Below, in pieces: positions 1-64,000 of a DNA stretch of 64,000 bases. How positions within the stretch are numbered: position 1 is the first letter of the stretch; every line of letters starts with the position of its first letter. A model generated the notes under the pieces. That model did not search any database, had not been told where the DNA came from, and worked only from the letters and a program-made list of their open reading frames with translations. Source of the stretch: Rhodoferax lacus (GTDB taxonomy: Bacteria > Pseudomonadota > Gammaproteobacteria > Burkholderiales > Burkholderiaceae_C); NCBI RefSeq assembly GCF_003415675.1, contig NZ_QFZK01000007.1:62001-126000 (forward strand), written 5' to 3'. The translations under genes were made by a program, and so were the position numbers.

Positions 1-673
1 CAGCAAAGGCATTGGCCGTCAGGCCCTGGGTGTTGGTGGAATGGGCCACATATTCCACCGCCTTGGCCACCATCTTCAGGCAGTCATCACCGGCCTGGTG
101 GCCGTAGTGGTCGTTGTATTTCTTGAAGTTGTCGATGTCGAGCATCAAGAGCCCAAACGAGTCGCCACCGTGCAGGGCGGTGGACCAGGCATGGTCCACC
201 TTGCGGTCCATGCTGCGGCGGTTGAGCAGGCCGGTGAGGCCGTCGTGGTCGGCAATGTTTTGCAGCTTGGCATTGGCCACGGCCAGGCGCTGGCGCAAGC
301 CGGCAATGCGGCTCATGGCCTGCATCTTGGCCTGCAGCACCGGCTCGGGCACAAACTTGGACATGAAGTCATCACCACCAGCTTCGATGGCCGTAATCAG
401 GTTCTGCACCGTGTCCGAGGAGGTCAAAAAGATGATGGGCGTCCAGGCCCATTCCTGGGTCGCCTCGATGGCCCGAATCTGGTTGGTGGCCACAAAACCG
501 TTCATCACCGGCATCTCGATGTCCATCAGGATCAGGTCGGGGCACACCGCCGGGAAAACCTCCACCGCCTTCTGGCCGTTTTCGGCATGCACCACTTCAT
601 AGCCGTAGCTGTTGAGCCGCGAGGTCATGACTTGCACCACAGAGCGCGCATCGTCCACAAGAAGAATTTTCAT
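1..673 (-). CDS. Response regulator with GGDEF domain (partial)
   Basis: The gene reads leftward from an ATG at 673-671 and runs off the left edge, so the C-terminus is missing. Residues 1-120 form a receiver domain, with acidic Asp7-Asp8 and the phosphoacceptor Asp51 in LILMDIEMPVMNG. From about residue 150 a diguanylate cyclase domain begins (DHDGLTGLLNRR, then LDIDNFKKYNDHYGH). The window ends before the GG(D/E)EF signature, so catalytic competence cannot be judged. Family knowledge: such proteins make cyclic di-GMP on phosphorylation. It starts 21 bp after the chemoreceptor gene on the same strand, so the two are probably cotranscribed and link a sensory input to c-di-GMP. Confidence 0.9.
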   Translation of the reverse strand, partial: MKILLVDDARSVVQVMTSRLNSYGYEVVHAENGQKAVEVFPAVCPDLILMDIEMPVMNGFVATNQIRAIEATQEWAWTPIIFLTSSDTVQNLITAIEAGGDDFMSKFVPEPVLQAKMQAMSRIAGLRQRLAVANAKLQNIADHDGLTGLLNRRSMDRKVDHAWSTALHGGDSFGLLMLDIDNFKKYNDHYGHQAGDDCLKMVAKAVEYVAHSTNTQGLTANAFA

Positions 674-694
674 GGTGCGGTGTGTGCCGTGGGT

Positions 695-2680
695 TCAGCC
701 AACCTTGAAGTTGGCAATCTCGTCCTGCAGTGCGTCCGCCTGTGCGGTCAGTGCGCCAGCCGCGGCATTGGTCTCTTCCACCAGCGCGGCGTTTTGCTGC
801 GTGTTCTGGTCCAGCTCCTGGATCGAGTTGCCCACTTCGTTGACCGAGTTGGCCTGCACCCGTGCGGCCGTGGCAATTTCGCCCAGGAAGGCGTTGATTT
901 GTTGTGCATTGGCCACCACGTCTGTCATGGTCTGGCCCGCACCCTCCACCAGCCGGGTGCCACTGTCCACACGTTCCACGCTGGCCGTAATCAGGGCCTT
1001 GATCTCCTTGGCTGCCGTGGCGCTGCGCTGCGCCAGCAGACGCACCTCGCTGGCTACCACCGCAAAGCCCCGGCCTGACTCGCCAGCCCGCGCCGCCTCT
1101 ACGGCCGCGTTCAAGGCCAGGATGTTGGTCTGGAAGGCAATGCCGTCGATCACGCTGATGATGTCGTTGATCTTGCTCGAAGACGTGTGGATGTCGCGCA
1201 TGGTGCCCACCACCTGTGCGAACACCGAACTGCCCTTTGCCGCGACCTGGTGGTTTTCTTCCGCAAACGCGGCGGCCATGGCTGCGCGCTCTGCGGTTGA
1301 GCTGACCATGGTGCTGATGCCGTGCATGGTGGAGGCTTGTGCCTCCAGCGCTGAGGCACTGGATTCGGTGCGTGCGCCCAGATCGGTGCTGGCGGCAGAA
1401 ATTTCAGCCGCCGCGCTGTGCAGGGCGCGCGCCGAGTGGCGTACCTTGCGGATCAGGATGTGCAGCGAGTCGTAGGCTTTGCGCAGGTCCGTGATCACCT
1501 TGGCCGGCTCGTCACTGCCCCAGGGCTTGCGCGGGCGGTGGCGCAGGTCGCCGGTGGACATCTCGTCCAGGTGCTTGCTGATGAGCAGCAGGCCGCCGCG
1601 CGTGACCAGAAAGAAACTGTAGAACAGGTACAGGGCCAGCAACAGGCCCACGGCAAGCACGATGGAGGTTTCAATACGCTGGTTTTGCATGCCACCCAGT
1701 CGCACGGCCAGCAGATCATCCAGCGCGACCGTGACCCGGTCCGTCAGCGCATATTGCGCCTGGCTTGCCTTGGACGCTGCGCCAGCCAGGGCGGCTTGGC
1801 TGGCAGGTGAAAAGTCCTGAGCCTCAATCAAGACCTTGCTTGCGGTTCCCACCAGTGCTGTGCTGGTTTCCAGGGCCTCGGCGGCCTGCAAACGGGCCGC
1901 TAGTGTGGGGTTGTAGGCCTGAGCCTTGGCCAGCCCGTCCTGCATGTTCACCAACTGGAAGCGGGCCAGGGCGGCGAGTTCCACCATGCTGCGCAGCTGC
2001 GCGGGCGTGGCCGTCCCGGCTTTCATGACTGCTTGCCCCAACGCCGCCAGCTTGGCTGTGTTTTCGGAAATATCCGGCAGGCGAAAGTACACCGCATCCA
2101 TCAGGTAGTAGGAGTCAATGTCCGGGTCCAGCGTCAGATTGGAGGCATCGGTGGCCTGGGCCAGCAGGCTTTGCAGGGCGGCAACATAGTCGGTCTGGCT
2201 CTTGAATGCGGTGTCGGCACCGGATTGCGCCAAGGCAGCAAAGGCCGTACCCGCTGAGGCATAGGCCTTGGACACGCCCAGCGTTGCGCCAAGCTCCGCG
2301 TCAACCGTTGCCAGTTTGTCCTGTGCTGCTTTCAGTGCACTTTTTGGGGTGTCCTGTGCCTCGCCGCTGGCGGTGGCGTGGCGCAGTTCCTGCGCTGCAG
2401 CCAATACCGGCAGCAAGGTCCGGTTGTATTGCACGCCCACGCGTTCCTTGGCGGAGAAGTCGATCTGTGTGGAGATGTTGGACAGGTAAGACCAGGTCAG
2501 CCACACCATGGGGATCACGAACATGGAGCAAATCAGTGCGGCCTTCAGCACAAAGCGCAGGTTGCGCATCAGCCGAATGCCGGGTCCCCAGATGCCATGG
2601 GAGTGGGAGGCCGAAACCGGCTCGTCATCGCCATCGGTAGGCGCCAGAAACTGCCGAAGCTCTGCACTCAGCTGGCTCAT
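695..2680 (-). CDS. Methyl-accepting chemotaxis protein
   Basis: A 661-residue chemoreceptor. I chose the ATG at 2680 because AGGAG lies 8 bp upstream; the frame stays open to a TTG at 2761 without a ribosome site. Order: short cytoplasmic start, membrane segment about 43-63, periplasmic helical sensor of roughly 270 residues, membrane segment about 336-358, HAMP, and a long coiled-coil signalling domain. The hairpin tip carries [18 protein letters not shown] followed by [13 protein letters not shown], the site that contacts CheA and CheW. There is no C-terminal NWETF-type CheR tether. The ligand is unknown. The downstream partner is the response regulator-GGDEF gene. Confidence 0.95.
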
Positions 2681-2902
2681 GCGCGCGCTCCTGCGGAGCA
2701 TTGGCTGCGACGGACTTCGAAGTGGACCCCCAAATTCATATTTGCCATGAACCTCTTTCAATGGCGCGCTTCAGTGGTGGAACGGAAGTTCAAACCCCTG
2801 AACCAGTCTGGCCATGTGTTTTTATCAATTACTGCGCGAAGAAGTGTAATGGAAGTTTCAATTTTTAAAGCCTGCGTTTACCGGGTGACACAAGTGCCCT
2901 GA

Positions 2903-2930
2903 GCGCCGGTATGCGCCGGTATGCGCCGGT
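2903..2930. repeat. Three tandem 10-bp repeats
   Basis: The unit GCGCCGGTAT occurs nearly three times in direct tandem with a 10-bp period, in the leader upstream of the DUF350 gene. One helical turn per copy could place repeated protein contacts on one DNA face, but it may simply be a slippage product. The rest of the stretch from 2681 to 2982 holds no gene I can support. Confidence 0.6.
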
Positions 2931-2982
2931 TGGGCGCGCAGGCGGTATAAACAGCCACAACGATTCACAAGAAGGACACACT

Positions 2983-3195
2983 ATGGAATGGATGAAACCT
3001 GAAATCCTGCTGGGCTCGGTGGTGTATGCGCTGGCGGGTGTGCTGATTTTCTGGATCAGCTTTCTGGTGATCGACAAGCTCACGCCCTACAACCTGTGGC
3101 TGGAGATCGTGGAGAAGCAGAACCAGGCCCTGGCCTTGGTGGTGGCCGCCATGTCGCTGGGCATCTGCATCATTGTGGCTGCCGCTATACATTGA
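2983..3195 (+). CDS. DUF350 (YjfL-type) small membrane protein
   Basis: A 70-residue protein with two hydrophobic helices (about 7-27 and 47-69) separated by a loop with the family-typical LWLEIVEKQNQALA segment. The ATG at 2983 is preceded by AGAAGGA; a longer in-frame start at 2911 lacks such a site. DUF350 proteins are inner-membrane proteins of unknown biochemical role. The stop codon overlaps the proposed start of the next gene, an aminopropyltransferase-like membrane protein, so the two products are probably made together. The family assignment is firm; the function is not known. Confidence 0.85.
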   Translation: MEWMKPEILLGSVVYALAGVLIFWISFLVIDKLTPYNLWLEIVEKQNQALALVVAAMSLGICIIVAAAIH

Positions 3196-4736
3196 GGCCC
3201 AATCCCCCCAGCCCGGTCGAGCTGGCGCTGCTGATCTCGGTCTTCGTCGTCTCGGCCTGCGGCCTGGTTTATGAGCTGGCGGCGGGTGCCTTGGCGTCCT
3301 ACCTGCTGGGCGACTCGGTGCTGCAGTTCTCCACCGTCATCGGTGCCTACCTGTTTGCCATGGGCGTGGGCTCGTACCTGTCGCGCTTTCTGGAGCGCCA
3401 GCTCAGTGCCCACTTCCTGCGCATCGAGCTGCTGGTGGCCCTGGCCGGTGGCCTGTTGCCGCTGCTGCTGTTTGTGGCCCATGCCGCCGTGCCCCAGTCC
3501 TTTCGCCTGGTGCTCTACGCGCTGGTGATGCTGGTGGGCATTCTGGTGGGGCTGGAGATTCCGCTGGTCATGCGCATGCTGAAAAAAAACGTGGCGCTCA
3601 AGGACCTGGTCTCGCAGGTGCTGACCTTTGACTACCTGGGCGCGCTGGCCGTGTCGGTGGCCTTCCCGCTGCTGCTGGTGCCCAACCTGGGCCTGGCGCG
3701 CACCGGCCTGCTGTTCGGGCTGATGAATGCGGGCGTGGCGCTGTGGGCCCTGTGGCTGTTCCGCCATGAGCTGCGGCACTTCGGCTCCCATGTACTGGCC
3801 TGCGCGGCCACGCTGGCCGCGCTCACCGGGGCTTTTGTATGGGCCGACCACATCACCACCTGGGCCGAAGACAAGCTCTACCAGGACCACGCGGTGATTG
3901 CGCTCACCACGCCCTACCAGCGGATCGTGGTGACCAACGCGCCCGGCGAAGGCCGCCTGGGCTACCGGCTCTTTTTGAACGGCAACCTGCAGTTTGCCCA
4001 GCGCGATGAATACCGCTACCACGAGGCCCTGGTGCACCCGGTGATGGCCGCGTTTGCCGAACACGGTGCGCCTAAAAAAGTAGCGGTGCTGGGCGGTGGC
4101 GACGGCATGGCGGCGCGCGAAATCCTCAAATACCCGGGCGTGGAAAGCATCACACTGGTCGAGCTGGATCCGGCCATGACGAAGTTGTTTACGGACGAGC
4201 CGGTGCTCTCTGCACTGAACGCGCAGTCGCTGTCCTCGCCCAAGGTGCGGGTGGTCAACACCGATGCCTTTGGCTACCTGGAACATTCAGACGAGGTGTT
4301 TGACGTGATCGTGGTGGACTTCCCCGACCCCACCAACTTCTCGGTGGGCAAACTCTTCACCAACGCCTTCTACGCCCTGCTGGACCAGCACCTCTCGGCC
4401 AGTGGTTATGCGGTGATCCAGACCACATCACCGCTGGTGGCGCGCAAGAGCTTCTGGACTGTGGTGCACACCGTGGAATCCGTGGGCCTGAGCGCCACGC
4501 CCTACCACGCCCATGTGCCCAGCTTTGGCGAGTGGGGCTTCGTGATCGCCAGCCGCAGGCCGTATCACCTTCCCAACGCGCTGCCTGCAGGCCTGCGCTT
4601 TCTGAACACCAAGAGCCTGCCCCTGCTGTTTGACTTCCCGCAGGACATGGACAGTGTGCCCACCGAGATCAACCGCCTCTCCAACCAGGTGCTGGTGAGC
4701 ACCTACGAGGAAGAGTGGGGGCGGGTGGCGAAATAG
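3192..4736 (+). CDS. Membrane-anchored spermidine-synthase-like protein
   Basis: About 514 residues if translation starts at the TTG at 3192, which overlaps the upstream TGA; no Shine-Dalgarno is visible, consistent with translational coupling. Residues 1-215 are a polytopic membrane domain of six to seven helices. The C-terminal half is an aminopropyltransferase fold: VAVLGGGDGMAARE near residue 296 binds the decarboxylated-AdoMet or AdoMet moiety, and VVDFPDPTN near 374 holds the acidic active-site segment. Soluble spermidine synthases are about 280-310 residues, so this is the long membrane-fused subgroup, whose substrate may not be putrescine. speD lies 20 kb away on the opposite strand. 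The start codon is uncertain. Confidence 0.85.
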   Translation: MRPNPPSPVELALLISVFVVSACGLVYELAAGALASYLLGDSVLQFSTVIGAYLFAMGVGSYLSRFLERQLSAHFLRIELLVALAGGLLPLLLFVAHAAVPQSFRLVLYALVMLVGILVGLEIPLVMRMLKKNVALKDLVSQVLTFDYLGALAVSVAFPLLLVPNLGLARTGLLFGLMNAGVALWALWLFRHELRHFGSHVLACAATLAALTGAFVWADHITTWAEDKLYQDHAVIALTTPYQRIVVTNAPGEGRLGYRLFLNGNLQFAQRDEYRYHEALVHPVMAAFAEHGAPKKVAVLGGGDGMAAREILKYPGVESITLVELDPAMTKLFTDEPVLSALNAQSLSSPKVRVVNTDAFGYLEHSDEVFDVIVVDFPDPTNFSVGKLFTNAFYALLDQHLSASGYAVIQTTSPLVARKSFWTVVHTVESVGLSATPYHAHVPSFGEWGFVIASRRPYHLPNALPAGLRFLNTKSLPLLFDFPQDMDSVPTEINRLSNQVLVSTYEEEWGRVAK

Positions 4737-4737
4737 C

Positions 4738-5529
4738 TCAGAGCATCATGCCGCCCGACACCTCAATGCGCTGCGCATTGATCCAGCGGTTGTCGCTGCC
4801 CACCAGCGAGGCAATCATGGCGCCTATGTCATCGGCCTCGCCCACGCGTCCGAGGGCGGTTTGCCCGGCCACGAAGGCGTTGAGCTGCGGGTTGTCGCGT
4901 ACCGCGCCGCCGCCGAAGTCGGTGGCAATCGCACCCGGCGCCACCACGTTGACGGCAATGCCGCGCGGCCCCAGTTCCCGGGCCATGTACTTGGTCAGCG
5001 TCTCCACCGCACCCTTCATGGACGCGTAGGCCGCGTAGCCGGGCAGGGCAAAGCGCGCCAAACCCGAGGACAGATTGACGATGCGCCCGCCGTCGCGCAT
5101 CAGCGGCAAGAGCTTTTGCGTGAGGAAGAAGGTGCCCTTGAAGTGCACATTCACCAGCGCATCAAACTGCGCCTCGGTGGTTTCCATAATCGATGCGTGG
5201 GCACCGGTGCCCGCGTTGTTCACCAGTACATCAAAGGTGCTGCTGCCCCAATGGTTTTGCAGGGCTGCGCCCACCTGCTCGGCAAAGGCGGCAAAGCTGC
5301 TGCTCTGCGCCACATCAAGTTGCATGGCCACGGCCTTGCGGCCCATGGCTTCGATCTCGGCGACCACGGCAAGCGCTGCGGTGTGCTGCGCTTGGTAGGT
5401 CAGGATCACGTCCACGCCCTGCTGGGCCAGGTGCAGGGCCGTGCTCTTGCCAAGACCCCGGCTGCCGCCGGTGATGAGGGCGATGCGCTGATGGGTATCT
5501 TTGGTGGTGGATGTCGTGGTGGTGCTCAT
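4738..5529 (-). CDS. SDR family oxidoreductase
   Basis: A 263-residue classical short-chain dehydrogenase. Visible motifs are the cofactor loop TGGSRGLG at 20-27, NNAG at 104-107, the catalytic Ser near 154 and Tyr168-x3-Lys172. The C-terminal RIEVSGGMML is the usual end of a FabG-like fold. The substrate cannot be deduced. It converges tail to tail with the aminopropyltransferase-like gene, 1 bp apart, and is divergent from the LysR regulator at 5642, which probably controls it through the palindrome in the 112-bp shared gap. Confidence 0.92.
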   Translation of the reverse strand: MSTTTTSTTKDTHQRIALITGGSRGLGKSTALHLAQQGVDVILTYQAQHTAALAVVAEIEAMGRKAVAMQLDVAQSSSFAAFAEQVGAALQNHWGSSTFDVLVNNAGTGAHASIMETTEAQFDALVNVHFKGTFFLTQKLLPLMRDGGRIVNLSSGLARFALPGYAAYASMKGAVETLTKYMARELGPRGIAVNVVAPGAIATDFGGGAVRDNPQLNAFVAGQTALGRVGEADDIGAMIASLVGSDNRWINAQRIEVSGGMML

Positions 5530-5578
5530 GGGATGCTCCTTGCAAGCGGTTGAAACAAAGGTGTCTGGGCTGGAGTCT

Positions 5579-5599
5579 ATTGGTCGACCATGAACCGAT
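5579..5599. promoter_or_regulatory. Candidate LysR-type operator
   Basis: ATTGGT and ACCGAT form a 6-bp inverted pair (one mismatch) separated by 9 bp, with a nested GGTCGACC palindrome. It lies in the divergent SDR/lysR intergenic region, the usual place for a LysR-type binding box with T-N11-A geometry. This is inferred from symmetry and position only. Confidence 0.5.
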
Positions 5600-5641
5600 A
5601 AAGCCCCTGTGCCTGATTGCTTTGTTCAGTAAACTCAAACA

Positions 5642-6556
5642 ATGAACCTGCTGGAACACATGCGCATTTTTTCGCGCGTGGCCGAACTCTCAAGCTTTAC
5701 CCAGGCCGCCGACAACCTGGGCCTGCCGCGGGCCACGGTGTCCACCTCGGTGCAGCAACTCGAGAACCTGCTGGGCGCGCGCCTTCTGCACCGCACCACC
5801 CGCAAGGTATTGTTGACGCAGGACGGCCAGGCCTTTTACGAGCGCTGTACCGACGCACTGTCCGACATGGACGAGCTGCAGACCATGTTTCAGCAGAAGA
5901 ATGCCAACACCCTCAAGGGCCGGGTGCGCATCGACATGAGCACCATCATGGCCCGCAACGCCGTGCTGCCGCGCTTGCCCGAGTTGCTGCAGCACCACCC
6001 GCAACTGGAGGTGGAAGTGAGCAGCACCGAGCGCCGCGTGGACCTGATCCGCGAGGGTTTTGACTGCGTGCTGCGTGCCGGCAAGTTGGCCGAGCCCGGC
6101 CTGATCGCCCGGCCGCTGTGCGAGCTGCGCATGGTCAATGCCGCCAGCCCCGGCTATGTCGCGCGTTATGGAATCCCTGAGACGCTGGCCAACTTGCAGG
6201 CGCACCGCCTGGTGCACTACGTGGCCGTGCTCGGCGCGCGCTCGGGCGGCTTTGAATACGTGCAGGGTGGTGTGGACCAGTCGCTGCCCATGCCCGGACC
6301 GGTGAGTGTGAACAATGCCGAGGCCTACCAGGCCGCCTGCGTGGCCGGGCTGGGCATCATCCAGGCGCCCTATGTGGGCCTGCGTGACCTCGTACGCAGC
6401 GGCGCGGTGCAGTTGCTGTTGCCGCAATATGAGGCCCGGCCCATGCCCCTGTCGCTGGTCTATGCCAGCCGCCGCAACCAGTCCACGCGCGTGCGGGTGG
6501 TGATGGACTGGCTCGCACGCGTGGTGACGGAACACTGCGCGCTGGACGCGGGCTGA
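5642..6556 (+). CDS. LysR family transcriptional regulator
   Basis: A 304-residue protein of typical LysR length. Residues 1-60 form the winged helix-turn-helix (FSRVAELSSFTQAADNLGL, then VSTSVQQLENLLGARL), followed by the linker helix and a periplasmic-binding-like effector domain. The subtype with RTTRKVLLT and DMDELQTMF resembles regulators that act on a divergent oxidoreductase. The divergent SDR gene is the natural target. The FAD lipoprotein gene follows after 4 bp and may be cotranscribed. Confidence 0.93.
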   Translation: MNLLEHMRIFSRVAELSSFTQAADNLGLPRATVSTSVQQLENLLGARLLHRTTRKVLLTQDGQAFYERCTDALSDMDELQTMFQQKNANTLKGRVRIDMSTIMARNAVLPRLPELLQHHPQLEVEVSSTERRVDLIREGFDCVLRAGKLAEPGLIARPLCELRMVNAASPGYVARYGIPETLANLQAHRLVHYVAVLGARSGGFEYVQGGVDQSLPMPGPVSVNNAEAYQAACVAGLGIIQAPYVGLRDLVRSGAVQLLLPQYEARPMPLSLVYASRRNQSTRVRVVMDWLARVVTEHCALDAG

Positions 6557-6560
6557 GGCG

Positions 6561-8141
6561 ATGCAACGCCGTCACCTACTGGCCAGCGCCGCAGGCGCAT
6601 CGCTGCTGACCCTAGCGGGCTGCAATGCGGACCGCGCAATCCAGGGCGGCTTTACCGGCATCAACCACACACGCGGCCACCAGTTGCGTGACACCCGCAG
6701 CTGGCCTGCGCCGTCTGTGCAACACAAGCCCCGCGTGCTGATTGCCGGTGGCGGTGTGGCAGGGCTTGCCGCAGCCCGCGCCCTGCGCCTGCGCGGCATG
6801 AATGACTTCGCGCTGCTGGAGCTCGAGGACGAGGCCGGTGGCAACGCGCGGGGTGGCAGTGTGGAGGCAATAGCCTGCCCGCTGGGCGCGCACTACCTGC
6901 CACTGCCCGGCCCGGACGCGCCCGAGGTGCAGGACCTGCTGGAAGAGCTGGGCCTGCGCCAGCGCGTCTCCGGACGCTGGCAATACGATGAACGCCACCT
7001 GTGCCACAGCCCACAGGAGCGCCTGTTCTTCCATGGCGCCTGGCAGGAGGGGCTGTTGCCCGTGCAGGGTGTGGGGGAAGCCACACTGGCGCAGTACCGC
7101 GCTTTTGCTGCACTGGTGGAACAAGCCCGCAAGACGGTGCATTGGAGCCTGCCGGCCTGGCGCTCGCCCCACACCCCTTTCAAGCAGGCACTGGCCGCCC
7201 AGACCTTTGCGGCCTGGCTGAACCAGCAGGGCCTGAATGACACGCACCTGCGCTGGTACCTGGACTACTGCTGCCGCGACGACTATGGCGCTGGCATTGG
7301 CACGGTGTCGGCCTGGGCCGGCATCCACTACTTCGCCAGCCGCCACGGCTTTTCCGCACCCGGTGCCGAGTCCGGTGAGCGCGAAGGCCTGCTCACCTGG
7401 CCCGAGGGCAATGCCTGGCTCACGCGGCGCCTGGCCGCACCCCTGGGCGAGCGCCTGCACACCGGGCAGATTGTGCTGCGGGTTGAGCCTGGCAAGCACG
7501 GCGTGGAAGTAGACGCCTTCAACACCCACACCCACACGGTGGAGCGCTGGCAGGCCGAGCAGGTGGTGGTGGCGCTGCCCGTGTTCGTGGCCGCACGCAT
7601 CGTGCAAAACGCCCCAGGCTTTTTGCAGGAGGCCGCTGCGCGCACCGTGCATGCCCCCTGGCTGGTGGCCAACCTCCACATCGACAAGCCGCTGTTTGAC
7701 CGACCCGGCCCGGCCCCCAGCTGGGACAACCTGATTTATGGCGATGCCGCTACCGCCCCTGGTCTGGGATATGTGGATGCCATGCACCAAAGCCTGCTGC
7801 CGGTGCCGGGTGCCACCGTGCTCACCTACTACCGGGCCTTGGGCAGTGTGGAGGGCGGGCCAAAGAAAGGCCGCGAACTGTTATTGCAAAAGCCGTGGGC
7901 GCAGTGGCGCGACGAGATCCTGCGCGAACTCTCCATCGCCCACCCGGACTTGGGCGCCAAGGCCACGCGCATGGACATCACCCGCTACGGCCACGCCATG
8001 GCTATTCCCGTGCCCGACAAGGGCGGCCGCGCAGGCCAGGTGCCACCGGCCTTCGGCCGCATCCGCTTTGCCCACAGCGACTGGGCCGGCTATTCGGTGT
8101 TTGAAGAAGCCTTTGCGTTAGGGCACTTGGCTGGCGCTTGA
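6561..8141 (+). CDS. FAD-dependent oxidoreductase, predicted Tat-exported lipoprotein
   Basis: A 526-residue flavoprotein. The N-terminus MQRRHLLASAAGASLLTLAGC combines a twin-arginine-like start with a lipobox ending in Cys21, so export in the folded state and lipid anchoring are likely. Near residue 60 a Rossmann motif LIAGGGVAGLAAARAL binds FAD, and the body is of the amine oxidase/phytoene desaturase type. The product is unknown; a membrane-attached periplasmic amine or carotenoid-type oxidase is possible. It follows the LysR gene after 4 bp. No homologous partner gene is visible nearby. Confidence 0.85.
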   Translation: MQRRHLLASAAGASLLTLAGCNADRAIQGGFTGINHTRGHQLRDTRSWPAPSVQHKPRVLIAGGGVAGLAAARALRLRGMNDFALLELEDEAGGNARGGSVEAIACPLGAHYLPLPGPDAPEVQDLLEELGLRQRVSGRWQYDERHLCHSPQERLFFHGAWQEGLLPVQGVGEATLAQYRAFAALVEQARKTVHWSLPAWRSPHTPFKQALAAQTFAAWLNQQGLNDTHLRWYLDYCCRDDYGAGIGTVSAWAGIHYFASRHGFSAPGAESGEREGLLTWPEGNAWLTRRLAAPLGERLHTGQIVLRVEPGKHGVEVDAFNTHTHTVERWQAEQVVVALPVFVAARIVQNAPGFLQEAAARTVHAPWLVANLHIDKPLFDRPGPAPSWDNLIYGDAATAPGLGYVDAMHQSLLPVPGATVLTYYRALGSVEGGPKKGRELLLQKPWAQWRDEILRELSIAHPDLGAKATRMDITRYGHAMAIPVPDKGGRAGQVPPAFGRIRFAHSDWAGYSVFEEAFALGHLAGA

Positions 8142-8244
8142 GCCTCGTGTGAAGAGGACTTGTGAGTCCTGCGCTATCGCCCGCATGGATGGTACCCAAG
8201 CGCGTGGAACAATCGGACAGATTGCTTTGCAAAGGCCGCTATCC

Positions 8245-9216
8245 ATGTCCACACTCACCTTCGGTTTTGTCATCGTTCCGAATTTTTCGCTCATCGCGCT
8301 CAGCGCCTGTGTGGACCCGCTGCGCCTTGCCAACCAGGTCATGGGTCGGCCTATCTACAAGACGGTGCTGCTATCCATAGACGGTGGCCTGGTGGCTTCC
8401 AGCGACGGCATTCTGGTGATGTCGGACAGTTCGCTGTCCAATGCGCCGCGCCTGGACACCATCTTTGTCATTGGCCCCAACCCCATCCCCAAGCGGGGCT
8501 TGAGCGCGCTGACCATCTGGCTGAAAAAAGCGGCCGGTGCGGGCATCCCCCTGGCCGGGGTGGACACGGGCGCCTACCTGATGGCGCAGGCCGGGTTGCT
8601 GGATGGTTACCGCTGCACCATCCACTGGGAAGACCAGGAGGCCATGGTGGAACGCTTTCCCAACATCATCGTGACGCAGCACTTCTTTGAAGTGGACCGT
8701 GACCGTTCTACCTGCAGCGGGGGTGTGGCGCCACTCGACCTGATGACCTATCTGCTGACGCAGCCACCCGGCAGCCGCCAGCTTGCCAACGAGGTGGCGA
8801 ACCTCCTGATTGCCGACCGGCGCAGCCTGACCGATACGCAGACCGTGTCGGTGATCCACCAGAGCCGCGTGACGGACTCCACCACCATCGATGCGCTCAA
8901 ATTGATGGAAGCAAATATCAGTGAGCCACTGACCATTGCCGAGATCGCAGAGTTTGCCAAAGTGGAGCCGCGCAGCCTGCAGCGGCGCTTCAAAAAACAG
9001 CTGGGCAAATCGCCCGAGCGGGTCTATCTGGATATCCGCCTGACGCGCGCCCGCATCCTGGTGCAGCGCAGTGACAAGAGCCTCAATGACATTGCGCATG
9101 AAACCGGCTTTGCTTCGGCCTCGCATCTCACCGCACGCTACACCCCCCGCTTTGGTGCATCGCCGCGGGTGGATCGCGTCGAGCGCGGCATTGGTCTGTC
9201 GCATAAAGACATTTAA
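8245..9216 (+). CDS. GATase1-like/AraC regulator (creatine island, left)
   Basis: A 323-residue protein. I chose the ATG at 8245 (AAAGG upstream), which gives the normal N-terminus MSTLTFGFVIVPNFSLIALS. Residues 1-190 form the DJ-1/PfpI-like amidotransferase fold, which in this family binds ligand rather than catalysing. The C-terminus holds two AraC helix-turn-helix motifs (TIAEIAEFAKVEPRSLQRRF and LNDIAHETGFASASHLTARY). Related regulators (GbdR, SouR, CahR) respond to betaine-, sarcosine- or creatine-like compounds. It stands 248 bp upstream of the creatinase gene, so it is the best candidate activator of the creatine genes. Confidence 0.92.
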   Translation: MSTLTFGFVIVPNFSLIALSACVDPLRLANQVMGRPIYKTVLLSIDGGLVASSDGILVMSDSSLSNAPRLDTIFVIGPNPIPKRGLSALTIWLKKAAGAGIPLAGVDTGAYLMAQAGLLDGYRCTIHWEDQEAMVERFPNIIVTQHFFEVDRDRSTCSGGVAPLDLMTYLLTQPPGSRQLANEVANLLIADRRSLTDTQTVSVIHQSRVTDSTTIDALKLMEANISEPLTIAEIAEFAKVEPRSLQRRFKKQLGKSPERVYLDIRLTRARILVQRSDKSLNDIAHETGFASASHLTARYTPRFGASPRVDRVERGIGLSHKDI

Positions 9217-9464
9217 CAGACGCAATTGTTTTTTTTGACCAGCGCGACTGTCGACAGAAAGTCCTTGCCTTCCGAGCTATTTCTCCTGTGACGCACCAGT
9301 GAAGTGCGAGGGATATATCAGTTTGGTGCATGGGTAAAAACCCTTGCAAATGTCGCAATAGTTGCCAGCCTTTTATAGACATGTATTTGTCGTAATGGGA
9401 CATCCTGCTTTGGCCTTGTGCACGCACACTTCATCCAACGAAGCAAACCAACAGGAGTCCCAAC

Positions 9465-10676
9465 ATGGCAATGCCCGACCTCATCTACATCGACAATGGC
9501 GAGAAAGTCCGCAACAGTTTTTCGCTCCCCGAGTACGCCAACCGCATCAGTAAGCTGCGCGCGATGATGGCCAAAAAGGGCGTGGACAGCGTGCTCTTCA
9601 CCAGCTACCACAACATCAATTACTACGCCGACTTTGTCTACTGCCAGTTCGGCCGCTTCTACGGCCTGGTGGTCACGCAGGACAAGACCGTGCTGATTGC
9701 CGCCAACATCGACGGCGGTCAGCCCTTCCGCAAGGGCGTGGCCGACCGCGCGCTGATTTACACCGACTGGCAAAAGGGCAACTACTTCCGCGCCCTCAAG
9801 CAGGAAATTGCCAACAGCGGCACTCTGGGCCTGGAGTTTGACCACCTGCCGCTCGAGCGCCTGGACATGATCAAGTCCGTGCTGCCCGGTGTCTCGGTTG
9901 TCAACATCGCTGCCGACTGCATGCAAATGCGCATGATCAAGTCCGCCGAAGAAATCGAATTCATCACCAACGGCGCCAATGTGTGCGACATCGGTGCCGC
10001 CGCACTGGTGGCCGCCTTGAAAGAAGGCGTGCCCGAGTACGAAGTGGCCCTGGCCTCCACCCAGGCCATGGTGCGCGAGATTGCCAAGCGCTATCCGCAC
10101 ACCGAGCTGATGGACACCTGGACCTGGTTCCAGTCCGGCATCAACACCGACGGTGCGCACAACCCCGTCACCACCCGCAAGGTGCAGCACGGCGACATCC
10201 TGAGCCTGAACTGCTTCTCCATGATCTCGGGCTACTACACGGCGCTGGAGCGCACCCTGTTCTTCGGTGAAGTCGACGCGGCATCGCGCAAGCTCTGGGA
10301 GGTGAATGTGCAGGTGCATGAGGAAGGCCAGAAGCTGGTCAAGCCCGGCGTGCGCTGCTGCGATGTGGCCAACGAGCTCAACAAGATTTACGAAGAACAC
10401 GGCCTGCTGCAGTACCGCACCTTTGGCTACGGCCACTCCTTTGGTGTGCTCTCGCACTACTACGGCCGCGAAGCCGGGCTGGAATTCCGCGAGGACATCG
10501 ATACCGTCCTGCAACCCGGCATGGTGGTGTCCATTGAACCTATGATCATGCTCCCCGAAGGCATGCCGGGTGCTGGTGGCTACCGCGAGCACGACATTCT
10601 GGTGGTCACCGAAACCGGCCACGTGAACATCACCGGCTTCCCCTTCGGTCCGGAGCACAACATCATCCAGGCCTGA
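9465..10676 (+). CDS. Creatinase (creatine amidinohydrolase)
   Basis: Hydrolyses creatine to sarcosine and urea (EC 3.5.3.3). Its length of 403 residues equals that of the Pseudomonas putida enzyme. The substrate-binding and catalytic residues known from that structure are at identical numbers: Phe62 and Arg64 in CQFGRF, His232 in DGAHNPVTTRK, Glu262 in YYTALERT, Arg335 in HYYGREAGL and Glu358 in VVSIEPMIM. It has the M24 aminopeptidase fold but not the metal ligands. GGAG precedes the ATG. The ABC importer genes follow after 32 bp. No sarcosine oxidase or urease lies in the window, so those steps must be encoded elsewhere. Confidence 0.97.
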   Translation: MAMPDLIYIDNGEKVRNSFSLPEYANRISKLRAMMAKKGVDSVLFTSYHNINYYADFVYCQFGRFYGLVVTQDKTVLIAANIDGGQPFRKGVADRALIYTDWQKGNYFRALKQEIANSGTLGLEFDHLPLERLDMIKSVLPGVSVVNIAADCMQMRMIKSAEEIEFITNGANVCDIGAAALVAALKEGVPEYEVALASTQAMVREIAKRYPHTELMDTWTWFQSGINTDGAHNPVTTRKVQHGDILSLNCFSMISGYYTALERTLFFGEVDAASRKLWEVNVQVHEEGQKLVKPGVRCCDVANELNKIYEEHGLLQYRTFGYGHSFGVLSHYYGREAGLEFREDIDTVLQPGMVVSIEPMIMLPEGMPGAGGYREHDILVVTETGHVNITGFPFGPEHNIIQA

Positions 10677-10708
10677 GCCCTGGCCCATCCCGCGAGCACT
10701 GCACCACC

Positions 10709-11791
10709 ATGAACCAGCCCTTCGTCAAATTTGAGCATGTAGAGAAAACCTATGACGGCGTGCAACTGGTGGTGCACGATTTGAACATCGACATTGCCAA
10801 GGGCGAATTCCTGACCCTGCTGGGGCCCTCGGGTTCCGGCAAGACCACCACGCTGATGATGCTGGCCGGTTTTGAGACCGCCACATCCGGCGAAATCTAC
10901 CTGGACGGCAAGCCCATCAATGCCATCGCCCCGGAGCACCGCGACATCGGCATGGTGTTCCAGAACTACGCGCTGTTTCCGCACATGAGCGTGGAAGAGA
11001 ACGTGGGTTTTCCGCTCTCGGTGCGCAAGGTGCCTGCGGCGATTGCCAAGGAGAAGATTGCCAAGGCCCTGGCCAAGGTGGGCCTGAGCGGCTTTGAGTC
11101 GCGCCGCCCGGCACAGATGTCGGGCGGGCAGCAGCAGCGCGTGGCAGTGGCGCGTGCCCTGGTGTTCGAGCCCAAGCTGGTGCTGATGGATGAGCCACTC
11201 TCCGCTCTGGACAAGCAACTGCGCGAGCAGCTGCAATATGAAATCAAGCGCCTGCACGAAGAGCTGGGCATCACCATCGTCTATGTGACGCATGACCAAA
11301 CCGAGGCGCTGGCCATGTCGGACCGGGTCGCCGTGTTTCACCAGGGGCGCATCCAGCAGATCGACACACCCACCAACCTGTACGAGCGCCCGGCCAATGC
11401 CTTTGTGGCCCAGTTCATCGGCGAGAACAACACCTTGCAGGGCCGTGTGCTGTCAGTCAGCGGCGAACGTTGCCGCGTCGAGTTGCCCGATGGTGTGCAG
11501 ATGGATGCCATGGCTGTGGGTGCCCTGCACGCTGGTGACAACACCCGGCTTTCGGTGCGGCCCGAGCGCGTGCACCTCAACCCTACAGCCCCGATGGAAA
11601 CGCAGGTCACCGCCACGGTGGTGGACGTGATCTATCTGGGCCGCTATGCCCGCGTGCGTCTGCAGACCTGCGGGCTGGAAGAATTCATCGTGACCCTCCC
11701 CAACGATGGACGTGATCTGGTGCTGGTCTCTGGCACGCAACTGGCTTTGGGCTGGAACGTGTCGGACTGCCGTGCGCTGGATGGTGTATGA
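10709..11791 (+). CDS. ABC transporter ATPase, PotA-type (candidate creatine importer)
   Basis: A 360-residue nucleotide-binding subunit. Walker A is GPSGSGKTTT near residue 39, the Q-loop FQNYALFP, signature MSGGQQQRVAVARA, Walker B LVLMDEPLSALD and switch His in THDQTEA. The C-terminal 110 residues form the TOBE regulatory domain found in spermidine/putrescine-type importers. It is the first of four importer genes directly after the creatinase, which argues for creatine or a related guanidino compound as substrate. That substrate assignment is inference. Confidence 0.95.
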   Translation: MNQPFVKFEHVEKTYDGVQLVVHDLNIDIAKGEFLTLLGPSGSGKTTTLMMLAGFETATSGEIYLDGKPINAIAPEHRDIGMVFQNYALFPHMSVEENVGFPLSVRKVPAAIAKEKIAKALAKVGLSGFESRRPAQMSGGQQQRVAVARALVFEPKLVLMDEPLSALDKQLREQLQYEIKRLHEELGITIVYVTHDQTEALAMSDRVAVFHQGRIQQIDTPTNLYERPANAFVAQFIGENNTLQGRVLSVSGERCRVELPDGVQMDAMAVGALHAGDNTRLSVRPERVHLNPTAPMETQVTATVVDVIYLGRYARVRLQTCGLEEFIVTLPNDGRDLVLVSGTQLALGWNVSDCRALDGV

Positions 11792-11826
11792 GCCCCTCTT
11801 TTTTTACTTCACATAAAGGACTGACC

Positions 11827-12894
11827 ATGTTCAAGAAAATCCACGTTGGAGCACTCGCCCTGGCGGGCGTTGCCGTGCTGTGTGCAACGCCTCTGGCTGC
11901 GCAGGAAATCACCGTCACCTCCTGGGGCGGTGCCTACACCAAGAGCCAGGAAGAGGCTTACTACAAGCCCTTCACCGCCAAGACCGGCACCAAGGTGGTG
12001 GTCCAGGATTACAACGGTGATCTGGCCGAGATTGCGGCCCAGGTGAAGACCGGAAACGTCAAATGGGATGTGGTGGATGTGGAGCTGGCCGAGGCCATCA
12101 AGGGCTGTGAAGAAGGTCTGTTTGAAAAAATCGACGCCAGCAAACTGCCTGCCAGTGACACCGGCACGCCAGCCGCCAAGGACTTCGGCCCTGGTCTGGT
12201 CACGCCCTGTGCGGTGGCCACGATTTTCTATGCCAATGTGGTCGCCTATGACAAGGCCAAGCTCGGTGCCAAGGGCCCCAAAAGCCTGAACGATTATTTT
12301 GACCTGGCCAAGTTCCCCGGCAAGCGCGGCATGCGCAAGAACCCCAGCGTGAACCTGGAGTGGGCGCTGATGGCCGATGGCGTGGCCCCGGCTGATGTCT
12401 ACAAGGTACTGGCCACTCCCGCTGGTGTGGACCGTGCCTTCAAGAAGCTCGACACCATCAAGTCCAGCGTGGTCTGGTGGACAGCGGGTACCCAGCCGCC
12501 CCAGTTGCTGGCCTCCGGTGAGGTGGTGATGACCAGCGTCTACCACGGCCGCGTCGTTGATGCCAATGTGAAAGACAAGCGCGACTTCGCTCTGGTGTGG
12601 GATGGCCAGGTGCAGGTGCCCGATCTGTTTGTGATCGTCAAGGGCAGCAAGAACGCTGCAGCCGCCCAGGAGTTTGTGCGCTTTGCCACCTCCACCACGG
12701 CCCTGGCGGAGCAGGCCAAGTGGATTCCCTATGCACCGGCCCGCGCATCTTCATTGGCCAAGATTGCCCCGGCCACCAAGGAGTGGTTGCCCAATGGCGG
12801 CCACGCCGGACGCCAGATGCTCACCAGCGCCGAATTCTGGTCTGAATATGGTGACGACCTGAACAAGCGCTTCTCCGCCTGGTTGGCCAAATAA
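11827..12894 (+). CDS. ABC transporter substrate-binding protein, PotD-type
   Basis: A 355-residue periplasmic binding protein. The ATG at 11827 follows AAAGGA and opens a clean Sec signal peptide (MFKKIHVGALALAGVAVLCA, cleavage after PLAAQ or nearby). The mature part starts EITVTSWGGAYTKSQEEAYY, typical of spermidine/putrescine-type binding proteins. It should capture the substrate for the permeases encoded downstream. Context suggests creatine. A polyamine-type ligand pocket could also accept other cationic or zwitterionic guanidines, so direct binding data would decide. Confidence 0.93.
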   Translation: MFKKIHVGALALAGVAVLCATPLAAQEITVTSWGGAYTKSQEEAYYKPFTAKTGTKVVVQDYNGDLAEIAAQVKTGNVKWDVVDVELAEAIKGCEEGLFEKIDASKLPASDTGTPAAKDFGPGLVTPCAVATIFYANVVAYDKAKLGAKGPKSLNDYFDLAKFPGKRGMRKNPSVNLEWALMADGVAPADVYKVLATPAGVDRAFKKLDTIKSSVVWWTAGTQPPQLLASGEVVMTSVYHGRVVDANVKDKRDFALVWDGQVQVPDLFVIVKGSKNAAAAQEFVRFATSTTALAEQAKWIPYAPARASSLAKIAPATKEWLPNGGHAGRQMLTSAEFWSEYGDDLNKRFSAWLAK

Positions 12895-12916
12895 GTTACG
12901 GGAAAGCAGAGCCACC

Positions 12917-14143
12917 ATGAACAGCACGGACCATCTTGTCAGCCGTTTGCGCAAAGCCGAACGCAAAGGCCATTTGCGAGCGTATGCCCTGATTGCCCCG
13001 CTGTTCATTTTTGTGGCGCTGAGTTTCTTGCTGCCGTTGGGCAGCGTGCTGCTCAACAGCTTTTACGATCCTGTCATTCCCGAGGGTTTGCCGCGCACCG
13101 TGGCGGCCCTGGAGCAGTGGAACGGCTCGCGCATCCTGGTGCCGCCCGAGCCCGTGTTCGAGGCGCTGGCGCAGGACCTGAAGCTGGCGATGGACAACGA
13201 AAAAGCCAGCCCCATGGCTACGCGGCTGAACTTTGAAGAGACCGGCTCCCGCACCATCTTCATGCGGGCTGCCCGCAAGGTGGGGGCGCAGGAGAGTGGC
13301 CCCTGGAAGCCGTTTTTTGAACAGGTTGACCCGGCCTGGGCGCAGCCCGCGATCTGGGGCACCATCCGCAACCTGCATTCCAGCACCCATACGCTTTTCT
13401 TTCTGCAGGCGCTCGACCTGCGGCGCCAAAGCAATGGCGAAGTGGCGCAGCAACCCGAAGACCAGCGCATCTACGTCGACATCTTCCTGCGCACCGTCGG
13501 TGTGGCGCTCACCGTCACGCTGGCCTGCCTGTGCCTGGGTTTTCCGATCGCCTATCTGCTGGCGCACCTGAAGGACAAGACCGCCAACATGCTCCTGATC
13601 CTGGTGCTGCTGCCGTTCTGGACCTCGCTCTTGGTGCGCACCACAGCCTGGGTCGTTGTGCTGCAAAAAGAAGGCGTGGTGAACTCCCTGCTCACCGCCC
13701 TGGGCCTGATCTCCGAGCCCCTGCCCCTGATCTTCAACCGTTTTGGTGTGGTGGTGGCCATGACGCACATTCTGCTGCCCTTCACCATCCTGCCGCTGTA
13801 TTCGGTGATGCGCTCCATACCGCCGTCCTTTGTGCGCGCCGCGCGTTCGCTGGGTGCAGATCCCTTCACCGCCTTTGTGCGTGTCTATCTTCCGCAATGC
13901 CTGCCCGGCATCAGCGCCGGCGCATTGCTGGTGTTCATCCTGTCGCTGGGCTACTACATCACACCGGCCCTGGTGGGCGGTGCCACCGACCAGATGATCA
14001 GCTACTTCATTGCCGACAACCTGGGGCGCTCACTCAACTGGGGCCTGGCCTCTGCGCTGGCAGCCATCCTGCTGACGGCGGTGCTGGCCCTGTACGCAGC
14101 CTATGACCGCGTGGTCGGTGTTACCAATGTGAGGTTTGGATGA
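12917..14143 (+). CDS. ABC transporter permease, PotB-type
   Basis: A 408-residue inner-membrane permease. The first helix (about 26-47) is separated from the conserved transmembrane domain (about 190-400) by a polar periplasmic insert of about 140 residues, longer than in classical PotB (about 275-300 residues). The EAA loop is visible as VRAARSLGADPFTAFVRVYLP, the contact for the ATPase. The gene overlaps the next permease by ATGA, so the two are translationally coupled and probably form a heterodimer. Confidence 0.93.
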   Translation: MNSTDHLVSRLRKAERKGHLRAYALIAPLFIFVALSFLLPLGSVLLNSFYDPVIPEGLPRTVAALEQWNGSRILVPPEPVFEALAQDLKLAMDNEKASPMATRLNFEETGSRTIFMRAARKVGAQESGPWKPFFEQVDPAWAQPAIWGTIRNLHSSTHTLFFLQALDLRRQSNGEVAQQPEDQRIYVDIFLRTVGVALTVTLACLCLGFPIAYLLAHLKDKTANMLLILVLLPFWTSLLVRTTAWVVVLQKEGVVNSLLTALGLISEPLPLIFNRFGVVVAMTHILLPFTILPLYSVMRSIPPSFVRAARSLGADPFTAFVRVYLPQCLPGISAGALLVFILSLGYYITPALVGGATDQMISYFIADNLGRSLNWGLASALAAILLTAVLALYAAYDRVVGVTNVRFG

Positions 14144-14976
14144 GCCACGCTGCCCTACCCCTCTACACCACGCCGCTGCAACGCGTGGGCCACTGGGCGC
14201 TGCTGCTTGGTTGCGCTGCCATATTTCTGTTTCTGATTGCGCCGGTGCTGGTGGTGATGCCGCTGGCCTTCAACCAGGACCCGTATTTCAATTTCCCGAT
14301 CCGCAACTGGAGCCTGCGCTGGTTTGATGACCTGTTTGGCAATCCGGTCTGGCGCAATGCCATTGCCAACAGCCTGATCACAGCCATCTGCGCCACAGCC
14401 TTGTCCACCACACTGGGCACGCTGGCCTCTGTGGGGCTGAACCACCGCAACCTGCCCGGCAAGCGCCTGATCATGGCGGTGCTGGTCTCGCCCATGATTG
14501 TTCCGGTGGTGGTGCTGGCCGTGGGTGCGTACTTCTTCTTCTCCAGGCTGGGTATTGCCAACAACCTGCTGGGCATCATCCTGGTCCATGCGGTGTTGGG
14601 CATGCCCTTTGTCGTGATCACGGTGAGCGCCACGCTGGCCGGCTTTGACATGGGCCTGATGCGTGCCGCGCGCAGCCTGGGCGCCTCCCCGTTCGTGGCG
14701 TTTCGCCGCATCATGCTGCCCCTGGTCTGGCCCGGCGTGTTGTCGGGCGCACTGTTTGCCTTTGCCACCTCGTTTGACGAAGTGGTGGTGGTGCTGTTCC
14801 TGGGCGGGCCGGGCCAGACCACTTTGCCGCGCCAGATGTGGTCGGGCCTGCGCGAGCAACTCTCTCCGACCATCCTGGCGGCGGCCTTTGTGCTTATCAT
14901 CCTGTCCGTGACTATGTTGCTAACCCTTGAATTCCTGCGCCGACGCAGCGTGGCCCTGCGCGGCATACGCGAGTAG
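14140..14976 (+). CDS. ABC transporter permease, PotC-type
   Basis: A 278-residue permease of standard PotC size, with six predicted helices. The EAA loop MRAARSLGASPFVAFRRIML contacts the ATPase. It overlaps the preceding permease by 4 bp. After it, a second GATase1/AraC regulator starts 18 bp downstream on the same strand, so the importer operon may extend into that gene. Confidence 0.93.
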   Translation: MSHAALPLYTTPLQRVGHWALLLGCAAIFLFLIAPVLVVMPLAFNQDPYFNFPIRNWSLRWFDDLFGNPVWRNAIANSLITAICATALSTTLGTLASVGLNHRNLPGKRLIMAVLVSPMIVPVVVLAVGAYFFFSRLGIANNLLGIILVHAVLGMPFVVITVSATLAGFDMGLMRAARSLGASPFVAFRRIMLPLVWPGVLSGALFAFATSFDEVVVVLFLGGPGQTTLPRQMWSGLREQLSPTILAAAFVLIILSVTMLLTLEFLRRRSVALRGIRE

Positions 14977-14994
14977 GGGGCTGCAAAGGGGCGC

Positions 14995-15963
14995 ATGCGA
15001 CGCAAACTCTCGGTTGGCTTTGTGCTGGCGCCCAACTTCACCATGCTGGCCCTGTCGGCCTTTGTGGACACGCTGCGCCTGGCCGCCGACGAGGGCGACC
15101 GCAGCCGCCCCATCCTGTGTGCCTGGGCGGTGCTGAGCGACACCATGCGCCCCGTGCGCTCGAGCAGTGGCATCAGCGTCAACCCGGATTCCGAACTGCA
15201 GGACCCCAAGCACTTTGACTACATCGTGGTGGTGGGTGGCACGCTCACCACCGACCTGCTCTCCAAGGGCATGGCCGCGTATGTGCAGCAGGCTGCTGTG
15301 GCCGGGGTGCCGCTGGTGGGCATCTGCACCGGCAGCTTTGTGCTGGCGCGCCTGGGGCTGATGCAGGACCGGCACAGCTGCATCAGCTGGTTCCACCATG
15401 AAGAGTTCCGCACGCTGTACCCGCACCTCAAGGCGAGTTCGGACGAGCTCTTCATCATCGATGGCGACCGCCTCACCTGTGCCGGTGGCACCAGCGTGGT
15501 CCATCTGGCCGCGCATCTGGTGAAGCAGTTTTGCGGCGAGGCCGCGGCCGAAAAAGCGCTGCGCATCATGATCGAGCAGTCCACGCTGCCCGCGCGCTTT
15601 CCGCAACCCCAACCCTTCCAGACGCCCAAGACGCGCGACCTGCGCGTGCGCAAGGCCATGCTGCTGATGGAGCGTAACCTGGAGTCGCCGCTGTCGGCCG
15701 AGTTTGTGGCCCGCCATGTGGGGGTAAGCGTGCGCCAGCTCGAGCGTCTGTTCAAAACCGAGGTGGGCTGCAGCCCCAGTGTGATGGCCCTGCGCATACG
15801 CCTGGCCCATGCGCGCCACCGCCTGCTGCACGGGCAGGAGCCGGTGTCCGACATTGCAATGCAAAGCGGTTTTGTGAACCGCTCGCATTTCGCGCGCAGC
15901 TTTCGCGTGGAGTTTGGCATCACGCCCAGTGACTTGCGGGCACAGCAGACTGCGGCCCGATAG
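14995..15963 (+). CDS. GATase1-like/AraC regulator (creatine island, right)
   Basis: A 322-residue regulator of the same architecture as the one at 8245: DJ-1/PfpI-like N-terminus (GFVLAPNFTMLALSAFVDTL, then VGICTGSFVLARLG) and a C-terminal AraC domain (FVARHVGVSVRQLERLFKTE, then ISDIAMQS-type helix near 290). The two are clearly paralogous but distinct. Lying 18 bp behind the last permease, it may be cotranscribed with the importer and sense a downstream metabolite such as sarcosine, while the first senses creatine. That division of labour is speculative. Confidence 0.9.
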   Translation: MRRKLSVGFVLAPNFTMLALSAFVDTLRLAADEGDRSRPILCAWAVLSDTMRPVRSSSGISVNPDSELQDPKHFDYIVVVGGTLTTDLLSKGMAAYVQQAAVAGVPLVGICTGSFVLARLGLMQDRHSCISWFHHEEFRTLYPHLKASSDELFIIDGDRLTCAGGTSVVHLAAHLVKQFCGEAAAEKALRIMIEQSTLPARFPQPQPFQTPKTRDLRVRKAMLLMERNLESPLSAEFVARHVGVSVRQLERLFKTEVGCSPSVMALRIRLAHARHRLLHGQEPVSDIAMQSGFVNRSHFARSFRVEFGITPSDLRAQQTAAR

Positions 15964-15996
15964 ACGTTCCTGAATTTCGCGCCGCATACTTGGGCT

Positions 15997-17676
15997 ATGC
16001 GCAAACCCGAGTGGAGCCCTGCAACGCTGACCGGCCCTGACCTGGTGGCCGGTCTGTGTGTGGCCGGCCTGCTGCTGCCCGAGGCCGTGGCCTATGCGGG
16101 GCTGGCACATGTGCCGGTGGGCCATGCGCTCGTCGCCGTGGTGCTGGGGCTGGCCATCTATGCGCTGTTCGGCAGCAGCCGCTTTGCCGTGGTCTCACCT
16201 ACCTCGTCCACCGCCACCCTGGCCGCGGCGGCTGCCGTGTCCATGACGGGTGCCTACAGCGCGGCCAACGCCGCCGTCTACACGCAGGTGGTGATGGCGC
16301 TGGTGCTGCTGTGTGGACTGCTGCTGATGCTGCTGGCCGCAACCCGGCAGGGCCAGCTCTCGTCCTATGTGTCGCGCCCGGTGCTCAAGGGCTTTGGCTT
16401 TGCGCTGGCGGTGTCCATCGTCATCAAACAGCTGCCCGATGCGCTGGGGCTGGAGGTGCCGCAAGCCGCGCAGGGCGACCCGCTGCACCTGGCTTACTTT
16501 GCACTGTCTCACGTGGCGCAATGGCATGGGGCTACGCTGGCCGTGGCCCTGCTGGCTGCGGGCCTGATGCTGGGGCTGCGGCGGTGGCCCCGTCTGCCGG
16601 CCTCGCTGTTGGTCATGGTGCTGGCCATTGGCCTGGCACCGGTGCTGAACTGGCAGGCCCTGGGCGTGCGCCAGATCGGCATGGTGGCCGCACCCACATT
16701 CGCCCTGGGGCTGCCGCAACTGCCGCTGACGGAGTGGGCCCGAGCGGGCGAGCTGGCCTTTGGTCTGGTGATGCTGGTGTTTGCCGAGTCCTGGGGCAGC
16801 ATGCGCACCCAGGCCCTGCTGCATGGCGACAGCCTGGAGCCCAACCGCGAGCTGCTGGTGCTGGGCGCCTGCAACCTGGCTTCTGGCTTGTTGCAGGGTA
16901 TGCCGGTGGGGGCCGGGTTTTCTGCCACCAGCGCCAATGCCGCAGCCGGTGCGCTCAGCCGCCGCGCGGGCGCCTATGCCCTGGGCGCCGTGCTGCTGGC
17001 CATAGGGTTCGCCCTGCCTGCGCTGCAATACCTGCCCCGCCCGGTGCTGGCTGTGGCTGTGGTCAGCGCGCTGTGGCATGCGCTCTCGGTGCGGCCCCTG
17101 CTGGCCGTGTGGCGCATGAACCGCGACCGCCTGCTGCTGCTGGCCGCCGTGCTGGCGGTGCTGTTGCTGGGCGTGCTGGACGGCATGCTGGCCGCTATGG
17201 GCCTGTCGGTGCTGGCGGCCCTGCACCGTTTCAGCCAGCCGGTGGTGCATGAGCTGGGTGAGCTCGACGCCAGCCGCAACTATGTGCACCTGCAAACGCA
17301 GCCGGGCGCGGTGGCCCGACCGGGGGTGCTGATCCTGCGCCCCGAAGAGCCTTTGTTCTTTGGCAGCGCCGAGCGCGTGGTGGGCGAGGTGCTGCGCGTG
17401 GCGCGCACACGCGAGGGCCTGCACACCGTCATCCTCAGCCTGGAAGAAAGTGCCGACCTCGACAGCACCGCCGTGGACTGCCTGCTGGAGCTGCGCCACA
17501 GCCTGCAAGGCACTGGCCAGGAACTGCTGCTGGCCCGCGTGAAGACCACCGTGCGCGAACTGCTGGGCCACGTCGATCCGCAGGGTGTGGGCAGCGAGGC
17601 GCGGCTGTTCTGGAGTGTGGCGGATGCTGCGGAGGGGGCGGTGCGCGGCGCAGGGCTGAAGCAGGTTTCGGTTTAG
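15997..17676 (+). CDS. SulP family anion transporter with STAS domain
   Basis: A 559-residue protein with about 12 to 14 membrane helices followed by a cytoplasmic STAS domain (about 440-550; VILSLEESADLDSTAVDCLL). SulP proteins move sulfate, bicarbonate or, as E. coli DauA of similar length, C4-dicarboxylates. The gene lies 33 bp upstream of a DctB-like kinase on the same strand. That context favours a dicarboxylate substrate over sulfate, but no residue I can read decides it. Confidence 0.9.
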   Translation: MRKPEWSPATLTGPDLVAGLCVAGLLLPEAVAYAGLAHVPVGHALVAVVLGLAIYALFGSSRFAVVSPTSSTATLAAAAAVSMTGAYSAANAAVYTQVVMALVLLCGLLLMLLAATRQGQLSSYVSRPVLKGFGFALAVSIVIKQLPDALGLEVPQAAQGDPLHLAYFALSHVAQWHGATLAVALLAAGLMLGLRRWPRLPASLLVMVLAIGLAPVLNWQALGVRQIGMVAAPTFALGLPQLPLTEWARAGELAFGLVMLVFAESWGSMRTQALLHGDSLEPNRELLVLGACNLASGLLQGMPVGAGFSATSANAAAGALSRRAGAYALGAVLLAIGFALPALQYLPRPVLAVAVVSALWHALSVRPLLAVWRMNRDRLLLLAAVLAVLLLGVLDGMLAAMGLSVLAALHRFSQPVVHELGELDASRNYVHLQTQPGAVARPGVLILRPEEPLFFGSAERVVGEVLRVARTREGLHTVILSLEESADLDSTAVDCLLELRHSLQGTGQELLLARVKTTVRELLGHVDPQGVGSEARLFWSVADAAEGAVRGAGLKQVSV

Positions 17677-17709
17677 GCACTGGCCTTCAGCCGACAATGC
17701 CCCCTCTGG

Positions 17710-19923
17710 ATGAATAACCCACGCTGCATGCCACCCCCATCTTCACCATCCCCGCCACCCGAACCAACCCCAGCACCCCCCACCTGGCGCAGCGCCCTGC
17801 TCTGGGCGTCCTACGCAGCGCTGGTGCTCGCCCTGGCCTGGCTGGCCGGTACCTGGATGGCGCAGCGCGAGAAGCGCGTGCAGGTGGAGGCCATTCACCG
17901 CACGATCGAAGTGCAGGCCCTGGGCCTGCGCGGCACGGTGGCGCGCTACAACCACATTCCCTTTGTCACGGCGCAGCACCCCGATGTGCAAGCCTTGTTG
18001 CGTGCGCCCAAAGACACCGTGCTGGTGAGCCGGGTGAACCGCCTGTTGCAGGAGGCCAGTGGCCGCGTGGGCTCCAACGCGCTCTACCTGATGGATGCGC
18101 GTGGCGTGACGCTGGCGGCCAGCAACTGGGAAGACGCCGACACCTTTGTCGGCCAGAGCTATGCCTTTCGCCCTTACTTCAAGGATGCGATGGACGGGCG
18201 CGATGGCTTCTTCTATGCCATCGGCAGCAACACCCGTGTCCCCGGCATGTTCATCTCGGCACCCGTGCGCGGCTACGACCGCCCACTGGGTGTCGTCGCC
18301 ATCAAGGTCAGCCTGCGTGATATCGAAGAGGCCTGGCGCCGCACCAAGGAGCCGGTGTACCTGGCTGATGCCTATGGCGTGATTTTTCTGGGCTCCATCG
18401 ACGCCTGGCAGTACAAGGCCACACGGCCCCTTTCGGCCGAGGCGCTGGCCTGGATACGCGGGAACCGCCAGTACGGCGACCGTCTCAACTTTGAGCCCCC
18501 GGCCTGGCAACAAAGCCGCGAGGCCGATGAGGGCAGTTTCGAGACGCACGCGGTGATAGACCAGCGCGCGCAGCAGCTGTTGTCGCTGGAGGAAGACCTG
18601 CCGGAGTTCGGCTGGAAGCTGGTGGTGATGACCGACCTCGCACCCGTGACCTGGGCCCGGCGCACCGGCCAAGTCCTCACCGTGCTGCTGGTCCTGGTGC
18701 TGCTCTTGGCCTACAAGGTCTGGCAGCAGCGCGAGCGCCGCTATGCCGAGCTGCACCGCCACCGCAGCGAGCTGGAAGTTCGTGTGCAGGAGCGCACCGC
18801 CGAGTTGCAGGAGGCTCACGCTTTTCGCAAGGCCATGGGCGACTCGCTGGTGGTGGGCATGCGCGCGCGTGATTTGCAGGGCCGCATCATCTACGCCAAT
18901 CCGGCCCTGTGCGATATCACCGGCTACTCCGCAGAGGAGCTGGTGGGCCAGCTGCCACCCTATCCCTACTGGCACCCCGAGGACATGGAGAAGCACTGGC
19001 AGGACAACGAGGCCGTGCTCAGCGGCAAGACCGGCATGCACGGCTTTGAGTCGCGCATACGCCACCGCGACGGCCACGATGTGCACACCATGATTTACTC
19101 GGCCGCGCTGATTGACGGACGCGGCCAGCACAGCGGCTGGATGAGCTCGGTGGTGGACATCAGCGAGCAAAAACGCCTGGAGGAACAGCAGCGCCTGCAG
19201 GCCGCCAGCATGCAGCGCACCGGCCGCCTGGCAACCCTGGGCGAGATGGCCTCCACCCTGGCCCACGAGCTGGGCCAGCCGCTGATGGCGCTGGTGAGCT
19301 TTTCTGGCGCGGCCAAGGCCTTTGCCGAGCGCGAGCAGCGCGAGCCCCTGCGTGAGACGCTGGCCGACATCAGCACCCAGGCCCACCGCGCGGCCGACAT
19401 CGTCAGCCGCATCCGCGGCTTTGTGCGCCTGCAGACCAGCGGCTTTGAGGACTGCACGGTGAACGCCATGGTGGCCAATGTGCTGGCCCTGCTGCGCCCC
19501 GAAATCCGCCAGCAGCAGGCGCGTGTGACCACGCAGCTGGCCGAGGGCCTGCCCACCCTCCAGGCGGACCGTCTGTTGATGGAGCAGGTGGTGCTCAACC
19601 TGCTGCTCAACGCCTTGCAGGCCATGCAGGGCGTGCCGCCTGCCGACAAGGTGCTGCACGTGGAGACAGGTATGGATGCAGGTGCCCAAGACGGCATGGT
19701 GTTCATCCGCGTGACGGACCGCGGCCCCGGCATTGCCCCGGCCGTGCAGGCCCAGCTGTTTGAGCCCTTCTTCACCACCAAGCCCGAAGGCCTGGGGCTG
19801 GGCCTGAACATCTGCCGCACCACCGTAGAGGCGCACCGCGGCCGACTGCTGTGGCACAACCATGCCGAGGGCGGTGCCGTGTTTACCGTCTACCTTCCCA
19901 TTTCAACTTCCACCTCCACCTGA
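17710..19923 (+). CDS. DctB-like sensor histidine kinase with PAS domain
   Basis: A 737-residue membrane kinase. A proline-rich start is followed by a helix (about 27-48), a periplasmic double-Cache sensor of about 270 residues (ASNWEDADTFVGQSYAFRPY is typical of DctB), a second helix near 320-340, a PAS domain (about 375-490), and HisKA with the phospho-His519 in STLAHELGQPLMAL. The ATPase domain shows N, G1 (DRGPGI) and G2 (GLGLGL) boxes. Family members sense C4-dicarboxylates. The partner response regulator begins 10 bp later; the SulP gene lies upstream. Confidence 0.93.
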   Translation: MNNPRCMPPPSSPSPPPEPTPAPPTWRSALLWASYAALVLALAWLAGTWMAQREKRVQVEAIHRTIEVQALGLRGTVARYNHIPFVTAQHPDVQALLRAPKDTVLVSRVNRLLQEASGRVGSNALYLMDARGVTLAASNWEDADTFVGQSYAFRPYFKDAMDGRDGFFYAIGSNTRVPGMFISAPVRGYDRPLGVVAIKVSLRDIEEAWRRTKEPVYLADAYGVIFLGSIDAWQYKATRPLSAEALAWIRGNRQYGDRLNFEPPAWQQSREADEGSFETHAVIDQRAQQLLSLEEDLPEFGWKLVVMTDLAPVTWARRTGQVLTVLLVLVLLLAYKVWQQRERRYAELHRHRSELEVRVQERTAELQEAHAFRKAMGDSLVVGMRARDLQGRIIYANPALCDITGYSAEELVGQLPPYPYWHPEDMEKHWQDNEAVLSGKTGMHGFESRIRHRDGHDVHTMIYSAALIDGRGQHSGWMSSVVDISEQKRLEEQQRLQAASMQRTGRLATLGEMASTLAHELGQPLMALVSFSGAAKAFAEREQREPLRETLADISTQAHRAADIVSRIRGFVRLQTSGFEDCTVNAMVANVLALLRPEIRQQQARVTTQLAEGLPTLQADRLLMEQVVLNLLLNALQAMQGVPPADKVLHVETGMDAGAQDGMVFIRVTDRGPGIAPAVQAQLFEPFFTTKPEGLGLGLNICRTTVEAHRGRLLWHNHAEGGAVFTVYLPISTSTST

Positions 19924-19933
19924 GGCCCGCGCC

Positions 19934-20572
19934 ATGCAGAACGAGCTGCTCCACATCTACATCGTTGATGACGACGAGGCCGTGCGCCGCTCACTCGGCA
20001 GCCTGCTGCTGTCGCGCCTGAGCGACTGCAGCGTCAAGACCTTTGACAGTGGCGAATCCTTTCTGGCCGGTGCGCAGCTCGACGCCAACGGCGTGCTGGT
20101 GCTGGACCTGCGCATGCAGGGCCTCAGCGGCCTGGATGTGTTCCAGCAACTGCAGCAACGCCAGAGCCCGCTGGTGGTGGTGTTCCTGTCGGGCCACGGC
20201 GACATCCCGGTGGCCGTGCGCGCCATGCAGCAGGGCGCGGTGAGCTGGCTGGAAAAACCCTGCAGTGATGACAAGTTGATGGAGACCATAGCGCGCGCCA
20301 AAGCACAGGCCGCCAGCATCGCCGTGGCGCGCCGCGCGCGCCTGCAGGCGCAGCAGCTCTGGGCCAAAGTCACTGCACGCGAAAAGCAGGTGGCCCCCCT
20401 GGTGGCGCAAGGTTTGTCCAGCAAGGAGTGCGCCCAGCGCCTCACGCAGGAAGACCCGGACAACCCCATCGACTACCGCACCGTGGAAGCCCACCGCGCC
20501 AAGATTTTTGCCAAACTGGAGCTGGCCAACAGCAATGCGCTGCAGGTGTTTTTGCGGGACAACGGTTTGTGA
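19934..20572 (+). CDS. FixJ/DctR-like response regulator
   Basis: A 212-residue regulator starting at the ATG at 19934. The receiver domain has Asp-Asp-Asp near residue 12 and phosphoacceptor Asp58 in VLVLDLRMQGLSG. The LuxR-type helix-turn-helix (TAREKQVAPLVAQGLSSKEC, then YRTVEAHRAKIF) carries about eight extra residues (QEDPDNPI) between the two helices, which is unusual. The promoter it acts on is not visible, since sulP, the likely target, lies upstream in the same run. A degenerate copy of its last 13 codons occurs at 23062. Confidence 0.92.
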   Translation: MQNELLHIYIVDDDEAVRRSLGSLLLSRLSDCSVKTFDSGESFLAGAQLDANGVLVLDLRMQGLSGLDVFQQLQQRQSPLVVVFLSGHGDIPVAVRAMQQGAVSWLEKPCSDDKLMETIARAKAQAASIAVARRARLQAQQLWAKVTAREKQVAPLVAQGLSSKECAQRLTQEDPDNPIDYRTVEAHRAKIFAKLELANSNALQVFLRDNGL

Positions 20573-20603
20573 ATGTCAGCAGCTGATTGTGTGGAGATTT
20601 GCC

Positions 20604-20726
20604 ATGGCGACGAAACGTGAATTCAAAAGTGATGCCTTCGCGGCCAGCCACGCTTTGGCTAGGGCACCCAGCGACCTGGCTCTTGTGGTGTCGTCCCCCT
20701 GGATGGGGTATTGGTGTGTCCGCTAG
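20604..20726 (+). pseudogene. Possible remnant of a HigA-like antitoxin gene
   Basis: A 40-codon reading frame begins MATKREFKSDAFAASHALAR, which resembles the start of small XRE/HigA-type antitoxins (KREFKSDAFEAIH pattern), then turns into unrelated residues and stops. No helix-turn-helix follows and no toxin gene is adjacent. I read it as a truncated relic lying just behind the response regulator gene. The resemblance covers only about 15 residues. Confidence 0.35.
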
Positions 20727-20747
20727 CACCAACTGCCGGCGTGAACG

Positions 20748-21056
20748 TCAATCAAACAGCTCTTGCCATACCGACTTCTTGCGCACATAACCCTGGCTGT
20801 GATGGCCATGTTTGTTGTCGTGGCCATGCCGCTGATCGTAGTAGGGCGGCGGTGCCTGCACGGGCTGCATGGGTGCTGTAGCCTGTGGCGTGGCCAGATT
20901 GGCCGCGGGTGCCGCATCGCGCGTGCTGCGCTCAATGATCTTGTCGAGTTCACCGCGGTCCAGCCAGACGCCACGGCACTGCGGGCAGTAATCAATTTCG
21001 ATTCCTTGACGCTCGCTCATCAGCAGGTCGGGCGTGGCGCATACGGGGCATTTCAT
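20748..21056 (-). CDS. TFIIB-type zinc-ribbon protein
   Basis: A 102-residue protein starting at the ATG at 21056 with AAGGA upstream. The N-terminal 45 residues hold a zinc ribbon with two Cys pairs (MKCPVCATPDLL and IDYCPQCRGVWLDRGELDKI), as in the widespread zf-TFIIB family. A Pro/Ala/Gln linker and a His-rich patch (RHGHDNKHGHH) follow, then a basic KKSVWQELFD tail. The biochemical role of the family is unknown. It is divergent from a ZIP-type metal transporter, and the His cluster would also suit zinc, so a zinc-related pairing is plausible. Confidence 0.88.
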   Translation of the reverse strand: MKCPVCATPDLLMSERQGIEIDYCPQCRGVWLDRGELDKIIERSTRDAAPAANLATPQATAPMQPVQAPPPYYDQRHGHDNKHGHHSQGYVRKKSVWQELFD

Positions 21057-21148
21057 GGAAATCCTTAAGCCTGTAAAAAGGTGGCTTGCATAGGATGCAA
21101 GCCCAACCACGCGATTGTTGTAGTGGATTGTTAACCCGGACTTAATGC

Positions 21149-21868
21149 ATGACGACACACGACTTTTTGATCATGGCCATACCTGCTGTGGTGGCCTTGT
21201 TGGGCGGGGTTCTTGCCGCGGTCTGGACGCCCGGGCACCAGGCACGCAGTCTGATCCAGCACTTTGCGGCCGGCGTGGTGCTGGCCGCTCTGGCGGTGGA
21301 GTTGCTGCCGGAAATTGAACGCGAACATGCCCCCAGTCTGGTGCTGATTGCCTGCTTTGCTCTGGGCAGTCTGTTCATGTACGGCATCAAGCTCTGGACC
21401 CTGCGCATGGAACATCAGGCCACCCTGTCTGGTGCCGCTGCGGGCATGGGCAGCGGCTTGCTGCTGGCCACTTCTATTGACGTGGCCACCGACGGCTTCA
21501 TCATTGGGGCCGGCTTTGCTGCGGGTGGACAAACCGGCACCATCCTGGCGCTGGGCCTGTCGGTGGAGCTGCTGTTTCTGGGCCTGGCCCTGGCCTCCAG
21601 CGCCACTTCGGGGCGGCGCATCATTGCGCTCTCAGGTGCGCTGGGCCTCACCGTGCTGCTGTTCTCGGTGCTGGGCAGTGTGCTGCTCACCGGGGCCTCG
21701 CATGCGGTGATTGGTGGCACCCTGGCCTTCAGTGCGGCGGCCCTGCTGTACCTGGTGACCGAAGAACTGCTGATCGAGGCCCACGAGGTGGAAGAAAAGC
21801 CGGTCTCCACCCTGGTGCTGTTTGGCGGCTTTCTGGCCTTCTGGAGTATCCAGCTGATTGGCCGTTGA
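21149..21868 (+). CDS. ZIP family metal transporter
   Basis: A 239-residue polytopic protein with about eight helices. The ZIP-like metal site appears as SIDVATDGFIIGAG in helix 4 and VTEELLIEAHEVEE near the C-terminus. The usual His of HNxPEG is replaced by DVATDG, so metal preference may differ from classical zinc importers. It is divergent from the zinc-ribbon gene with a gap of 92 bp. The family call is reasonable; metal and direction of transport are unknown. Confidence 0.75.
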   Translation: MTTHDFLIMAIPAVVALLGGVLAAVWTPGHQARSLIQHFAAGVVLAALAVELLPEIEREHAPSLVLIACFALGSLFMYGIKLWTLRMEHQATLSGAAAGMGSGLLLATSIDVATDGFIIGAGFAAGGQTGTILALGLSVELLFLGLALASSATSGRRIIALSGALGLTVLLFSVLGSVLLTGASHAVIGGTLAFSAAALLYLVTEELLIEAHEVEEKPVSTLVLFGGFLAFWSIQLIGR

Positions 21869-22422
21869 GCCGTGCATTTCAAATGCTTGCCGAACAACAC
21901 GCCACCACCTGAACGGCCAAGGCCATGACGCATAGAGGGCAGTTACAGCCAACATTGCCTGCCCATTGCTGGTACCGACAACACGTACCTTCGGGCCCGC
22001 ACGAAGTTCAGCCAATGCCCCGAAAAACGTACTCCATCGCTGATAGAAAAAACCAGTTCGGGAGAGCGAAATGCGCGAGCCGAAACGCCGGGCCCGGTAC
22101 ACACTGGGAATCCAAGCGGGAAGCCCCAAGGCTGCTCAAGGGCGACCAGGGGGGCCCGGCGCAAATGCAACTGGCCGGGTTACGCGCTGAGCATGCGCGC
22201 CTGAGAACGCAGCGTCCGGCACATGCATACTGCGAGGCCCATCCCCTTGACGTCATCGAAGTGGCTGTGGTGCAGTCGTGCTACACGACAACTCCGGGGT
22301 ACTCCTTGGAAGCTACCTTTGCTGACACATTAGTCCGTCGATTGAGTCATCCGGCCAGGTTGGGGGGTCATCGGAACCACTGCGGTGTCCGTTGGATACG
22401 CCATGACTCAACAAAGGCGCAT
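21869..22422. other. 554 bp without a confident gene; possible decayed mobile DNA
   Basis: The plus-strand frame running into the downstream lipoprotein stays open here, but codon quality is poor and no ribosome site supports it. Around 22140-22220 it reads QMQLAGLRAEHARLRTQ, a pattern recalling the coiled-coil end of IS3-family OrfA, without the rest of a transposase and without terminal repeats. I see no RNA gene or terminator. Confidence 0.35.
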
Positions 22423-22920
22423 ATGTTCATAGCTATCAACGCAATGGTTGGAGCTGATATCCCAGAACCAAGGCAGCGCTTTGGCAAGCGTCGGCAGTTT
22501 TTGCTGGCGGCATCGCTGTCAACCGCCTTGCTGTTGACCGCATGCGGTGGGGGCGGCGAAGCGCGCATACCAGTCGATTTCAACATTGGTGTAACCGTGG
22601 GTGGGCAATTGCTCAGCGCGACGCCGGTGGCCCCGGGTGGCTCGCTTGCATTGGCAGTGCATGCCGGTCAGTCCGTGATACTCGATGCGGGTGAACCCGT
22701 GGTCTGGACGCTATTGGTCGGTGGTAGTCGGATTGGTAGCGGGGTGCAGATTTACTACTCAGGCATCAGTATCACCGCAACCCCACTGAACCGATCCTCT
22801 GCGGTATTGGATACGTACGCGCGCTATCCACTTTTGGCAGACGTTCCTGTCACACTGGTAGCGACGTCTACCTATGATTCGGTCCAAGTCGTAACGCTCA
22901 ATCTTCTGATTACAAACTAG
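22423..22920 (+). CDS. Predicted lipoprotein of unknown function
   Basis: About 165 residues from the ATG at 22423 (AAAGG upstream); a second ATG at 22444 is possible. A basic KRR followed by a hydrophobic stretch ends in the lipobox LLTAC and a GGGG linker, so the mature protein is probably membrane-anchored. The rest is rich in beta-prone residues (VGGQLLSATPVAPGGSLALA) like a small immunoglobulin-like or secretin-adjacent domain. I do not recognise a family. Base composition is lower in GC than its neighbours, in keeping with the patchy character of this stretch. Confidence 0.65.
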   Translation: MFIAINAMVGADIPEPRQRFGKRRQFLLAASLSTALLLTACGGGGEARIPVDFNIGVTVGGQLLSATPVAPGGSLALAVHAGQSVILDAGEPVVWTLLVGGSRIGSGVQIYYSGISITATPLNRSSAVLDTYARYPLLADVPVTLVATSTYDSVQVVTLNLLITN

Positions 22921-23061
22921 GCGCAAACCGGAACGTGTGAAGGGAACATTGCAATCGCAGCTGTGAACCCTGGCGGTTTCATTGCAGGCCCCGTTTTCCT
23001 GAGACAGGTTGACTGCTGGCTGCCAACCCGGCGTTAGCCGTTGATGTCGGTCAGGCCATGC

Positions 23062-23103
23062 AGCAAGGCGCTACAGGCATTTTTGCGGGACAAGGGTTTG
23101 TAA
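23062..23103 (+). pseudogene. Degenerate copy of the 3' end of the FixJ-like regulator gene
   Basis: This 42-bp stretch matches 36 of 42 positions of 20531-20572 and would read SKALQAFLRDKGL-stop, against SNALQVFLRDNGL-stop in the real gene. Upstream of it the match is lost. It sits in a 385-bp gap (22921-23305) in which I see no gene. It indicates a former second regulator gene or a duplication flanking the 20.6-23.1 kb stretch. Confidence 0.7.
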
Positions 23104-23305
23104 GAACTTCTGCCGCACATTGCTGCGCAAACCAGGGACTGTGCCGGCGGTCAACGCGCGGCGTTTCTAGACGGTCGCGTGGCTGAAACATGGAAGCAAG
23201 TTAAAACGTACCGAAATCTCCCCTTCAGGTGATGGCAAAAATCGGAAGGCACTGTCAAAATGCAGCGCGAATTGGTTGTGTTTGCCTGGTATGGGAGAGT
23301 CACAG

Positions 23306-23854
23306 ATGGGCATGAGCAAAAAAGACATCAAGGCCAAAGTTGTGGCAGATTTGTCGTCTGGCGCTGCAAAGTCGGAAGTGTTTTCCCGGCTTTCTGGTCA
23401 GGGAATAAAGGACAGCCAACTTGCCTATTTCATTGCTGCCTACGCAGATGCGCGGCTGTGCGACGAACATAGCCGCAAGGTGGACAACCTGGTGTTTTTG
23501 ATGGTTGCCCAGTCGCTCCTCGCGGCCATCATCGGATATGGAGTCGGTGCGCACCTGGGGCCCAACGCCAAATGGGTTGTGGGCGCGCTGTTGGCCCTGA
23601 TTCCCATCCTGTTCGCTTGGGGCTTTTACAAGCACTACGTCGGTATGTACAACGGGTACATTTTTCTTGCAATCATTCAATTGCCACAATCGCTTAAAGG
23701 TTTCATGGCAACTCCGATAGCGTCTTCTGTCGGCATTGCAATTGGAGCGGGCGTCCTGGCCTATGTTTGGTATGTGCGCGGGAAGATATTTCCAGACTTT
23801 GCCTTCTTTTCACCCAGGAAGATCAAGGGCAAGTATGTATTCAGTTGCAATTAA
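23306..23854 (+). CDS. Multi-pass membrane protein of unknown function
   Basis: About 182 residues from the ATG at 23306, with GGGAG 8 bp upstream; an ATG at 23312 is also possible. The first 60 residues are a soluble helical part (KKDIKAKVVADLSSGAAKSE, probably helix-turn-helix-like), followed by four hydrophobic helices between about 65 and 165 and a C-terminal PRKIKGKYVFS tail. I recognise no named family. The next small gene begins 10 bp after its stop. Confidence 0.75.
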   Translation: MGMSKKDIKAKVVADLSSGAAKSEVFSRLSGQGIKDSQLAYFIAAYADARLCDEHSRKVDNLVFLMVAQSLLAAIIGYGVGAHLGPNAKWVVGALLALIPILFAWGFYKHYVGMYNGYIFLAIIQLPQSLKGFMATPIASSVGIAIGAGVLAYVWYVRGKIFPDFAFFSPRKIKGKYVFSCN

Positions 23855-23864
23855 AGAGGCCCTT

Positions 23865-24074
23865 GTGAATCCATCCCCTGCCCATGCCGAACTCCTCGCC
23901 GCCTTTAGAAGGGCAGAGGCCGATGCTGCCCACAAGTCCGGCTTGATTCAGGGGCTTGCCAAAAAGGGACCCAAGGCCATTCAGGCGGCCACTGAGACTG
24001 CGGCGAAGGCAGCAAAACGCAGGGATTCGTATGCAAGAAAGCTGAAGGACCTGGGAGTGGACCCTTCGGTTTGA
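23865..24074 (+). CDS. Small hypothetical protein, Ala/Lys-rich
   Basis: A 69-residue protein. I prefer the GTG at 23865 because AAAGAGG stands about 6 bp upstream; an ATG at 23835 would overlap the preceding gene by 20 bp. The sequence is mostly helical and charged (LLAAFRRAEADAAHKSGL, then KAAKRRDSYARKLKDLGVDP). No family is recognised. It converges with speD, ending 20 bp from it. Confidence 0.55.
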   Translation: MNPSPAHAELLAAFRRAEADAAHKSGLIQGLAKKGPKAIQAATETAAKAAKRRDSYARKLKDLGVDPSV

Positions 24075-24094
24075 AAGGGTGTGGCCCAAAGCAA

Positions 24095-24466
24095 CTACAG
24101 CCCCCGCACCAACCCATTCACACTGCACCTGTCCGGTTTGAAAAGCGCCTGCAGCGCCCCCATCAGCGCATGCGCCTTGGCCGAATGGTCGCCACCAAAA
24201 TTGCAGACATACACATCCAGCGTCACCGCCGACGTTTCGGGCCAGGTGTGCACGCACAGGTGCGACTCGGCCAGCAGCACGGTGGCGGTCACGCCGCCGG
24301 GGCCGTGCGCGGTGGCGGGGAAGGTGTGAAAGAGGTTCGCCACGGCCTGCAAGCCTGAGTCGGCCACGGCCTGCACGCACTGCGCGCCCAGCAGTTCTGC
24401 ATCGGTCAGCAGCGTTGGCGCACAGGCGCAGCCGTAGAGGTCAGCCGTGAGGTGCAGTCCGTGCAT
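24095..24466 (-). CDS. speD: S-adenosylmethionine decarboxylase proenzyme
   Basis: A 123-residue class 1B SpeD, the short prokaryotic type. It cleaves itself to create a pyruvoyl group and decarboxylates AdoMet for spermidine synthesis. The processing site is Glu67-Ser68-His69 in LLAESHLCVHTWPE, with Ser68 becoming the pyruvoyl residue. The start ATG at 24466 gives the usual HGLHLTADLYGC opening. It follows the OYE-type flavoenzyme gene after 14 bp, so both may be in one transcript. Its aminopropyltransferase partner may be the protein encoded at 3192 or another gene outside the window. Confidence 0.93.
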   Translation of the reverse strand: MHGLHLTADLYGCACAPTLLTDAELLGAQCVQAVADSGLQAVANLFHTFPATAHGPGGVTATVLLAESHLCVHTWPETSAVTLDVYVCNFGGDHSAKAHALMGALQALFKPDRCSVNGLVRGL

Positions 24467-24480
24467 GGCGATCTTGCGCG

Positions 24481-25602
24481 TTAGCGCCCGCCCACCGCCA
24501 CTTTGCCAAACGCGGCCTGCGCCTCGCGCGGCAGGCAGCGCCAGTACACGGGGTTGGCTTCTACCGTGCCGCCTAATGCGGCAGCGGCCTGCCAGCCCCA
24601 ACGCGGCTGGTACAAAAAGGCGCGGGCCAGGGCGACCAAGTCGGCCTCACCGGATTGCAGAATCGCCTCGGCCTGTTGAGCGTCGGTGATCAGGCCCACG
24701 GCCGTGGTGGCCATGCCAGTGGCCGCACGAATCTGTTGGGCAAACGGCACCTGGTAGTTGGGTCCCAGGGCAATCTTTTGCTGCGGTGAGACGCCGCCAC
24801 TGGAGACGTGTATGAAGTCGCAGCCCAGGGCCTTGAGGGCTTTAGCAAACACCGTGCTCTGCGCGATGTCCAGGCCACCCTCCACCCAGTCCGAGGCCGA
24901 CACGCGCATGCCCAGCACACCCTTGTAGGCGGCGCGCATGGCGGCAAACACTTCCAGCGGATAGCGCATGCGGTTCTCCAGGCTGCCGCCATAGGCATCG
25001 GTGCGCTGGTTCGACAGCGGCGACAAGAACTCGTGCAGCAAATAGCCGTGGGCGCCATGCAGCTCGATGGCATCAATGCCCATGGCATCCGCGCGCACAG
25101 CGGCCTTCACAAAGGCTTCGCGCACGCGCGCCAGCTCAGAAGCATCCATGGCGATGGGCAGTGCCTCACCCGGCAGCTGCGCCAGGGCCGAGGGGCCATA
25201 GGGCTGCCAGCCGCCATGTGCAGCATCCAGCAGTTGGCCGCCTTGCCAGGGCAGGGCGCTCGACGCCTTGCGCCCGGCATGCGCCAGCTGGATGCACACA
25301 GCAGTGTGGGGTGCGAGCTTGCGCGCACGCTGCAGCGTGCTGGCCAGCTTGTCTTCGGTGCGTGCGTCCCACAGGCCCAGGCAACCCGGGGTGATGCGGC
25401 CTTCGGGCAGCACGGCGGTGGCCTCGATGGTGAACATCGCCGCGCCGCTGTTGAGCAGGTTGCCCCAGTGCATCAAATGCCAGTCGGTGGCCTCGCCGTT
25501 GACGGCAGAGTACTGGCACATGGGTGCCACCACGATGCGGTTGGGAAGGGTGAGTCTGCCGCGCGGTGCGGGCAGGGTCAGGGGGGTAAAAAGCAGGCTC
25601 AT
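24481..25602 (-). CDS. NADH:flavin oxidoreductase, old yellow enzyme family
   Basis: A 373-residue FMN enzyme from the ATG at 25602. The TIM-barrel shows LPNRIVVAPMCQYSA at the start (YqjM-type Cys), QLAHAGRK, the catalytic/ligand segment ELHGAHGYLLHEFLSP, and LALGPNYQVPFAQQIR with the phosphate-binding part near the C-terminus. Such enzymes reduce activated alkenes with NADPH. The physiological substrate is not known. Start is likely but lacks a clear Shine-Dalgarno. Confidence 0.92.
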   Translation of the reverse strand: MSLLFTPLTLPAPRGRLTLPNRIVVAPMCQYSAVNGEATDWHLMHWGNLLNSGAAMFTIEATAVLPEGRITPGCLGLWDARTEDKLASTLQRARKLAPHTAVCIQLAHAGRKASSALPWQGGQLLDAAHGGWQPYGPSALAQLPGEALPIAMDASELARVREAFVKAAVRADAMGIDAIELHGAHGYLLHEFLSPLSNQRTDAYGGSLENRMRYPLEVFAAMRAAYKGVLGMRVSASDWVEGGLDIAQSTVFAKALKALGCDFIHVSSGGVSPQQKIALGPNYQVPFAQQIRAATGMATTAVGLITDAQQAEAILQSGEADLVALARAFLYQPRWGWQAAAALGGTVEANPVYWRCLPREAQAAFGKVAVGGR

Positions 25603-25712
25603 GGGAATAGCATAGCCTTCTGGAGCGGCATGGTTCAAAGTGCAGCCGGTGGCACCGGTAAAATGCCGAGTTCCTGTTCCCGCCATCCCCTTACTCACCG
25701 GAGCCGCCAACA

Positions 25713-27797
25713 ATGGCAAATACCCAACAAATGGCAAGCGCAATCCGCGCACTCGCCATGGACGCAGTTCAACAAGCCAACTCCGGTCACCCCGGCGCCC
25801 CCATGGGCATGGCCGATATGGCAGTGGCCCTGTGGGGCGAGCATCTGCGCCACAACCCGGCCAACCCCCAGTGGTTGAACCGCGACCGTTTTGTGCTGTC
25901 AAACGGGCATGGCTCCATGTTGGTCTATGCGCTCCTGCACCTCACCGGCTACAAGCTGCCCATGGAAGAGATCAAGAACTTCCGCCAGCTGCACAGCAAG
26001 ACCGCCGGCCACCCCGAGTACGGCATCACCCCCGGCATCGAGACCACCACCGGCCCGCTGGGCCAGGGCCTGACCAATGCCGTGGGCATGGCGCTTGCAG
26101 AGAAGCTGCTGGCCAAGGAATTCAACCGCACCGACGGTGATGTGACGCACAACGTGGTCGACCACCACACCTACGTGTTCATGGGCGACGGCTGCCTGAT
26201 GGAAGGCATCAGCCACGAAGCCGCATCGCTCGCCGGTGCCTGGAAGCTCAACAAGCTCATCGCCCTGTACGACGACAACGGCATCTCCATCGACGGCCAG
26301 GTCGCCCCCTGGTTTGCCGACAACACCGCCCTGCGCTTTGTGGCCTATGGCTGGAACGTGCTGGGCCCCATCGATGGCCACGACGCCGCGCTGGTGTCCA
26401 AGACCATTGCAGAGGCCAAGCTCTCCAGCGAGCGCCCCACGCTGATCATCTGCAAGACCCACATCGGCAAAGGCAGCCCCAACCGCGCCAACACCTCCAA
26501 GGCCCACGGCGAGCCTCTGGGTGCCGAAGAAATCAAGCTCACCCGCGAGTCCATCGGCTGGGAACACGCCCCCTTCGTCATTCCCAAGGAGGTCTACTCC
26601 GACTGGGACGCCAAGAAGGCCGGTGCGCAGGCGCAAAAAGACTGGACCGAAAAGTTCGCCGCCTACAAGGCCGCCTACCCCGCGCTGGCCAAAGAGCTGC
26701 TGCGCCGCGTGAAGGGCGAGCTGCCCAAGAACTTCGTGCAGACCGCCGTGGACACCATCATCGGCGCCCACCAAAAGGGCGAGACGGTTGCCAGCCGCAA
26801 GGCCTCGCAACTGGCGCTGGAGTCCTTCACCGCCGCCCTGCCCGAAATGCTGGGCGGCTCGGCCGACCTGACCGGCTCCAACCTGACCAACACCAAGTGC
26901 ACGCCCAACCTGCGTTTCACCATGCACGGGGATGTGGTGCAAACCCCGGATGCCAACGGTAACCTGATCGGTGGGCGCCACATCAACTACGGCGTGCGCG
27001 AATTCGGCATGGCCGCCATCATGAACGGCGTGGCCCTGCACGGTGGCTACATCCCCTTTGGCGGCACCTTCCTGACCTTCAGCGACTACAGCCGCAACGC
27101 CATCCGCATGGCAGCGCTCATGAAGCTGCGCGTCATCCATGTGTTCACCCATGACTCCATCGGTCTGGGCGAAGACGGCCCCACGCACCAGTCCATCGAG
27201 CACGCTGCCTCGCTGCGCCTGATCCCCAACCTGGACGTATGGCGCCCCGCCGACACCGCCGAGACGGCCGTCGCCTGGACCGTGGCCCTGCAAAACGAGA
27301 CCTGCCCCACGGCCCTCTTGCTGTCGCGCCAGAACATCAGCTACGCCGCCAAGTGCGACTCCGAGTCCGCACCGGATGCCAGCGGCATCGACTCCATCGG
27401 CAAGGGCGCCTACGTGCTGTCCGAACCATCGGACGTGGGTCTGAAGAAGAAGGTGCAAGCTGTGATCATTGCCACCGGCTCTGAAGTGCAGCTGGCGCTC
27501 AAGGCCCAGCAGGTGCTGGCCGAGCGCAAGATTGCCGTGCGCGTGGTCTCCATGCCCAGCACCACCACCTTTGACAAGCAAAGCGTGGAATACAAGAGCA
27601 GCGTGCTGCCCGCAGGCCTGCCCCGCGTGGCGGTGGAAATGGGATCGAGTGACGGCTGGTGGAAGTACGGCGTGGCCGCCGTGGTCGGTATTGACACCTT
27701 TGGCGAGTCGGCCCCGGCCCCGGTTCTGTTCAAGCACTTCGGCTTTACCGAGCAAAATGTGGCAGATACCGTGCAAACCGTGTTGCAGCGCAAATAA
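25713..27797 (+). CDS. tkt: Transketolase
   Basis: A 694-residue thiamine-diphosphate enzyme exchanging two-carbon units between sugar phosphates in the pentose phosphate pathway (and in the Calvin cycle where present). The first domain has [18 protein letters not shown] and the ThDP/metal segment [15 protein letters not shown] near residue 158; the central domain has the transketolase motif ([20 protein letters not shown]). Length is normal. gap follows 52 bp downstream, a common betaproteobacterial pair of central carbon genes. Confidence 0.97.
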
Positions 27798-27831
27798 GAC
27801 GGTCCTGTTTTTTCAGACAATCGATTTTTAA

Positions 27832-28848
<1,017 letters not shown>

Positions 28849-28865
28849 TACCTGCCGAGCCCACT

Positions 28866-28893
28866 AAAAACGCGCCACCCGGCGCGTTTTTTT
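28866..28893 (+). terminator. Rho-independent terminator after gap
   Basis: A 7-bp stem (ACGCGCC/GGCGCGT) with an ACCC loop, flanked by an A-run and followed by seven T residues, 18 bp after the gap stop codon. Confidence 0.92.
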
Positions 28894-29004
28894 ATGGGCC
28901 AGAACAACCAGGGGCGCACGGGAGACAGCGCTTGCATGCACGGGCTGCGACAATGCGCCCCGGCCTGCGGTATTCGACGGGCCCCTAACGGCACAACCTG
29001 CTCC

Positions 29005-29886
29005 ATGAACCCTGGCGTCCTTTACGCAACCCTGGCCTATCTGGCCTGGGGCTTGTTTCCGCTGTACTTCCGGCAACTGACGGGTGTGGAGCCGTTGGAG
29101 GTGGTGATGCACCGCACCCTGTGGTCGCTGGTGTTTTTGCTGGGTGTGCTGCTGTACCTGAAACGCTGGGCGTGGCTGCGGGCGGTGGCGCGCCAGCCGC
29201 GGGTGCTGGGGGCCTTTGCCCTGTCGGCAGCGCTGCTCACGGCCAACTGGCTGACCTATGTGTGGGCCGTGCACAACCACCATTTGCTCGACGCCAGCCT
29301 GGGCTATTTCATCCTGCCGCTGGTGAATGTGGCCATCGGCTTCTTTGTGCTGCATGAGCGCCCCCGCCGCGGCCAGTGGCTGGCCGTTGCACTGGCCAGC
29401 GCCGGTGTCTTGTGGCTGGCAATCCAGGCCGGGCACCCGCCCTGGATTGCGTTGGTGTTGGCCTTTACCTTTGGTGCCTACGGCCTGCTGCGCAAGGTGG
29501 GGGCTCTGGGGCCCCTGGAGGGCCTGACCCTCGAGACCCTGGTGCTGGCACCCTTTGCCGTGGCCGTGCTGGCCTACCTGAGCTGGCAGGGCCGCAGCGC
29601 CTTCGTGCAGGGGGATGCCACTACCCTGGGCTGGCTGCTGTTTGGTGGCCCCATGACGGCCTTGCCGCTGCTGCTGTTTGCCGCAGGGGCGCGACGCATC
29701 ACGCTCACCACCATGGGCATCCTGCAATACATCTCGCCCAGCCTGCAGTTCGCCCTGGGCGTGTGGGTCTTCCACGAGGCCTTCGAGAGCGTGCGCCTGG
29801 TGGGCTTTGGGCTGATCTGGGTTGCACTGCTGGTCTACAGTATCGAAGGCTGGGTTGCCAGCCGCCAGCTACCGCCCCAACGTTAA
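29005..29886 (+). CDS. rarD: RarD/EamA family transporter
   Basis: A 293-residue membrane protein with ten predicted helices in two EamA repeats. The opening GVLYATLAYLAWGLFPLYFR and the segment NWLTYVWAVHNHHLLDASLG are typical of RarD. Substrates of RarD are not established. I chose the ATG at 29005. The SDR gene begins 13 bp after its stop. Confidence 0.93.
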   Translation: MNPGVLYATLAYLAWGLFPLYFRQLTGVEPLEVVMHRTLWSLVFLLGVLLYLKRWAWLRAVARQPRVLGAFALSAALLTANWLTYVWAVHNHHLLDASLGYFILPLVNVAIGFFVLHERPRRGQWLAVALASAGVLWLAIQAGHPPWIALVLAFTFGAYGLLRKVGALGPLEGLTLETLVLAPFAVAVLAYLSWQGRSAFVQGDATTLGWLLFGGPMTALPLLLFAAGARRITLTTMGILQYISPSLQFALGVWVFHEAFESVRLVGFGLIWVALLVYSIEGWVASRQLPPQR

Positions 29887-29899
29887 AGGAATCTGCACC

Positions 29900-30685
29900 A
29901 TGTCCACAACCCAGGCACAAGGCCCGTCACCCCAGCGCGTCCTGATCACCGCAGCGGCCAGCGGCATCGGCCTGCAGACGGCGCTGGACTTTGTGCAGGA
30001 CGGGGCCCGGGTCTTCATCTGCGATGCCGACGCGTTGGCCTTGCAGCGCACGCTGGCGGCCCACGGCAGCCTGGCGGGCATGGTCTGCGACGTGTCTCAG
30101 GAGGCGCAGGTGGCAGCCCTGTTTCGCCAGGGCCTGCAGCACCTGGGGGGACTGGACGTGCTGGTCAACTGCGCCGGCATTGCCGGGCCCACCGCCACTG
30201 TGGCTGAAATGGCGTTTGCCGACTGGCGCCAATGCCTGTCGGTGAATCTGGATGGCACCTTTCTGTGCTGCCGCGCCGCCGCGCAGGTGATGGGGCCACA
30301 GGGGTCGGGTGCCATCGTCAACCTCTCGAGCACGGCCGGGCTGTATGGCTTTCCGCGCCGCGCACCCTATGCCAGCGCCAAGTGGGCGCTGCGCGGCCTG
30401 ACCAAGACGCTGGCACAAGAGTTGGGCCCCCGGGGCGTGCGGGTGAACTGCGTCTGCCCCGGCTCGGTCGAGGGCGAACGCATGGACCGGGTGATTGCCG
30501 CCGAGGCCGCCAAGACCGGCCAGACCGAAGAGGCCGTGCGCACGCTCTTTACCCAGACCGCCTCGCTGCGCACCTTTGTGTCAGCCCAGGACATTTCCAA
30601 CACCATCCGCTTTTTGGCCTCAGCCCAGGGTGCGCGTATCTCGGGCCAGGAAATCGTGGTCGACGGCAATACCGAAACCTTGTAA
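29900..30685 (+). CDS. SDR family oxidoreductase
   Basis: A 261-residue short-chain dehydrogenase, ATG at 29900 with AAAGGA upstream. It shows the cofactor loop TAAASGIG, NCAGIAG and catalytic Ser with Tyr-x3-Lys in APYASAKWALRG, and ends VVDGNTETL. The first Gly of TGxxxGIG is Ala here, a tolerated variant. The substrate is unknown; gluconate or 3-oxoacyl type reductases are the closest in look. It follows rarD closely. Confidence 0.9.
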   Translation: MSTTQAQGPSPQRVLITAAASGIGLQTALDFVQDGARVFICDADALALQRTLAAHGSLAGMVCDVSQEAQVAALFRQGLQHLGGLDVLVNCAGIAGPTATVAEMAFADWRQCLSVNLDGTFLCCRAAAQVMGPQGSGAIVNLSSTAGLYGFPRRAPYASAKWALRGLTKTLAQELGPRGVRVNCVCPGSVEGERMDRVIAAEAAKTGQTEEAVRTLFTQTASLRTFVSAQDISNTIRFLASAQGARISGQEIVVDGNTETL

Positions 30686-30707
30686 GGCGGGCCTGCCGGC
30701 AACAGCC

Positions 30708-33374
30708 CTAAAGCGCCTCGGCGAACAACAGCTTTTCGAAATCCTGCAGTGGGCCGGGGCGGCCGAAGAAGTAACCCTGGTAGGCCTGGCAACCCAGGCG
30801 CTCCAGGAAGTCGCGCTGGGCCTGGGTCTCCACACCCTCGGCAATAACAGCCAGGCCCAGGTTCTGGGCCAGGTTGATGACGGTCTGGGCGATGGCGGCG
30901 TCCTTGCTGTCCACCAGCAGATCACGCACAAAGGACTGGTCAATCTTGAGCTGCTTGAGCGGCAGACGCTGCAGGTAGGACAGCGAGGAATAGCCGGTAC
31001 CAAAATCATCCAGCGAGAAGGCAATGCCCTGGTCATTCAGGGCCTCCATCTTGTTGACGGTCTCTTCCAGGTTGTTGACCATCAGGCTCTCGGTGAGCTC
31101 CAGTTTGAGCCGGTGCGGATTGGCGCCGGTGGCCAGCACGATGGACAGCACCTGCTCCACAAAGTCGCTCTGGCGGAACTGGCGCGCACTGACGTTCACC
31201 GAAATCGTCAGATGCTGGCAATCCTCCCGCGCCGCCCAGGCCTTGAGCTGGGCACAAGCCGTCTCCAGCACCCAGGCGCCTATGGGCAGGATCAGGCCGG
31301 TGTCTTCGGACAGCGGAATGAACTCGCCGGGCATGACCATGCCCCTCTGCGGGTGCCGCCAGCGCAGCAGCACCTCGGCACCCAGGATGCGGTCATGCGC
31401 ATCCACCTGGGGCTGGTAGTACAGCATCAACTGGTTGTTGGCTACAGCGTGGCGCAAGTCGTCTTCCAGGGCTGCGCGCGCGTCCACGGCGGCCTGCATG
31501 GCGGGGTCAAAGAAACGCACCGTGTTGCGGCCCGCAGCCTTGGCCTGGTACATGGCCGTATCGGAGCGCCGGAACAGCTCGTCGGTGGAGACGGACTGGT
31601 CGTTGAACAGGGTCAGGCCGATGCTGGAGGTGCACTTGTATTCGCGCAAGCCCCCGGTCTGCGTGCCCGCCGCCAGATTCAGGCGGTAGGGCTGGCGCAG
31701 CAGCAGCCGGATTTTCTCAGCCACGCCTTCGGCCTGGCTTGCGGCCAGTGCACTTTCGTCCAGCTCTTCGAGGATCACCACAAACTCGTCGCCGCCCATG
31801 CGTGCAGCCGTGTCGCCCAGGCGTATGCAGGACTGCAGGCGCGTGGCCACTTCCACCAGCAACTGGTCACCCACGCCGTGGCCCAGGGTGTCGTTGAGTA
31901 CCTTGAAGTTGTCCAGGTCGATCAGCATCAGCGCGCAGTGGTGCTGGTGGCGCCCGCAGCCCACCAGCGCGCGGTTCAGGCGCTCCAGCATGAGGCGGCG
32001 GTTGGGCAGGTTGGTCAGCGGGTCATAGAAGGCCAGCCGTTCGATCTTCTCGGCATTTGCGCGGCGCTCGCCAATGTCGCGGATGGAGGCATGCAGGTGC
32101 AATTTGCCAGACAAGTAAAAGTGGCTGCAGCGCACCTCCACATCCACCCTCTGGCCCGCCTTGCCCAGCAGCGTGGTCTCTATGGAGCGCGGCTCGCTGT
32201 CCAGGCTGGTCTGCAGCAGGATGGCGTTGCGGGCCGTCCGCTCGGGCCAGCAGGCCAGCCACAGGCGTTGGTCCAGGCCCAGCAACTCCTGGCGCGTGTA
32301 ACCCAGCATGGCACACAGGCTGTCGTTGGCTTCCACCAGGCGGCCGCTGGTATCGGTGATCTGGATGCCATCGCTGGCATTGCGCAGGTAGACCCGGTTG
32401 CGCAGGGCCTCCTGCGTGGTGATGGCCAGCATGCGCCACAGCAGCAGCCCCAGGGCCAGCGTGACCACGATGAAGGCGGCCGCGCCCGCATAGGTCTTGT
32501 TGCGCTCCTCGCGCCAGCCCGCCAGGTAGTCACTGCTGCCCAAGCCGACATTGATCAGCATGGGCGCGTTGCTGACCCGCTGGAAGGCAAACACACCTTC
32601 CTGCCGCTCCGGGCTGAGCGGGGTATAGAAGCTGCCAGCGTCCACGCCGCTGGCAAATACCGCCTGGAATTCCGGCGACACCAGCCGGTTGCCCACCTGC
32701 CCCACGGGCTGGTCTGTCAGGGGTGGATTGCGCGCAATCAGGCCCAGATCCTGGTCGCGCAAAATCACTGTGGCCCCGGGGCCCAGATCGAAGCGCGCGA
32801 GCAGCTGCTGAAAATAGTCCAGCGAAACGGTGGCAAACACCACGCCTGCAAAGGCACCGTCCGGGCGGTTGAAGCGCCGCGCAAAAATAATGATGTCGTG
32901 CTGGACCAGACGGCCCCACACGGGCTTGGTGATCCACAGGGGGTGGCCGTCGCTTTGGCGCAGGGCGACAAAATAGTCGCGGTCGGCGATGCTCACGGGC
33001 TTGCTGCTGTCCACACCGTTGCCCAGCACCACCTGCCCCCGCTCGTTGGCCAGGCGCAGGCCCTCGATTTCGGGCAAGCGGCCATGGAAGTTTTCAAAAA
33101 TGTCGTGCGCGCCACTGGCGTCCAGGCCATGGCCCCTGGCAAGCTGGAGTTCGATATCGTCCACCAGATGGGTCAGGGCAAAGTCAATCTTGCCCACACT
33201 GGAGGACACATTGCGCTCCACCGCACTGGCGATATTGCGGGTGTTGCTCTCGGCGCGCTGCGTGTACTGCTGTTGGCTCTGGTTGAGCCAGTAGGCCGAG
33301 GCCACCACGGCCAACAGGTTCACGCCCAGCAGAACGGCGATCAACAAGGTTCGGATGGACCGTGTGCGGGACAT
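30708..33374 (-). CDS. Membrane PAS-GGDEF-EAL protein
   Basis: About 888 residues from the ATG at 33374. Order: membrane helix (about 9-30), periplasmic Cache-type sensor of about 260 residues, second helix near 305-325, PAS (about 330-440), GGDEF domain with the intact MGGDEFV active site, and EAL domain reading EVLLRW with conserved DDFGTGYSSL and KIDQSF. EVL for EAL is a conservative change, so phosphodiesterase activity is likely retained. It therefore may make and break c-di-GMP. It lies beside the EutR-like regulator on the same strand; no direct functional tie is shown. Confidence 0.93.
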   Translation of the reverse strand: MSRTRSIRTLLIAVLLGVNLLAVVASAYWLNQSQQQYTQRAESNTRNIASAVERNVSSSVGKIDFALTHLVDDIELQLARGHGLDASGAHDIFENFHGRLPEIEGLRLANERGQVVLGNGVDSSKPVSIADRDYFVALRQSDGHPLWITKPVWGRLVQHDIIIFARRFNRPDGAFAGVVFATVSLDYFQQLLARFDLGPGATVILRDQDLGLIARNPPLTDQPVGQVGNRLVSPEFQAVFASGVDAGSFYTPLSPERQEGVFAFQRVSNAPMLINVGLGSSDYLAGWREERNKTYAGAAAFIVVTLALGLLLWRMLAITTQEALRNRVYLRNASDGIQITDTSGRLVEANDSLCAMLGYTRQELLGLDQRLWLACWPERTARNAILLQTSLDSEPRSIETTLLGKAGQRVDVEVRCSHFYLSGKLHLHASIRDIGERRANAEKIERLAFYDPLTNLPNRRLMLERLNRALVGCGRHQHHCALMLIDLDNFKVLNDTLGHGVGDQLLVEVATRLQSCIRLGDTAARMGGDEFVVILEELDESALAASQAEGVAEKIRLLLRQPYRLNLAAGTQTGGLREYKCTSSIGLTLFNDQSVSTDELFRRSDTAMYQAKAAGRNTVRFFDPAMQAAVDARAALEDDLRHAVANNQLMLYYQPQVDAHDRILGAEVLLRWRHPQRGMVMPGEFIPLSEDTGLILPIGAWVLETACAQLKAWAAREDCQHLTISVNVSARQFRQSDFVEQVLSIVLATGANPHRLKLELTESLMVNNLEETVNKMEALNDQGIAFSLDDFGTGYSSLSYLQRLPLKQLKIDQSFVRDLLVDSKDAAIAQTVINLAQNLGLAVIAEGVETQAQRDFLERLGCQAYQGYFFGRPGPLQDFEKLLFAEAL

Positions 33375-33545
33375 GGGACGGTCAATGGCCTGGGGGCCTG
33401 CTCCTTGGTGGTTGTATATGCCTATGTTGGGCGCACCCCAGGCGTTGCGCTTGCGGTGCGGCCATTCTTGCACACCCTCAGGGCGCCGGGTTACCGGGTT
33501 TGCACTCCGGGGGCGCGTGCGGCACAGGCAGTGCTTGTCGGCTCT

Positions 33546-34511
33546 CTAGGACTGGCGTTTGCGCGTGTCCGAGGGGAGCTCGCCAAACAGGGCCTGGTAG
33601 TCGTGGGCAAAGTGGCCAAAATGCCAGAAGCCGCTGGCCGTGGCCGCCTCGGTGACCGATTGCGCGCTCTTGAGGGCCTCGCGCGCCTGCTTCAGGCGCA
33701 CCGCCTTCACATAGGCCAGCGGGCTCATGTCGAGCACGCGCAAAAAGGCGTTTTGCAGGGTGCGCCGGCTCACCCCCATTTCCATGCACAACTGGGTGAC
33801 GGTGGGCGCGCTGTCCTGTGCCTCCTGCACCCGGGCCACGCAGCGCTGCACCAGGGCCCAATGCGCATGGGCCGAGCCGCTCAGCGTGTCGGTGCTGCCG
33901 GGTGCGCGCAACAGGCTGTCGAGCAAAAAATCGCTCACACTGGCCACCACCGCGGGGGTGGACAGCAGGGCCGGGTCGCGCCGTGCGGACTGGTACAGCT
34001 CCATCACATAGGCCTTGATCTTGGCCAGGGGGCGCACGGTGTGCGTGAGCGCACCGGCCGCCAGGGGCAGCTCCACGCCCTCGGCGAGTTGCAGCTCCAG
34101 CCCCAGCATGGTGTGCTGGCGCGAGGTGCGGAACTCAAAGCCCGAGCGGCCCGAGAACAGGTGCACCGCATCCAGACCGCACAGGCGCCCGCAAAACATG
34201 CCGCCGCCGCTGGCCTGCAGTGGCACGCCCAGTGCCAGCACGCGCGGGGGCAACTGCCCGGTCTGCAGCACCGACTGCTGCACCCGCTCCACAAACAGCT
34301 TGATGCCGCTGCCTTCCACCTGTGCCAGCTCGCCCTGGAACAGCCCGGCACTGAGTTGCAGGTAGTCCTGGTTCCAACCGGACAGGGCGCTGGCCTGCTC
34401 CTGCGCATCCCCAAAGTGCAGCGATTGCCGGGCCAGGCTGCGGGCCTCACGCACGGCCGGGCGCAGGCCGCGGCCAGGGTCTTGCAGGGGGTGTGGGGCG
34501 TGAACAGGCAT
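33546..34511 (-). CDS. AraC family regulator, EutR-like
   Basis: A 321-residue regulator from the ATG at 34511. The N-terminal sensor has ALSGWNQDYLQLSAGLFQGE, which recalls the EutR segment with ...AWQQ.YDQL.PG.F.GE. The DNA-binding part has VSRRTLQNAFLRVLDMSPLA and ASGFWHFGHFAHDYQALFGE, near-matching the EutR C-terminus. EutR activates ethanolamine genes with ethanolamine and adenosylcobalamin. No eutBC is present here. It is divergent from the glutamine-synthetase-like gene, with a 144-bp gap holding a palindrome and the shared promoter element, so it is the likely activator of this cluster. Confidence 0.88.
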   Translation of the reverse strand: MPVHAPHPLQDPGRGLRPAVREARSLARQSLHFGDAQEQASALSGWNQDYLQLSAGLFQGELAQVEGSGIKLFVERVQQSVLQTGQLPPRVLALGVPLQASGGGMFCGRLCGLDAVHLFSGRSGFEFRTSRQHTMLGLELQLAEGVELPLAAGALTHTVRPLAKIKAYVMELYQSARRDPALLSTPAVVASVSDFLLDSLLRAPGSTDTLSGSAHAHWALVQRCVARVQEAQDSAPTVTQLCMEMGVSRRTLQNAFLRVLDMSPLAYVKAVRLKQAREALKSAQSVTEAATASGFWHFGHFAHDYQALFGELPSDTRKRQS

Positions 34512-34524
34512 GCGGCCATTCTCC

Positions 34525-34536
34525 GGCTTGCAAGCC
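34525..34536. promoter_or_regulatory. 12-bp perfect palindrome before the EutR-like gene
   Basis: GGCTTGCAAGCC lies 13 bp upstream of the regulator start codon. Its position would suit autorepression by a bound protein. Only symmetry and location support it. Confidence 0.4.
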
Positions 34537-34579
34537 AAAACAGCGACCGGGTAAGTACCGAGCGTGCAGGGGCCTGGTG

Positions 34580-34622
34580 TGCCGATTTCGGATAGCCAGC
34601 CCCCAGCCGACTCCCTAGCATG
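34580..34622 (+). promoter_or_regulatory. Shared promoter element, ligase gene copy
   Basis: TGCCGATTTCGGATAGCC (34580-34597) is followed after 16 bp by CCTAGCATG (34614-34622). The permease gene carries the same pair with the same 16-bp spacing at 40081-40123. TAGCAT fits a -10 hexamer (TAnnAT), and the first block would then overlap the -35 region, as for an AraC-type activator site. The element ends 34 bp before the ATG at 34656. Confidence 0.7.
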
Positions 34623-34655
34623 GTCCGGAACGCACAACAACGAGGAGCACCCACC

Positions 34656-36044
34656 ATGGCAAGCAGCAAGAAGAACAAGGCTACTGAGCACCCGGCTGTG
34701 GCCGAGATACGCCGCTCCGGCGCGCAGAAGGTCAAGGTCGCCGTGAGCGACATCGACGGCGTGCTGCGCGGCAAGTATTTGCACATCGACAAGTTCCTGG
34801 GTGCTACTGAACCGTACCCCGGTGGCGGCTTCGGCTTTTGCGATGTGGTGCTGGGCTGGGACATGATGGATGTGACCTACGACAACACCGTGGCCACCGG
34901 CTGGCAGCACGGCTTTCCGGATGCGCTGGCGCGTCTGGACCTGAAGACCACACGCCGCGTGCCCTGGGACGAGGACGTGCCCCTGGTGCTGGGCGAGTTT
35001 GTCAATGCCGACGGCACGCCGCATGCGCAGTGCCCGCGCCAGACCTTGAAGCGCGTTCTGAAGCGTGCCGAAAAACTCGGCTTCCAGGTCATGACCGGCA
35101 TGGAGTTTGAGTGGTTCAACTTCCTGGAAACACCGCAGAGCTGGGCCGCCAAAAAAGGCGTGGGCCCGGAGCCGCTTACCCCCGGCATGTTTGGTTACTC
35201 GCTGCTACGCATGAACCAGAACCGGGATTTCTTCAACGCCATCATGGACGACATGCGCGCCTTTGGCGTGCCCATAGAAGGCCTGCACACCGAAACCGGG
35301 CCCGGTGTGTACGAGGCTGCCATCGGCTTCAGCGAAGCGCTGGAGCAGGCCGACCGCGCCATCCTGTTCAAGACCGGCACCAAGGAAATCGGTGCGCAGT
35401 TTGGCATCATGCCCAGCTTCATGGCCAAACCCAACCAGGCGCTGCCGGGCTGCAGCGGCCACATCCACCAAAGCCTCTCAGACGGCAAGACCAACCTGTT
35501 TTATGACGCCAAAGCCGGGCGCAAGATGAGCCCGCTGTTCGAGAGCTACCTGGCCGGCCAGGTGGCCTGCCTGATGGACTTCGCGCCCCTGATCTGGCCC
35601 ACCATCAACAGCTACAAGCGCCTGGTGGATGGCTTCTGGGCGCCCGTGAAGCCGACCTGGGGCATGGACAACCGCACCGCGAGTTTTCGCGTGATTGCCG
35701 GCAGCCCCAAAGCCACGCGCCTGGAGACCCGCTGCCCCGGTGCCGATGTGAACCCCTACCTGGCCATGGCCGCGGTGATTGCCGCCGGTCTGCACGGTGT
35801 GGAGAAGGGCTTGAAGCTCACCACGCCGCCCATTACCGGCACCAACAAGGGCGCCGAAAAAGTGCCCCGGGCACCCCGCACCCTCATAGAGACCAACCGC
35901 ATTTTCGAGAAATCGGCGATTGCCCGCGACTGGCTGGGCGACGGCTTTGTGGACCACTTTGCCGCCACCCGTGACTGGGAGTGGCGCCAGTGGCTGGACG
36001 CCGTGACCGACTATGAAATGAAACGCTATTTCGAGATCATTTAA
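34656..36044 (+). CDS. Glutamine-synthetase-like gamma-glutamyl-amine ligase
   Basis: A 462-residue member of the glutamine synthetase family, ATG at 34656 with GAGGAG upstream. The ATP/Glu site is present: FEWFNF near 150, TETGPGVYE near 212, GCSGHIHQS near 265, NRTASFRV near 339 and ETRCPGADVNPYLA near 358. The FDGSSI ammonium-site motif of true GlnA is absent (WDMMDVTYDN instead). PuuA- and GlnA4-type enzymes share this and ligate glutamate to amines. Next to an EutR-like regulator, alcohol and aldehyde dehydrogenases and a permease, the best guess is gamma-glutamyl-ethanolamide synthetase. The substrate is inferred. Confidence 0.85.
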   Translation: MASSKKNKATEHPAVAEIRRSGAQKVKVAVSDIDGVLRGKYLHIDKFLGATEPYPGGGFGFCDVVLGWDMMDVTYDNTVATGWQHGFPDALARLDLKTTRRVPWDEDVPLVLGEFVNADGTPHAQCPRQTLKRVLKRAEKLGFQVMTGMEFEWFNFLETPQSWAAKKGVGPEPLTPGMFGYSLLRMNQNRDFFNAIMDDMRAFGVPIEGLHTETGPGVYEAAIGFSEALEQADRAILFKTGTKEIGAQFGIMPSFMAKPNQALPGCSGHIHQSLSDGKTNLFYDAKAGRKMSPLFESYLAGQVACLMDFAPLIWPTINSYKRLVDGFWAPVKPTWGMDNRTASFRVIAGSPKATRLETRCPGADVNPYLAMAAVIAAGLHGVEKGLKLTTPPITGTNKGAEKVPRAPRTLIETNRIFEKSAIARDWLGDGFVDHFAATRDWEWRQWLDAVTDYEMKRYFEII

Positions 36045-36116
36045 GGCGCGCAGTGACGCAGCGTCTACCGGCTTGACTACCTGGTTATCTATTTATATTT
36101 TTCTTGCGAGCACACC

Positions 36117-37250
36117 ATGAGCATCACTTCCTTCAACTTCCCAACACCCATCCAGTTCGGCGCCGGTGCGCGCAAGCTCGTGGCCGCCCACCTGCTGGAG
36201 CAGGGCTGCAAGCGTCCGCTCATCGTGACCGACCGGGCGCTGGGCGCACTGCCCGTGATGGCCGAATTTCTGACCCATTTGCAAGGGCTGGACGTGGCCG
36301 TGTTCAGCGGCGTGTTTGGCAACCCCACCTGCAGCCAGGTGATGGACGGGGCCGCCGCCTACAAAGCGCACCACGCAGACTGCGTGATCGGCTTTGGGGG
36401 CGGCGCTGCACTCGATGTGGCCAAGATCGTGGGCCTGGCGGCGGTACACGCGGGCGACATTCTGGAATACGTGTGGGACCATCCCAACGTGCGCCCCATC
36501 GTCAACGCGTTGCCGTATTTCGTGGCCCTGCCCACCACGTCGGGCACCGGCTCGGAGGTGGGCCGCTCCAGCGTGGTCAGCGAGAACGACACGCATGTGA
36601 AGCGCACCGTGTTCAGCCCCAAGATTCTGGCCCGGCGCGTGTTTGCCGACCCGGAGCTGACCCTGGGCCTGCCGGCCTCGGTGACAGCCGCCACCGGCAT
36701 CGATGCGCTCACCCACAACATCGAGAGCTATCTGTCACCGGCCTACCACCCGCTGTGCGATGGCATTGCGTTGGAGGGCACACGCATTGCGGCCGCAGCC
36801 CTGCGCACCGCCGTGCTGGAGCCGCTCAACCTCAAGGCACGCGCTGACATGATGATGTCTTCCATGATGGGTGCCATTGCCTTCCAGAAAGACCTGGGCG
36901 CGGTGCACTCCTGCGCCCATGCGCTGGGGGCAGTCTGCGATATGCACCACGGCCTGGCCAATGCGCTGATGCTCGACACCGTGCTGGCCTGGAACTACGA
37001 GGCGGTGCCGCAAAAGTTTGACGAGCTGGCCCATGTGTGCGGACTCACCGGAGGGGGTGCCGCGCTGGTGCCGTGGATCAAACAACTCAAGGCCGACATC
37101 GGCATCACCGGCGGTCTGGCCGCGCGCGGCGTGAAGCCCGAACACCTGCCACGCCTGGTGGCCATCGCCACGGCCGACATCTGCCACCAGACCAACCCGC
37201 GCGCCTGCACGGCGGCCGACTTTGAGCGTCTGCTCACGGCGGCCATGTAA
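36117..37250 (+). CDS. Iron-containing alcohol dehydrogenase
   Basis: A 377-residue group III alcohol dehydrogenase. The NAD site shows GFGGGAALDVAKIVG, then ALPTTSGTGSEV; metal ligands are Asp and His in GIDALTHNIES and His in HSCAHALGAVCDMHHG. In this cluster it would oxidise the hydroxyl of a gamma-glutamylated amino alcohol to the aldehyde. It follows the ligase after 72 bp with an AT-rich leader. Confidence 0.93.
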   Translation: MSITSFNFPTPIQFGAGARKLVAAHLLEQGCKRPLIVTDRALGALPVMAEFLTHLQGLDVAVFSGVFGNPTCSQVMDGAAAYKAHHADCVIGFGGGAALDVAKIVGLAAVHAGDILEYVWDHPNVRPIVNALPYFVALPTTSGTGSEVGRSSVVSENDTHVKRTVFSPKILARRVFADPELTLGLPASVTAATGIDALTHNIESYLSPAYHPLCDGIALEGTRIAAAALRTAVLEPLNLKARADMMMSSMMGAIAFQKDLGAVHSCAHALGAVCDMHHGLANALMLDTVLAWNYEAVPQKFDELAHVCGLTGGGAALVPWIKQLKADIGITGGLAARGVKPEHLPRLVAIATADICHQTNPRACTAADFERLLTAAM

Positions 37251-37319
37251 TTTGCCCATCCAGGCTGCTGCTACATCGCCCGTTTATAAATATATATATA
37301 TTGCCAAGGACACTTTGCC

Positions 37320-38693
37320 ATGCCCACTCTTGCCATCCATAACCCCGCCACCGGCAAACTGCTGACCGAAGTGGAGGCGGATGACGCCGCATCGGTAGCC
37401 GCCAAGGCCGCGCGCGCCCGTGCGGCGCAGCCCGCGTGGGCCGCCGTGCCCCTGACCGAGCGCAAGGCATGCATCACGCGCTTTCGCGCATCCATCGTGG
37501 CCGAGCTGGACAGCCTGGCTGCCACCATGACCTCCGAGACCGGCAAGCCCATCAAGATGTCGCGCAACGAGCTCAATGGTCTGCTGGGCCGCATCGACTT
37601 TTTCCTGAAGGAAGTCGATGCGCAACTGGCCACCGAAACCGTCTATGACGAAGGCGGCATGACCGAGCAGATCGAGCACACGCCCCTGGGTGTGGTGGTG
37701 AACATCTCGGCCTGGAACTACCCCTGGTTTGTCGGCGGCAATGTCTATGTGCCCGCCCTGCTGACCGGCAACGCCGTGCTCTACAAGCCCTCCGAATTTG
37801 CCACGCTCACCGGTCTTGCCATGGCGCGCCTGCTGCATGCGGCAGGCATCCCCGAGGATGTATTCATTGCAGTGGTGGGTGGCGGCGATGTGGGCGTGGC
37901 CCTGCAGGCGCAAAAGATAGACGGCCTGTTCTTCACCGGCTCGTACGCCACCGGCGCAAGAATAGCGCAGGCGCTGGGCCCGCGCATGGTCAAGCTGCAG
38001 TTGGAACTGGGCGGCAAGGACCCCACCTATGTGTGCGAAGACGCCAATGTGCAGGTGGCGGCCGAGTCGCTGGCCGATGGCGCCATGTACAACACAGGAC
38101 AAAGCTGCTGCTCGGTGGAGCGTGTCTATGTGCACGAAGCAATATACGACGCCTTTGTGGACGCGTTTGTGGCCACCGTCAAAACCTTCCAGGTCGGTGA
38201 CCCGGCCTCTGAAGATACCTATATTGGTGCCATCACCCGTGCACCGCAGCTTGCCGTGCTCGATGCCCAGGTGGCCGACGCACAGGCCAAGGGCGCCCGG
38301 CTGCTGCTCGGTGGTGCGCGCCTTGCGGGCCCCGGCAACTTCTATGCGCCCACCGTGTTCTCCCATGTGAACCACAGCATGGAGCTGATGCGCGAAGAAA
38401 GTTTTGGCCCCATCATCGGCCTGCAAAAAGTCTCGGGCGATGCCGAGGCCGTGCAGCTGATGAACGACACCCGCTACGGCCTCACCGCCGGTGTCTTCAC
38501 GCCCGACGCACAGCGTGCCCGGGCCATCCTGTCCCAGGTGCAGGCCGGCACGGTGTACTGGAACTGCTGCGACCGCGTCAGCCCCCGCCTGCCCTGGAGC
38601 GGGCACGGCGACTCCGGCGTGGGCCTGACCCTCTCAACCTACGGCATTGCCACATTTACGCGGCCCCGGGCCTGGCATCTGCGCAGCGTGTGA
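37320..38693 (+). CDS. Aldehyde dehydrogenase
   Basis: A 457-residue NAD(P)-dependent aldehyde dehydrogenase, somewhat short for the family (usually 475-500). The catalytic Cys is in TGQSCCS near residue 262 and the general-base Glu in LELGGKDP near 231; SAWNYPWF is the substrate-tunnel motif. The expected product in this cluster is the gamma-glutamyl amino acid, for example gamma-glutamylglycine from ethanolamine. Its last 38 bp overlap the convergent EAL gene. The leader has a TATATATATATA-type run. Confidence 0.93.
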   Translation: MPTLAIHNPATGKLLTEVEADDAASVAAKAARARAAQPAWAAVPLTERKACITRFRASIVAELDSLAATMTSETGKPIKMSRNELNGLLGRIDFFLKEVDAQLATETVYDEGGMTEQIEHTPLGVVVNISAWNYPWFVGGNVYVPALLTGNAVLYKPSEFATLTGLAMARLLHAAGIPEDVFIAVVGGGDVGVALQAQKIDGLFFTGSYATGARIAQALGPRMVKLQLELGGKDPTYVCEDANVQVAAESLADGAMYNTGQSCCSVERVYVHEAIYDAFVDAFVATVKTFQVGDPASEDTYIGAITRAPQLAVLDAQVADAQAKGARLLLGGARLAGPGNFYAPTVFSHVNHSMELMREESFGPIIGLQKVSGDAEAVQLMNDTRYGLTAGVFTPDAQRARAILSQVQAGTVYWNCCDRVSPRLPWSGHGDSGVGLTLSTYGIATFTRPRAWHLRSV

Positions 38694-40047
38694 AATTGTC
38701 CTGCACATAGGCATTGAAGGCGTCTGCGGGCAGGGCCTGGCTGAACAGATAGCCCTGGAAGAACTCGCAGCCGCAGGCCACCAGAAAGGCGTGCTGCTCG
38801 GCGGACTCCACACCCTCGGCAATCACGCTGAGCCCCAGGCTGTGGCCCAGCGTCACCACGGTGCGGGCGATGGAGGCATCGTTGGCATCGGTGAGCACTT
38901 CGCGCACAAAAGACTGGTCAATCTTGAGCTGGTTGAGCGGCAGCCGCTTGAGGTGGTTGAGGGACGAATAGCCGGTGCCGAAATCGTCCAGCGAGAAGGT
39001 CACGCCACATGCGCGCAGGGCCGTCATTTTCTGGATGATGTCGGGCAGGTCTTCCACCAGCATGGACTCGGTGATCTCCAGCTCCAGCAGGTGCGCGGCA
39101 ATGCCGTGGCGGTCTATCAGCCCCAGCACCTGGGCCACAAAATCCTTCTGGCGAAACTGCAGCTGGCTGATGTTCACCGCCAGGCGCAGTTGCGCGCAAG
39201 CCGGTAGCATGGCCCAGGCCTGCAGCTGCACCGCAGCCTGCTGCAACACCCACAGCCCCATCGGCAGAATCAGGCCGGTCTGCTCGGCCGCTTCGATGAA
39301 TTTGCCCGGCAGCACCAGACCGCGCTGCGGGTGCTGCCAGCGTATCAGGGCCTCGGCGGCAATCACCCGGCCTTGGGAATCGAGCTGCGGCTGGTAGTGC
39401 AACACGAACTGCTGCTGGTCCAGTGCCTGCTGCAGTTCTTCCTCCAGCAGGGAGCGCACCGAGGCATCGTTTTGCATCACATGCAGCATGCCGTACAACA
39501 GGCCAAGCGCCGCTGTGACTTGCACCCAGCCGCCAGTGGCGCGCACGCTTTCGGGCAGGGCGTATTGCGGGTAGGGCGAGCCATAGCGCATGGACAGAAA
39601 CGCCATGGCCAGCAGACAGGCCAGTGCAATGCCATGGCGCAGCCAGGGGCCCGAGGCTCTGAAGATCATCAACGCGGCCACACTCAGGGGCAGCAGGTAG
39701 AGATGCGTGGTGCGCGGAGATTGCGGCGTGGACGCATCAAACAGCCAGGCGATCAGACAGATGACGGCAAACAGCGTGGTGAATATCAGCACAGCGGCCC
39801 ACTGCACCTGCTTGCGCCAGATGAGAACGGCGGACGCCAGCCCGGCGCAAATCATGCACAGATCGAGCGCCACCAGAGGCCAGTTGCCCAGGTAGCTGAA
39901 ATACAGGCCCCAGGCCAGGCCCATCATCCACATGCCCATGCTGCCCAGCATCAGTGCCCGGCGCGCACGCCTGCCCTGTACATGCACCAAGTCCGGGCCA
40001 TACCAAAGTTGGTACGCGCCTTGCATGAGGGTGGCGGGGGTGAGCAT
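38656..40047 (-). CDS. EAL-domain phosphodiesterase, membrane-anchored
   Basis: A 463-residue protein. Six hydrophobic segments fill residues 30-190. The C-terminal EAL domain has an intact EALIRW near 231, with VNISQLQF, ESMLVEDL, DDFGTGYSSL and KIDQSF, so c-di-GMP hydrolysis is predicted. There is no GGDEF domain. The gene sits between the aldehyde dehydrogenase and the permease of the amino-alcohol cluster, on the opposite strand, and overlaps the former by 38 bp. Whether it serves the cluster is unknown. Unlike the GGDEF-EAL gene it retains the Ala of the EAL motif. Confidence 0.93.
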   Translation of the reverse strand: MLTPATLMQGAYQLWYGPDLVHVQGRRARRALMLGSMGMWMMGLAWGLYFSYLGNWPLVALDLCMICAGLASAVLIWRKQVQWAAVLIFTTLFAVICLIAWLFDASTPQSPRTTHLYLLPLSVAALMIFRASGPWLRHGIALACLLAMAFLSMRYGSPYPQYALPESVRATGGWVQVTAALGLLYGMLHVMQNDASVRSLLEEELQQALDQQQFVLHYQPQLDSQGRVIAAEALIRWQHPQRGLVLPGKFIEAAEQTGLILPMGLWVLQQAAVQLQAWAMLPACAQLRLAVNISQLQFRQKDFVAQVLGLIDRHGIAAHLLELEITESMLVEDLPDIIQKMTALRACGVTFSLDDFGTGYSSLNHLKRLPLNQLKIDQSFVREVLTDANDASIARTVVTLGHSLGLSVIAEGVESAEQHAFLVACGCEFFQGYLFSQALPADAFNAYVQDNFTRCADARPGAA

Positions 40048-40080
40048 GTATTTTTCGGTGTGTCATGCGGATTGTAGGCA

Positions 40081-40123
40081 TGCCGATTCGGGATAGTCGC
40101 TTTGTTGCGGCACACCTAGGATG
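40081..40123 (+). promoter_or_regulatory. Shared promoter element, permease gene copy
   Basis: TGCCGATTCGGGATAGTC (40081-40098) and CCTAGGATG (40115-40123) are separated by 16 bp, matching the element upstream of the ligase gene at 15 of 18 and 8 of 9 positions. TAGGAT fits a -10 hexamer. The element ends 42 bp before the permease ATG. This ties the permease to the ligase operon despite the intervening EAL gene. Confidence 0.7.
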
Positions 40124-40165
40124 CAATGGGCTTGCGGCGTCATCAACACATAAACGGGGTAAACC

Positions 40166-41734
40166 ATGAAGACTGAACACATGACAGAGGACGAAAAAGT
40201 CCTGCACGGCATGGGCTATGCCCAGGAACTGCACCGACGCATGGGCGCGTTCCAGAACTTTGCCATTTCGTTCTCGATCATTTGTATCCTCTCGGGTGGC
40301 TTCGGCTCCTTCCCGATTGCCCTCTCCAGCGGCGGCGGCTTCTCGCTGACCATTGGCTGGCTGGTGGGGGGCGCCTTTGCCCTGATCGTGGCGGCCAGCC
40401 TGGGGCAGATTGCCTCGTCCTACCCCACCGCGGGTGGCCTCTACCACTGGTCTTCCATCCTGGGCGGACGCTTCTGGGGTTGGGCCACGGCCTATGTGAA
40501 CCTTCTGGGCCTGCTGTTTGTGGTGCCCGCCGTCAATGTGTTCCTGTACCTCATCAGCAAGGACCTGTTCTTTGGCGCCGTGCTGGGCTGGGATGTCAGC
40601 ACCTGGTCGCAGACCACGCAAATCGTCTCGGTGGCCGCCATTACTGCCGTGCAGGCCTTGCTGAACCACTTCGGCATCAAGATCACCACCATGCTGACCG
40701 ACTTTTCGGGTTACATGATTTTTGTTGTGACGGTGCTGCTGATCGGCATGTTTGTGATGGCCGCACCCAGCCTCGACGTGGGCCGTGCCTTTGCCTTTGT
40801 GAACAACACCGGCGCTGCCGGCGGCGGCGTGGCCCCCGAGTCCAGCCCGCTGATGGCATTTGTGATTGGCCTCTTGTACCCGCTGTTCACGATCACCGGC
40901 TTTGACGCGTCTGCCCATACTTCTGAGGAAACCAAGGATGCGCGCAACACCGTGCCCAGGGGCATGCTGCACGCCGTGCTGTGGTCCATCCTGTTTGGCT
41001 TTGCTCTGATCATCTCCATGATCCTGGCGATTCCGGACCTGAAGGCAGCAGCGGCCACCGGCTGGAATTCCTTCAACGAGCTGTTTATCGCGGCCATCCT
41101 GTCTAGCTTCCTGGGCAAGATCCTGTTGCTGGCGGTGATTCTGTCGAACTTCATCTGCGCGCTGGCCGCAGTGACGTCCACCTCGCGCATGATCTACGCC
41201 TTTGCACGCGATGACGGCCTGCCCTTCTCGGGCCTCTTGAAGTCGGTCAGCCCCAAGCACCGCACACCCGTGGCGGCCATCTGGGCCACGGCCATCCTGA
41301 CCAGCCTGCTCACAGCCATCACCACCCCGCTGGGAGCCTTTGCGGCCCTCTCCACCGGCAGCGCCATGTACCTGTACATCTCCTACGGCATGCCCATCAT
41401 GGCGGGCTTTTTTGCCGAAGGCAAAACCTGGACCACCTACGGCCCCTTCCGCCTGGGCGGCCTGTCCAAGCCCTTTGCCATCATCGTGGCCATTGGCACC
41501 GTGGTGACCATCATTGCCGGCCACGTGTTCGTGCCCTCCATCGAGGCCGACGCGGTGGCCAAGACCGGCTTTGTGCCGGGCCTGGGCTACTACACCATCG
41601 GCTTTTTGATCTTCCTGGGCGTGCTCTGGTTTGGCCTGGAAAACAAGCGCTTCAAGGGCCCACCGGTGGGCGACGAGATAGCCAAGCGCCAGGCCCTGAT
41701 TGCAGCGCAGGAGAAGGCGCTGGAAGCGGGCTAA
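40166..41734 (+). CDS. APC family permease (candidate amino-alcohol importer)
   Basis: A 522-residue transporter with 12 predicted helices. The start (HGMGYAQELHRRMGAFQNFA, then FSIICILSGG) matches the GABA/choline-permease branch of the amino acid-polyamine-organocation family. The promoter element shared with the ligase gene suggests it imports that pathway's substrate, ethanolamine or a close relative. Related permeases carry GABA, choline or amines, so the substrate is inferred. A terminator follows at 41755. Confidence 0.9.
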   Translation: MKTEHMTEDEKVLHGMGYAQELHRRMGAFQNFAISFSIICILSGGFGSFPIALSSGGGFSLTIGWLVGGAFALIVAASLGQIASSYPTAGGLYHWSSILGGRFWGWATAYVNLLGLLFVVPAVNVFLYLISKDLFFGAVLGWDVSTWSQTTQIVSVAAITAVQALLNHFGIKITTMLTDFSGYMIFVVTVLLIGMFVMAAPSLDVGRAFAFVNNTGAAGGGVAPESSPLMAFVIGLLYPLFTITGFDASAHTSEETKDARNTVPRGMLHAVLWSILFGFALIISMILAIPDLKAAAATGWNSFNELFIAAILSSFLGKILLLAVILSNFICALAAVTSTSRMIYAFARDDGLPFSGLLKSVSPKHRTPVAAIWATAILTSLLTAITTPLGAFAALSTGSAMYLYISYGMPIMAGFFAEGKTWTTYGPFRLGGLSKPFAIIVAIGTVVTIIAGHVFVPSIEADAVAKTGFVPGLGYYTIGFLIFLGVLWFGLENKRFKGPPVGDEIAKRQALIAAQEKALEAG

Positions 41735-41754
41735 AGCAGTCCTTTCCACCCCAT

Positions 41755-41783
41755 AAAAAAAGCGGCCCGTGGGCCGCTTTTTC
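41755..41783. terminator. Bidirectional Rho-independent terminator
   Basis: AGCGGCC and GGCCGCT form a GC-rich stem with a short loop, with an A-run before and a T-run after. It lies between the convergent permease (+) and deaminase (-) genes and can stop both. Confidence 0.9.
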
Positions 41784-41797
41784 TTTGTCTGGTTGGC

Positions 41798-42313
41798 TTA
41801 GCGGGGCGTGCTGGCAAAGCGCTGCAGAACGGCAATCGCCTCTGCCCCCATCACCGGGCCTTGCACCTCCACCGCCGGGCTTGCGCCCGCCAGCACGGAG
41901 CGGCTGTCCAGAGGCAGCAGCGGGCCGCCCAAGGCCTGGGCGATGTCCGCTGTGGATGCGGCGTACACCACGCGGCCAATGCCGGCCCAGAACATGGCGC
42001 CGCAGCACATGGCGCAGGGCTCGCCGCTGGCATATACGGTGGCGCCGCGCAGGCTGTCCGGCCCCAGGCTGCCGGCGGCCTGGCGCACCAGCACCAGTTC
42101 GGCGTGGCCGGTGCAGTCCTGCGTGCTGACCTGGTTGTTGCGGGCCACCAGCAGCACCTCGCCTGCGGGGCTTACCAGGGTGGCGCCAAAGGGCATGTCA
42201 CCGGCCTCCAGTGCGGCGGCCGAGGCGGCGATGGCCAGGGCCATGGGCGCTGTATCTGAAACAGCCGCAGCCGGATCGGACACGGCCGCTGTGGAGTTGG
42301 AAGCAGAGGGCAT
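41798..42313 (-). CDS. Nucleobase/nucleoside deaminase (CDA fold)
   Basis: A 171-residue zinc hydrolase of the cytidine deaminase fold. Metal ligands are His and Glu in TGHAELVLVR and the Cys pair in GEPCAMCCGAMF. The layout resembles guanine deaminase and tRNA adenosine deaminase; the extra Cys after the pair is unusual. The N-terminus is Ala/Ser-rich and of low complexity. It is the third gene of a minus-strand operon with the BMP binding protein and the flavin reductase, so a free base or nucleoside imported from outside is the likely substrate. Confidence 0.88.
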   Translation of the reverse strand: MPSASNSTAAVSDPAAAVSDTAPMALAIAASAAALEAGDMPFGATLVSPAGEVLLVARNNQVSTQDCTGHAELVLVRQAAGSLGPDSLRGATVYASGEPCAMCCGAMFWAGIGRVVYAASTADIAQALGGPLLPLDSRSVLAGASPAVEVQGPVMGAEAIAVLQRFASTPR

Positions 42314-42325
42314 GGCGGTGTTTCC

Positions 42326-42961
42326 TTAAATCGTATCGATGGCTGTGCTGCGCGATTCGCGGTCCAGCCCGTCAATGGCAAAGCGCTCGTTGGACTTCAC
42401 GTAGAAGCTGGCACCAAAGCGCCCCACCGGGTGGTACTGGCGCAGGTCCACCCGCCAGGCCACGGTGTCCACCAGGCCCGCGCGTGCGCTCAGCCACAGC
42501 ACCCGGCCTATGAACACATAGCGGCTGGGCGTCTCCAGGGTTTCGTGCAGCACGCACTCGAAGGCCACGGGGGCCTCCACAATGCGCGGAGGTGCGATGC
42601 AGTGCGAGGGCGTGGTGTGCAGGCCCACGCGCTCGATCTCGCTCACATCGGCGGGGAAGCTCTCGCCGCAGGCGTGCATCTTGTCGGCCATGTCCTCGTC
42701 GGTCATGTGCACCACAAACTGCTGGCTCGCCAGGATGTTGGCCGCGGTGTCCTTGAGGCGGCCGTCCTGCAGGCGGTTGATGCTGAGCATGACGATGGGC
42801 GGGTCTTCGCCCACCATGTTGAACATGGAAAAAGGCGCCGCATTGACCACCCCGTTGGCCCCCAGGGTAGTGACCAGGGCAATCGGTCGGGGCACGATCA
42901 GACTGGCCATCAGTTTGTAGCGCTGGTAGGCGCTGATCTCCCCAAAATCGATCTCGGTCAT
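42326..42961 (-). CDS. Flavin reductase family protein
   Basis: A 211-residue FMN-binding split-barrel protein. The opening part VPRPIALVTTLGANGVVNAA is the classical flavin reductase-like motif, followed by FSMFNMVGEDPPIVMLS and a Val/His-rich FMN shell. Proteins of this group reduce flavin for partner oxygenases or act as oxidoreductases themselves. No oxygenase gene is next to it here. It lies 12 bp before the deaminase and 13 bp after the BMP gene. Confidence 0.87.
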   Translation of the reverse strand: MTEIDFGEISAYQRYKLMASLIVPRPIALVTTLGANGVVNAAPFSMFNMVGEDPPIVMLSINRLQDGRLKDTAANILASQQFVVHMTDEDMADKMHACGESFPADVSEIERVGLHTTPSHCIAPPRIVEAPVAFECVLHETLETPSRYVFIGRVLWLSARAGLVDTVAWRVDLRQYHPVGRFGASFYVKSNERFAIDGLDRESRSTAIDTI

Positions 42962-42974
42962 GGCGCTGGTTTCC

Positions 42975-44060
42975 TCAGGGTTGTTTGCCGACGATGCCAG
43001 TGGCGTACCACTTCATCTGCCACAGCTCGTCTTCGGTGATGGTCTTGCCGGCTTCCACTCGGGTCTTGCCGTCCATGTCCACAATCGGGCCGCTGAAGGG
43101 GTGGAACTTTCCGGAGATGATCTCGGCCTTCTTCTGCTCGAACAGGGCCACCACCTTGGGCGGCACCTCGGCATTGGGCTTGACGACCTGGACGATGCCC
43201 TCCTTCATGCCCCACTTGGTGTCTTCCGATTTCCACTTGCCTTCCAGCATCTGTTTGACCTTGTACAGGTAGTACACGCCCCAGTTGGCGGTGTTGCCGG
43301 AGAGGTGGGCGCGCGGGCCGAAGCGCGACATGTCGGAGTCCTGGCCAAAGGCGTAGATGCCCCGGGCTTCGGCCAGCTGCACGATGGCAGTGGAGTCGGT
43401 GTTTTGGTAGAGCACGTCTGCGCCCTGGTTGATCAGGGTGAGCGCGGCTTCATGCTCCTTGCTCGGGTCGTACCAGGTGTTGACCCAGACCACCTTGGCA
43501 CTCACCTTGGGGTTGACGCTGCGCGCGCCCAGCACAAAGGCGTCCAGATTGCGTATGACTTCGGGAATCGGGAAGGGCGCCACATAGCCAATGGTGTTGG
43601 TCTTGGTCTTCAGGCCGGCAATCACACCCAGCAGGTAGGCGCCTTCGTAAAAGCGGGTCTGGTAGATGCCCACGTTGGGCGCTGTCTTGTAGCCCGAGCA
43701 GTGCTCGAACACCACCTTGGGGAAATCGGCGGCCACAGCAATCGTGGGGTTCATGAAGCCGAAGGAGGTGGTGAAGATCATGTTGCAGCCGGTGGCGATC
43801 AGGTCGCGGATCACGCGCTCGGCGTCGGCTGACTCGGGCACGTTTTCCACGAACACGGTTTCCACCTTGCTGCCGAACTCCTTTTCCACCATCTTGCGGC
43901 CCAGGTCGTGCTGGTAGGTCCAGCCCGAGTCCGACACCGGGCCAGGGTACACAAAGCCGATTTTCAGCTTCGGGGGCGTGGCCGCCAGGGCGGCATGGTT
44001 CAACAGGGTGTGGGCGCCTGCGGCCAGTCCGCTGGCAAGCAATAAACGACGGCGATTCAT
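42975..44060 (-). CDS. BMP family substrate-binding protein
   Basis: A 361-residue periplasmic protein. The ATG at 44060 has AAGGAG upstream and begins a Tat-like signal (MNRRRLLLASGLAAGAH, cleavage after ALA). The mature part (KIGFVYPGPVSDSGWTYQHD) is the BMP/PnrA family that binds nucleosides or purines. No permease or ATPase genes of that importer type are in the window. With the deaminase and the GntR regulator it points to uptake and use of a base or nucleoside. GTATAC-containing sites at 44104 and 44184 probably control it. Confidence 0.92.
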   Translation of the reverse strand: MNRRRLLLASGLAAGAHTLLNHAALAATPPKLKIGFVYPGPVSDSGWTYQHDLGRKMVEKEFGSKVETVFVENVPESADAERVIRDLIATGCNMIFTTSFGFMNPTIAVAADFPKVVFEHCSGYKTAPNVGIYQTRFYEGAYLLGVIAGLKTKTNTIGYVAPFPIPEVIRNLDAFVLGARSVNPKVSAKVVWVNTWYDPSKEHEAALTLINQGADVLYQNTDSTAIVQLAEARGIYAFGQDSDMSRFGPRAHLSGNTANWGVYYLYKVKQMLEGKWKSEDTKWGMKEGIVQVVKPNAEVPPKVVALFEQKKAEIISGKFHPFSGPIVDMDGKTRVEAGKTITEDELWQMKWYATGIVGKQP

Positions 44061-44103
44061 GGGGGACTCCTTCGGTAGTGGGGACCAGTCAAGCACTGGA
44101 ACT

Positions 44104-44192
44104 TTGTATACATGCACGGAACATGCCACGCGAAGAAGTTGCTGAATGCATTGAATTTATTGGATTTTTTGCAAAACTATTATCGTATACAA
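44104..44192. promoter_or_regulatory. Two GTATAC operator candidates for the GntR regulator
   Basis: TTGTATACA at 44104-44112 and CGTATACAA at 44184-44192 are near-palindromes sharing GTATAC, in opposite orientation, 80 bp apart. They flank an AT-rich region upstream of the BMP gene. FCD-type GntR proteins often bind TTGTATACAA-like sites, and the gene for one lies upstream at 44986. Binding is inferred. Confidence 0.55.
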
Positions 44193-44287
44193 AATGGCTT
44201 TGGCGCCTCCTTTTGGCGCGCCCACAAGTCTGGCGCTCCGCCGCAGTGCACAGCAGGCTAGCTTGCGGTGCCGGCGCTGTGGGGCCC

Positions 44288-44986
44288 TCAGGACCGCTGG
44301 ATTTTCAGGCGCGCCTGCAGGCTGTCCAGGTGTTCGCCCATGAGGCGGGCCGCGGCCTCGCCATCGCGCAGGGCCAGCAGGTCCACCAGGCGCTCGTGCT
44401 CGGCGTGTTCGCAGTGGGCGTTGCCCGGCGGCTCGTAGAGGGCCACGATGAGCGAGCAGCGCGTCAGCAACTCGGTCAGCATGCGCAGCAGCACGGTGTT
44501 GCCCGCCATCTGTGCCAAAGCCAGGTGAAAGCCTCCGGCCAGCATCACCCAGCGCGCATGGTCTTGCCCATGCAGGGCACTGTGCTCGGCCGCCAGGCGC
44601 AGGCGCAGGCGCTCCAGCTCCGAGTGGCTGATGCGCTGGGCCAGGCGCTTGATGATGGCCTCTTCCACCGCCCGGCGCGCCTCGAACACTTCCAACGCCT
44701 CCTGCGGCGTGGGCGCGGCCACGGTGGCCCCCTTGTTGGGGACGATGTGGACGATATGCAGCTCGGAGAGCCGGTGCAGCGCTTGACGCACTACGGTGCG
44801 GCTAACGCCGAATTGCGCGCACAGCTGGGCCTCGGCCAGCTTGGCGCCGGGTGGCAGCGTGCCGCCCAGGATGGCGTCAAACAGGGTGTCGTACACCGTC
44901 TGGTTCAGGGCCGCGTCCGTCGCCAGCGGTGTCGGGCTTTTGGGCGCCGAACGCGGGGTGCGGCCGGGCTTGACTGTGTCCTGCAT
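44288..44986 (-). CDS. GntR family regulator, FadR/FCD type
   Basis: A 232-residue regulator; I start at the ATG at 44986, while the frame is open to 45055. A disordered Arg/Lys/Pro/Thr-rich start of about 25 residues precedes the winged helix (AQLCAQFGVSRTVVRQALHR, IVPNKGATVA) and the FCD effector domain (FEARRAVEEAIIKRLAQR, then HLALAQMAGN). The nearest targets are the BMP-flavin reductase-deaminase genes downstream. It starts 10 bp after the CDF gene on the same strand. Confidence 0.9.
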   Translation of the reverse strand: MQDTVKPGRTPRSAPKSPTPLATDAALNQTVYDTLFDAILGGTLPPGAKLAEAQLCAQFGVSRTVVRQALHRLSELHIVHIVPNKGATVAAPTPQEALEVFEARRAVEEAIIKRLAQRISHSELERLRLRLAAEHSALHGQDHARWVMLAGGFHLALAQMAGNTVLLRMLTELLTRCSLIVALYEPPGNAHCEHAEHERLVDLLALRDGEAAARLMGEHLDSLQARLKIQRS

Positions 44987-44996
44987 GCCGGGCGGC

Positions 44997-45950
44997 CTAA
45001 TGCGCCGGGTGGGCGGCGTCGTGGTCCCGGTCCGGGCGCTGCGAGGGGTCCACATGGGTCATCAGGTTGAGCACGCGGTGGCGCTGCATCACGGCCTGGC
45101 GGGCTGCCACGGCAATGTTGTGCCCGGCCTCCACGGTGAGTGTGGCGTCCACCTCGATGTGGGCATCCACCACCACCATGTCACCCATCTTGCGGGTGCG
45201 TATGTCATGTACACCGGCCACGCCGGGCGTGTCCACCAGGGTCTGGCGGATGGCCTGCACCTCGGCCTCGTCCAGGCCGCGGTCCATCAGGTCGTGCAGG
45301 GCGTCCCAACCAAAGCTCCAGCCCATCTTGCCCACCATGAAGCCCACGATGAGTGCGGCAATCGGGTCCAACAGCGGGTAGCCCAGCAGGTTGCCCATCA
45401 GGCCCAGGCTGACCACCAGCGACGAGGCCGCGTCCGAGCGCGCATGCCAGGCATTGGCCACCAGCATGCTGGACTTCACCGCCTTGGCCACGCGCAGCAT
45501 GTAGCGAAACAGCAGCTCCTTGGCGGCAATGGCACCCAGCGCCACCCACAAGGCGCTGATGTGGGCTGTGGGAATGGAGGCCGGGGACTCGAGCTTTTGC
45601 AGGGCCGACCAGATCATGCCGATGCCCACCGCCAGCAACAGCCCGCCCAGGGCCAGCGAGGCAGCGGTCTCAAAGCGCTGGTGACCGTAGGGGTGGTCTT
45701 CGTCAGCGTCCTTTTTGGCGTGGTGGCCGGCAAACAGCACGACAAAGTCGGACACCAGGTCGGACAGTGAGTGCAGGCCGTCGGCAATCAGGCCCTGTGA
45801 CTTGGCCATCACCCCCACCACGATTTGCGTGCTGGACAGCACCACATTCACCACCACGCTGACCCAGGTGCTGCGCGAGGCCGCAGCAGCGCGCTCGGCC
45901 ACACTGTGCGTGGCATGCTCGGAAGAATCGTCAAGGTCGGAGAAGTTCAT
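44997..45950 (-). CDS. Cation diffusion facilitator transporter
   Basis: A 317-residue metal exporter with six helices. The transport-site Asp/His pairs are [16 protein letters not shown] in helix 2 and [12 protein letters not shown] in helix 5. The C-terminal cytoplasmic domain (about 225-300) is typical of the family, with a His/Asp-rich tail that may bind metal. Substrate is probably zinc, cobalt or iron. It is separated from the GntR gene by 10 bp. Confidence 0.93.
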
Positions 45951-46061
45951 GGCGGCAGGTGGTCAGGCGGGTTGCGGTGCAGGGCTCTATTGTCACCCCG
46001 CTGTAGTCTGCGTTCTTACAATACGCCCTCAGCAACCACCGATCCAACCCCCAGAACACCC

Positions 46062-46667
46062 ATGGCTTCCAACAAACCTGCTCCTTCGCCCACACTGCGC
46101 CCCATCCCCCGCTTCATCTTCGCCAGCCGCTGGTTGCAGCTGCCGCTCTACATCGGGCTGATTGCTGCACAGGGCGTGTACGTGTTCCATTTCTGGGTGG
46201 AGCTGGTGCACCTGCTCGAAGCTGCCTTTGGCAGCCAGCCCGCGTTGCAGGCGCTCATCACCAGCATTGGCTACCGCTCGGATGTGCAGATCACCGCGCT
46301 CAACGAGACCATCATCATGCTGGTGGTGCTGGCACTGATCGATGTGGTGATGATCTCCAACCTGCTGATCATGGTGATTGTGGGGGGCTACGAGACCTTT
46401 GTGTCACGCATGGACCTGGAAGGCCACCCTGACCAGCCCGAGTGGCTCAGCCATGTCAACGCCTCGGTGCTCAAGGTCAAGCTGGGCACGGCCATCATCG
46501 GCATCAGCTCCATCCACCTGCTCAAAACCTTTATCAACGCTGCCAACTACGACGTCAAGGTGCTGATGTGGCAGACCACTATCCACGTGGTGTTCCTGCT
46601 GAGCGCACTGGCCATTGCGTATACCGACAAGATCCCCACCAGCACCCACGCGGCGTCCCAGCATTGA
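46062..46667 (+). CDS. UPF0114 (YqhA) family membrane protein
   Basis: A 201-residue protein from the ATG at 46062 with three to four hydrophobic helices. [19 protein letters not shown] and [18 protein letters not shown] are characteristic. The function of the family is unknown. It is divergent from the CDF gene and convergent with the DUF1439 gene 12 bp away. Confidence 0.9.
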
Positions 46668-46679
46668 GCGGTAGCGGCC

Positions 46680-47264
46680 TTACAGGGGTTTGGTGACAAA
46701 GCCCATCACCACACCCGCGTCGGTCACTGTGAGGCTGCCGGGTTGCAGGCCCATGGTGTCCGGCAGGGCCAGGTCCTTGGGGCTCAGGCGGTGCAGCACC
46801 ACCTCCAGCAGGCTCTGCTCGGCCAGTGCCGGTGCATAGCCATTGAGCAAAGCCACCACAGGGGGTTGCAGCGTGGGGAACTGCAGGCGGCGCAGGCGCA
46901 GCTGGTGCGCGCGAATGCTGCGGTCACTGGCCTCATAACGCAGGGCAAAGTCCAGCTCCAGCGTGCCCTGGTGGCTGCGCTGCAGGGCGGCTCCTGCGGC
47001 CTGAACGTCCATGGCCGCAGCCAGCCGGTTCTGCGCCGGCAGCAGTTGCAGGCGCGGCGTTTGCACATCCAGGTTCAGCAGGCCGGGCACCGGATAACGC
47101 AGGGGAAAGCGCTGCGCCAGTGCGGCCTGCATCTGTTGCAATGACACGGTGAGGTGGGGCTGGGCCTGTGGCTCTGCTTCGGTGTCGCTGGTGGTGGCCT
47201 GGGCCAAGACGCGCTGCGCCAGTGCCAGGGACATTGTGAAAGCGAAAAGGGTTCTGCGTTGCAT
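46680..47264 (-). CDS. DUF1439 family exported protein
   Basis: A 194-residue protein with AGGAG before the ATG at 47264. A signal peptide (MQRRTLFAFTMSLALAQRVL) leads into a beta-rich domain that in this family forms a lipid-binding-like fold (RYPVPGLLNLDVQTPRLQL). The function is unknown. There is no lipobox Cys, so it is predicted to be soluble in the periplasm. Confidence 0.78.
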   Translation of the reverse strand: MQRRTLFAFTMSLALAQRVLAQATTSDTEAEPQAQPHLTVSLQQMQAALAQRFPLRYPVPGLLNLDVQTPRLQLLPAQNRLAAAMDVQAAGAALQRSHQGTLELDFALRYEASDRSIRAHQLRLRRLQFPTLQPPVVALLNGYAPALAEQSLLEVVLHRLSPKDLALPDTMGLQPGSLTVTDAGVVMGFVTKPL

Positions 47265-47407
47265 GGGGTGCTCCTGAGCGGCGCGCCGCTGACATCCAGC
47301 CATCATGGACCTGTTTGACGCGTTGCCTCTTTGCGCCGATGTGGCATGCCCCTTTCCAAACCGAAAGTCAGGGTCTTTGCGGTAAAGCTTGCAAGGGAAT
47401 CATTCCT

Positions 47408-47749
47408 ATGCTGCAATGCAACATGACCAGCGCAATAGGAATCCAATTAGGGCTAGAAGATCTGCTTGCCGACCTGCACCACGCTCGCCGGAAGGGCGAG
47501 TTGGGGCGCCTGGCCCTGCTGGCCTCCTGCGAGGCCCGCAGTTGGGCCCGCCAGGCCGGCAAGATCGACATCTCGGACAACGCCAGTCGCATGTTCATCC
47601 AGCAGCCCTGCGTCAGCAAGGACGAATTCCTGGGCAAGGTGGATGAGCTGATCACCATCCTGGAGCTCCACGCGCAGGAATACCAGCGCAACAGGAGCCA
47701 GGGCGCTGAGGCCCAGGCACCGCGCCAGTCGACCGCGTCCTTTCACTAG
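47408..47749 (+). CDS. Hypothetical protein
   Basis: About 113 residues from the ATG at 47408; 47423 is equally possible. A helical, charged protein ([37 protein letters not shown]) with no signal peptide. I recognise no family. It lies between the DUF1439 gene and the sigma54 activator, 65 bp from the latter. Confidence 0.55.
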
Positions 47750-47814
47750 GATTTACCCGGCAGCTGCTCGGCCCCGTGCCTGCAGCAAGGTGCAGAACTT
47801 GCTTGGCAAGCTGC

Positions 47815-49428
47815 ATGCCCCCCAACACCCAGCCCCCGCACAACGCCCATGCCTGGCGCGAGCAAGAACTCCTGCTGATGCGCGAGGTCATGCGCCTGGT
47901 GGGGCGCAGCCCCGCGCCCCGGCTGGCCCTGGGCAAGATGCTGCACCTCATGAGCGAGCTGCTGGGCCTGAACCGCGGGCGCATCGTGCTGGCCGACCCG
48001 GCGGGCTCAGGCCCGGAGCGCCGCGCCTCCATCCACCAGGCCTATGGCCTGACCCAGATTGAAATCGCGCGCGGCAGCTACCTGCGCGGCGAGGGCATCA
48101 CCGGGCGCGTACTGGCCACGGGGCAGCCGGCCATCGTGCAGGACATTGATGCCGAGCCGCTGTTTTTGTTCCGCGCCGTGGGCCGGGCCCAACTGCCGCC
48201 CGAGACCGTGGCCTATCTGGCTCTGCCCATCGAGATCAACAACGTGCCCGTGGGCGTGCTGGCCTGCCACCGCATCCGCAGCCGCCAGCGCCACCTCAAT
48301 GACGACCTGGCGCTCTTGCGCGTGCTGGCCACGCTGGCCGGGCAGCTGCTGCAGCTGGAGCAACTCGTGGCCGAGCAGACCGGGCAACTGCAGGCGCAGA
48401 ACGCTGTGCTGGCACAGGCCCTGAACACCCACACTGCGCGCTATGGGCTCATTGGCAATTCGCCACCGCTGTTGCAGGCGCTCAGTGAGCTCGAGCGCGT
48501 GTCGCAAACCCAGGCCACGGTGCTGCTGCTGGGCGAGTCGGGCACCGGCAAGGAACTCTTTGCCCGTGCCGTACACCTGGCCAGTGGGCGGCGCGACCAG
48601 CCCTTCATCAAGGTCAACTGCTCGGCCATACCGGACACGCTGTTCGAGTCCGAGCTGTTCGGCCACGAGCGTGGCGCCTTCACTGGCGCCAACACCGCGC
48701 GCCCCGGCTGGTTTGAGCAGGCCAACGGCGGCACGATTTTTCTGGATGAAATTGGCGAGCTGCCGCTGGCCATGCAGTCCAAGCTGCTGCGCACCCTGCA
48801 GGAGGGCACGCTGGTGCGCCTGGGTGGCCAAAAAGAGCTGCGTGTGAATGTGCGCCTGGTGGCCGCCACCAACCGCGCACTGGAGCGCGAGGTGGCCGAG
48901 GGGCGCTTCCGCCAGGACCTGTTCTACCGCCTCAACGTCATCCCCATCCGCCTGCCCAGCCTGCGCGAGCGGCGCGAGGACATACGCGCTTTGGTGCTGC
49001 ACTTTGTCAGCCGTGCCAACCAGGCGCACCAGCGCAATGTGTACCTGTCCACCGCCGCACTGGAGCGGCTCGAAGCCCATGCCTGGCCCGGCAACATCCG
49101 CGAGCTGGGCAACCTGGTGGAGCGCCTGGTGCTGCTGGCTGACCACACGCCGGTCACGGCCAAAGAGCTGGAGCGCTTCATGCCGGGTGCGCAGGAGCAG
49201 GCGCACGCGCAAGCCCCAACGCCAACACCGCTGAGCCTGGACGTGCAGGCCCATGTGCCCAGCGCTGCGCCTCTGGTGCGCCACTACCAGTCCGCCCAAT
49301 CGCACAGCGCCGAAGGCCTGCAGGCCGTGCTGGAGGCCCACCAGGGCAGCCAGACCCGCGCCGCGCAAACCCTGGGCCTGACGCTGCGCCAGCTCAGCTA
49401 CCGCCTGCGCAAGGCCGGTCTGCGCTGA
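47815..49428 (+). CDS. Sigma54-dependent activator (GAF-AAA-HTH)
   Basis: About 537 residues from the ATG at 47815; a GTG at 47776 would add 13. Residues 1-195 hold a GAF-like sensor of the NifA/NorR layout ([20 protein letters not shown]). The AAA domain (about 215-445) has Walker A GESGTGKE, the sigma54 contact GAFTGA, Walker [13 protein letters not shown] and the arginine-finger segment. The C-terminal helix-turn-helix is [20 protein letters not shown]. It stands immediately upstream of a sigma54 promoter and a five-gene operon, which it almost certainly activates. The signal is unknown. Confidence 0.93.
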
Positions 49429-49443
49429 GGCTCAGTGGCCTGG

Positions 49444-49474
49444 ACACTGTGTCGACATTTTGTCGACACAGTGT
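49444..49474. promoter_or_regulatory. Perfect 14-bp-arm palindrome, likely activator site
   Basis: Arms ACACTGTGTCGACA (49444-49457) and TGTCGACACAGTGT (49461-49474) are exact reverse complements around a 3-bp centre. Each contains TGTCGACA, 11 bp apart. The centre is about 149 bp upstream of the -24 element, the normal distance for an enhancer-type site of a sigma54 activator. It starts 15 bp after the regulator stop; a GATTTTT follows, so it could also act as a weak terminator. Confidence 0.75.
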
Positions 49475-49606
49475 GATTTTTGGGTGGTGTGCAAGCGTGG
49501 TGTGACGGTGCGTTGCTATGGTTTGAGTAGCGCGCAGGCCAATCACTGAAGCCTTCACAAGGCTTTGCGGGTTTGTTTCACCGGATCGCTGCGCTGTGGC
49601 ACGGCT

Positions 49607-49622
49607 GTTGCGCTATGCAGTA
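49607..49622 (+). promoter_or_regulatory. Sigma54 (-24/-12) promoter
   Basis: TGGCAC-N5-TTGCG, with GG at 49608-49609 and GC at 49620-49621 separated by exactly 10 bp, matches the TGGCAC-N5-TTGCW consensus at all but the last base. Transcription would start near 49633, about 28 bp before the ATG at 49661. Confidence 0.88.
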
Positions 49623-49660
49623 GGCCCCACCTTCCACCCACGCATTGAAAAGGCCCTTCC

Positions 49661-50548
49661 ATGAACATCTCCTCCGACGTCATCCTGATCTCGCCCGTCC
49701 AGCTGCAGGCACTGCAAAGCACCGAGGCCGTCGTGGTGATCGACACCCGCGATGCCGATACCTTTGCCCTGGGCCACATCCCTGGTGCCGTCAACCTGCG
49801 CGAAACCTTTACCTACCTGGCCACCTCCACCCCTGAGGGGCTGCTGGAGCTCAAAGACACCTTCGCCAAGCATCTGGGTGCCATCGGCCTGTCGGGCAAG
49901 GAGACGGCGGTGTTTTACGAAGACGCCATGAACAGCGGCTACGGCCAGTCCTGCCGCGGCTACTACCTGCTGACCTGGCTGGGCTACCCCAATGTAAAGC
50001 TGCTCAACGGCGGCTACTCGGCCTGGAAGGCCGCCGGTCTGCCCGTGTCCACCGAGGCCGTGGTGCCCGTGCCTGCCGTGTTCCCGGCCGAGCTGACCAT
50101 GGCCGATGTGATGCTCACCAAGGACGATGTGGCCAAAGCCCTGGGCACCAGCACCGTGCTGCTGGACGTGCGCGATGTGGACGAGTGGATCGGTGACAGC
50201 TCATCGCCCTACGGCAAAGACTTCGCCCCGCGCAAGGGCCGCCTGCCCGGCGCCAAGTGGCTGGAGTGGTACCGCTTCATGAAACCCTCGGGCCAGGGCC
50301 CGGTGTTCAAGTCGCCCGACGAGGTGCGCGCCGAATGCGCCACCGCCGGCATCAGCCCCACCGACACGGTGTACCTGTATTGCTTCAAGGGCGCACGCGC
50401 CTCCAACACCTTCCTGGCGCTCAAGCAGGCCGGCTTTGCGGACGTGCGCATGTACTTCGGCTCCTGGAACGAATGGTCACGTGACGACGCGCTGCCAATT
50501 GAAACCGGCCTGCCCCTTGTCAAGCCTATGGCCGCGCTGGCTGCCTGA
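49661..50548 (+). CDS. Tandem-domain sulfurtransferase (rhodanese)
   Basis: A 295-residue protein of two rhodanese domains. The catalytic loop CFKGAR with Cys241 lies in VYLYCFKGARASNTF of the C-terminal domain; the N-terminal domain (VVVIDTRDADTFALGHIPGA) lacks the loop Cys. The loop is closer to thiosulfate:cyanide than to 3-mercaptopyruvate sulfurtransferases (usually CGSGVT-like), but this does not settle the donor. It is the first gene of the sigma54 operon and is probably cytoplasmic, with no signal peptide. Confidence 0.92.
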   Translation: MNISSDVILISPVQLQALQSTEAVVVIDTRDADTFALGHIPGAVNLRETFTYLATSTPEGLLELKDTFAKHLGAIGLSGKETAVFYEDAMNSGYGQSCRGYYLLTWLGYPNVKLLNGGYSAWKAAGLPVSTEAVVPVPAVFPAELTMADVMLTKDDVAKALGTSTVLLDVRDVDEWIGDSSSPYGKDFAPRKGRLPGAKWLEWYRFMKPSGQGPVFKSPDEVRAECATAGISPTDTVYLYCFKGARASNTFLALKQAGFADVRMYFGSWNEWSRDDALPIETGLPLVKPMAALAA

Positions 50549-50592
50549 GCCTGCTGCATCCAACTGATTTTTTACTCCGTCCGAGCCACCCT

Positions 50593-51153
50593 ATGTCTAC
50601 TGCACTACAAGAACCTGTCACCACCATCACCACCAGCCTGCGTCCGATTGACCGCGAAGGCCTCCTGGCCTTTGCCGAGAAGGGCCGTGGCAACCCGGCC
50701 GCACGCGGCACCAACAAGGTCCGCACCGTCATGGAGGGACAGTACCGGTCCCTGAGCTACGTGGGTGCCCACGCCCCGGTGGTGGTGGACGAGCCCTTGC
50801 ACCTGTTCGGCCAGGACACGGCCCCCGCGCCCGGCGAGATCGTGCTCTCGGGACTGGGCGGCTGCCTGGCCGTGGGCATCACGGCCGTGGCCACCTGGAA
50901 GCAGGTGACCTTGAGCAAGATCGAGATCCACATGGAAGGCGACATCGGCAACCCCGCCGCATGGGGTGCCGGTGGCGCGCTGGAGAAAACGCCGCCGCAA
51001 ATGGGCTTTCAGGCCATTCGCGTGAAGGTGCACATCGAGGGCAATGCCTCGCGCGACGTGCTGGACGAGATCGTGCAGCACGCCAATATGTATTCGCCCG
51101 TGGCCAACTCCATGCGCAACCCTATTCCCTTTGCCATCAGCCTGGCCGATTGA
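50593..51153 (+). CDS. OsmC family protein with one cysteine
   Basis: A 186-residue OsmC-fold protein. Cys91 in LSGLGGCLAVG is the peroxidatic position. The resolving Cys of OsmC and Ohr (in a CPVS-like segment) is absent: here it reads NMYSPVANS. So a classical thiol-peroxidase cycle with an intramolecular disulfide is impossible; partner thiols or a persulfide role fit better. It lies between rhodanese and acyl-CoA-dehydrogenase-like genes, an arrangement that suggests sulfane-sulfur handling. Function inferred. Confidence 0.87.
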   Translation: MSTALQEPVTTITTSLRPIDREGLLAFAEKGRGNPAARGTNKVRTVMEGQYRSLSYVGAHAPVVVDEPLHLFGQDTAPAPGEIVLSGLGGCLAVGITAVATWKQVTLSKIEIHMEGDIGNPAAWGAGGALEKTPPQMGFQAIRVKVHIEGNASRDVLDEIVQHANMYSPVANSMRNPIPFAISLAD

Positions 51154-51162
51154 GGAGCCCCC

Positions 51163-52323
51163 ATGCACCCCGCCGACCTGCCCCGGGAACTGACCTCTGC
51201 CACCGTGCCCGCACCGGACGTGCTGCTCGGCGCCGTGCGTGCCCTGGCTGCCGGGCCACTGGCGCAGGCGGTTGAATCCATAGACCGCGAGGGCGTGTAC
51301 CCCGAGGGCTTGCTGCGCCAGCTCGCCGGCCTGGGTGCCATGAGCGCGCACCTGGATTCGCAGGCGGGTGCGGGCGACTACTTTCTGAGCATCCAGGCCA
51401 TGGCCGAGGTGTCGCGCGTGTGTGGCGCCACCGGCTTCATGATGTGGTGCCAGGCGGTGTGCGGCCTGTACCTGCAGCAGTCGGGCAACCCGGCGCTGAT
51501 GGGCGAGGTGCTGCAGCGCCATGTGGCCGGCCTGGGCCTGGGCGGCACGGCCCTGTCCAACCCCATGAAGAGCTATGCCGAGATCGAGAGCCTGCTGCTG
51601 CGCGCCACACCGGTGAACGGCGGCTATGTGGTCAACGGCACGCTGCCCTGGGTCAGCAACCTGGCTCCCACGCATTACTGCGGCGCCATTGCCGCGATGG
51701 ATAGCGCAGAAGGCAAGGGCGCGCCCAGCCGTGAGCTGATGTTCCTGCTGCGCTGTGATGCGCCCGGCGTCACTTTGCGCGAATGCCCCAGCTTCTCCGC
51801 CATGGAGGGCACCGGCACCTACGCGCTGCACCTCAAAGACCTGTTCATCGGTGCGGACGACGTAATCGCCGACCCGGCCAAGCCCACCATTGCCCGCATA
51901 CGCGGCGCCTTTGTGATGCTGCAATGTGGCATGGCCGTGGGCATCACCCAGGGCGCTATTGATTCCATGTGGGCGGTGGAGGCGCAGCTGGGCCACGTCA
52001 ACCAGTTTCTGGAAGACCGCCCCGACACCTTGCAGGCCGAGTTGGACGGACTGGTGGCGCGCGTGAAGCAGCTCTGCGCCACACCGTTTGATGCGTCCAC
52101 CGCGTTCTTTATCGATGTGCTCGATGCCCGGGCCCACGGCGCCGAGCTCTGCCTGCGCGCCGCCCAGTCGGCCCTGATGCACCAGGGTGCGCGCGGCTAC
52201 CTGATGAGCTCGGACGTGCAGCGCCGCGTGCGCGAGTCGCACTTCGTAGCCATCGTCACACCGGCCATCAAGCACCTGCGCAAAGAGATGGCGCGCCTGA
52301 GCGCGCAGGACATGCCGGCATGA
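51163..52323 (+). CDS. Acyl-CoA-dehydrogenase-like flavoprotein
   Basis: A 386-residue protein of the acyl-CoA dehydrogenase fold with FAD site segments ([24 protein letters not shown]) and a central beta-barrel. The ends show the helical bundle ([20 protein letters not shown]). Members of this fold include SfnB-like sulfur-acquisition enzymes and flavin-dependent monooxygenases, so an acyl-CoA substrate is not assured. It overlaps the next gene by ATGA, so its partner is probably the rubredoxin-reductase fusion. Confidence 0.87.
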
Positions 52324-53570
52324 GCATGGAAGCTACTGCCGACTACCTGCAATACATCTGCAACGCCTGCGGCCTGATCTACGACGAGGCACTGGGCGAC
52401 CCCGACAGCGGTCTGGCCCCCGGCACGCGCTTTGCCGATATTCCAGAGGACTGGTCCTGCCCGCTGTGCGGCGTGGGCAAGGCCGACTTCACCTTGTATT
52501 TACCGCCCAGCCTGGAGGCCCTCAAGGCCAGCGCCAGTGCTGCAAGCCCGGCCGTGGCATCAACGCAGCGCCACCGCGCCGGCGTGGTCATCGTGGGTGC
52601 GGGCCGTGCCGGTTGGCAGCTGGCCGAGGGCCTGCGCGCGCAGGACGCCACTGTGCCCATCACCCTGGTGAGCGCCTGCAACGCCGACGTGTACGACAAG
52701 CCCCTGCTGTCGGTGGCTGTGGCGCGCCACATCGCGCCCGCGCAGTTGGTGAAGGAATGCGGCGCGGATGCCGCCCGCCGTTTGAACGTGCGCCTGCTGG
52801 CCCAGACCCATGCCATCCGCATTGACACCGCCACCCGCAGCCTGCGCACCACGCGCGGCACACTGCGCTACACGGCGCTGGTGCTGGCACACGGCGCCGA
52901 GGTGCCGCTACCGCCCGAGCTGCCCGCCGCCCTGTGCTGGCGCATCAACCACCTGGGTGCCTACCAGCGGCTGCGCGCGCGTCTGGGTGATGGCGCCAGC
53001 AGGGGTGCCAAAGACATCGTGATCGTGGGTGCCGGTCTGATCGGCAGCGAGCTGGCCAACGACCTGGCCCTGGGCGGCCACCGCGTCACGTTGATCGACA
53101 CGCAGGCAGAGCCCCTGGCCCGCTGGAGCGCGCAGCAGGCAGGTGCGCAACTGCTGCAGGCCTGGCAGGACTTGCCCTTGCGTTTTGTGGGTGGCCTCCA
53201 AGTGGCCGGGGTGGAGAAGCGGGGCGAGCGCGTGGTCTTGCGCACGCGCTGCGGCCAGCAACTGGAGGCCGACCACCTCATCGTGGCCACCGGCCTGCAA
53301 ACCCCCAGCCGCCTGGCCCACAGTGCCGCGCTGGAATGGAACAACGGCATTGCGGTGGACGCTACCAGCCTGCGCACCAGCAACCCGCACATCCACGCCC
53401 TGGGTGACTGCATCACGGTGCAGGGCCAGACCAGCCGCTTCATTGAGCCTATTGCCCGTCAGGTTAAAACCATCGTAGCGAGTCTCTGCGGCCTGGAGGC
53501 CGTACCCTACGACCAACGTGCGGCGGTGGTGCGGGTGAAGACCAGCTCGTGTCCGCTCACGCTGCACTGA
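52320..53570 (+). CDS. Rubredoxin fused to FAD-dependent reductase
   Basis: A 416-residue fusion. Residues 1-60 are a rubredoxin with iron ligands Cys14, Cys17 (CNACG), Cys47 and Cys50 (CPLCG). A linker (about 65-85) leads to a pyridine-nucleotide:disulfide-oxidoreductase-like flavoprotein with two Rossmann motifs, [14 protein letters not shown] near 90 and [14 protein letters not shown] near 232, as in rubredoxin reductase. It should pass electrons from NAD(P)H through FAD to the rubredoxin iron and on to a partner, probably the upstream flavoenzyme. The single-chain order is less usual than separate genes. Confidence 0.92.
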
Positions 53571-53602
53571 TTCCCCTTTTGCTTTACCGATAGGAGGCCC
53601 GC

Positions 53603-54268
53603 ATGGCCGCTGTTCCCGCCCTCAATCTGTATGCCTTCTGGCGCACCTCGGCTACTTTTCGCGTGCGCGTGGCGCTCAACCTGAAGAACCTGCCGGTCAC
53701 GGAAACCTTCATCAATATGGACGCCGGTGAGCAGCGCAGCGAGGCCTATCTGAAGATCAACCCGCTGGGCGGCCTGCCCACCCTGGTGGAGGCGGGCCAT
53801 CCGCCCATCACGCAGTCGCTGGCGATTCTGGAATTTCTGGAAGAGACACAGCCCCTGCCCGCCCTCCTGCCCGCAGACCGCCACGGCCGCGCGCGTGTGC
53901 GTTCGCTGTGCAACATGCTGGCGGCCGACACGCATCCGCTGATCACACCGCGGGTGAAGAAGTACCTGACCACCGAGGCCGGCTTTGACGACGCGGCCTG
54001 GCGCCGTTGGCAGACGCAGTGGTTCACCACCGGCCTGGCAGCCGTGGAGCAGCGCCTGTCCACCGAGGCGCAAACCGGCCTGTACTGCCATGGCGACACG
54101 GTGGGCATGGCCGACATCTGTCTGGCCAGCGTAGTGGCGGTGATGCGTGTCTTCAAGATCGAGGTGCACAACATTCCCACGGTTGACGCCATCGTCGCGC
54201 GCTGCAGTGCGCTGGATGCGTTTGTGCGCGCAGAGCCGGCGCGTCAGGTTGGTGCGCCGGTGCAGTGA
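53603..54268 (+). CDS. Zeta-class GST / maleylacetoacetate-isomerase-like protein
   Basis: A 221-residue glutathione transferase of zeta type with a strong TAGGAGG site. The start YAFWRTSATFRVRVALNLK fits the SSCxxRVRIAL zeta motif, but the middle Cys/Ser position differs. The thioredoxin-like half shows NPLGGLPTLVEA and the helical half ends normally. Maleylacetoacetate isomerase is the best-known zeta member; no other homogentisate pathway genes are near. As the last gene of the sigma54 operon it may handle a glutathione conjugate. Confidence 0.85.
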   Translation: MAAVPALNLYAFWRTSATFRVRVALNLKNLPVTETFINMDAGEQRSEAYLKINPLGGLPTLVEAGHPPITQSLAILEFLEETQPLPALLPADRHGRARVRSLCNMLAADTHPLITPRVKKYLTTEAGFDDAAWRRWQTQWFTTGLAAVEQRLSTEAQTGLYCHGDTVGMADICLASVVAVMRVFKIEVHNIPTVDAIVARCSALDAFVRAEPARQVGAPVQ

Positions 54269-54567
54269 TGAGTCACTGAGTCCAAAAGTCATTTCGCGGC
54301 TCCGTTGCTTAGTGACTCAGGCCGGCGTGGCACTCAGCGCCGTCCGTGTCCCCCGCCCTTCGGGCTCCTCCTTTACCTACCGGCGCTGAGCGCCACACCG
54401 GCCTGAGTCCAGCGGTGTTGTTGGCGCGCAAAGGTCTGAATACAGTCGGCCGTCGGCTCGGGTACCCGGTCACTGCGCGCCAAAGGTGCAGGTTGCCGAT
54501 GACGCTGGGGTGGATGCTGCAGTGAGGTAAAGGAGGAGGACCGGGCGCAGCCCGGTCCGGGGGACAC
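54269..54567. repeat. Nested inverted-repeat intergenic element
   Basis: Three overlapping symmetrical pairs fill the gap after the GST gene: TGAGTCACT (54269-54277) with AGTGACTCA (54311-54319); a 26-bp arm (54316-54341) pairing with 54382-54407 at 24 of 26 positions; and GTGTCCCCC plus CTCCTCCTTTACCT (54346-54354, 54365-54378) pairing with 54525-54538 and 54559-54567. A small GCCC-TTC-GGGC hairpin sits inside. It resembles a dispersed REP-like element. No gene is seen in 54269-54647. Confidence 0.8.
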
Positions 54568-54647
54568 GAACGGAAGCATTCGCCCCGGTGGCAGCGGCCA
54601 GAGAAGCTGCAGGCCTAAACCTGTAGGCACTCAAACATACAACTTCA

Positions 54648-55091
54648 TCAATACTGTTTGTATGGCAAAAACTTGCCCGACAGCACCACGTTCACACGGT
54701 CACCCTTGGGGTCGGGCTGGCGCACGATGTCCATGGAGAAATCAATGGCGCTCATGATGCCGTCACCAAACTCCTCGTGGATCAGCTCCTTGATGGTGGT
54801 GCCGTAGACGCTGACGATTTCGTACCAGCGGTAGATCAGTGGATCGGTGGGCACGGCGGTGGCCAGCGAGCCCTTGTAGGGCACCACTTGCAGCCACTTC
54901 TGTTCTTCCACGGTCAGGCCAAAAATCTTGCCCACTATTCTTGCCTGCTTGTCGTCCAGCGTCATCTGCCCCAGGCAGGCCGACGTGACCCACTCCTTGG
55001 ACAGGCCGACCTTCTTGGCCACATCGGCCCATTGAATACCCTTGGCCACTTTGACGGTGATGATTTTTTCGGTGACTTCCATGCGGTTCAT
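54648..55091 (-). CDS. cynS: Cyanase (cyanate hydratase)
   Basis: A 147-residue cyanase that converts cyanate and bicarbonate to carbamate and CO2, releasing ammonia. The catalytic trio of the family is present: Arg88 and Glu91 in IYRWYEIVSVYG and Ser114 in GDGIMSAIDF. Length is standard (E. coli 156). It is the last gene of the importer cluster, 54 bp after the ATPase. Cyanate can serve as a nitrogen source, consistent with the neighbouring ABC importer and the sigma54-like promoter upstream. Confidence 0.97.
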   Translation of the reverse strand: MNRMEVTEKIITVKVAKGIQWADVAKKVGLSKEWVTSACLGQMTLDDKQARIVGKIFGLTVEEQKWLQVVPYKGSLATAVPTDPLIYRWYEIVSVYGTTIKELIHEEFGDGIMSAIDFSMDIVRQPDPKGDRVNVVLSGKFLPYKQY

Positions 55092-55145
55092 ACGGACTCC
55101 TGTGTCGTTGTTGAGATAAGAAAAGCGGGTGCGGAACTTCGGTGC

Positions 55146-55940
55146 TCAATGCGCCTTGGCGCGCGTCACCAGAAAATCGACGATGTGGTTGCGCAGCTCG
55201 TAGTAGCCATCCAGGTGGTGCAGGGTGGCGCGCTTGCGCTCGCGCGGCAGGGGGTTGACCACCACCTCGGCAATGCCGCCTGGCTTGTAGCCGTCGTCGG
55301 TTTCCTGGCCGTTGGTCATCAGCAAAATGCGGTCGGCCAGCAGAATGGCTTCGTCCACATCGTGGGTGATCATGAACACGGTTTGCTGGGTGTCGCGCAC
55401 GATGCCCATGAGCTCGTCCTGGATGGTGCCGCGGGTCAGCGCATCCAGCGCGCCAAAGGGCTCGTCCAGCAGCAGCATTTTGGGTTGTATGGCAAAGGCG
55501 CGGGCAATGCCCACGCGCTGCTTCATGCCGCCGGAGAGCTGGCTGGGTTTTTTGTCCATGGCGCCGCTCAGGCCCACCTGGGCAATGCATTTCTCCACAT
55601 GCACATTCACCTTGGCGCGCGGCCACTCGGGCCAGCGCGAGACCACGGCAAAGGCGATGTTCTGGCGCACCGTCAGCCAGGGCATGAGGGCGTGGCTCTG
55701 GAACACCACGCCGCGCTCCAGGCTGGGGCCGCGGATCTCGCGGCCTTCCATGAACACGTAGCCGGTAGTGGCCGTGTCCAGCCCGGCCAGCACGTTGAGC
55801 ACCGTGGTCTTGCCGCAGCCCGAGTGGCCGATGATGCAGACAAACTCGCCGCGCTCCAGCGCGAAGGACACATCGGCAAACACTGGCTTGCCGGGCACAT
55901 AGGTCTTACCCAGGGCTTCTATTTTCAGCAGCTCGCTCAT
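55146..55940 (-). CDS. ABC transporter ATPase, nitrate/sulfonate/cyanate type
   Basis: A 264-residue ATPase of the NrtD/SsuB/CynD group: Walker A IGHSGCGKTTVLNVLAG, signature LSGGMKQRVGIARA, Walker B MLLLDEPFGALD and switch THDVDEA. Next to cynS it most likely energises cyanate uptake (CynD by cyanobacterial naming). It follows the permease gene after 6 bp. Confidence 0.95.
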   Translation of the reverse strand: MSELLKIEALGKTYVPGKPVFADVSFALERGEFVCIIGHSGCGKTTVLNVLAGLDTATTGYVFMEGREIRGPSLERGVVFQSHALMPWLTVRQNIAFAVVSRWPEWPRAKVNVHVEKCIAQVGLSGAMDKKPSQLSGGMKQRVGIARAFAIQPKMLLLDEPFGALDALTRGTIQDELMGIVRDTQQTVFMITHDVDEAILLADRILLMTNGQETDDGYKPGGIAEVVVNPLPRERKRATLHHLDGYYELRNHIVDFLVTRAKAH

Positions 55941-55946
55941 GCGCCT

Positions 55947-56837
55947 TCACTCCACATACGTCACCGCCTGTTGCAGCCGGGCGAATACCAAATCCAGCAG
56001 CATGCCCACCACGCCGATGACGACGATGGCAAAGATCACATTGGTAAGCGACAGGTTGTTCCACTCGTTCCAGACGAAGTAGCCAATGCCGGTGCCGCCC
56101 ACCAGCATCTCGGCGGCCACGATCACCAGCCAGGCAATGCCCATGCTGATGCGCATGCCGGTCAGGATGGTGGGCGCCGCTGCCGGAAGGATCACCAGAA
56201 AGGCGCGGCGCAGCGGGTTCACCTCCAGCGTCGCGGCCACCGCCAGCCATTCGCGTTTGACCGAGGCCACACCAAACGCGGTGTTGAGCAGCATGGGCCA
56301 GATGGAGCAGATGAAGATGACGAAGATGCCGCTGATGGAAGAATCCTTGATGGTGTAGAGCGCCAGTGGCATCCAGGCCAGCGGGCTGATGGGCTTGAGC
56401 ACCTGGATGAAAGGGTCCAGCGCCTTGCGCATCAGCGGCGACATGCCGATCACAAAGCCCAGCGGTATGGCCACCAGCATGGCCAGGCCAAAGCCCAGGC
56501 CCACGCGCCCCAGCGAATGCGCCAGCTGGATGCCAATGCCCTTGTCGTTGGGGCCGTTGTCATAGAACGGGTGGGACAGATGGCCCCAGGCGGTGCTTCC
56601 CATTTGCCCCAGCGTGGGGAATCCGCTGGCCTTGACCGAGCCGCTGCTTTGGCCCCCGCCTTGTCCCACATCCTTGCCCATCATCTTGGCGTACTCGATC
56701 TGCTCGGGCGTCATGCCCGCCGAGCTGCCCACGGCCGGCGTGGCGCCGGTGGCCGCATACCAGATGCCCAGCAGCAGCACCAGGATGAGCAGCGACAGCA
56801 AGGCCGCGCGGAAGTTGAGCGAGTGCCAAAAACCCAT
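55947..56837 (-). CDS. ABC transporter permease, nitrate/cyanate type
   Basis: A 296-residue permease from the ATG at 56837, 1 bp after the stop codon of the binding-protein gene. A first helix (about 9-29) is followed by a glycine/serine-rich segment (GKDVGQGGGQSSGSV) of about 70 residues before the conserved domain with the EAA loop AATLEVNPLRRAFLVILPAA. It belongs to the NrtB/CynB branch by its close neighbours. Confidence 0.93.
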   Translation of the reverse strand: MGFWHSLNFRAALLSLLILVLLLGIWYAATGATPAVGSSAGMTPEQIEYAKMMGKDVGQGGGQSSGSVKASGFPTLGQMGSTAWGHLSHPFYDNGPNDKGIGIQLAHSLGRVGLGFGLAMLVAIPLGFVIGMSPLMRKALDPFIQVLKPISPLAWMPLALYTIKDSSISGIFVIFICSIWPMLLNTAFGVASVKREWLAVAATLEVNPLRRAFLVILPAAAPTILTGMRISMGIAWLVIVAAEMLVGGTGIGYFVWNEWNNLSLTNVIFAIVVIGVVGMLLDLVFARLQQAVTYVE

Positions 56838-56838
56838 C

Positions 56839-58242
56839 TCAGGCTGCCTTGCTGATGGCAAAGCTCTTGGCGTACGCCGCGGCCTTGTCGGCATCGAACT
56901 CTTTGCCCATGATCTTGAACTTGGGGTAAGCGCCGTCTGGCACCTTCTGGCCCAGCGCCTTCATCTGCTTCTTGGCGTCGGTAAGCAAGAACACTTTTTC
57001 AGCGATCTGCTTGTAGTTCACATCGCCCTTCACATAACCCCAGCGTTGCATCTGCGTGAGCATCCACACCGCCATGCTTTGCCAGGGCATGGGGTCGAAG
57101 TCGGCGCGCTCGGGCACGGTCTGGATGTTGCCCAGTCCGTCGGCAAACTTGCCGGTCAGCACTTGCGTGAGCACGGCCTCGGGCTGGTTCAGGTATTGCG
57201 CGGGCGCAATCACCTTGGCGATGAGCTCGCGGTTCTTCGGGTCGCGCGCCATGGCCGCAGAGGTGAGCACGGCGCGGTAGAGGGCGGCAAAGGTGTTGGG
57301 GTTTTTCTGGATGAACTCGGTGCTGGTGCCAAAGGCGCAGCAGGGGTGGCCGTTCCAGATGTCGCGGGTCAGCAGGTGAATAAAACCCACCTCTTCAAAC
57401 ACGGCGCGCTGGTTGAACGGGTCGGGCCCCAGGAAGCCGTCGATATTGCCTGCGCGCAAATTGGCCACCATCTCGGCCGGGGGCACCACGCGCAGTTGCA
57501 CATCGGTGTCGGGGTTGAGCCCGGCCTCGGCCAGGTAGTAGCGCAGCAGGAAGTTGTGCATGCTGTACTCGAAGGGAATGGCGAACTTGAAACCCTTCCA
57601 GTTCTTCGGGTCGCGGTTGTCCTTGTGCTTGAGTGCGAGGGTGATGGCCTGGCCGTTGATGTTCTGGATGGTGGCCACATTCATGGGCGTGGCGTTTGAC
57701 CCTAAGCCCATGGAAATCGCCAGCGGCATGGGAGACAGGAAGTGCGTGGCGTCGTATTCCTTGTTGATCATCTTGTCGCGGATCAGCGCCCAGCCTGCCG
57801 TCTTGGTGACTTCGACGTTGAGTCCCTGCTGTTTGTAAAAACCCAGGGGGTGGGCCATGATCAGCGGCGTGGCGCAGGTGATCGGGATGAAGCCGATTTT
57901 CAGATTGGTTTTTTCCAGGGCGCCTTTTTCCTGCGCCATGGCCTGCATGCTGGCCACGGGAAGCACGCTGGCAATGGCTGCCATGGCCGTGCTCTTGCCC
58001 ACGGCCTTCAAGAAATTGCGGCGCACTGCGTCCTGCGGAAACAGGGCCTTCACCAAGGTCGCTTCGATGAACTCGTTGCTATAGGCCTCGAACTCGCTAC
58101 TTAAGCTGCGGCGGCGCAGTTCAATGGCGGCACTGTCGGCCGCGACTTCGGCGTGGTGGTCGGCCACCGAGTGTTCGCGCCCGCAGCTGCACTTGAGCAT
58201 GAGGGGGCGGTCGGCATCATAGGGAGAGAAGAATTCGGACAT
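56839..58242 (-). CDS. NrtA/CynA-type binding protein with long Tat leader
   Basis: A 467-residue substrate-binding protein from the ATG at 58242 with GAGGTG upstream. About 70 residues precede the twin-arginine signal RRNFLKAVGKSTAMAAIASV (Arg74-Arg75). The leader contains LKCSCGREHS followed by VADHH, a Cys/His-rich patch that may bind metal. The body (LKIGFIPITCATPLIMAHPL) is typical of NrtA/CmpA/CynA proteins. Context with cynS favours cyanate. Tat export implies folding before transport. Confidence 0.92.
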   Translation of the reverse strand: MSEFFSPYDADRPLMLKCSCGREHSVADHHAEVAADSAAIELRRRSLSSEFEAYSNEFIEATLVKALFPQDAVRRNFLKAVGKSTAMAAIASVLPVASMQAMAQEKGALEKTNLKIGFIPITCATPLIMAHPLGFYKQQGLNVEVTKTAGWALIRDKMINKEYDATHFLSPMPLAISMGLGSNATPMNVATIQNINGQAITLALKHKDNRDPKNWKGFKFAIPFEYSMHNFLLRYYLAEAGLNPDTDVQLRVVPPAEMVANLRAGNIDGFLGPDPFNQRAVFEEVGFIHLLTRDIWNGHPCCAFGTSTEFIQKNPNTFAALYRAVLTSAAMARDPKNRELIAKVIAPAQYLNQPEAVLTQVLTGKFADGLGNIQTVPERADFDPMPWQSMAVWMLTQMQRWGYVKGDVNYKQIAEKVFLLTDAKKQMKALGQKVPDGAYPKFKIMGKEFDADKAAAYAKSFAISKAA

Positions 58243-58274
58243 GGTGCACCTCGGTGGTTGGATGCAAGGGCTCA

Positions 58275-58290
58275 CGCAAGCTGTGGGCCA
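58275..58290 (-). promoter_or_regulatory. Sigma54-like promoter of the cyanate operon
   Basis: Read leftward, TGGCCC-N5-TTGCG has GG and GC exactly 10 bp apart, one base off the TGGCAC block. The predicted start lies about 20 bp before the ATG at 58242. A GCACT/AGTGC inverted repeat at 58356-58371 upstream is a possible NtrC-like site (its spacing is one base longer than usual). The match is good but not decisive. Confidence 0.55.
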
Positions 58291-58443
58291 GTTTGTAGGA
58301 GACGGAGTGCCATCACTGCAATTCGTAGCGCCCCGCACCACGCGGCGTAGGGCTGGCACTACATAAAGTGCGAACACAGCAGGCACTGCAGCGCGCCAAT
58401 AGCTGATGGAGGTGGCAGCGGGCTGGGTGTGACTCAGGGCGCG

Positions 58444-59127
58444 CTACAGCTGGGTAGCGTTGCGCGCGTGGCGCTCCGCCAACAGCGCCAACTCCACATC
58501 GTTCTTGGCACCCGTCTTTTCCAGAATGCGTGCCCTGTAGGTGCTCACCGTGTTGGACGCCAGCTTGAGCTGCGCACCAATTTCGCCCACGGTCTGCCCG
58601 GTGCTGAGCAGGCGGTACACCTGGTGCTCGCGGTGCGACAGGGCGTCCAGCGCGGTGACGCCTGCGGCCGCTGTTTTGGAACCAGCCGCTGCCGCCTTGG
58701 CGCCCATGGCGCTGGCCAGGGCCTCGGCGGTGGCGGGTGTCACATACATGCCACCCGCGGCCACCTTGCGCACCGCGGCCACCATGTCGTCGGGGTCTGC
58801 GCTCTTGTTGAGGTAGCCGCCCGCACCGAGCTTGATGCAGCGCACGGCGTACTGTTGCTCGGGGTAGGTGCTGAGCATCAGCACGGGCAGCAGCGGGAAC
58901 TCGTGGCGCAGGATCTGCAGCACCTCCAGGCCGTCGCAGCCGGGCATGGCAATGTCCAGCAGCACCAGGTCCAAACCCAGCGTGCCCTGCAGGTGGCGCA
59001 CCTGCGCCAGCACCTCGGGGCCGCTTTGCGCCTCGCCCACCACCGCCACATCGGGTGCGTCGGCCAGCACCTGCTTGAGGCCTTCGCGCACGATGCGGTG
59101 GTCATCTCCTAAAAGCAGGCGGACCAT
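58444..59127 (-). CDS. NarL/LuxR-type response regulator
   Basis: A 227-residue regulator. The receiver has Asp8-Asp9 and phosphoacceptor Asp58 in VLLDIAMPGCDG. The LuxR-type helix-turn-helix is GEIGAQLKLASNTVSTYRAR near the C-terminus. An Ala-rich linker of about 20 residues (AKAAAAGSKTAAAG) is noticeable. It starts 1 bp after the kinase stop codon and sits upstream of the cyanate genes on the same strand. Confidence 0.93.
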   Translation of the reverse strand: MVRLLLGDDHRIVREGLKQVLADAPDVAVVGEAQSGPEVLAQVRHLQGTLGLDLVLLDIAMPGCDGLEVLQILRHEFPLLPVLMLSTYPEQQYAVRCIKLGAGGYLNKSADPDDMVAAVRKVAAGGMYVTPATAEALASAMGAKAAAAGSKTAAAGVTALDALSHREHQVYRLLSTGQTVGEIGAQLKLASNTVSTYRARILEKTGAKNDVELALLAERHARNATQL

Positions 59128-59128
59128 G

Positions 59129-60349
59129 TCAGGGGCCTACGATCGGCATGCGCAAATGGAACAGCGAGCCCTGTCCCAACTGGCTGGTGATGGCCAGGCG
59201 CCCGCCGTGGTGCCGGGCGCGCTCGCGCATGCCCATCACGCCATAGGCCGTGGGCGCATCAAAGGCGTCAGCGCTGGCACCGCGTCCGTTGTCGCGCACC
59301 AGCAGGCTCAGCTCGGTGGCGTTGGTGTGTATGCGCACCTGGATCTGACTGGCGCGCGCATGCCGTCCCACGTTGCTGAGCATCTCCTGAAAAATGCGGA
59401 ACACCGCCATGGCCACCGGCTCGGACAGCTCGGTGTGCTCGGTGCCCTCCATCTGCCAGTCCAGCTCCAGCTCGGCCGACTGGGTGAAGTCATGCGCCTG
59501 CCATTCGAGGGCGGCCCACAGGCCCTGGTGGTCCAGGATGCTGGGGCGCAGGTCGGTGATGATGCGCCCTACATTGACCACCGCGCTTTCAATCTGCTGG
59601 CTCATGTTCTGGCACTTGCAGCGCAGGCGGGTGCGCATGGACTCGGCCTCGGGCGGGGTGCGCTGTTTTTGTTCGGAGAGGCGCTTGTCCATCCAGTTCA
59701 CATCCATCTTGAGTGCCACCAGCATGCTGCCCAGCTCGTCATGCACCTCGCGGGCAATGCGGGTGCGTTCTTCCTCGCGAATGGTCTCGGAGTAGGCCGA
59801 GAGCTGGCGCAGCTGGCCCAGTGCTGCCGAGAGCTCGCGGGTGCGCTCGGCCACGCGCGACTCCAGTTCGTCATTCGAGCGCTCCAGCCTTGCATTGGCA
59901 TGCTGCAGGGCCAGGGCGGCCTGGCGGCGCGCGGTGATGTCCACAAAGGTGATCACCGCCCCCAGCACCGTGTCGCCATCCAGAATCGGGTGGCTGGAGT
60001 ACTCCACGGCAAAAGCACTGTGGTCCTTGCGCCAGAACACCTCCGTCTCAATCCGGCAGGCCAGGCCGCGGCGGAAGGCATTGAAGATGGGGCATTGGGT
60101 ATCGGGATAGTGCGTGCCGTCCTCGTGCGAATGGTGCGTGAGCTGGTGCATGTTCTGCCCCAGCACCGCGTCCGCGTCCCAGCCCAGCATGGCCGCCCCG
60201 GCCCGGTTGATGAACACGCACTCGCCGTGCAGGTCAATGCCGAAAACACCCTCGCCCGTGGAATCCAGCAACAGCTTGAGCTGCTGCTGCCACACGCCAC
60301 TGCCGGCGCTGTCGCGCGCAAAGGTGGGTGGGGTGAGTTCGGCCTGCAT
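59129..60349 (-). CDS. PAS sensor histidine kinase, NarX/DegS-like
   Basis: About 406 residues from the ATG at 60349; a GTG at 60376 is also possible. No membrane helix, so it is predicted cytoplasmic. A PAS domain (about 20-140) is followed by a coiled coil and HisKA_3 with the phospho-His in REVHDELGSMLVAL, and a short HATPase with DNGRGASADAF and GVMGMRERA. It pairs with the adjacent response regulator. The signal is not known; control of the cyanate genes is possible. Confidence 0.9.
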   Translation of the reverse strand: MQAELTPPTFARDSAGSGVWQQQLKLLLDSTGEGVFGIDLHGECVFINRAGAAMLGWDADAVLGQNMHQLTHHSHEDGTHYPDTQCPIFNAFRRGLACRIETEVFWRKDHSAFAVEYSSHPILDGDTVLGAVITFVDITARRQAALALQHANARLERSNDELESRVAERTRELSAALGQLRQLSAYSETIREEERTRIAREVHDELGSMLVALKMDVNWMDKRLSEQKQRTPPEAESMRTRLRCKCQNMSQQIESAVVNVGRIITDLRPSILDHQGLWAALEWQAHDFTQSAELELDWQMEGTEHTELSEPVAMAVFRIFQEMLSNVGRHARASQIQVRIHTNATELSLLVRDNGRGASADAFDAPTAYGVMGMRERARHHGGRLAITSQLGQGSLFHLRMPIVGP

Positions 60350-60419
60350 ACCCTGTACTAGCAACGGGCGTGCCACGCTGGAATGGGAGGGTGGGCGGCG
60401 GGGCGCTTGTGCTCTGGCG

Positions 60420-60449
60420 TTGAGATGCCGCCATGCAGGCGCATCTCAA
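60420..60449. repeat. Hairpin upstream of the fic gene
   Basis: TTGAGATGC (60420-60428) and GCATCTCAA (60441-60449) are exact inverted repeats, with GCC/GGC continuing the stem inside. It lies between the divergent kinase gene and the fic gene. It could be a regulatory or terminator-like structure. Confidence 0.55.
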
Positions 60450-60463
60450 TCAATGCACTAAAT

Positions 60464-60490
60464 GCGGTGAATAAGCCGCATAATCACCGC
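60464..60490 (+). promoter_or_regulatory. Operator candidate overlapping the fic start
   Basis: GCGGTGA (60464-60470) and TCACCGC (60484-60490) are an exact 7-bp inverted repeat, and ATGCGG (60462-60467) pairs with CCGCAT (60476-60481). The last base adjoins the fic ATG, and no Shine-Dalgarno is visible. Autoregulation by the winged helix of the Fic protein is a reasonable guess. Confidence 0.5.
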
Positions 60491-61798
60491 ATGCCCAAGC
60501 CCCGTGCGCTCCGTGTGCCTCGCAATCCGCGCTACATCTGGCAGCTGCCCGATTGGCCGCAGCTGCACTATGACGCAGCGGCCCTGGCTGCGCCTCTGGC
60601 GCAGGTGCATAGGGCGCAGGGCCAGCTCATGGGTCGCATGGCGCAGCTGGGCCTGGCAGAGCGCCAGCAAGCCACCCTGCAGGTGCTGACCCAGGAAGTG
60701 CTTACAACCAGTGCAATCGAAGGCGAGCGCCTGAGCCTGGATGCCGTGCGGTCCTCGGTCGCCCGTCGGCTGGGGCTGGACATAGGCGCACTGGCCCCCA
60801 GCGACCGGCAGGTGGACGGCTTGGTGGATGTGGTGCTGGATGCCACCCGCAACTTTGATGCGGCCCTCACGGACGAGCGCCTCTTTGGCTGGCATGCCGC
60901 CCTGTTTCCCACTGGCTTCAGCGGCCGTACCCGCATCACCGTGGGCGCTTGGCGCAAGGATGCCAGCGGCCCCATGCAAGTGGTCAGCGGCGCCATAGGC
61001 CGTGAGCGTGTGCACTTTGAGGCACCACCGGCCAGCAGCCTGTTGCGACAAATGAAGGTGTTCCTGCAATGGTTCCATGCGGCCCCTGTGGGGGACGCAC
61101 TCATCAAGGCCGGGTTGGCCCATTTGTGGCTGGTCACGCTGCACCCATTTGATGACGGCAACGGCCGCATCAGCCGCGCCGTGGGCGACATGGCGCTGGC
61201 CCGCGCCGAAGGCAGCAGCCAGCGCTTCTACAGTTTCAGCGCCCAAATACAGCGCGAGCGCAAAGGCTATTACGAGCAGTTGGAAGCCGCGCAAAAAGGC
61301 CCGCTGGATGTCACGCCCTGGCTGGGCTGGTTCCTGGCCTGCCTGCTGCGCGCCGTGCAAGGCGCAGATGCCACGCTGGTCGGCGTGCTGGACAAGGCTC
61401 AGTTCTGGCAGCGCTGGGCCGGCACCCCCATGAACGCGCGCCAGACCCAGGTGCTCAACCGGGTGCTGGACGGCTTTGAGGGCAAGCTCACCAACGCCAA
61501 GTGGGCGGCCCTGGGCAAGTGCTCATCCGACACGGCGCTGCGTGACATCAACGAGTTGCTGGCGCGTGGGGTGCTGCAGCGGTTGGAGGGTGGAGGGCGC
61601 AGTGTGGGGTATGCATTGGTAGCGCAAGGCGCGCCGCTTGAGCAGGATGCGCAATGGCAGACTGCGGCAGACCAGCGCTGGGCAACCCTGCAAGCTACTG
61701 AAATGACAGTGCCATGGGATGAAGCCAAGACCTATCTAGAAGCACGTGCCAAGGGAGACAAAGCGAGCAAGCCAGCAGCCCGCAAATTGAAGACCTGA
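60491..61798 (+). CDS. Fic family protein with DUF4172 and winged-helix domains
   Basis: A 435-residue protein from the ATG at 60491. An N-terminal DUF4172 part (YIWQLPDWPQLHYDAAALAA) includes an inhibitory-helix motif SAIEGE near residue 75. The Fic core has the full catalytic motif HPFDDGNGRISR with His218, so AMP transfer to protein hydroxyls is predicted. A C-terminal winged helix (CSSDTALRDINELLARGVLQ) suggests DNA binding. Such proteins regulate or intoxicate; no separate antitoxin is present since the inhibitory helix is internal. Confidence 0.92.
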   Translation: MPKPRALRVPRNPRYIWQLPDWPQLHYDAAALAAPLAQVHRAQGQLMGRMAQLGLAERQQATLQVLTQEVLTTSAIEGERLSLDAVRSSVARRLGLDIGALAPSDRQVDGLVDVVLDATRNFDAALTDERLFGWHAALFPTGFSGRTRITVGAWRKDASGPMQVVSGAIGRERVHFEAPPASSLLRQMKVFLQWFHAAPVGDALIKAGLAHLWLVTLHPFDDGNGRISRAVGDMALARAEGSSQRFYSFSAQIQRERKGYYEQLEAAQKGPLDVTPWLGWFLACLLRAVQGADATLVGVLDKAQFWQRWAGTPMNARQTQVLNRVLDGFEGKLTNAKWAALGKCSSDTALRDINELLARGVLQRLEGGGRSVGYALVAQGAPLEQDAQWQTAADQRWATLQATEMTVPWDEAKTYLEARAKGDKASKPAARKLKT

Positions 61799-61905
61799 GC
61801 GCGCAGACGCTTACATGCGAGGTGAGGAAGGCCACCACGGCGCCGCCAACCTGCACCCACCCGGATACCAAGACCCGCACTCGGCAGCTGACTAACATTG
61901 CAAAA

Positions 61906-61922
61906 TTAACTCTTGAAGTTAA
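61906..61922. promoter_or_regulatory. AT-rich palindrome before the DUF4143 gene
   Basis: TTAACT (61906-61911) and AGTTAA (61917-61922) are exact inverted repeats around 5 bp, 8 bp upstream of the ATG in an AT-rich patch unlike the surrounding GC-rich DNA. It probably overlaps the promoter or an operator. Confidence 0.45.
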
Positions 61923-61929
61923 AATTACA

Positions 61930-63108
61930 ATGATGATTGACCGCAAATTCGAATCCATTGTTCGCCAAAAACTGCTCCAGACACCTGCCGTGGTGTTGCT
62001 GGGGCCGCGCCAAGTGGGCAAAACCACCTTGGCCCGAACTCTGGCCAAAGACTGGCCCGGCGGCGCGGTGTATCTGGACCTGGAGCGCCCCGCTGACCGC
62101 CTTCGCCTGGAAGATGCCGACACTTACTTGCGCGCCCAGCAGGGCCGGTTGGTCATTCTGGACGAGATCCACCGCGCGCCGGGTGTGTTTGAAGTCTTGC
62201 GCGGCATCATCGACGACAACCGGCAAGCTGGCATGCGCAACGGCCAGTTCCTGTTATTGGGCTCGGCTGCCCTGGACCTCATGCGCCAAAGCAGTGAGAC
62301 CCTGGCTGGGCGCGTGGCCTACATCGACATGGCCCCGCTCTCCAGCATGGAAGCCGCAGCCGCCGGCATTGCTGACAGCACCCTCTGGCTGCGTGGCGGC
62401 TTTCCCGACAGCTTGCTGGCGGCGGATGACGCGCAAAGCCTGGACTGGCGGCGCGACTTTATCCGCAGCTACCTGGAGCGCGACGTGCCCATGTTTGCAC
62501 CTCGCCTGCCAGCCGAGACCATAGGCCGCCTGTGGACCATGCTGGCGCACAACCAGGGCAGCGTGCTCAACCAGGCGCACATAGCCGGTGCGCTGGGCGT
62601 GGCCAACCCCACCATAGACCGCTACATTGATCTGCTAGTGGATCTGCAACTGGTGCGCCGCCTGCGCCCATGGAGTGGCAATCTGGGCAAACGGCTGGTC
62701 AAGTCGCCCAAGGTGTATGTGCGCGACAGCGGCCTGCTGCACGGCCTGCTGGAGCTGGAGACCATGCACGACCTGCTGGGCCACCCGGTGTGCGGCCTGA
62801 GCTATGAGGGCTATTGCCTGGAGAACCTGATCCAGTCCGCCGGCCCGCGCCGCGTGCCCTACTTTTACCGCACCCAGGTCGGCGCTGAGATAGACCTGGT
62901 GTTGGAGAAGGGCGGCAAGCCCGAGATGGCGATAGAGGTCAAACGCTCCATGGCACCCAGCCCGGAAAAAGGCTTTGCGATTGCCTGCGACGACCTGCAG
63001 ATCACGCAGCGCTATGTTGTGTACCCAGGGCTGGAGCGCATTCCACTACGCCATGGGGCGCAGGCCATTGGGTTGGGGGAGTTGGTGGACTTGCTGAGTC
63101 AGGAGTGA
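61930..63108 (+). CDS. AAA ATPase with DUF4143 domain
   Basis: A 392-residue protein from the ATG at 61930 (61933 is also possible). The ATPase half has Walker A LGPRQVGKTTLART and LVILDEIHRAPG, with sensor LLLGSAALDLM; the C-terminal DUF4143 half has the nuclease-like part VGAEIDLVLEKGGKPEMAIEVKRS. Family role is unknown; copies are common in accessory regions, often beside toxin-antitoxin or defence genes, as here. Confidence 0.92.
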   Translation: MMIDRKFESIVRQKLLQTPAVVLLGPRQVGKTTLARTLAKDWPGGAVYLDLERPADRLRLEDADTYLRAQQGRLVILDEIHRAPGVFEVLRGIIDDNRQAGMRNGQFLLLGSAALDLMRQSSETLAGRVAYIDMAPLSSMEAAAAGIADSTLWLRGGFPDSLLAADDAQSLDWRRDFIRSYLERDVPMFAPRLPAETIGRLWTMLAHNQGSVLNQAHIAGALGVANPTIDRYIDLLVDLQLVRRLRPWSGNLGKRLVKSPKVYVRDSGLLHGLLELETMHDLLGHPVCGLSYEGYCLENLIQSAGPRRVPYFYRTQVGAEIDLVLEKGGKPEMAIEVKRSMAPSPEKGFAIACDDLQITQRYVVYPGLERIPLRHGAQAIGLGELVDLLSQE

Positions 63109-63176
63109 AGGGGTGACTAAAGAAAATTGGAAGTGGCCATCGGCGCCAACGTAGCATCCCGCTCTACCGAGTACGC

Positions 63177-63377
63177 CTACCCAAAGACCTCGTCTGCTGA
63201 AAAAGTGGGGCTAAGCCCCGCGTCCACAATGGCCAGACGCTTGACGGCCTCTTCGCCCCAAATGCGGTCTATTGCAGGGTCTGGTTTGTCCAGACTTTGC
63301 ATCAACTGTTCGACAATCTCAAACCGCGCCGTCGCAGGCAAACGCAGTGCCTCTTGAATGATTTCATTGACTTTCAT
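63177..63377 (-). CDS. Addiction-module antitoxin-like protein, orphan
   Basis: A 66-residue protein of the putative addiction module component family (MKVNEIIQEALRLPATARFE, then EQLMQSL and a C-terminal WGEEAVKRL). The ATG at 63377 has GAGGTG upstream. Members normally precede a RelE/ParE toxin gene. Here the downstream DNA reads only AYSVERDATLAPMATSNFL before a stop, without an ATG, then the convergent DUF4143 gene ends. So the toxin gene is lost or degraded. Confidence 0.78.
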   Translation of the reverse strand: MKVNEIIQEALRLPATARFEIVEQLMQSLDKPDPAIDRIWGEEAVKRLAIVDAGLSPTFSADEVFG

Positions 63378-63456
63378 GGTGGCACCTCGATTGGTCAAGC
63401 GCTGGCTCGAATTTACACCGTCAGCCCACAACTGAAAATACTGCGCAGCGCGGTAC

Positions 63457-64000
63457 CTACTTCGCCCCAGACAGCGCGCGCCCTTCGTAGGCGGCGCTGA
63501 TGAAGGGCTTGGCTGCATCCAGGTCCGCCATGCTGCGTAGCGTGAGCTCCAAGTCGCCCGTGCCCCAATGCCCGATGCTGGTGACATCTCGCGCGTTGGG
63601 CAGGACCAGCAGCGCGGGCGCTGGATCCACGTGCAGGTGCAGCAGCAGGCAATTCTTCTTGTGCAGGATGACGGTGGCAAAGTTCTTCAGACGCTTGAAG
63701 GCCAGGTACAGGCGCAACTCTTTGCGCTGCACATCATCCCCAAGCGACAAGGTGTAGTCCTCCAGCGAGGCCAACAGCTGCAGCATGGGTTGAGGCAATA
63801 CCGCCAGCAATTCGGCAAACGACTTGTCAGGGCCCGTGGCTTTCCCCGTAGCGCCATCGGTCAGTGCCGCAGGAGCGGCATCTGGCTTGGTGGAACCCTG
63901 CTTGGGCTGCTTTCCAGGAGTGGCCTTGGCGGCGGCATCACCCCCCGCGTTGGCGGACTCCAGCAACAGCAAGTCATCACCAAAGCGGCGGTAGCGGATC
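63457..64000 (-). CDS. DUF5655-containing protein (partial)
   Basis: The last 181 codons of a gene whose start lies beyond the right edge; the frame is open through the boundary (RYRRFGDDLLLLES precedes the first visible Met). An Ala/Pro/Lys linker leads to the DUF5655 domain (LRLYLAFKRLKNFATVIL, then DVTSIGHWGTGDLELTLRS). In other genomes this domain ends larger proteins, some with nuclease domains (DUF262/DUF1524 or DUF91), so this may be a defence or restriction-like gene. The N-terminal part is needed to tell. Confidence 0.8.
   Translation of the reverse strand, partial: IRYRRFGDDLLLLESANAGGDAAAKATPGKQPKQGSTKPDAAPAALTDGATGKATGPDKSFAELLAVLPQPMLQLLASLEDYTLSLGDDVQRKELRLYLAFKRLKNFATVILHKKNCLLLHLHVDPAPALLVLPNARDVTSIGHWGTGDLELTLRSMADLDAAKPFISAAYEGRALSGAK

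What the first reader, a model, noticed from the sequence alone, without database searches (positions are those of the whole stretch)
33546..41734. EutR-like cluster without ethanolamine ammonia-lyase: possible gamma-glutamyl amino-alcohol pathway
The sequence shows an EutR-like AraC regulator, a glutamine-synthetase-like ligase lacking the FDGSSI ammonium-site motif, an Fe-alcohol dehydrogenase, an aldehyde dehydrogenase and an APC permease, with no eutBC. Known: GlnA4-type enzymes of actinomycetes glutamylate ethanolamine. Inference: ethanolamine (or a similar amino alcohol) is imported, glutamylated, and its hydroxyl oxidised to the aldehyde and then the acid, giving gamma-glutamylglycine. 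A hydrolase that releases glycine is not visible in the window.
Basis: partly seen in the sequence, partly recalled or inferred. Interest (0 to 1): 0.85.

Follow-up and report, generated by a model that had tools for sequence, protein, structure and literature searches.

The report
Ethanolamine glutamylation cluster missing its hydrolase
A bacterial gene cluster very probably breaks down ethanolamine by first tagging it with glutamate, a route already known from other bacteria; here it is built partly from different parts and lacks its usual last gene.

Summary
The genes are real and correctly placed. In relatives, 64 of 66 loci with both dehydrogenases have a PuuD/C26-type hydrolase between them. 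The window's genome lacks that type, yet GS, FeADH and ALDH stay under strong purifying selection. 'No eutBC' holds only locally: eutBC is on another contig. For ethanolamine: an ethanolamine-permease-like gene ends 16-134 bp before GS in 14 of 80 loci, 12 with a divergent EutR-like gene, a pair also found before eutBC in 4 of 8 relatives' loci; GS and eutB share only 5 of 299 genomes, 14.9 expected; a relative of the window's permease replaces the TRAP transporter in a Sinorhizobium operon. Against: the GS is only 33-36% identical to the ethanolamine-type GS, and in 25 loci it directly follows phnW of a phosphonate operon. Substrate is inferred, not shown.

The parts
33546..34511 (-). EutR-like AraC-family regulator, divergent from the GS gene; no full-length paralogue found in the genome
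   Evidence: related AraC near GS in 15 of 80 loci; AraC of 28-40% identity beside eat-eutBC in 4 of 8 relatives' eutBC loci
34512..34655 (.). divergent intergenic region between the regulator and GS genes; the 20-mer TGCCGATTTCGGATAGCCAG is shared with L013 and L014
   Evidence: function not tested
34656..36044 (+). glutamine-synthetase-like gamma-glutamyl ligase (proposed ethanolamine gamma-glutamylase)
   Evidence: metal-site motifs kept, FDGSS absent, FEAP Glu replaced by Trp
36117..37250 (+). iron-containing alcohol dehydrogenase (proposed gamma-glutamylethanolamide dehydrogenase)
   Evidence: 39-41% to the FeADHs of eto-type operons; both have the same best NCBIfam model
37251..37319 (.). 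place where 64 of 66 relatives with both dehydrogenases carry a PuuD/C26-type gamma-glutamyl hydrolase gene; only 69 bp and no gene here
37320..38693 (+). aldehyde dehydrogenase (proposed to oxidise the gamma-glutamyl aldehyde to gamma-glutamylglycine)
38656..40047 (-). EAL-domain protein, tail-to-tail with ALDH; an interloper, not proposed as part of the pathway
40166..41734 (+). APC-superfamily permease (proposed ethanolamine uptake)
   Evidence: 47% to the permease inside a Sinorhizobium GS-ALDH-FeADH operon; 43-46% relatives beside GS clusters in 5 of 80 loci

Best explanation
The cluster encodes a gamma-glutamylation route for ethanolamine as nitrogen (and carbon) source. The APC permease imports it; the EutR-like AraC protein activates the divergent GS-FeADH-ALDH operon; the GS-like ligase joins ethanolamine to the gamma-carboxyl of glutamate with ATP; FeADH oxidises the hydroxyl to the aldehyde; ALDH oxidises that to gamma-glutamylglycine. 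In relatives an operon-encoded PuuD-type (C26) hydrolase then releases glycine and glutamate. This genome lacks that hydrolase type, so the last step must be done by another enzyme (the PuuD-like protein of its polyamine-type locus on C19, or one of its two gamma-glutamyltranspeptidases). Shown here: gene content, conservation, the missing hydrolase, co-occurrence patterns. Inferred: every reaction, the substrate, the regulation and the substitute hydrolase.
For: (a) GS-FeADH-C26-ALDH order in 64 of 66 loci with both dehydrogenases, C26 stop to ALDH start median -4 bp. (b) An ethanolamine-permease-like gene ends 16-134 bp before GS in 14 of 80 loci; a divergent EutR-like AraC in 12 of these. 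The one representative scanned (L016) scores 361 bits to TIGR00908, cut-off 382. (c) The same AraC-Eat pair stands before eutBC in 4 of 8 inspected eutBC loci of relatives. (d) GS in 47, EutB in 95, both in 5 of 299 family genomes; expected 14.9, hypergeometric P 2.9e-4, genomes not independent; by genus 7 of 126 against 10.7, P 0.07. (e) The P. denitrificans plasmid operon RpiR-FGase-TRAP-GS-ALDH-FeADH has the layout of the ethanolamine operon of PMC10132767; its FeADH and ALDH are 41-42% identical to the window's. S. meliloti Ak57 pSymB has the same operon with a 47% relative of the window's permease in place of TRAP. (f) Legionella lytica and B. vietnamiensis plasmids pair a GS of the clade sister to the window's with ALDHs 53-60% identical to the eto ones; Legionella also has an FeADH 52-54% identical to them. 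(g) dN/dS against L014: GS 0.063, FeADH 0.080, ALDH 0.087.
Against: The window GS is 33-36% identical to eto-type GS and groups elsewhere; IpuC is nearer at 39-41%. The window's own FeADH and ALDH are only 38-42% identical to the eto and Legionella/B. vietnamiensis ones. The window's permease does not score as Eat. Regulator and Eat scores lie below curated cut-offs. The genome keeps eutBC, so the need for this route is unclear. In 25 of 80 loci GS follows phnW rather than a permease. Some loci break the module: L072 (phnW-GS) has no FeADH, C26 or ALDH in the 10 kb downstream; L068 (Eat-GS-FeADH) has no C26 or ALDH in 10 kb; L069 likewise in 2.8 kb; L084 and L091 have no FeADH in about 2.5 kb. 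The genus-level co-occurrence test is weak. No biochemical evidence.
Confidence: 0.72

Rival explanations
1. Same enzyme logic, another primary amino alcohol (alaninol, 3-aminopropanol or similar), giving the corresponding amino acid.
For: GS is closer to IpuC (39-41%) than to the eto GS; IpuC's route runs through gamma-glutamyl alaninol (recalled). FeADH and ALDH match 4-hydroxybutyrate and succinic-semialdehyde dehydrogenase models best.
Against: Eat-like permease and EutR-like regulator in part of the relatives. The eto FeADH and ALDH have the same best NCBIfam models, so those names do not argue for C4 substrates. Rarity of GS together with eutB.
Confidence: 0.13
2. The module belongs to phosphonate catabolism: GS glutamylates 2-aminoethylphosphonate or a product of it, downstream of PhnW.
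For: GS starts 6-180 bp after phnW in 25 of 80 loci. Of the 35 loci with phnW anywhere in the stretch, 20-23 have the AEP-type ABC genes, 27 the PhnR-type regulator, 18 PhnA and 13 the HD oxygenase; PhnY in 16 of 80 loci. L072 has phnW-GS without the rest.
Against: I know of no phosphonate step that needs both an FeADH and a gamma-glutamyl hydrolase (recalled chemistry). PhnY and PhnA are separately present in part of these loci. 14 other loci have Eat-like genes instead or as well. No phn gene was seen beside the window's cluster (neighbouring frames, by eye).
Confidence: 0.08
3. Gamma-glutamylation of putrescine or an alkylamine (PuuA- or IpuC-like), with the dehydrogenases acting on products.
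For: GS superfamily; the relatives' C26 hydrolase is nearest the Puu hydrolase model (93 bits, cut-off 266).
Against: The genome has a separate polyamine-type locus with two GS-like genes and a PuuD-like gene; PuuA model 169 bits, cut-off 650; no amine-oxidising gene in the cluster.
Confidence: 0.05

Closest known systems
eto-type ethanolamine operon (EtoVWX TRAP, ETAGA, GAADDH, GETADH, GGAH) of Phaeobacter sp. MED193, which that paper calls closely related to genes shown to work in C. salexigens and A. tumefaciens (PMC10132767, passages seen)
   Same: GS-like ligase + aldehyde dehydrogenase + alcohol dehydrogenase (FeADH in the three plasmid copies seen here); uptake system and regulator in the operon
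   Different: GS of another clade (33-36%); relatives of the window use a PuuD/C26 hydrolase where two of the three plasmid copies have an N-formylglutamate-amidohydrolase-family protein (the P. albus stretch lists no hydrolase); EutR-like AraC instead of RpiR; APC permease instead of TRAP (but APC also in S. meliloti); the window lacks any local hydrolase
GlnA4 pathway of Streptomyces coelicolor (PMC6529630, passages seen)
   Same: ligase, dehydrogenase, aldehyde dehydrogenase and amidohydrolase logic; gamma-glutamylglycine intermediate proposed there
   Different: short-chain dehydrogenase instead of FeADH; regulator EpuRI; actinobacterial
ipu isopropylamine pathway (ipuC of Paenarthrobacter aurescens TC1 plasmids)
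   Same: GS-like ligase (39-41%), putative glutamine amidotransferases, ALDH, amino acid permease nearby
   Different: cytochrome P450 and SDR in the cluster; a 'putative alcohol dehydrogenase' of unstated type at its edge; ALDH only 29% identical to the window's
Puu/Pau putrescine glutamylation pathway
   Same: GS-like ligase, ALDH and C26 hydrolase
   Different: amine oxidation (PuuB, recalled) instead of alcohol oxidation; this genome has its own Puu-like locus elsewhere
EutR-Eat-EutBC short eut operons
   Same: AraC-Eat regulator-permease pair, as in part of the relatives of this cluster
   Different: ammonia-lyase chemistry instead of glutamylation

Membership tests
Ethanolamine gamma-glutamylation pathway (eto/GlnA4 kind) | GS-like ligase lacking the ammonium-site features of GlnA | tested here: met
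   FDGSS absent, FEAP Glu replaced by Trp; metal-site motifs kept
Ethanolamine gamma-glutamylation pathway (eto/GlnA4 kind) | alcohol dehydrogenase and aldehyde dehydrogenase in the same operon | tested here: met
   homologous to the eto FeADH and ALDH at 39-42%
Ethanolamine gamma-glutamylation pathway (eto/GlnA4 kind) | gamma-glutamylglycine hydrolase in the cluster | tested here: not met
   absent in the window; no cluster-type C26 in the genome, while 42 of 47 GS-positive family genomes have one
Ethanolamine gamma-glutamylation pathway (eto/GlnA4 kind) | ligase acts on ethanolamine | not testable with these tools
   needs an enzyme assay
Ethanolamine gamma-glutamylation pathway (eto/GlnA4 kind) | dedicated ethanolamine transporter | tested here: inconclusive
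   window permease is far below the TIGR00908 cut-off, but its relative replaces the TRAP in a Sinorhizobium operon
eto-type GS clade | groups with the GS of the TRAP/APC eto-type operons | tested here: not met
   separate clade, sister to GS of Legionella, Photobacterium, B. vietnamiensis and others
EutR (NF007522) | score above the curated cut-off | tested here: not met
   118 bits, cut-off 319; still the best family
eut (ethanolamine ammonia-lyase) operon | eutBC in the cluster | tested here: not met
   eutBC lies on contig C11; no match to the AraC or Eat queries in the 16 kb around it
Puu pathway | PuuA-type ligase and amine oxidase | tested here: not met
   GGputSyn 169 bits, cut-off 650; no oxidase in the cluster

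The most novel reading that the evidence does not exclude
In many Comamonadaceae the glutamylation module is part of a 2-aminoethylphosphonate operon (transporter-phnW-GS-FeADH-C26-ALDH), so that one operon handles phosphonate and ethanolamine head-groups of lipids together, or the GS glutamylates an amine derived from the phosphonate; in the window's lineage the module has moved under an EutR-like switch in a genome that keeps eutBC, and hands its product to another pathway's hydrolase.
Probability: 0.15. Interest if true: 0.65.

Novelty: new variant of a known kind. Interest (0 to 1): 0.4.

Why it matters
It extends a known ethanolamine route that does not use the ammonia-lyase to the Comamonadaceae, with another ligase clade, another hydrolase family and, in part of the genomes, the regulator-permease pair of the eut operons. 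It makes a clean test possible: the same EutR-Eat pair stands before two chemically different enzyme sets in relatives, and the two sets rarely share a genome. The phnW linkage suggests a joint lipid head-group salvage operon.

Tried and rejected
Rejected: a Puu-type reading (own polyamine-type locus found). Rejected: eto-type GS membership (tree). Rejected: the genome's FGase as the missing hydrolase; the only PF05013 match lies among genes that look like hut genes by sequence (read by eye, recalled), and no eto-type hydrolase query matched that region. Other C26-family matches in the genome: L003 lies beside an anthranilate-synthase-like gene (by eye); L004 and L005 were judged CTP synthase and carbamoyl-phosphate synthase from frame length and recall only. 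Literature: listings for a phnW-GS link or an Eat-GS-FeADH cluster showed nothing relevant in the held library; most subscription papers are not held. PMC12117332 passages were off topic. The solute-binding-protein paper that PMC10132767 cites as reference 32 (Vetting et al.; DOI recalled) is not held, so its content is known here only through that citation. A PDB search with ALDH used a very strict limit (1e-80) and returned nothing. No structure prediction was run. In one search some own-genome paralogues were read in a wrong frame (L007, L008, L010) and spoil their places in that tree; one search replaces it, with GS-like reads taken from larger regions, and leaves out the paralogue at C19:619208. 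Family names of the neighbours (PhnW, PhnR, PhnA, Eat, Phn-HD, ABC genes, C26) rest on one representative each; other members were assigned by sequence clustering.
Full report
What is there. The window carries an AraC-family regulator (33546-34511, -), a GS-like ligase (34656-36044, +), an iron-containing alcohol dehydrogenase (36117-37250, +), an aldehyde dehydrogenase (37320-38693, +), an EAL-domain protein on the other strand (38656-40047) and an APC permease (40166-41734, +). NCBIfam places the regulator nearest EutR (118 bits, cut-off 319), then AndR (86 bits). No GS model reaches its cut-off for the ligase. Its two best PDB sequence matches are 11zs (256 bits) and 5dm3 (232 bits) (I recall 5dm3 as the Chromohalobacter salexigens protein, which no call confirmed). 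In an alignment with the genome's own GlnA the ligase keeps the metal-site motifs but lacks FDGSS and has Trp where GlnA has the Glu of FEAP; by recalled GS biochemistry it is then not an ammonia ligase. The permease, however, is separated from the operon by the EAL gene and scores far below the cut-off of the curated ethanolamine-permease model.

The genome. The genome (4.9 Mb, 71 contigs, listed as 100% complete) has eutB on contig C11, followed directly by a frame that I take as eutC (as a query it matched beside eutB in 8 of 8 relatives' loci). The AraC and Eat queries find nothing in the 16 kb around it. The genome has six Gln-synt_C matches, the window's included. Two of these lie in a polyamine-type locus on C19 with a PuuD-like C26 gene and an ALDH; transporter and FAD-oxidoreductase genes there were recognised by eye. 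The AraC protein has no full-length paralogue, and the window's permease is the genome's only match to the ethanolamine-permease model, at 33 bits.

Relatives. A scan of genome contigs (84,980 species) found 178 stretches encoding a relative of the ligase; the best 80 loci were kept and studied. Their labels are mostly Comamonadaceae, other Burkholderiales or unresolved beta-proteobacteria; two are labelled Haliea and one Verrucomicrobiales. FeADH orthologues were seen in 74 and ALDH orthologues in 66 of 80. Of the 14 loci without a full pair, 9 have less than 1.8 kb of sequence after GS; the other five, L068, L069, L072, L084 and L091, have 2.5-10 kb and lack one or both genes there. Between FeADH and ALDH lies a PuuD/C26-type gene in 64 of the 66 loci with both, the exceptions being L014 and L015; its stop overlaps the ALDH start (median -4 bp). 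The representative's best NCBIfam match is gamma-glutamyl-GABA hydrolase (93 bits, cut-off 266), and it matches the PuuD structure 6vtv. The window has 69 bp there and no gene, and its genome holds only the C19 PuuD-like gene, 38% identical. Of the 47 GS-positive genomes of the family sample, 42 have a C26 match at E 1e-60 or better; the window's genome, G086, G091, G185 and G256 do not. The genomes of L013 and L014, nearest to the window (ligase 95% identical), show only a 39% match; their completeness is not given. That of L015 has a 74% match, not on L015's own contig. Despite the loss, dN/dS between window and L014 is 0.063 (GS), 0.080 (FeADH) and 0.087 (ALDH), so the enzymes are still under selection.

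Why ethanolamine. First, in 14 of 80 loci an ethanolamine-permease-like gene ends 16-134 bp before GS; the representative scores 361 bits to TIGR00908, cut-off 382. Twelve of the 14 have a divergent AraC gene related to the window's. Two further Eat-like genes lie downstream of the cluster, in L054 and L065, the former in a genome with eutB about 5 kb after GS. Second, at 8 eutBC loci that I picked by hand from the list, a related pair (AraC at 28-40%, Eat at 36-38% identity) stands before eutBC in 4; a fifth has Eat alone; three have neither. So one kind of regulator-permease pair serves two enzyme sets. Third, in 299 family genomes GS occurs in 47 and EutB in 95, both in 5 (one EutB a fragment), against 14.9 expected (hypergeometric P 2.9e-4). 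Genomes share ancestry; counted by genus, 7 of 126 hold both against 10.7 expected (P 0.07), so the trend is suggestive only. In four of those seven genera no sampled genome has both. The window's genome is one of the five that do. Fourth, the Paracoccus denitrificans plasmid operon (RpiR, N-formylglutamate-amidohydrolase-family protein, TRAP, GS, ALDH, FeADH) has the gene order of the Phaeobacter ethanolamine operon given in PMC10132767, and S. meliloti Ak57 pSymB has the same operon with an APC permease 47% identical to the window's in place of the TRAP. Permeases of this type also lie beside the GS cluster in 5 of 80 loci. Fifth, plasmids of Legionella lytica and B. vietnamiensis pair a GS of the clade sister to the window's with ALDHs 53-60% identical to the eto ones; Legionella also has an FeADH 52-54% identical, while none is annotated in the B. 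vietnamiensis stretch. This links that side of the GS tree to the same chemistry.

What speaks against it. The ligase is 33-36% identical to eto-type GS and 39-41% to IpuC, and sits in a separate clade. The window's FeADH and ALDH are only 38-42% identical to the eto, Legionella and B. vietnamiensis ones. The plasmid GS nearest to it (45.6%) has an N,N-dimethylformamidase-family gene about 5.6 kb away and no FeADH or ALDH annotated beside it. In 25 of 80 loci GS starts 6-180 bp after phnW; of the 35 loci with phnW in the stretch, 20-23 have AEP-type ABC genes, 27 the PhnR-type regulator, 18 PhnA and 13 the HD oxygenase, and PhnY is seen in 16 of 80. L072 has phnW-GS and none of FeADH, C26 or ALDH in 10 kb; L068 has Eat-GS-FeADH and no C26 or ALDH in 10 kb. 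These facts keep another amino alcohol, or a phosphonate role, alive as rivals.

Known or new. The pathway is published. GlnA4 of S. coelicolor is a gamma-glutamylethanolamide synthetase with proposed downstream dehydrogenases and amidohydrolase (PMC6529630, passages). Phaeobacter grown on phosphorylethanolamine raises proteins of a single operon assigned to this route, and that paper states that closely related genes were shown to work in C. salexigens and A. tumefaciens (PMC10132767, passages). A review repeats the Streptomyces route (PMC9397018, passages). What the listings of my searches did not show is the Comamonadaceae version: another GS clade, a C26 hydrolase, EutR-Eat neighbours, and the link with phnW. 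I therefore call it a new variant of a known kind, and the window's copy a reduced form of that variant.

How it most likely works. Uptake by the APC permease; activation by the AraC protein; ligation of ethanolamine to glutamate; two oxidations to gamma-glutamylglycine; hydrolysis outside the cluster, by the C19 PuuD-like protein or one of two gamma-glutamyltranspeptidases (PF01019 matches on C19 and C51). All reactions are inferred. Because the AraC protein is the only EutR-like regulator found in the genome, it may also control eutBC; this was not tested.

Noticed in passing
L018, L042, L079 and others, upstream of GS: GS directly follows phnW inside 2-aminoethylphosphonate-type operons (25 of 80 loci within 180 bp), often with PhnR, PhnA, PhnY and an HD oxygenase on the other strand.
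   Followed up: partly
L029, L035, L058, L092 (between GS and FeADH): A GNAT-family acetyltransferase-like gene of about 170 aa follows GS in 20 of 80 loci; named by eye, role unknown.
   Followed up: no
L072 downstream of 11356; L068 downstream of 12561: Broken-up versions of the module: phnW-GS alone in L072, Eat-GS-FeADH without C26 and ALDH in L068.
   Followed up: partly
window 30708-33473 and 38656-40047: Two EAL-domain proteins flank the operon; their EAL domains are 53% identical, and the second lies between the operon and the permease.
   Followed up: partly
L103 1823-9302 and L153 1-8726: Plasmid clusters combine a GS-like gene with a C26-family hydrolase, a desaturase and a PLP-dependent transferase (L103 also homoserine O-succinyltransferase and a phnW-annotated gene); resembles rhizobitoxine biosynthesis (recalled).
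   Followed up: no
L012 2362-9180: The genome's eutBC sits beside genes that look like an RND efflux system (by eye), with no match to the AraC or Eat queries in 16 kb, unlike 4 of 8 relatives' eutBC loci.
   Followed up: partly
G251:C392:11017-12616: Two C26 copies in tandem, one with an in-frame stop.
   Followed up: no
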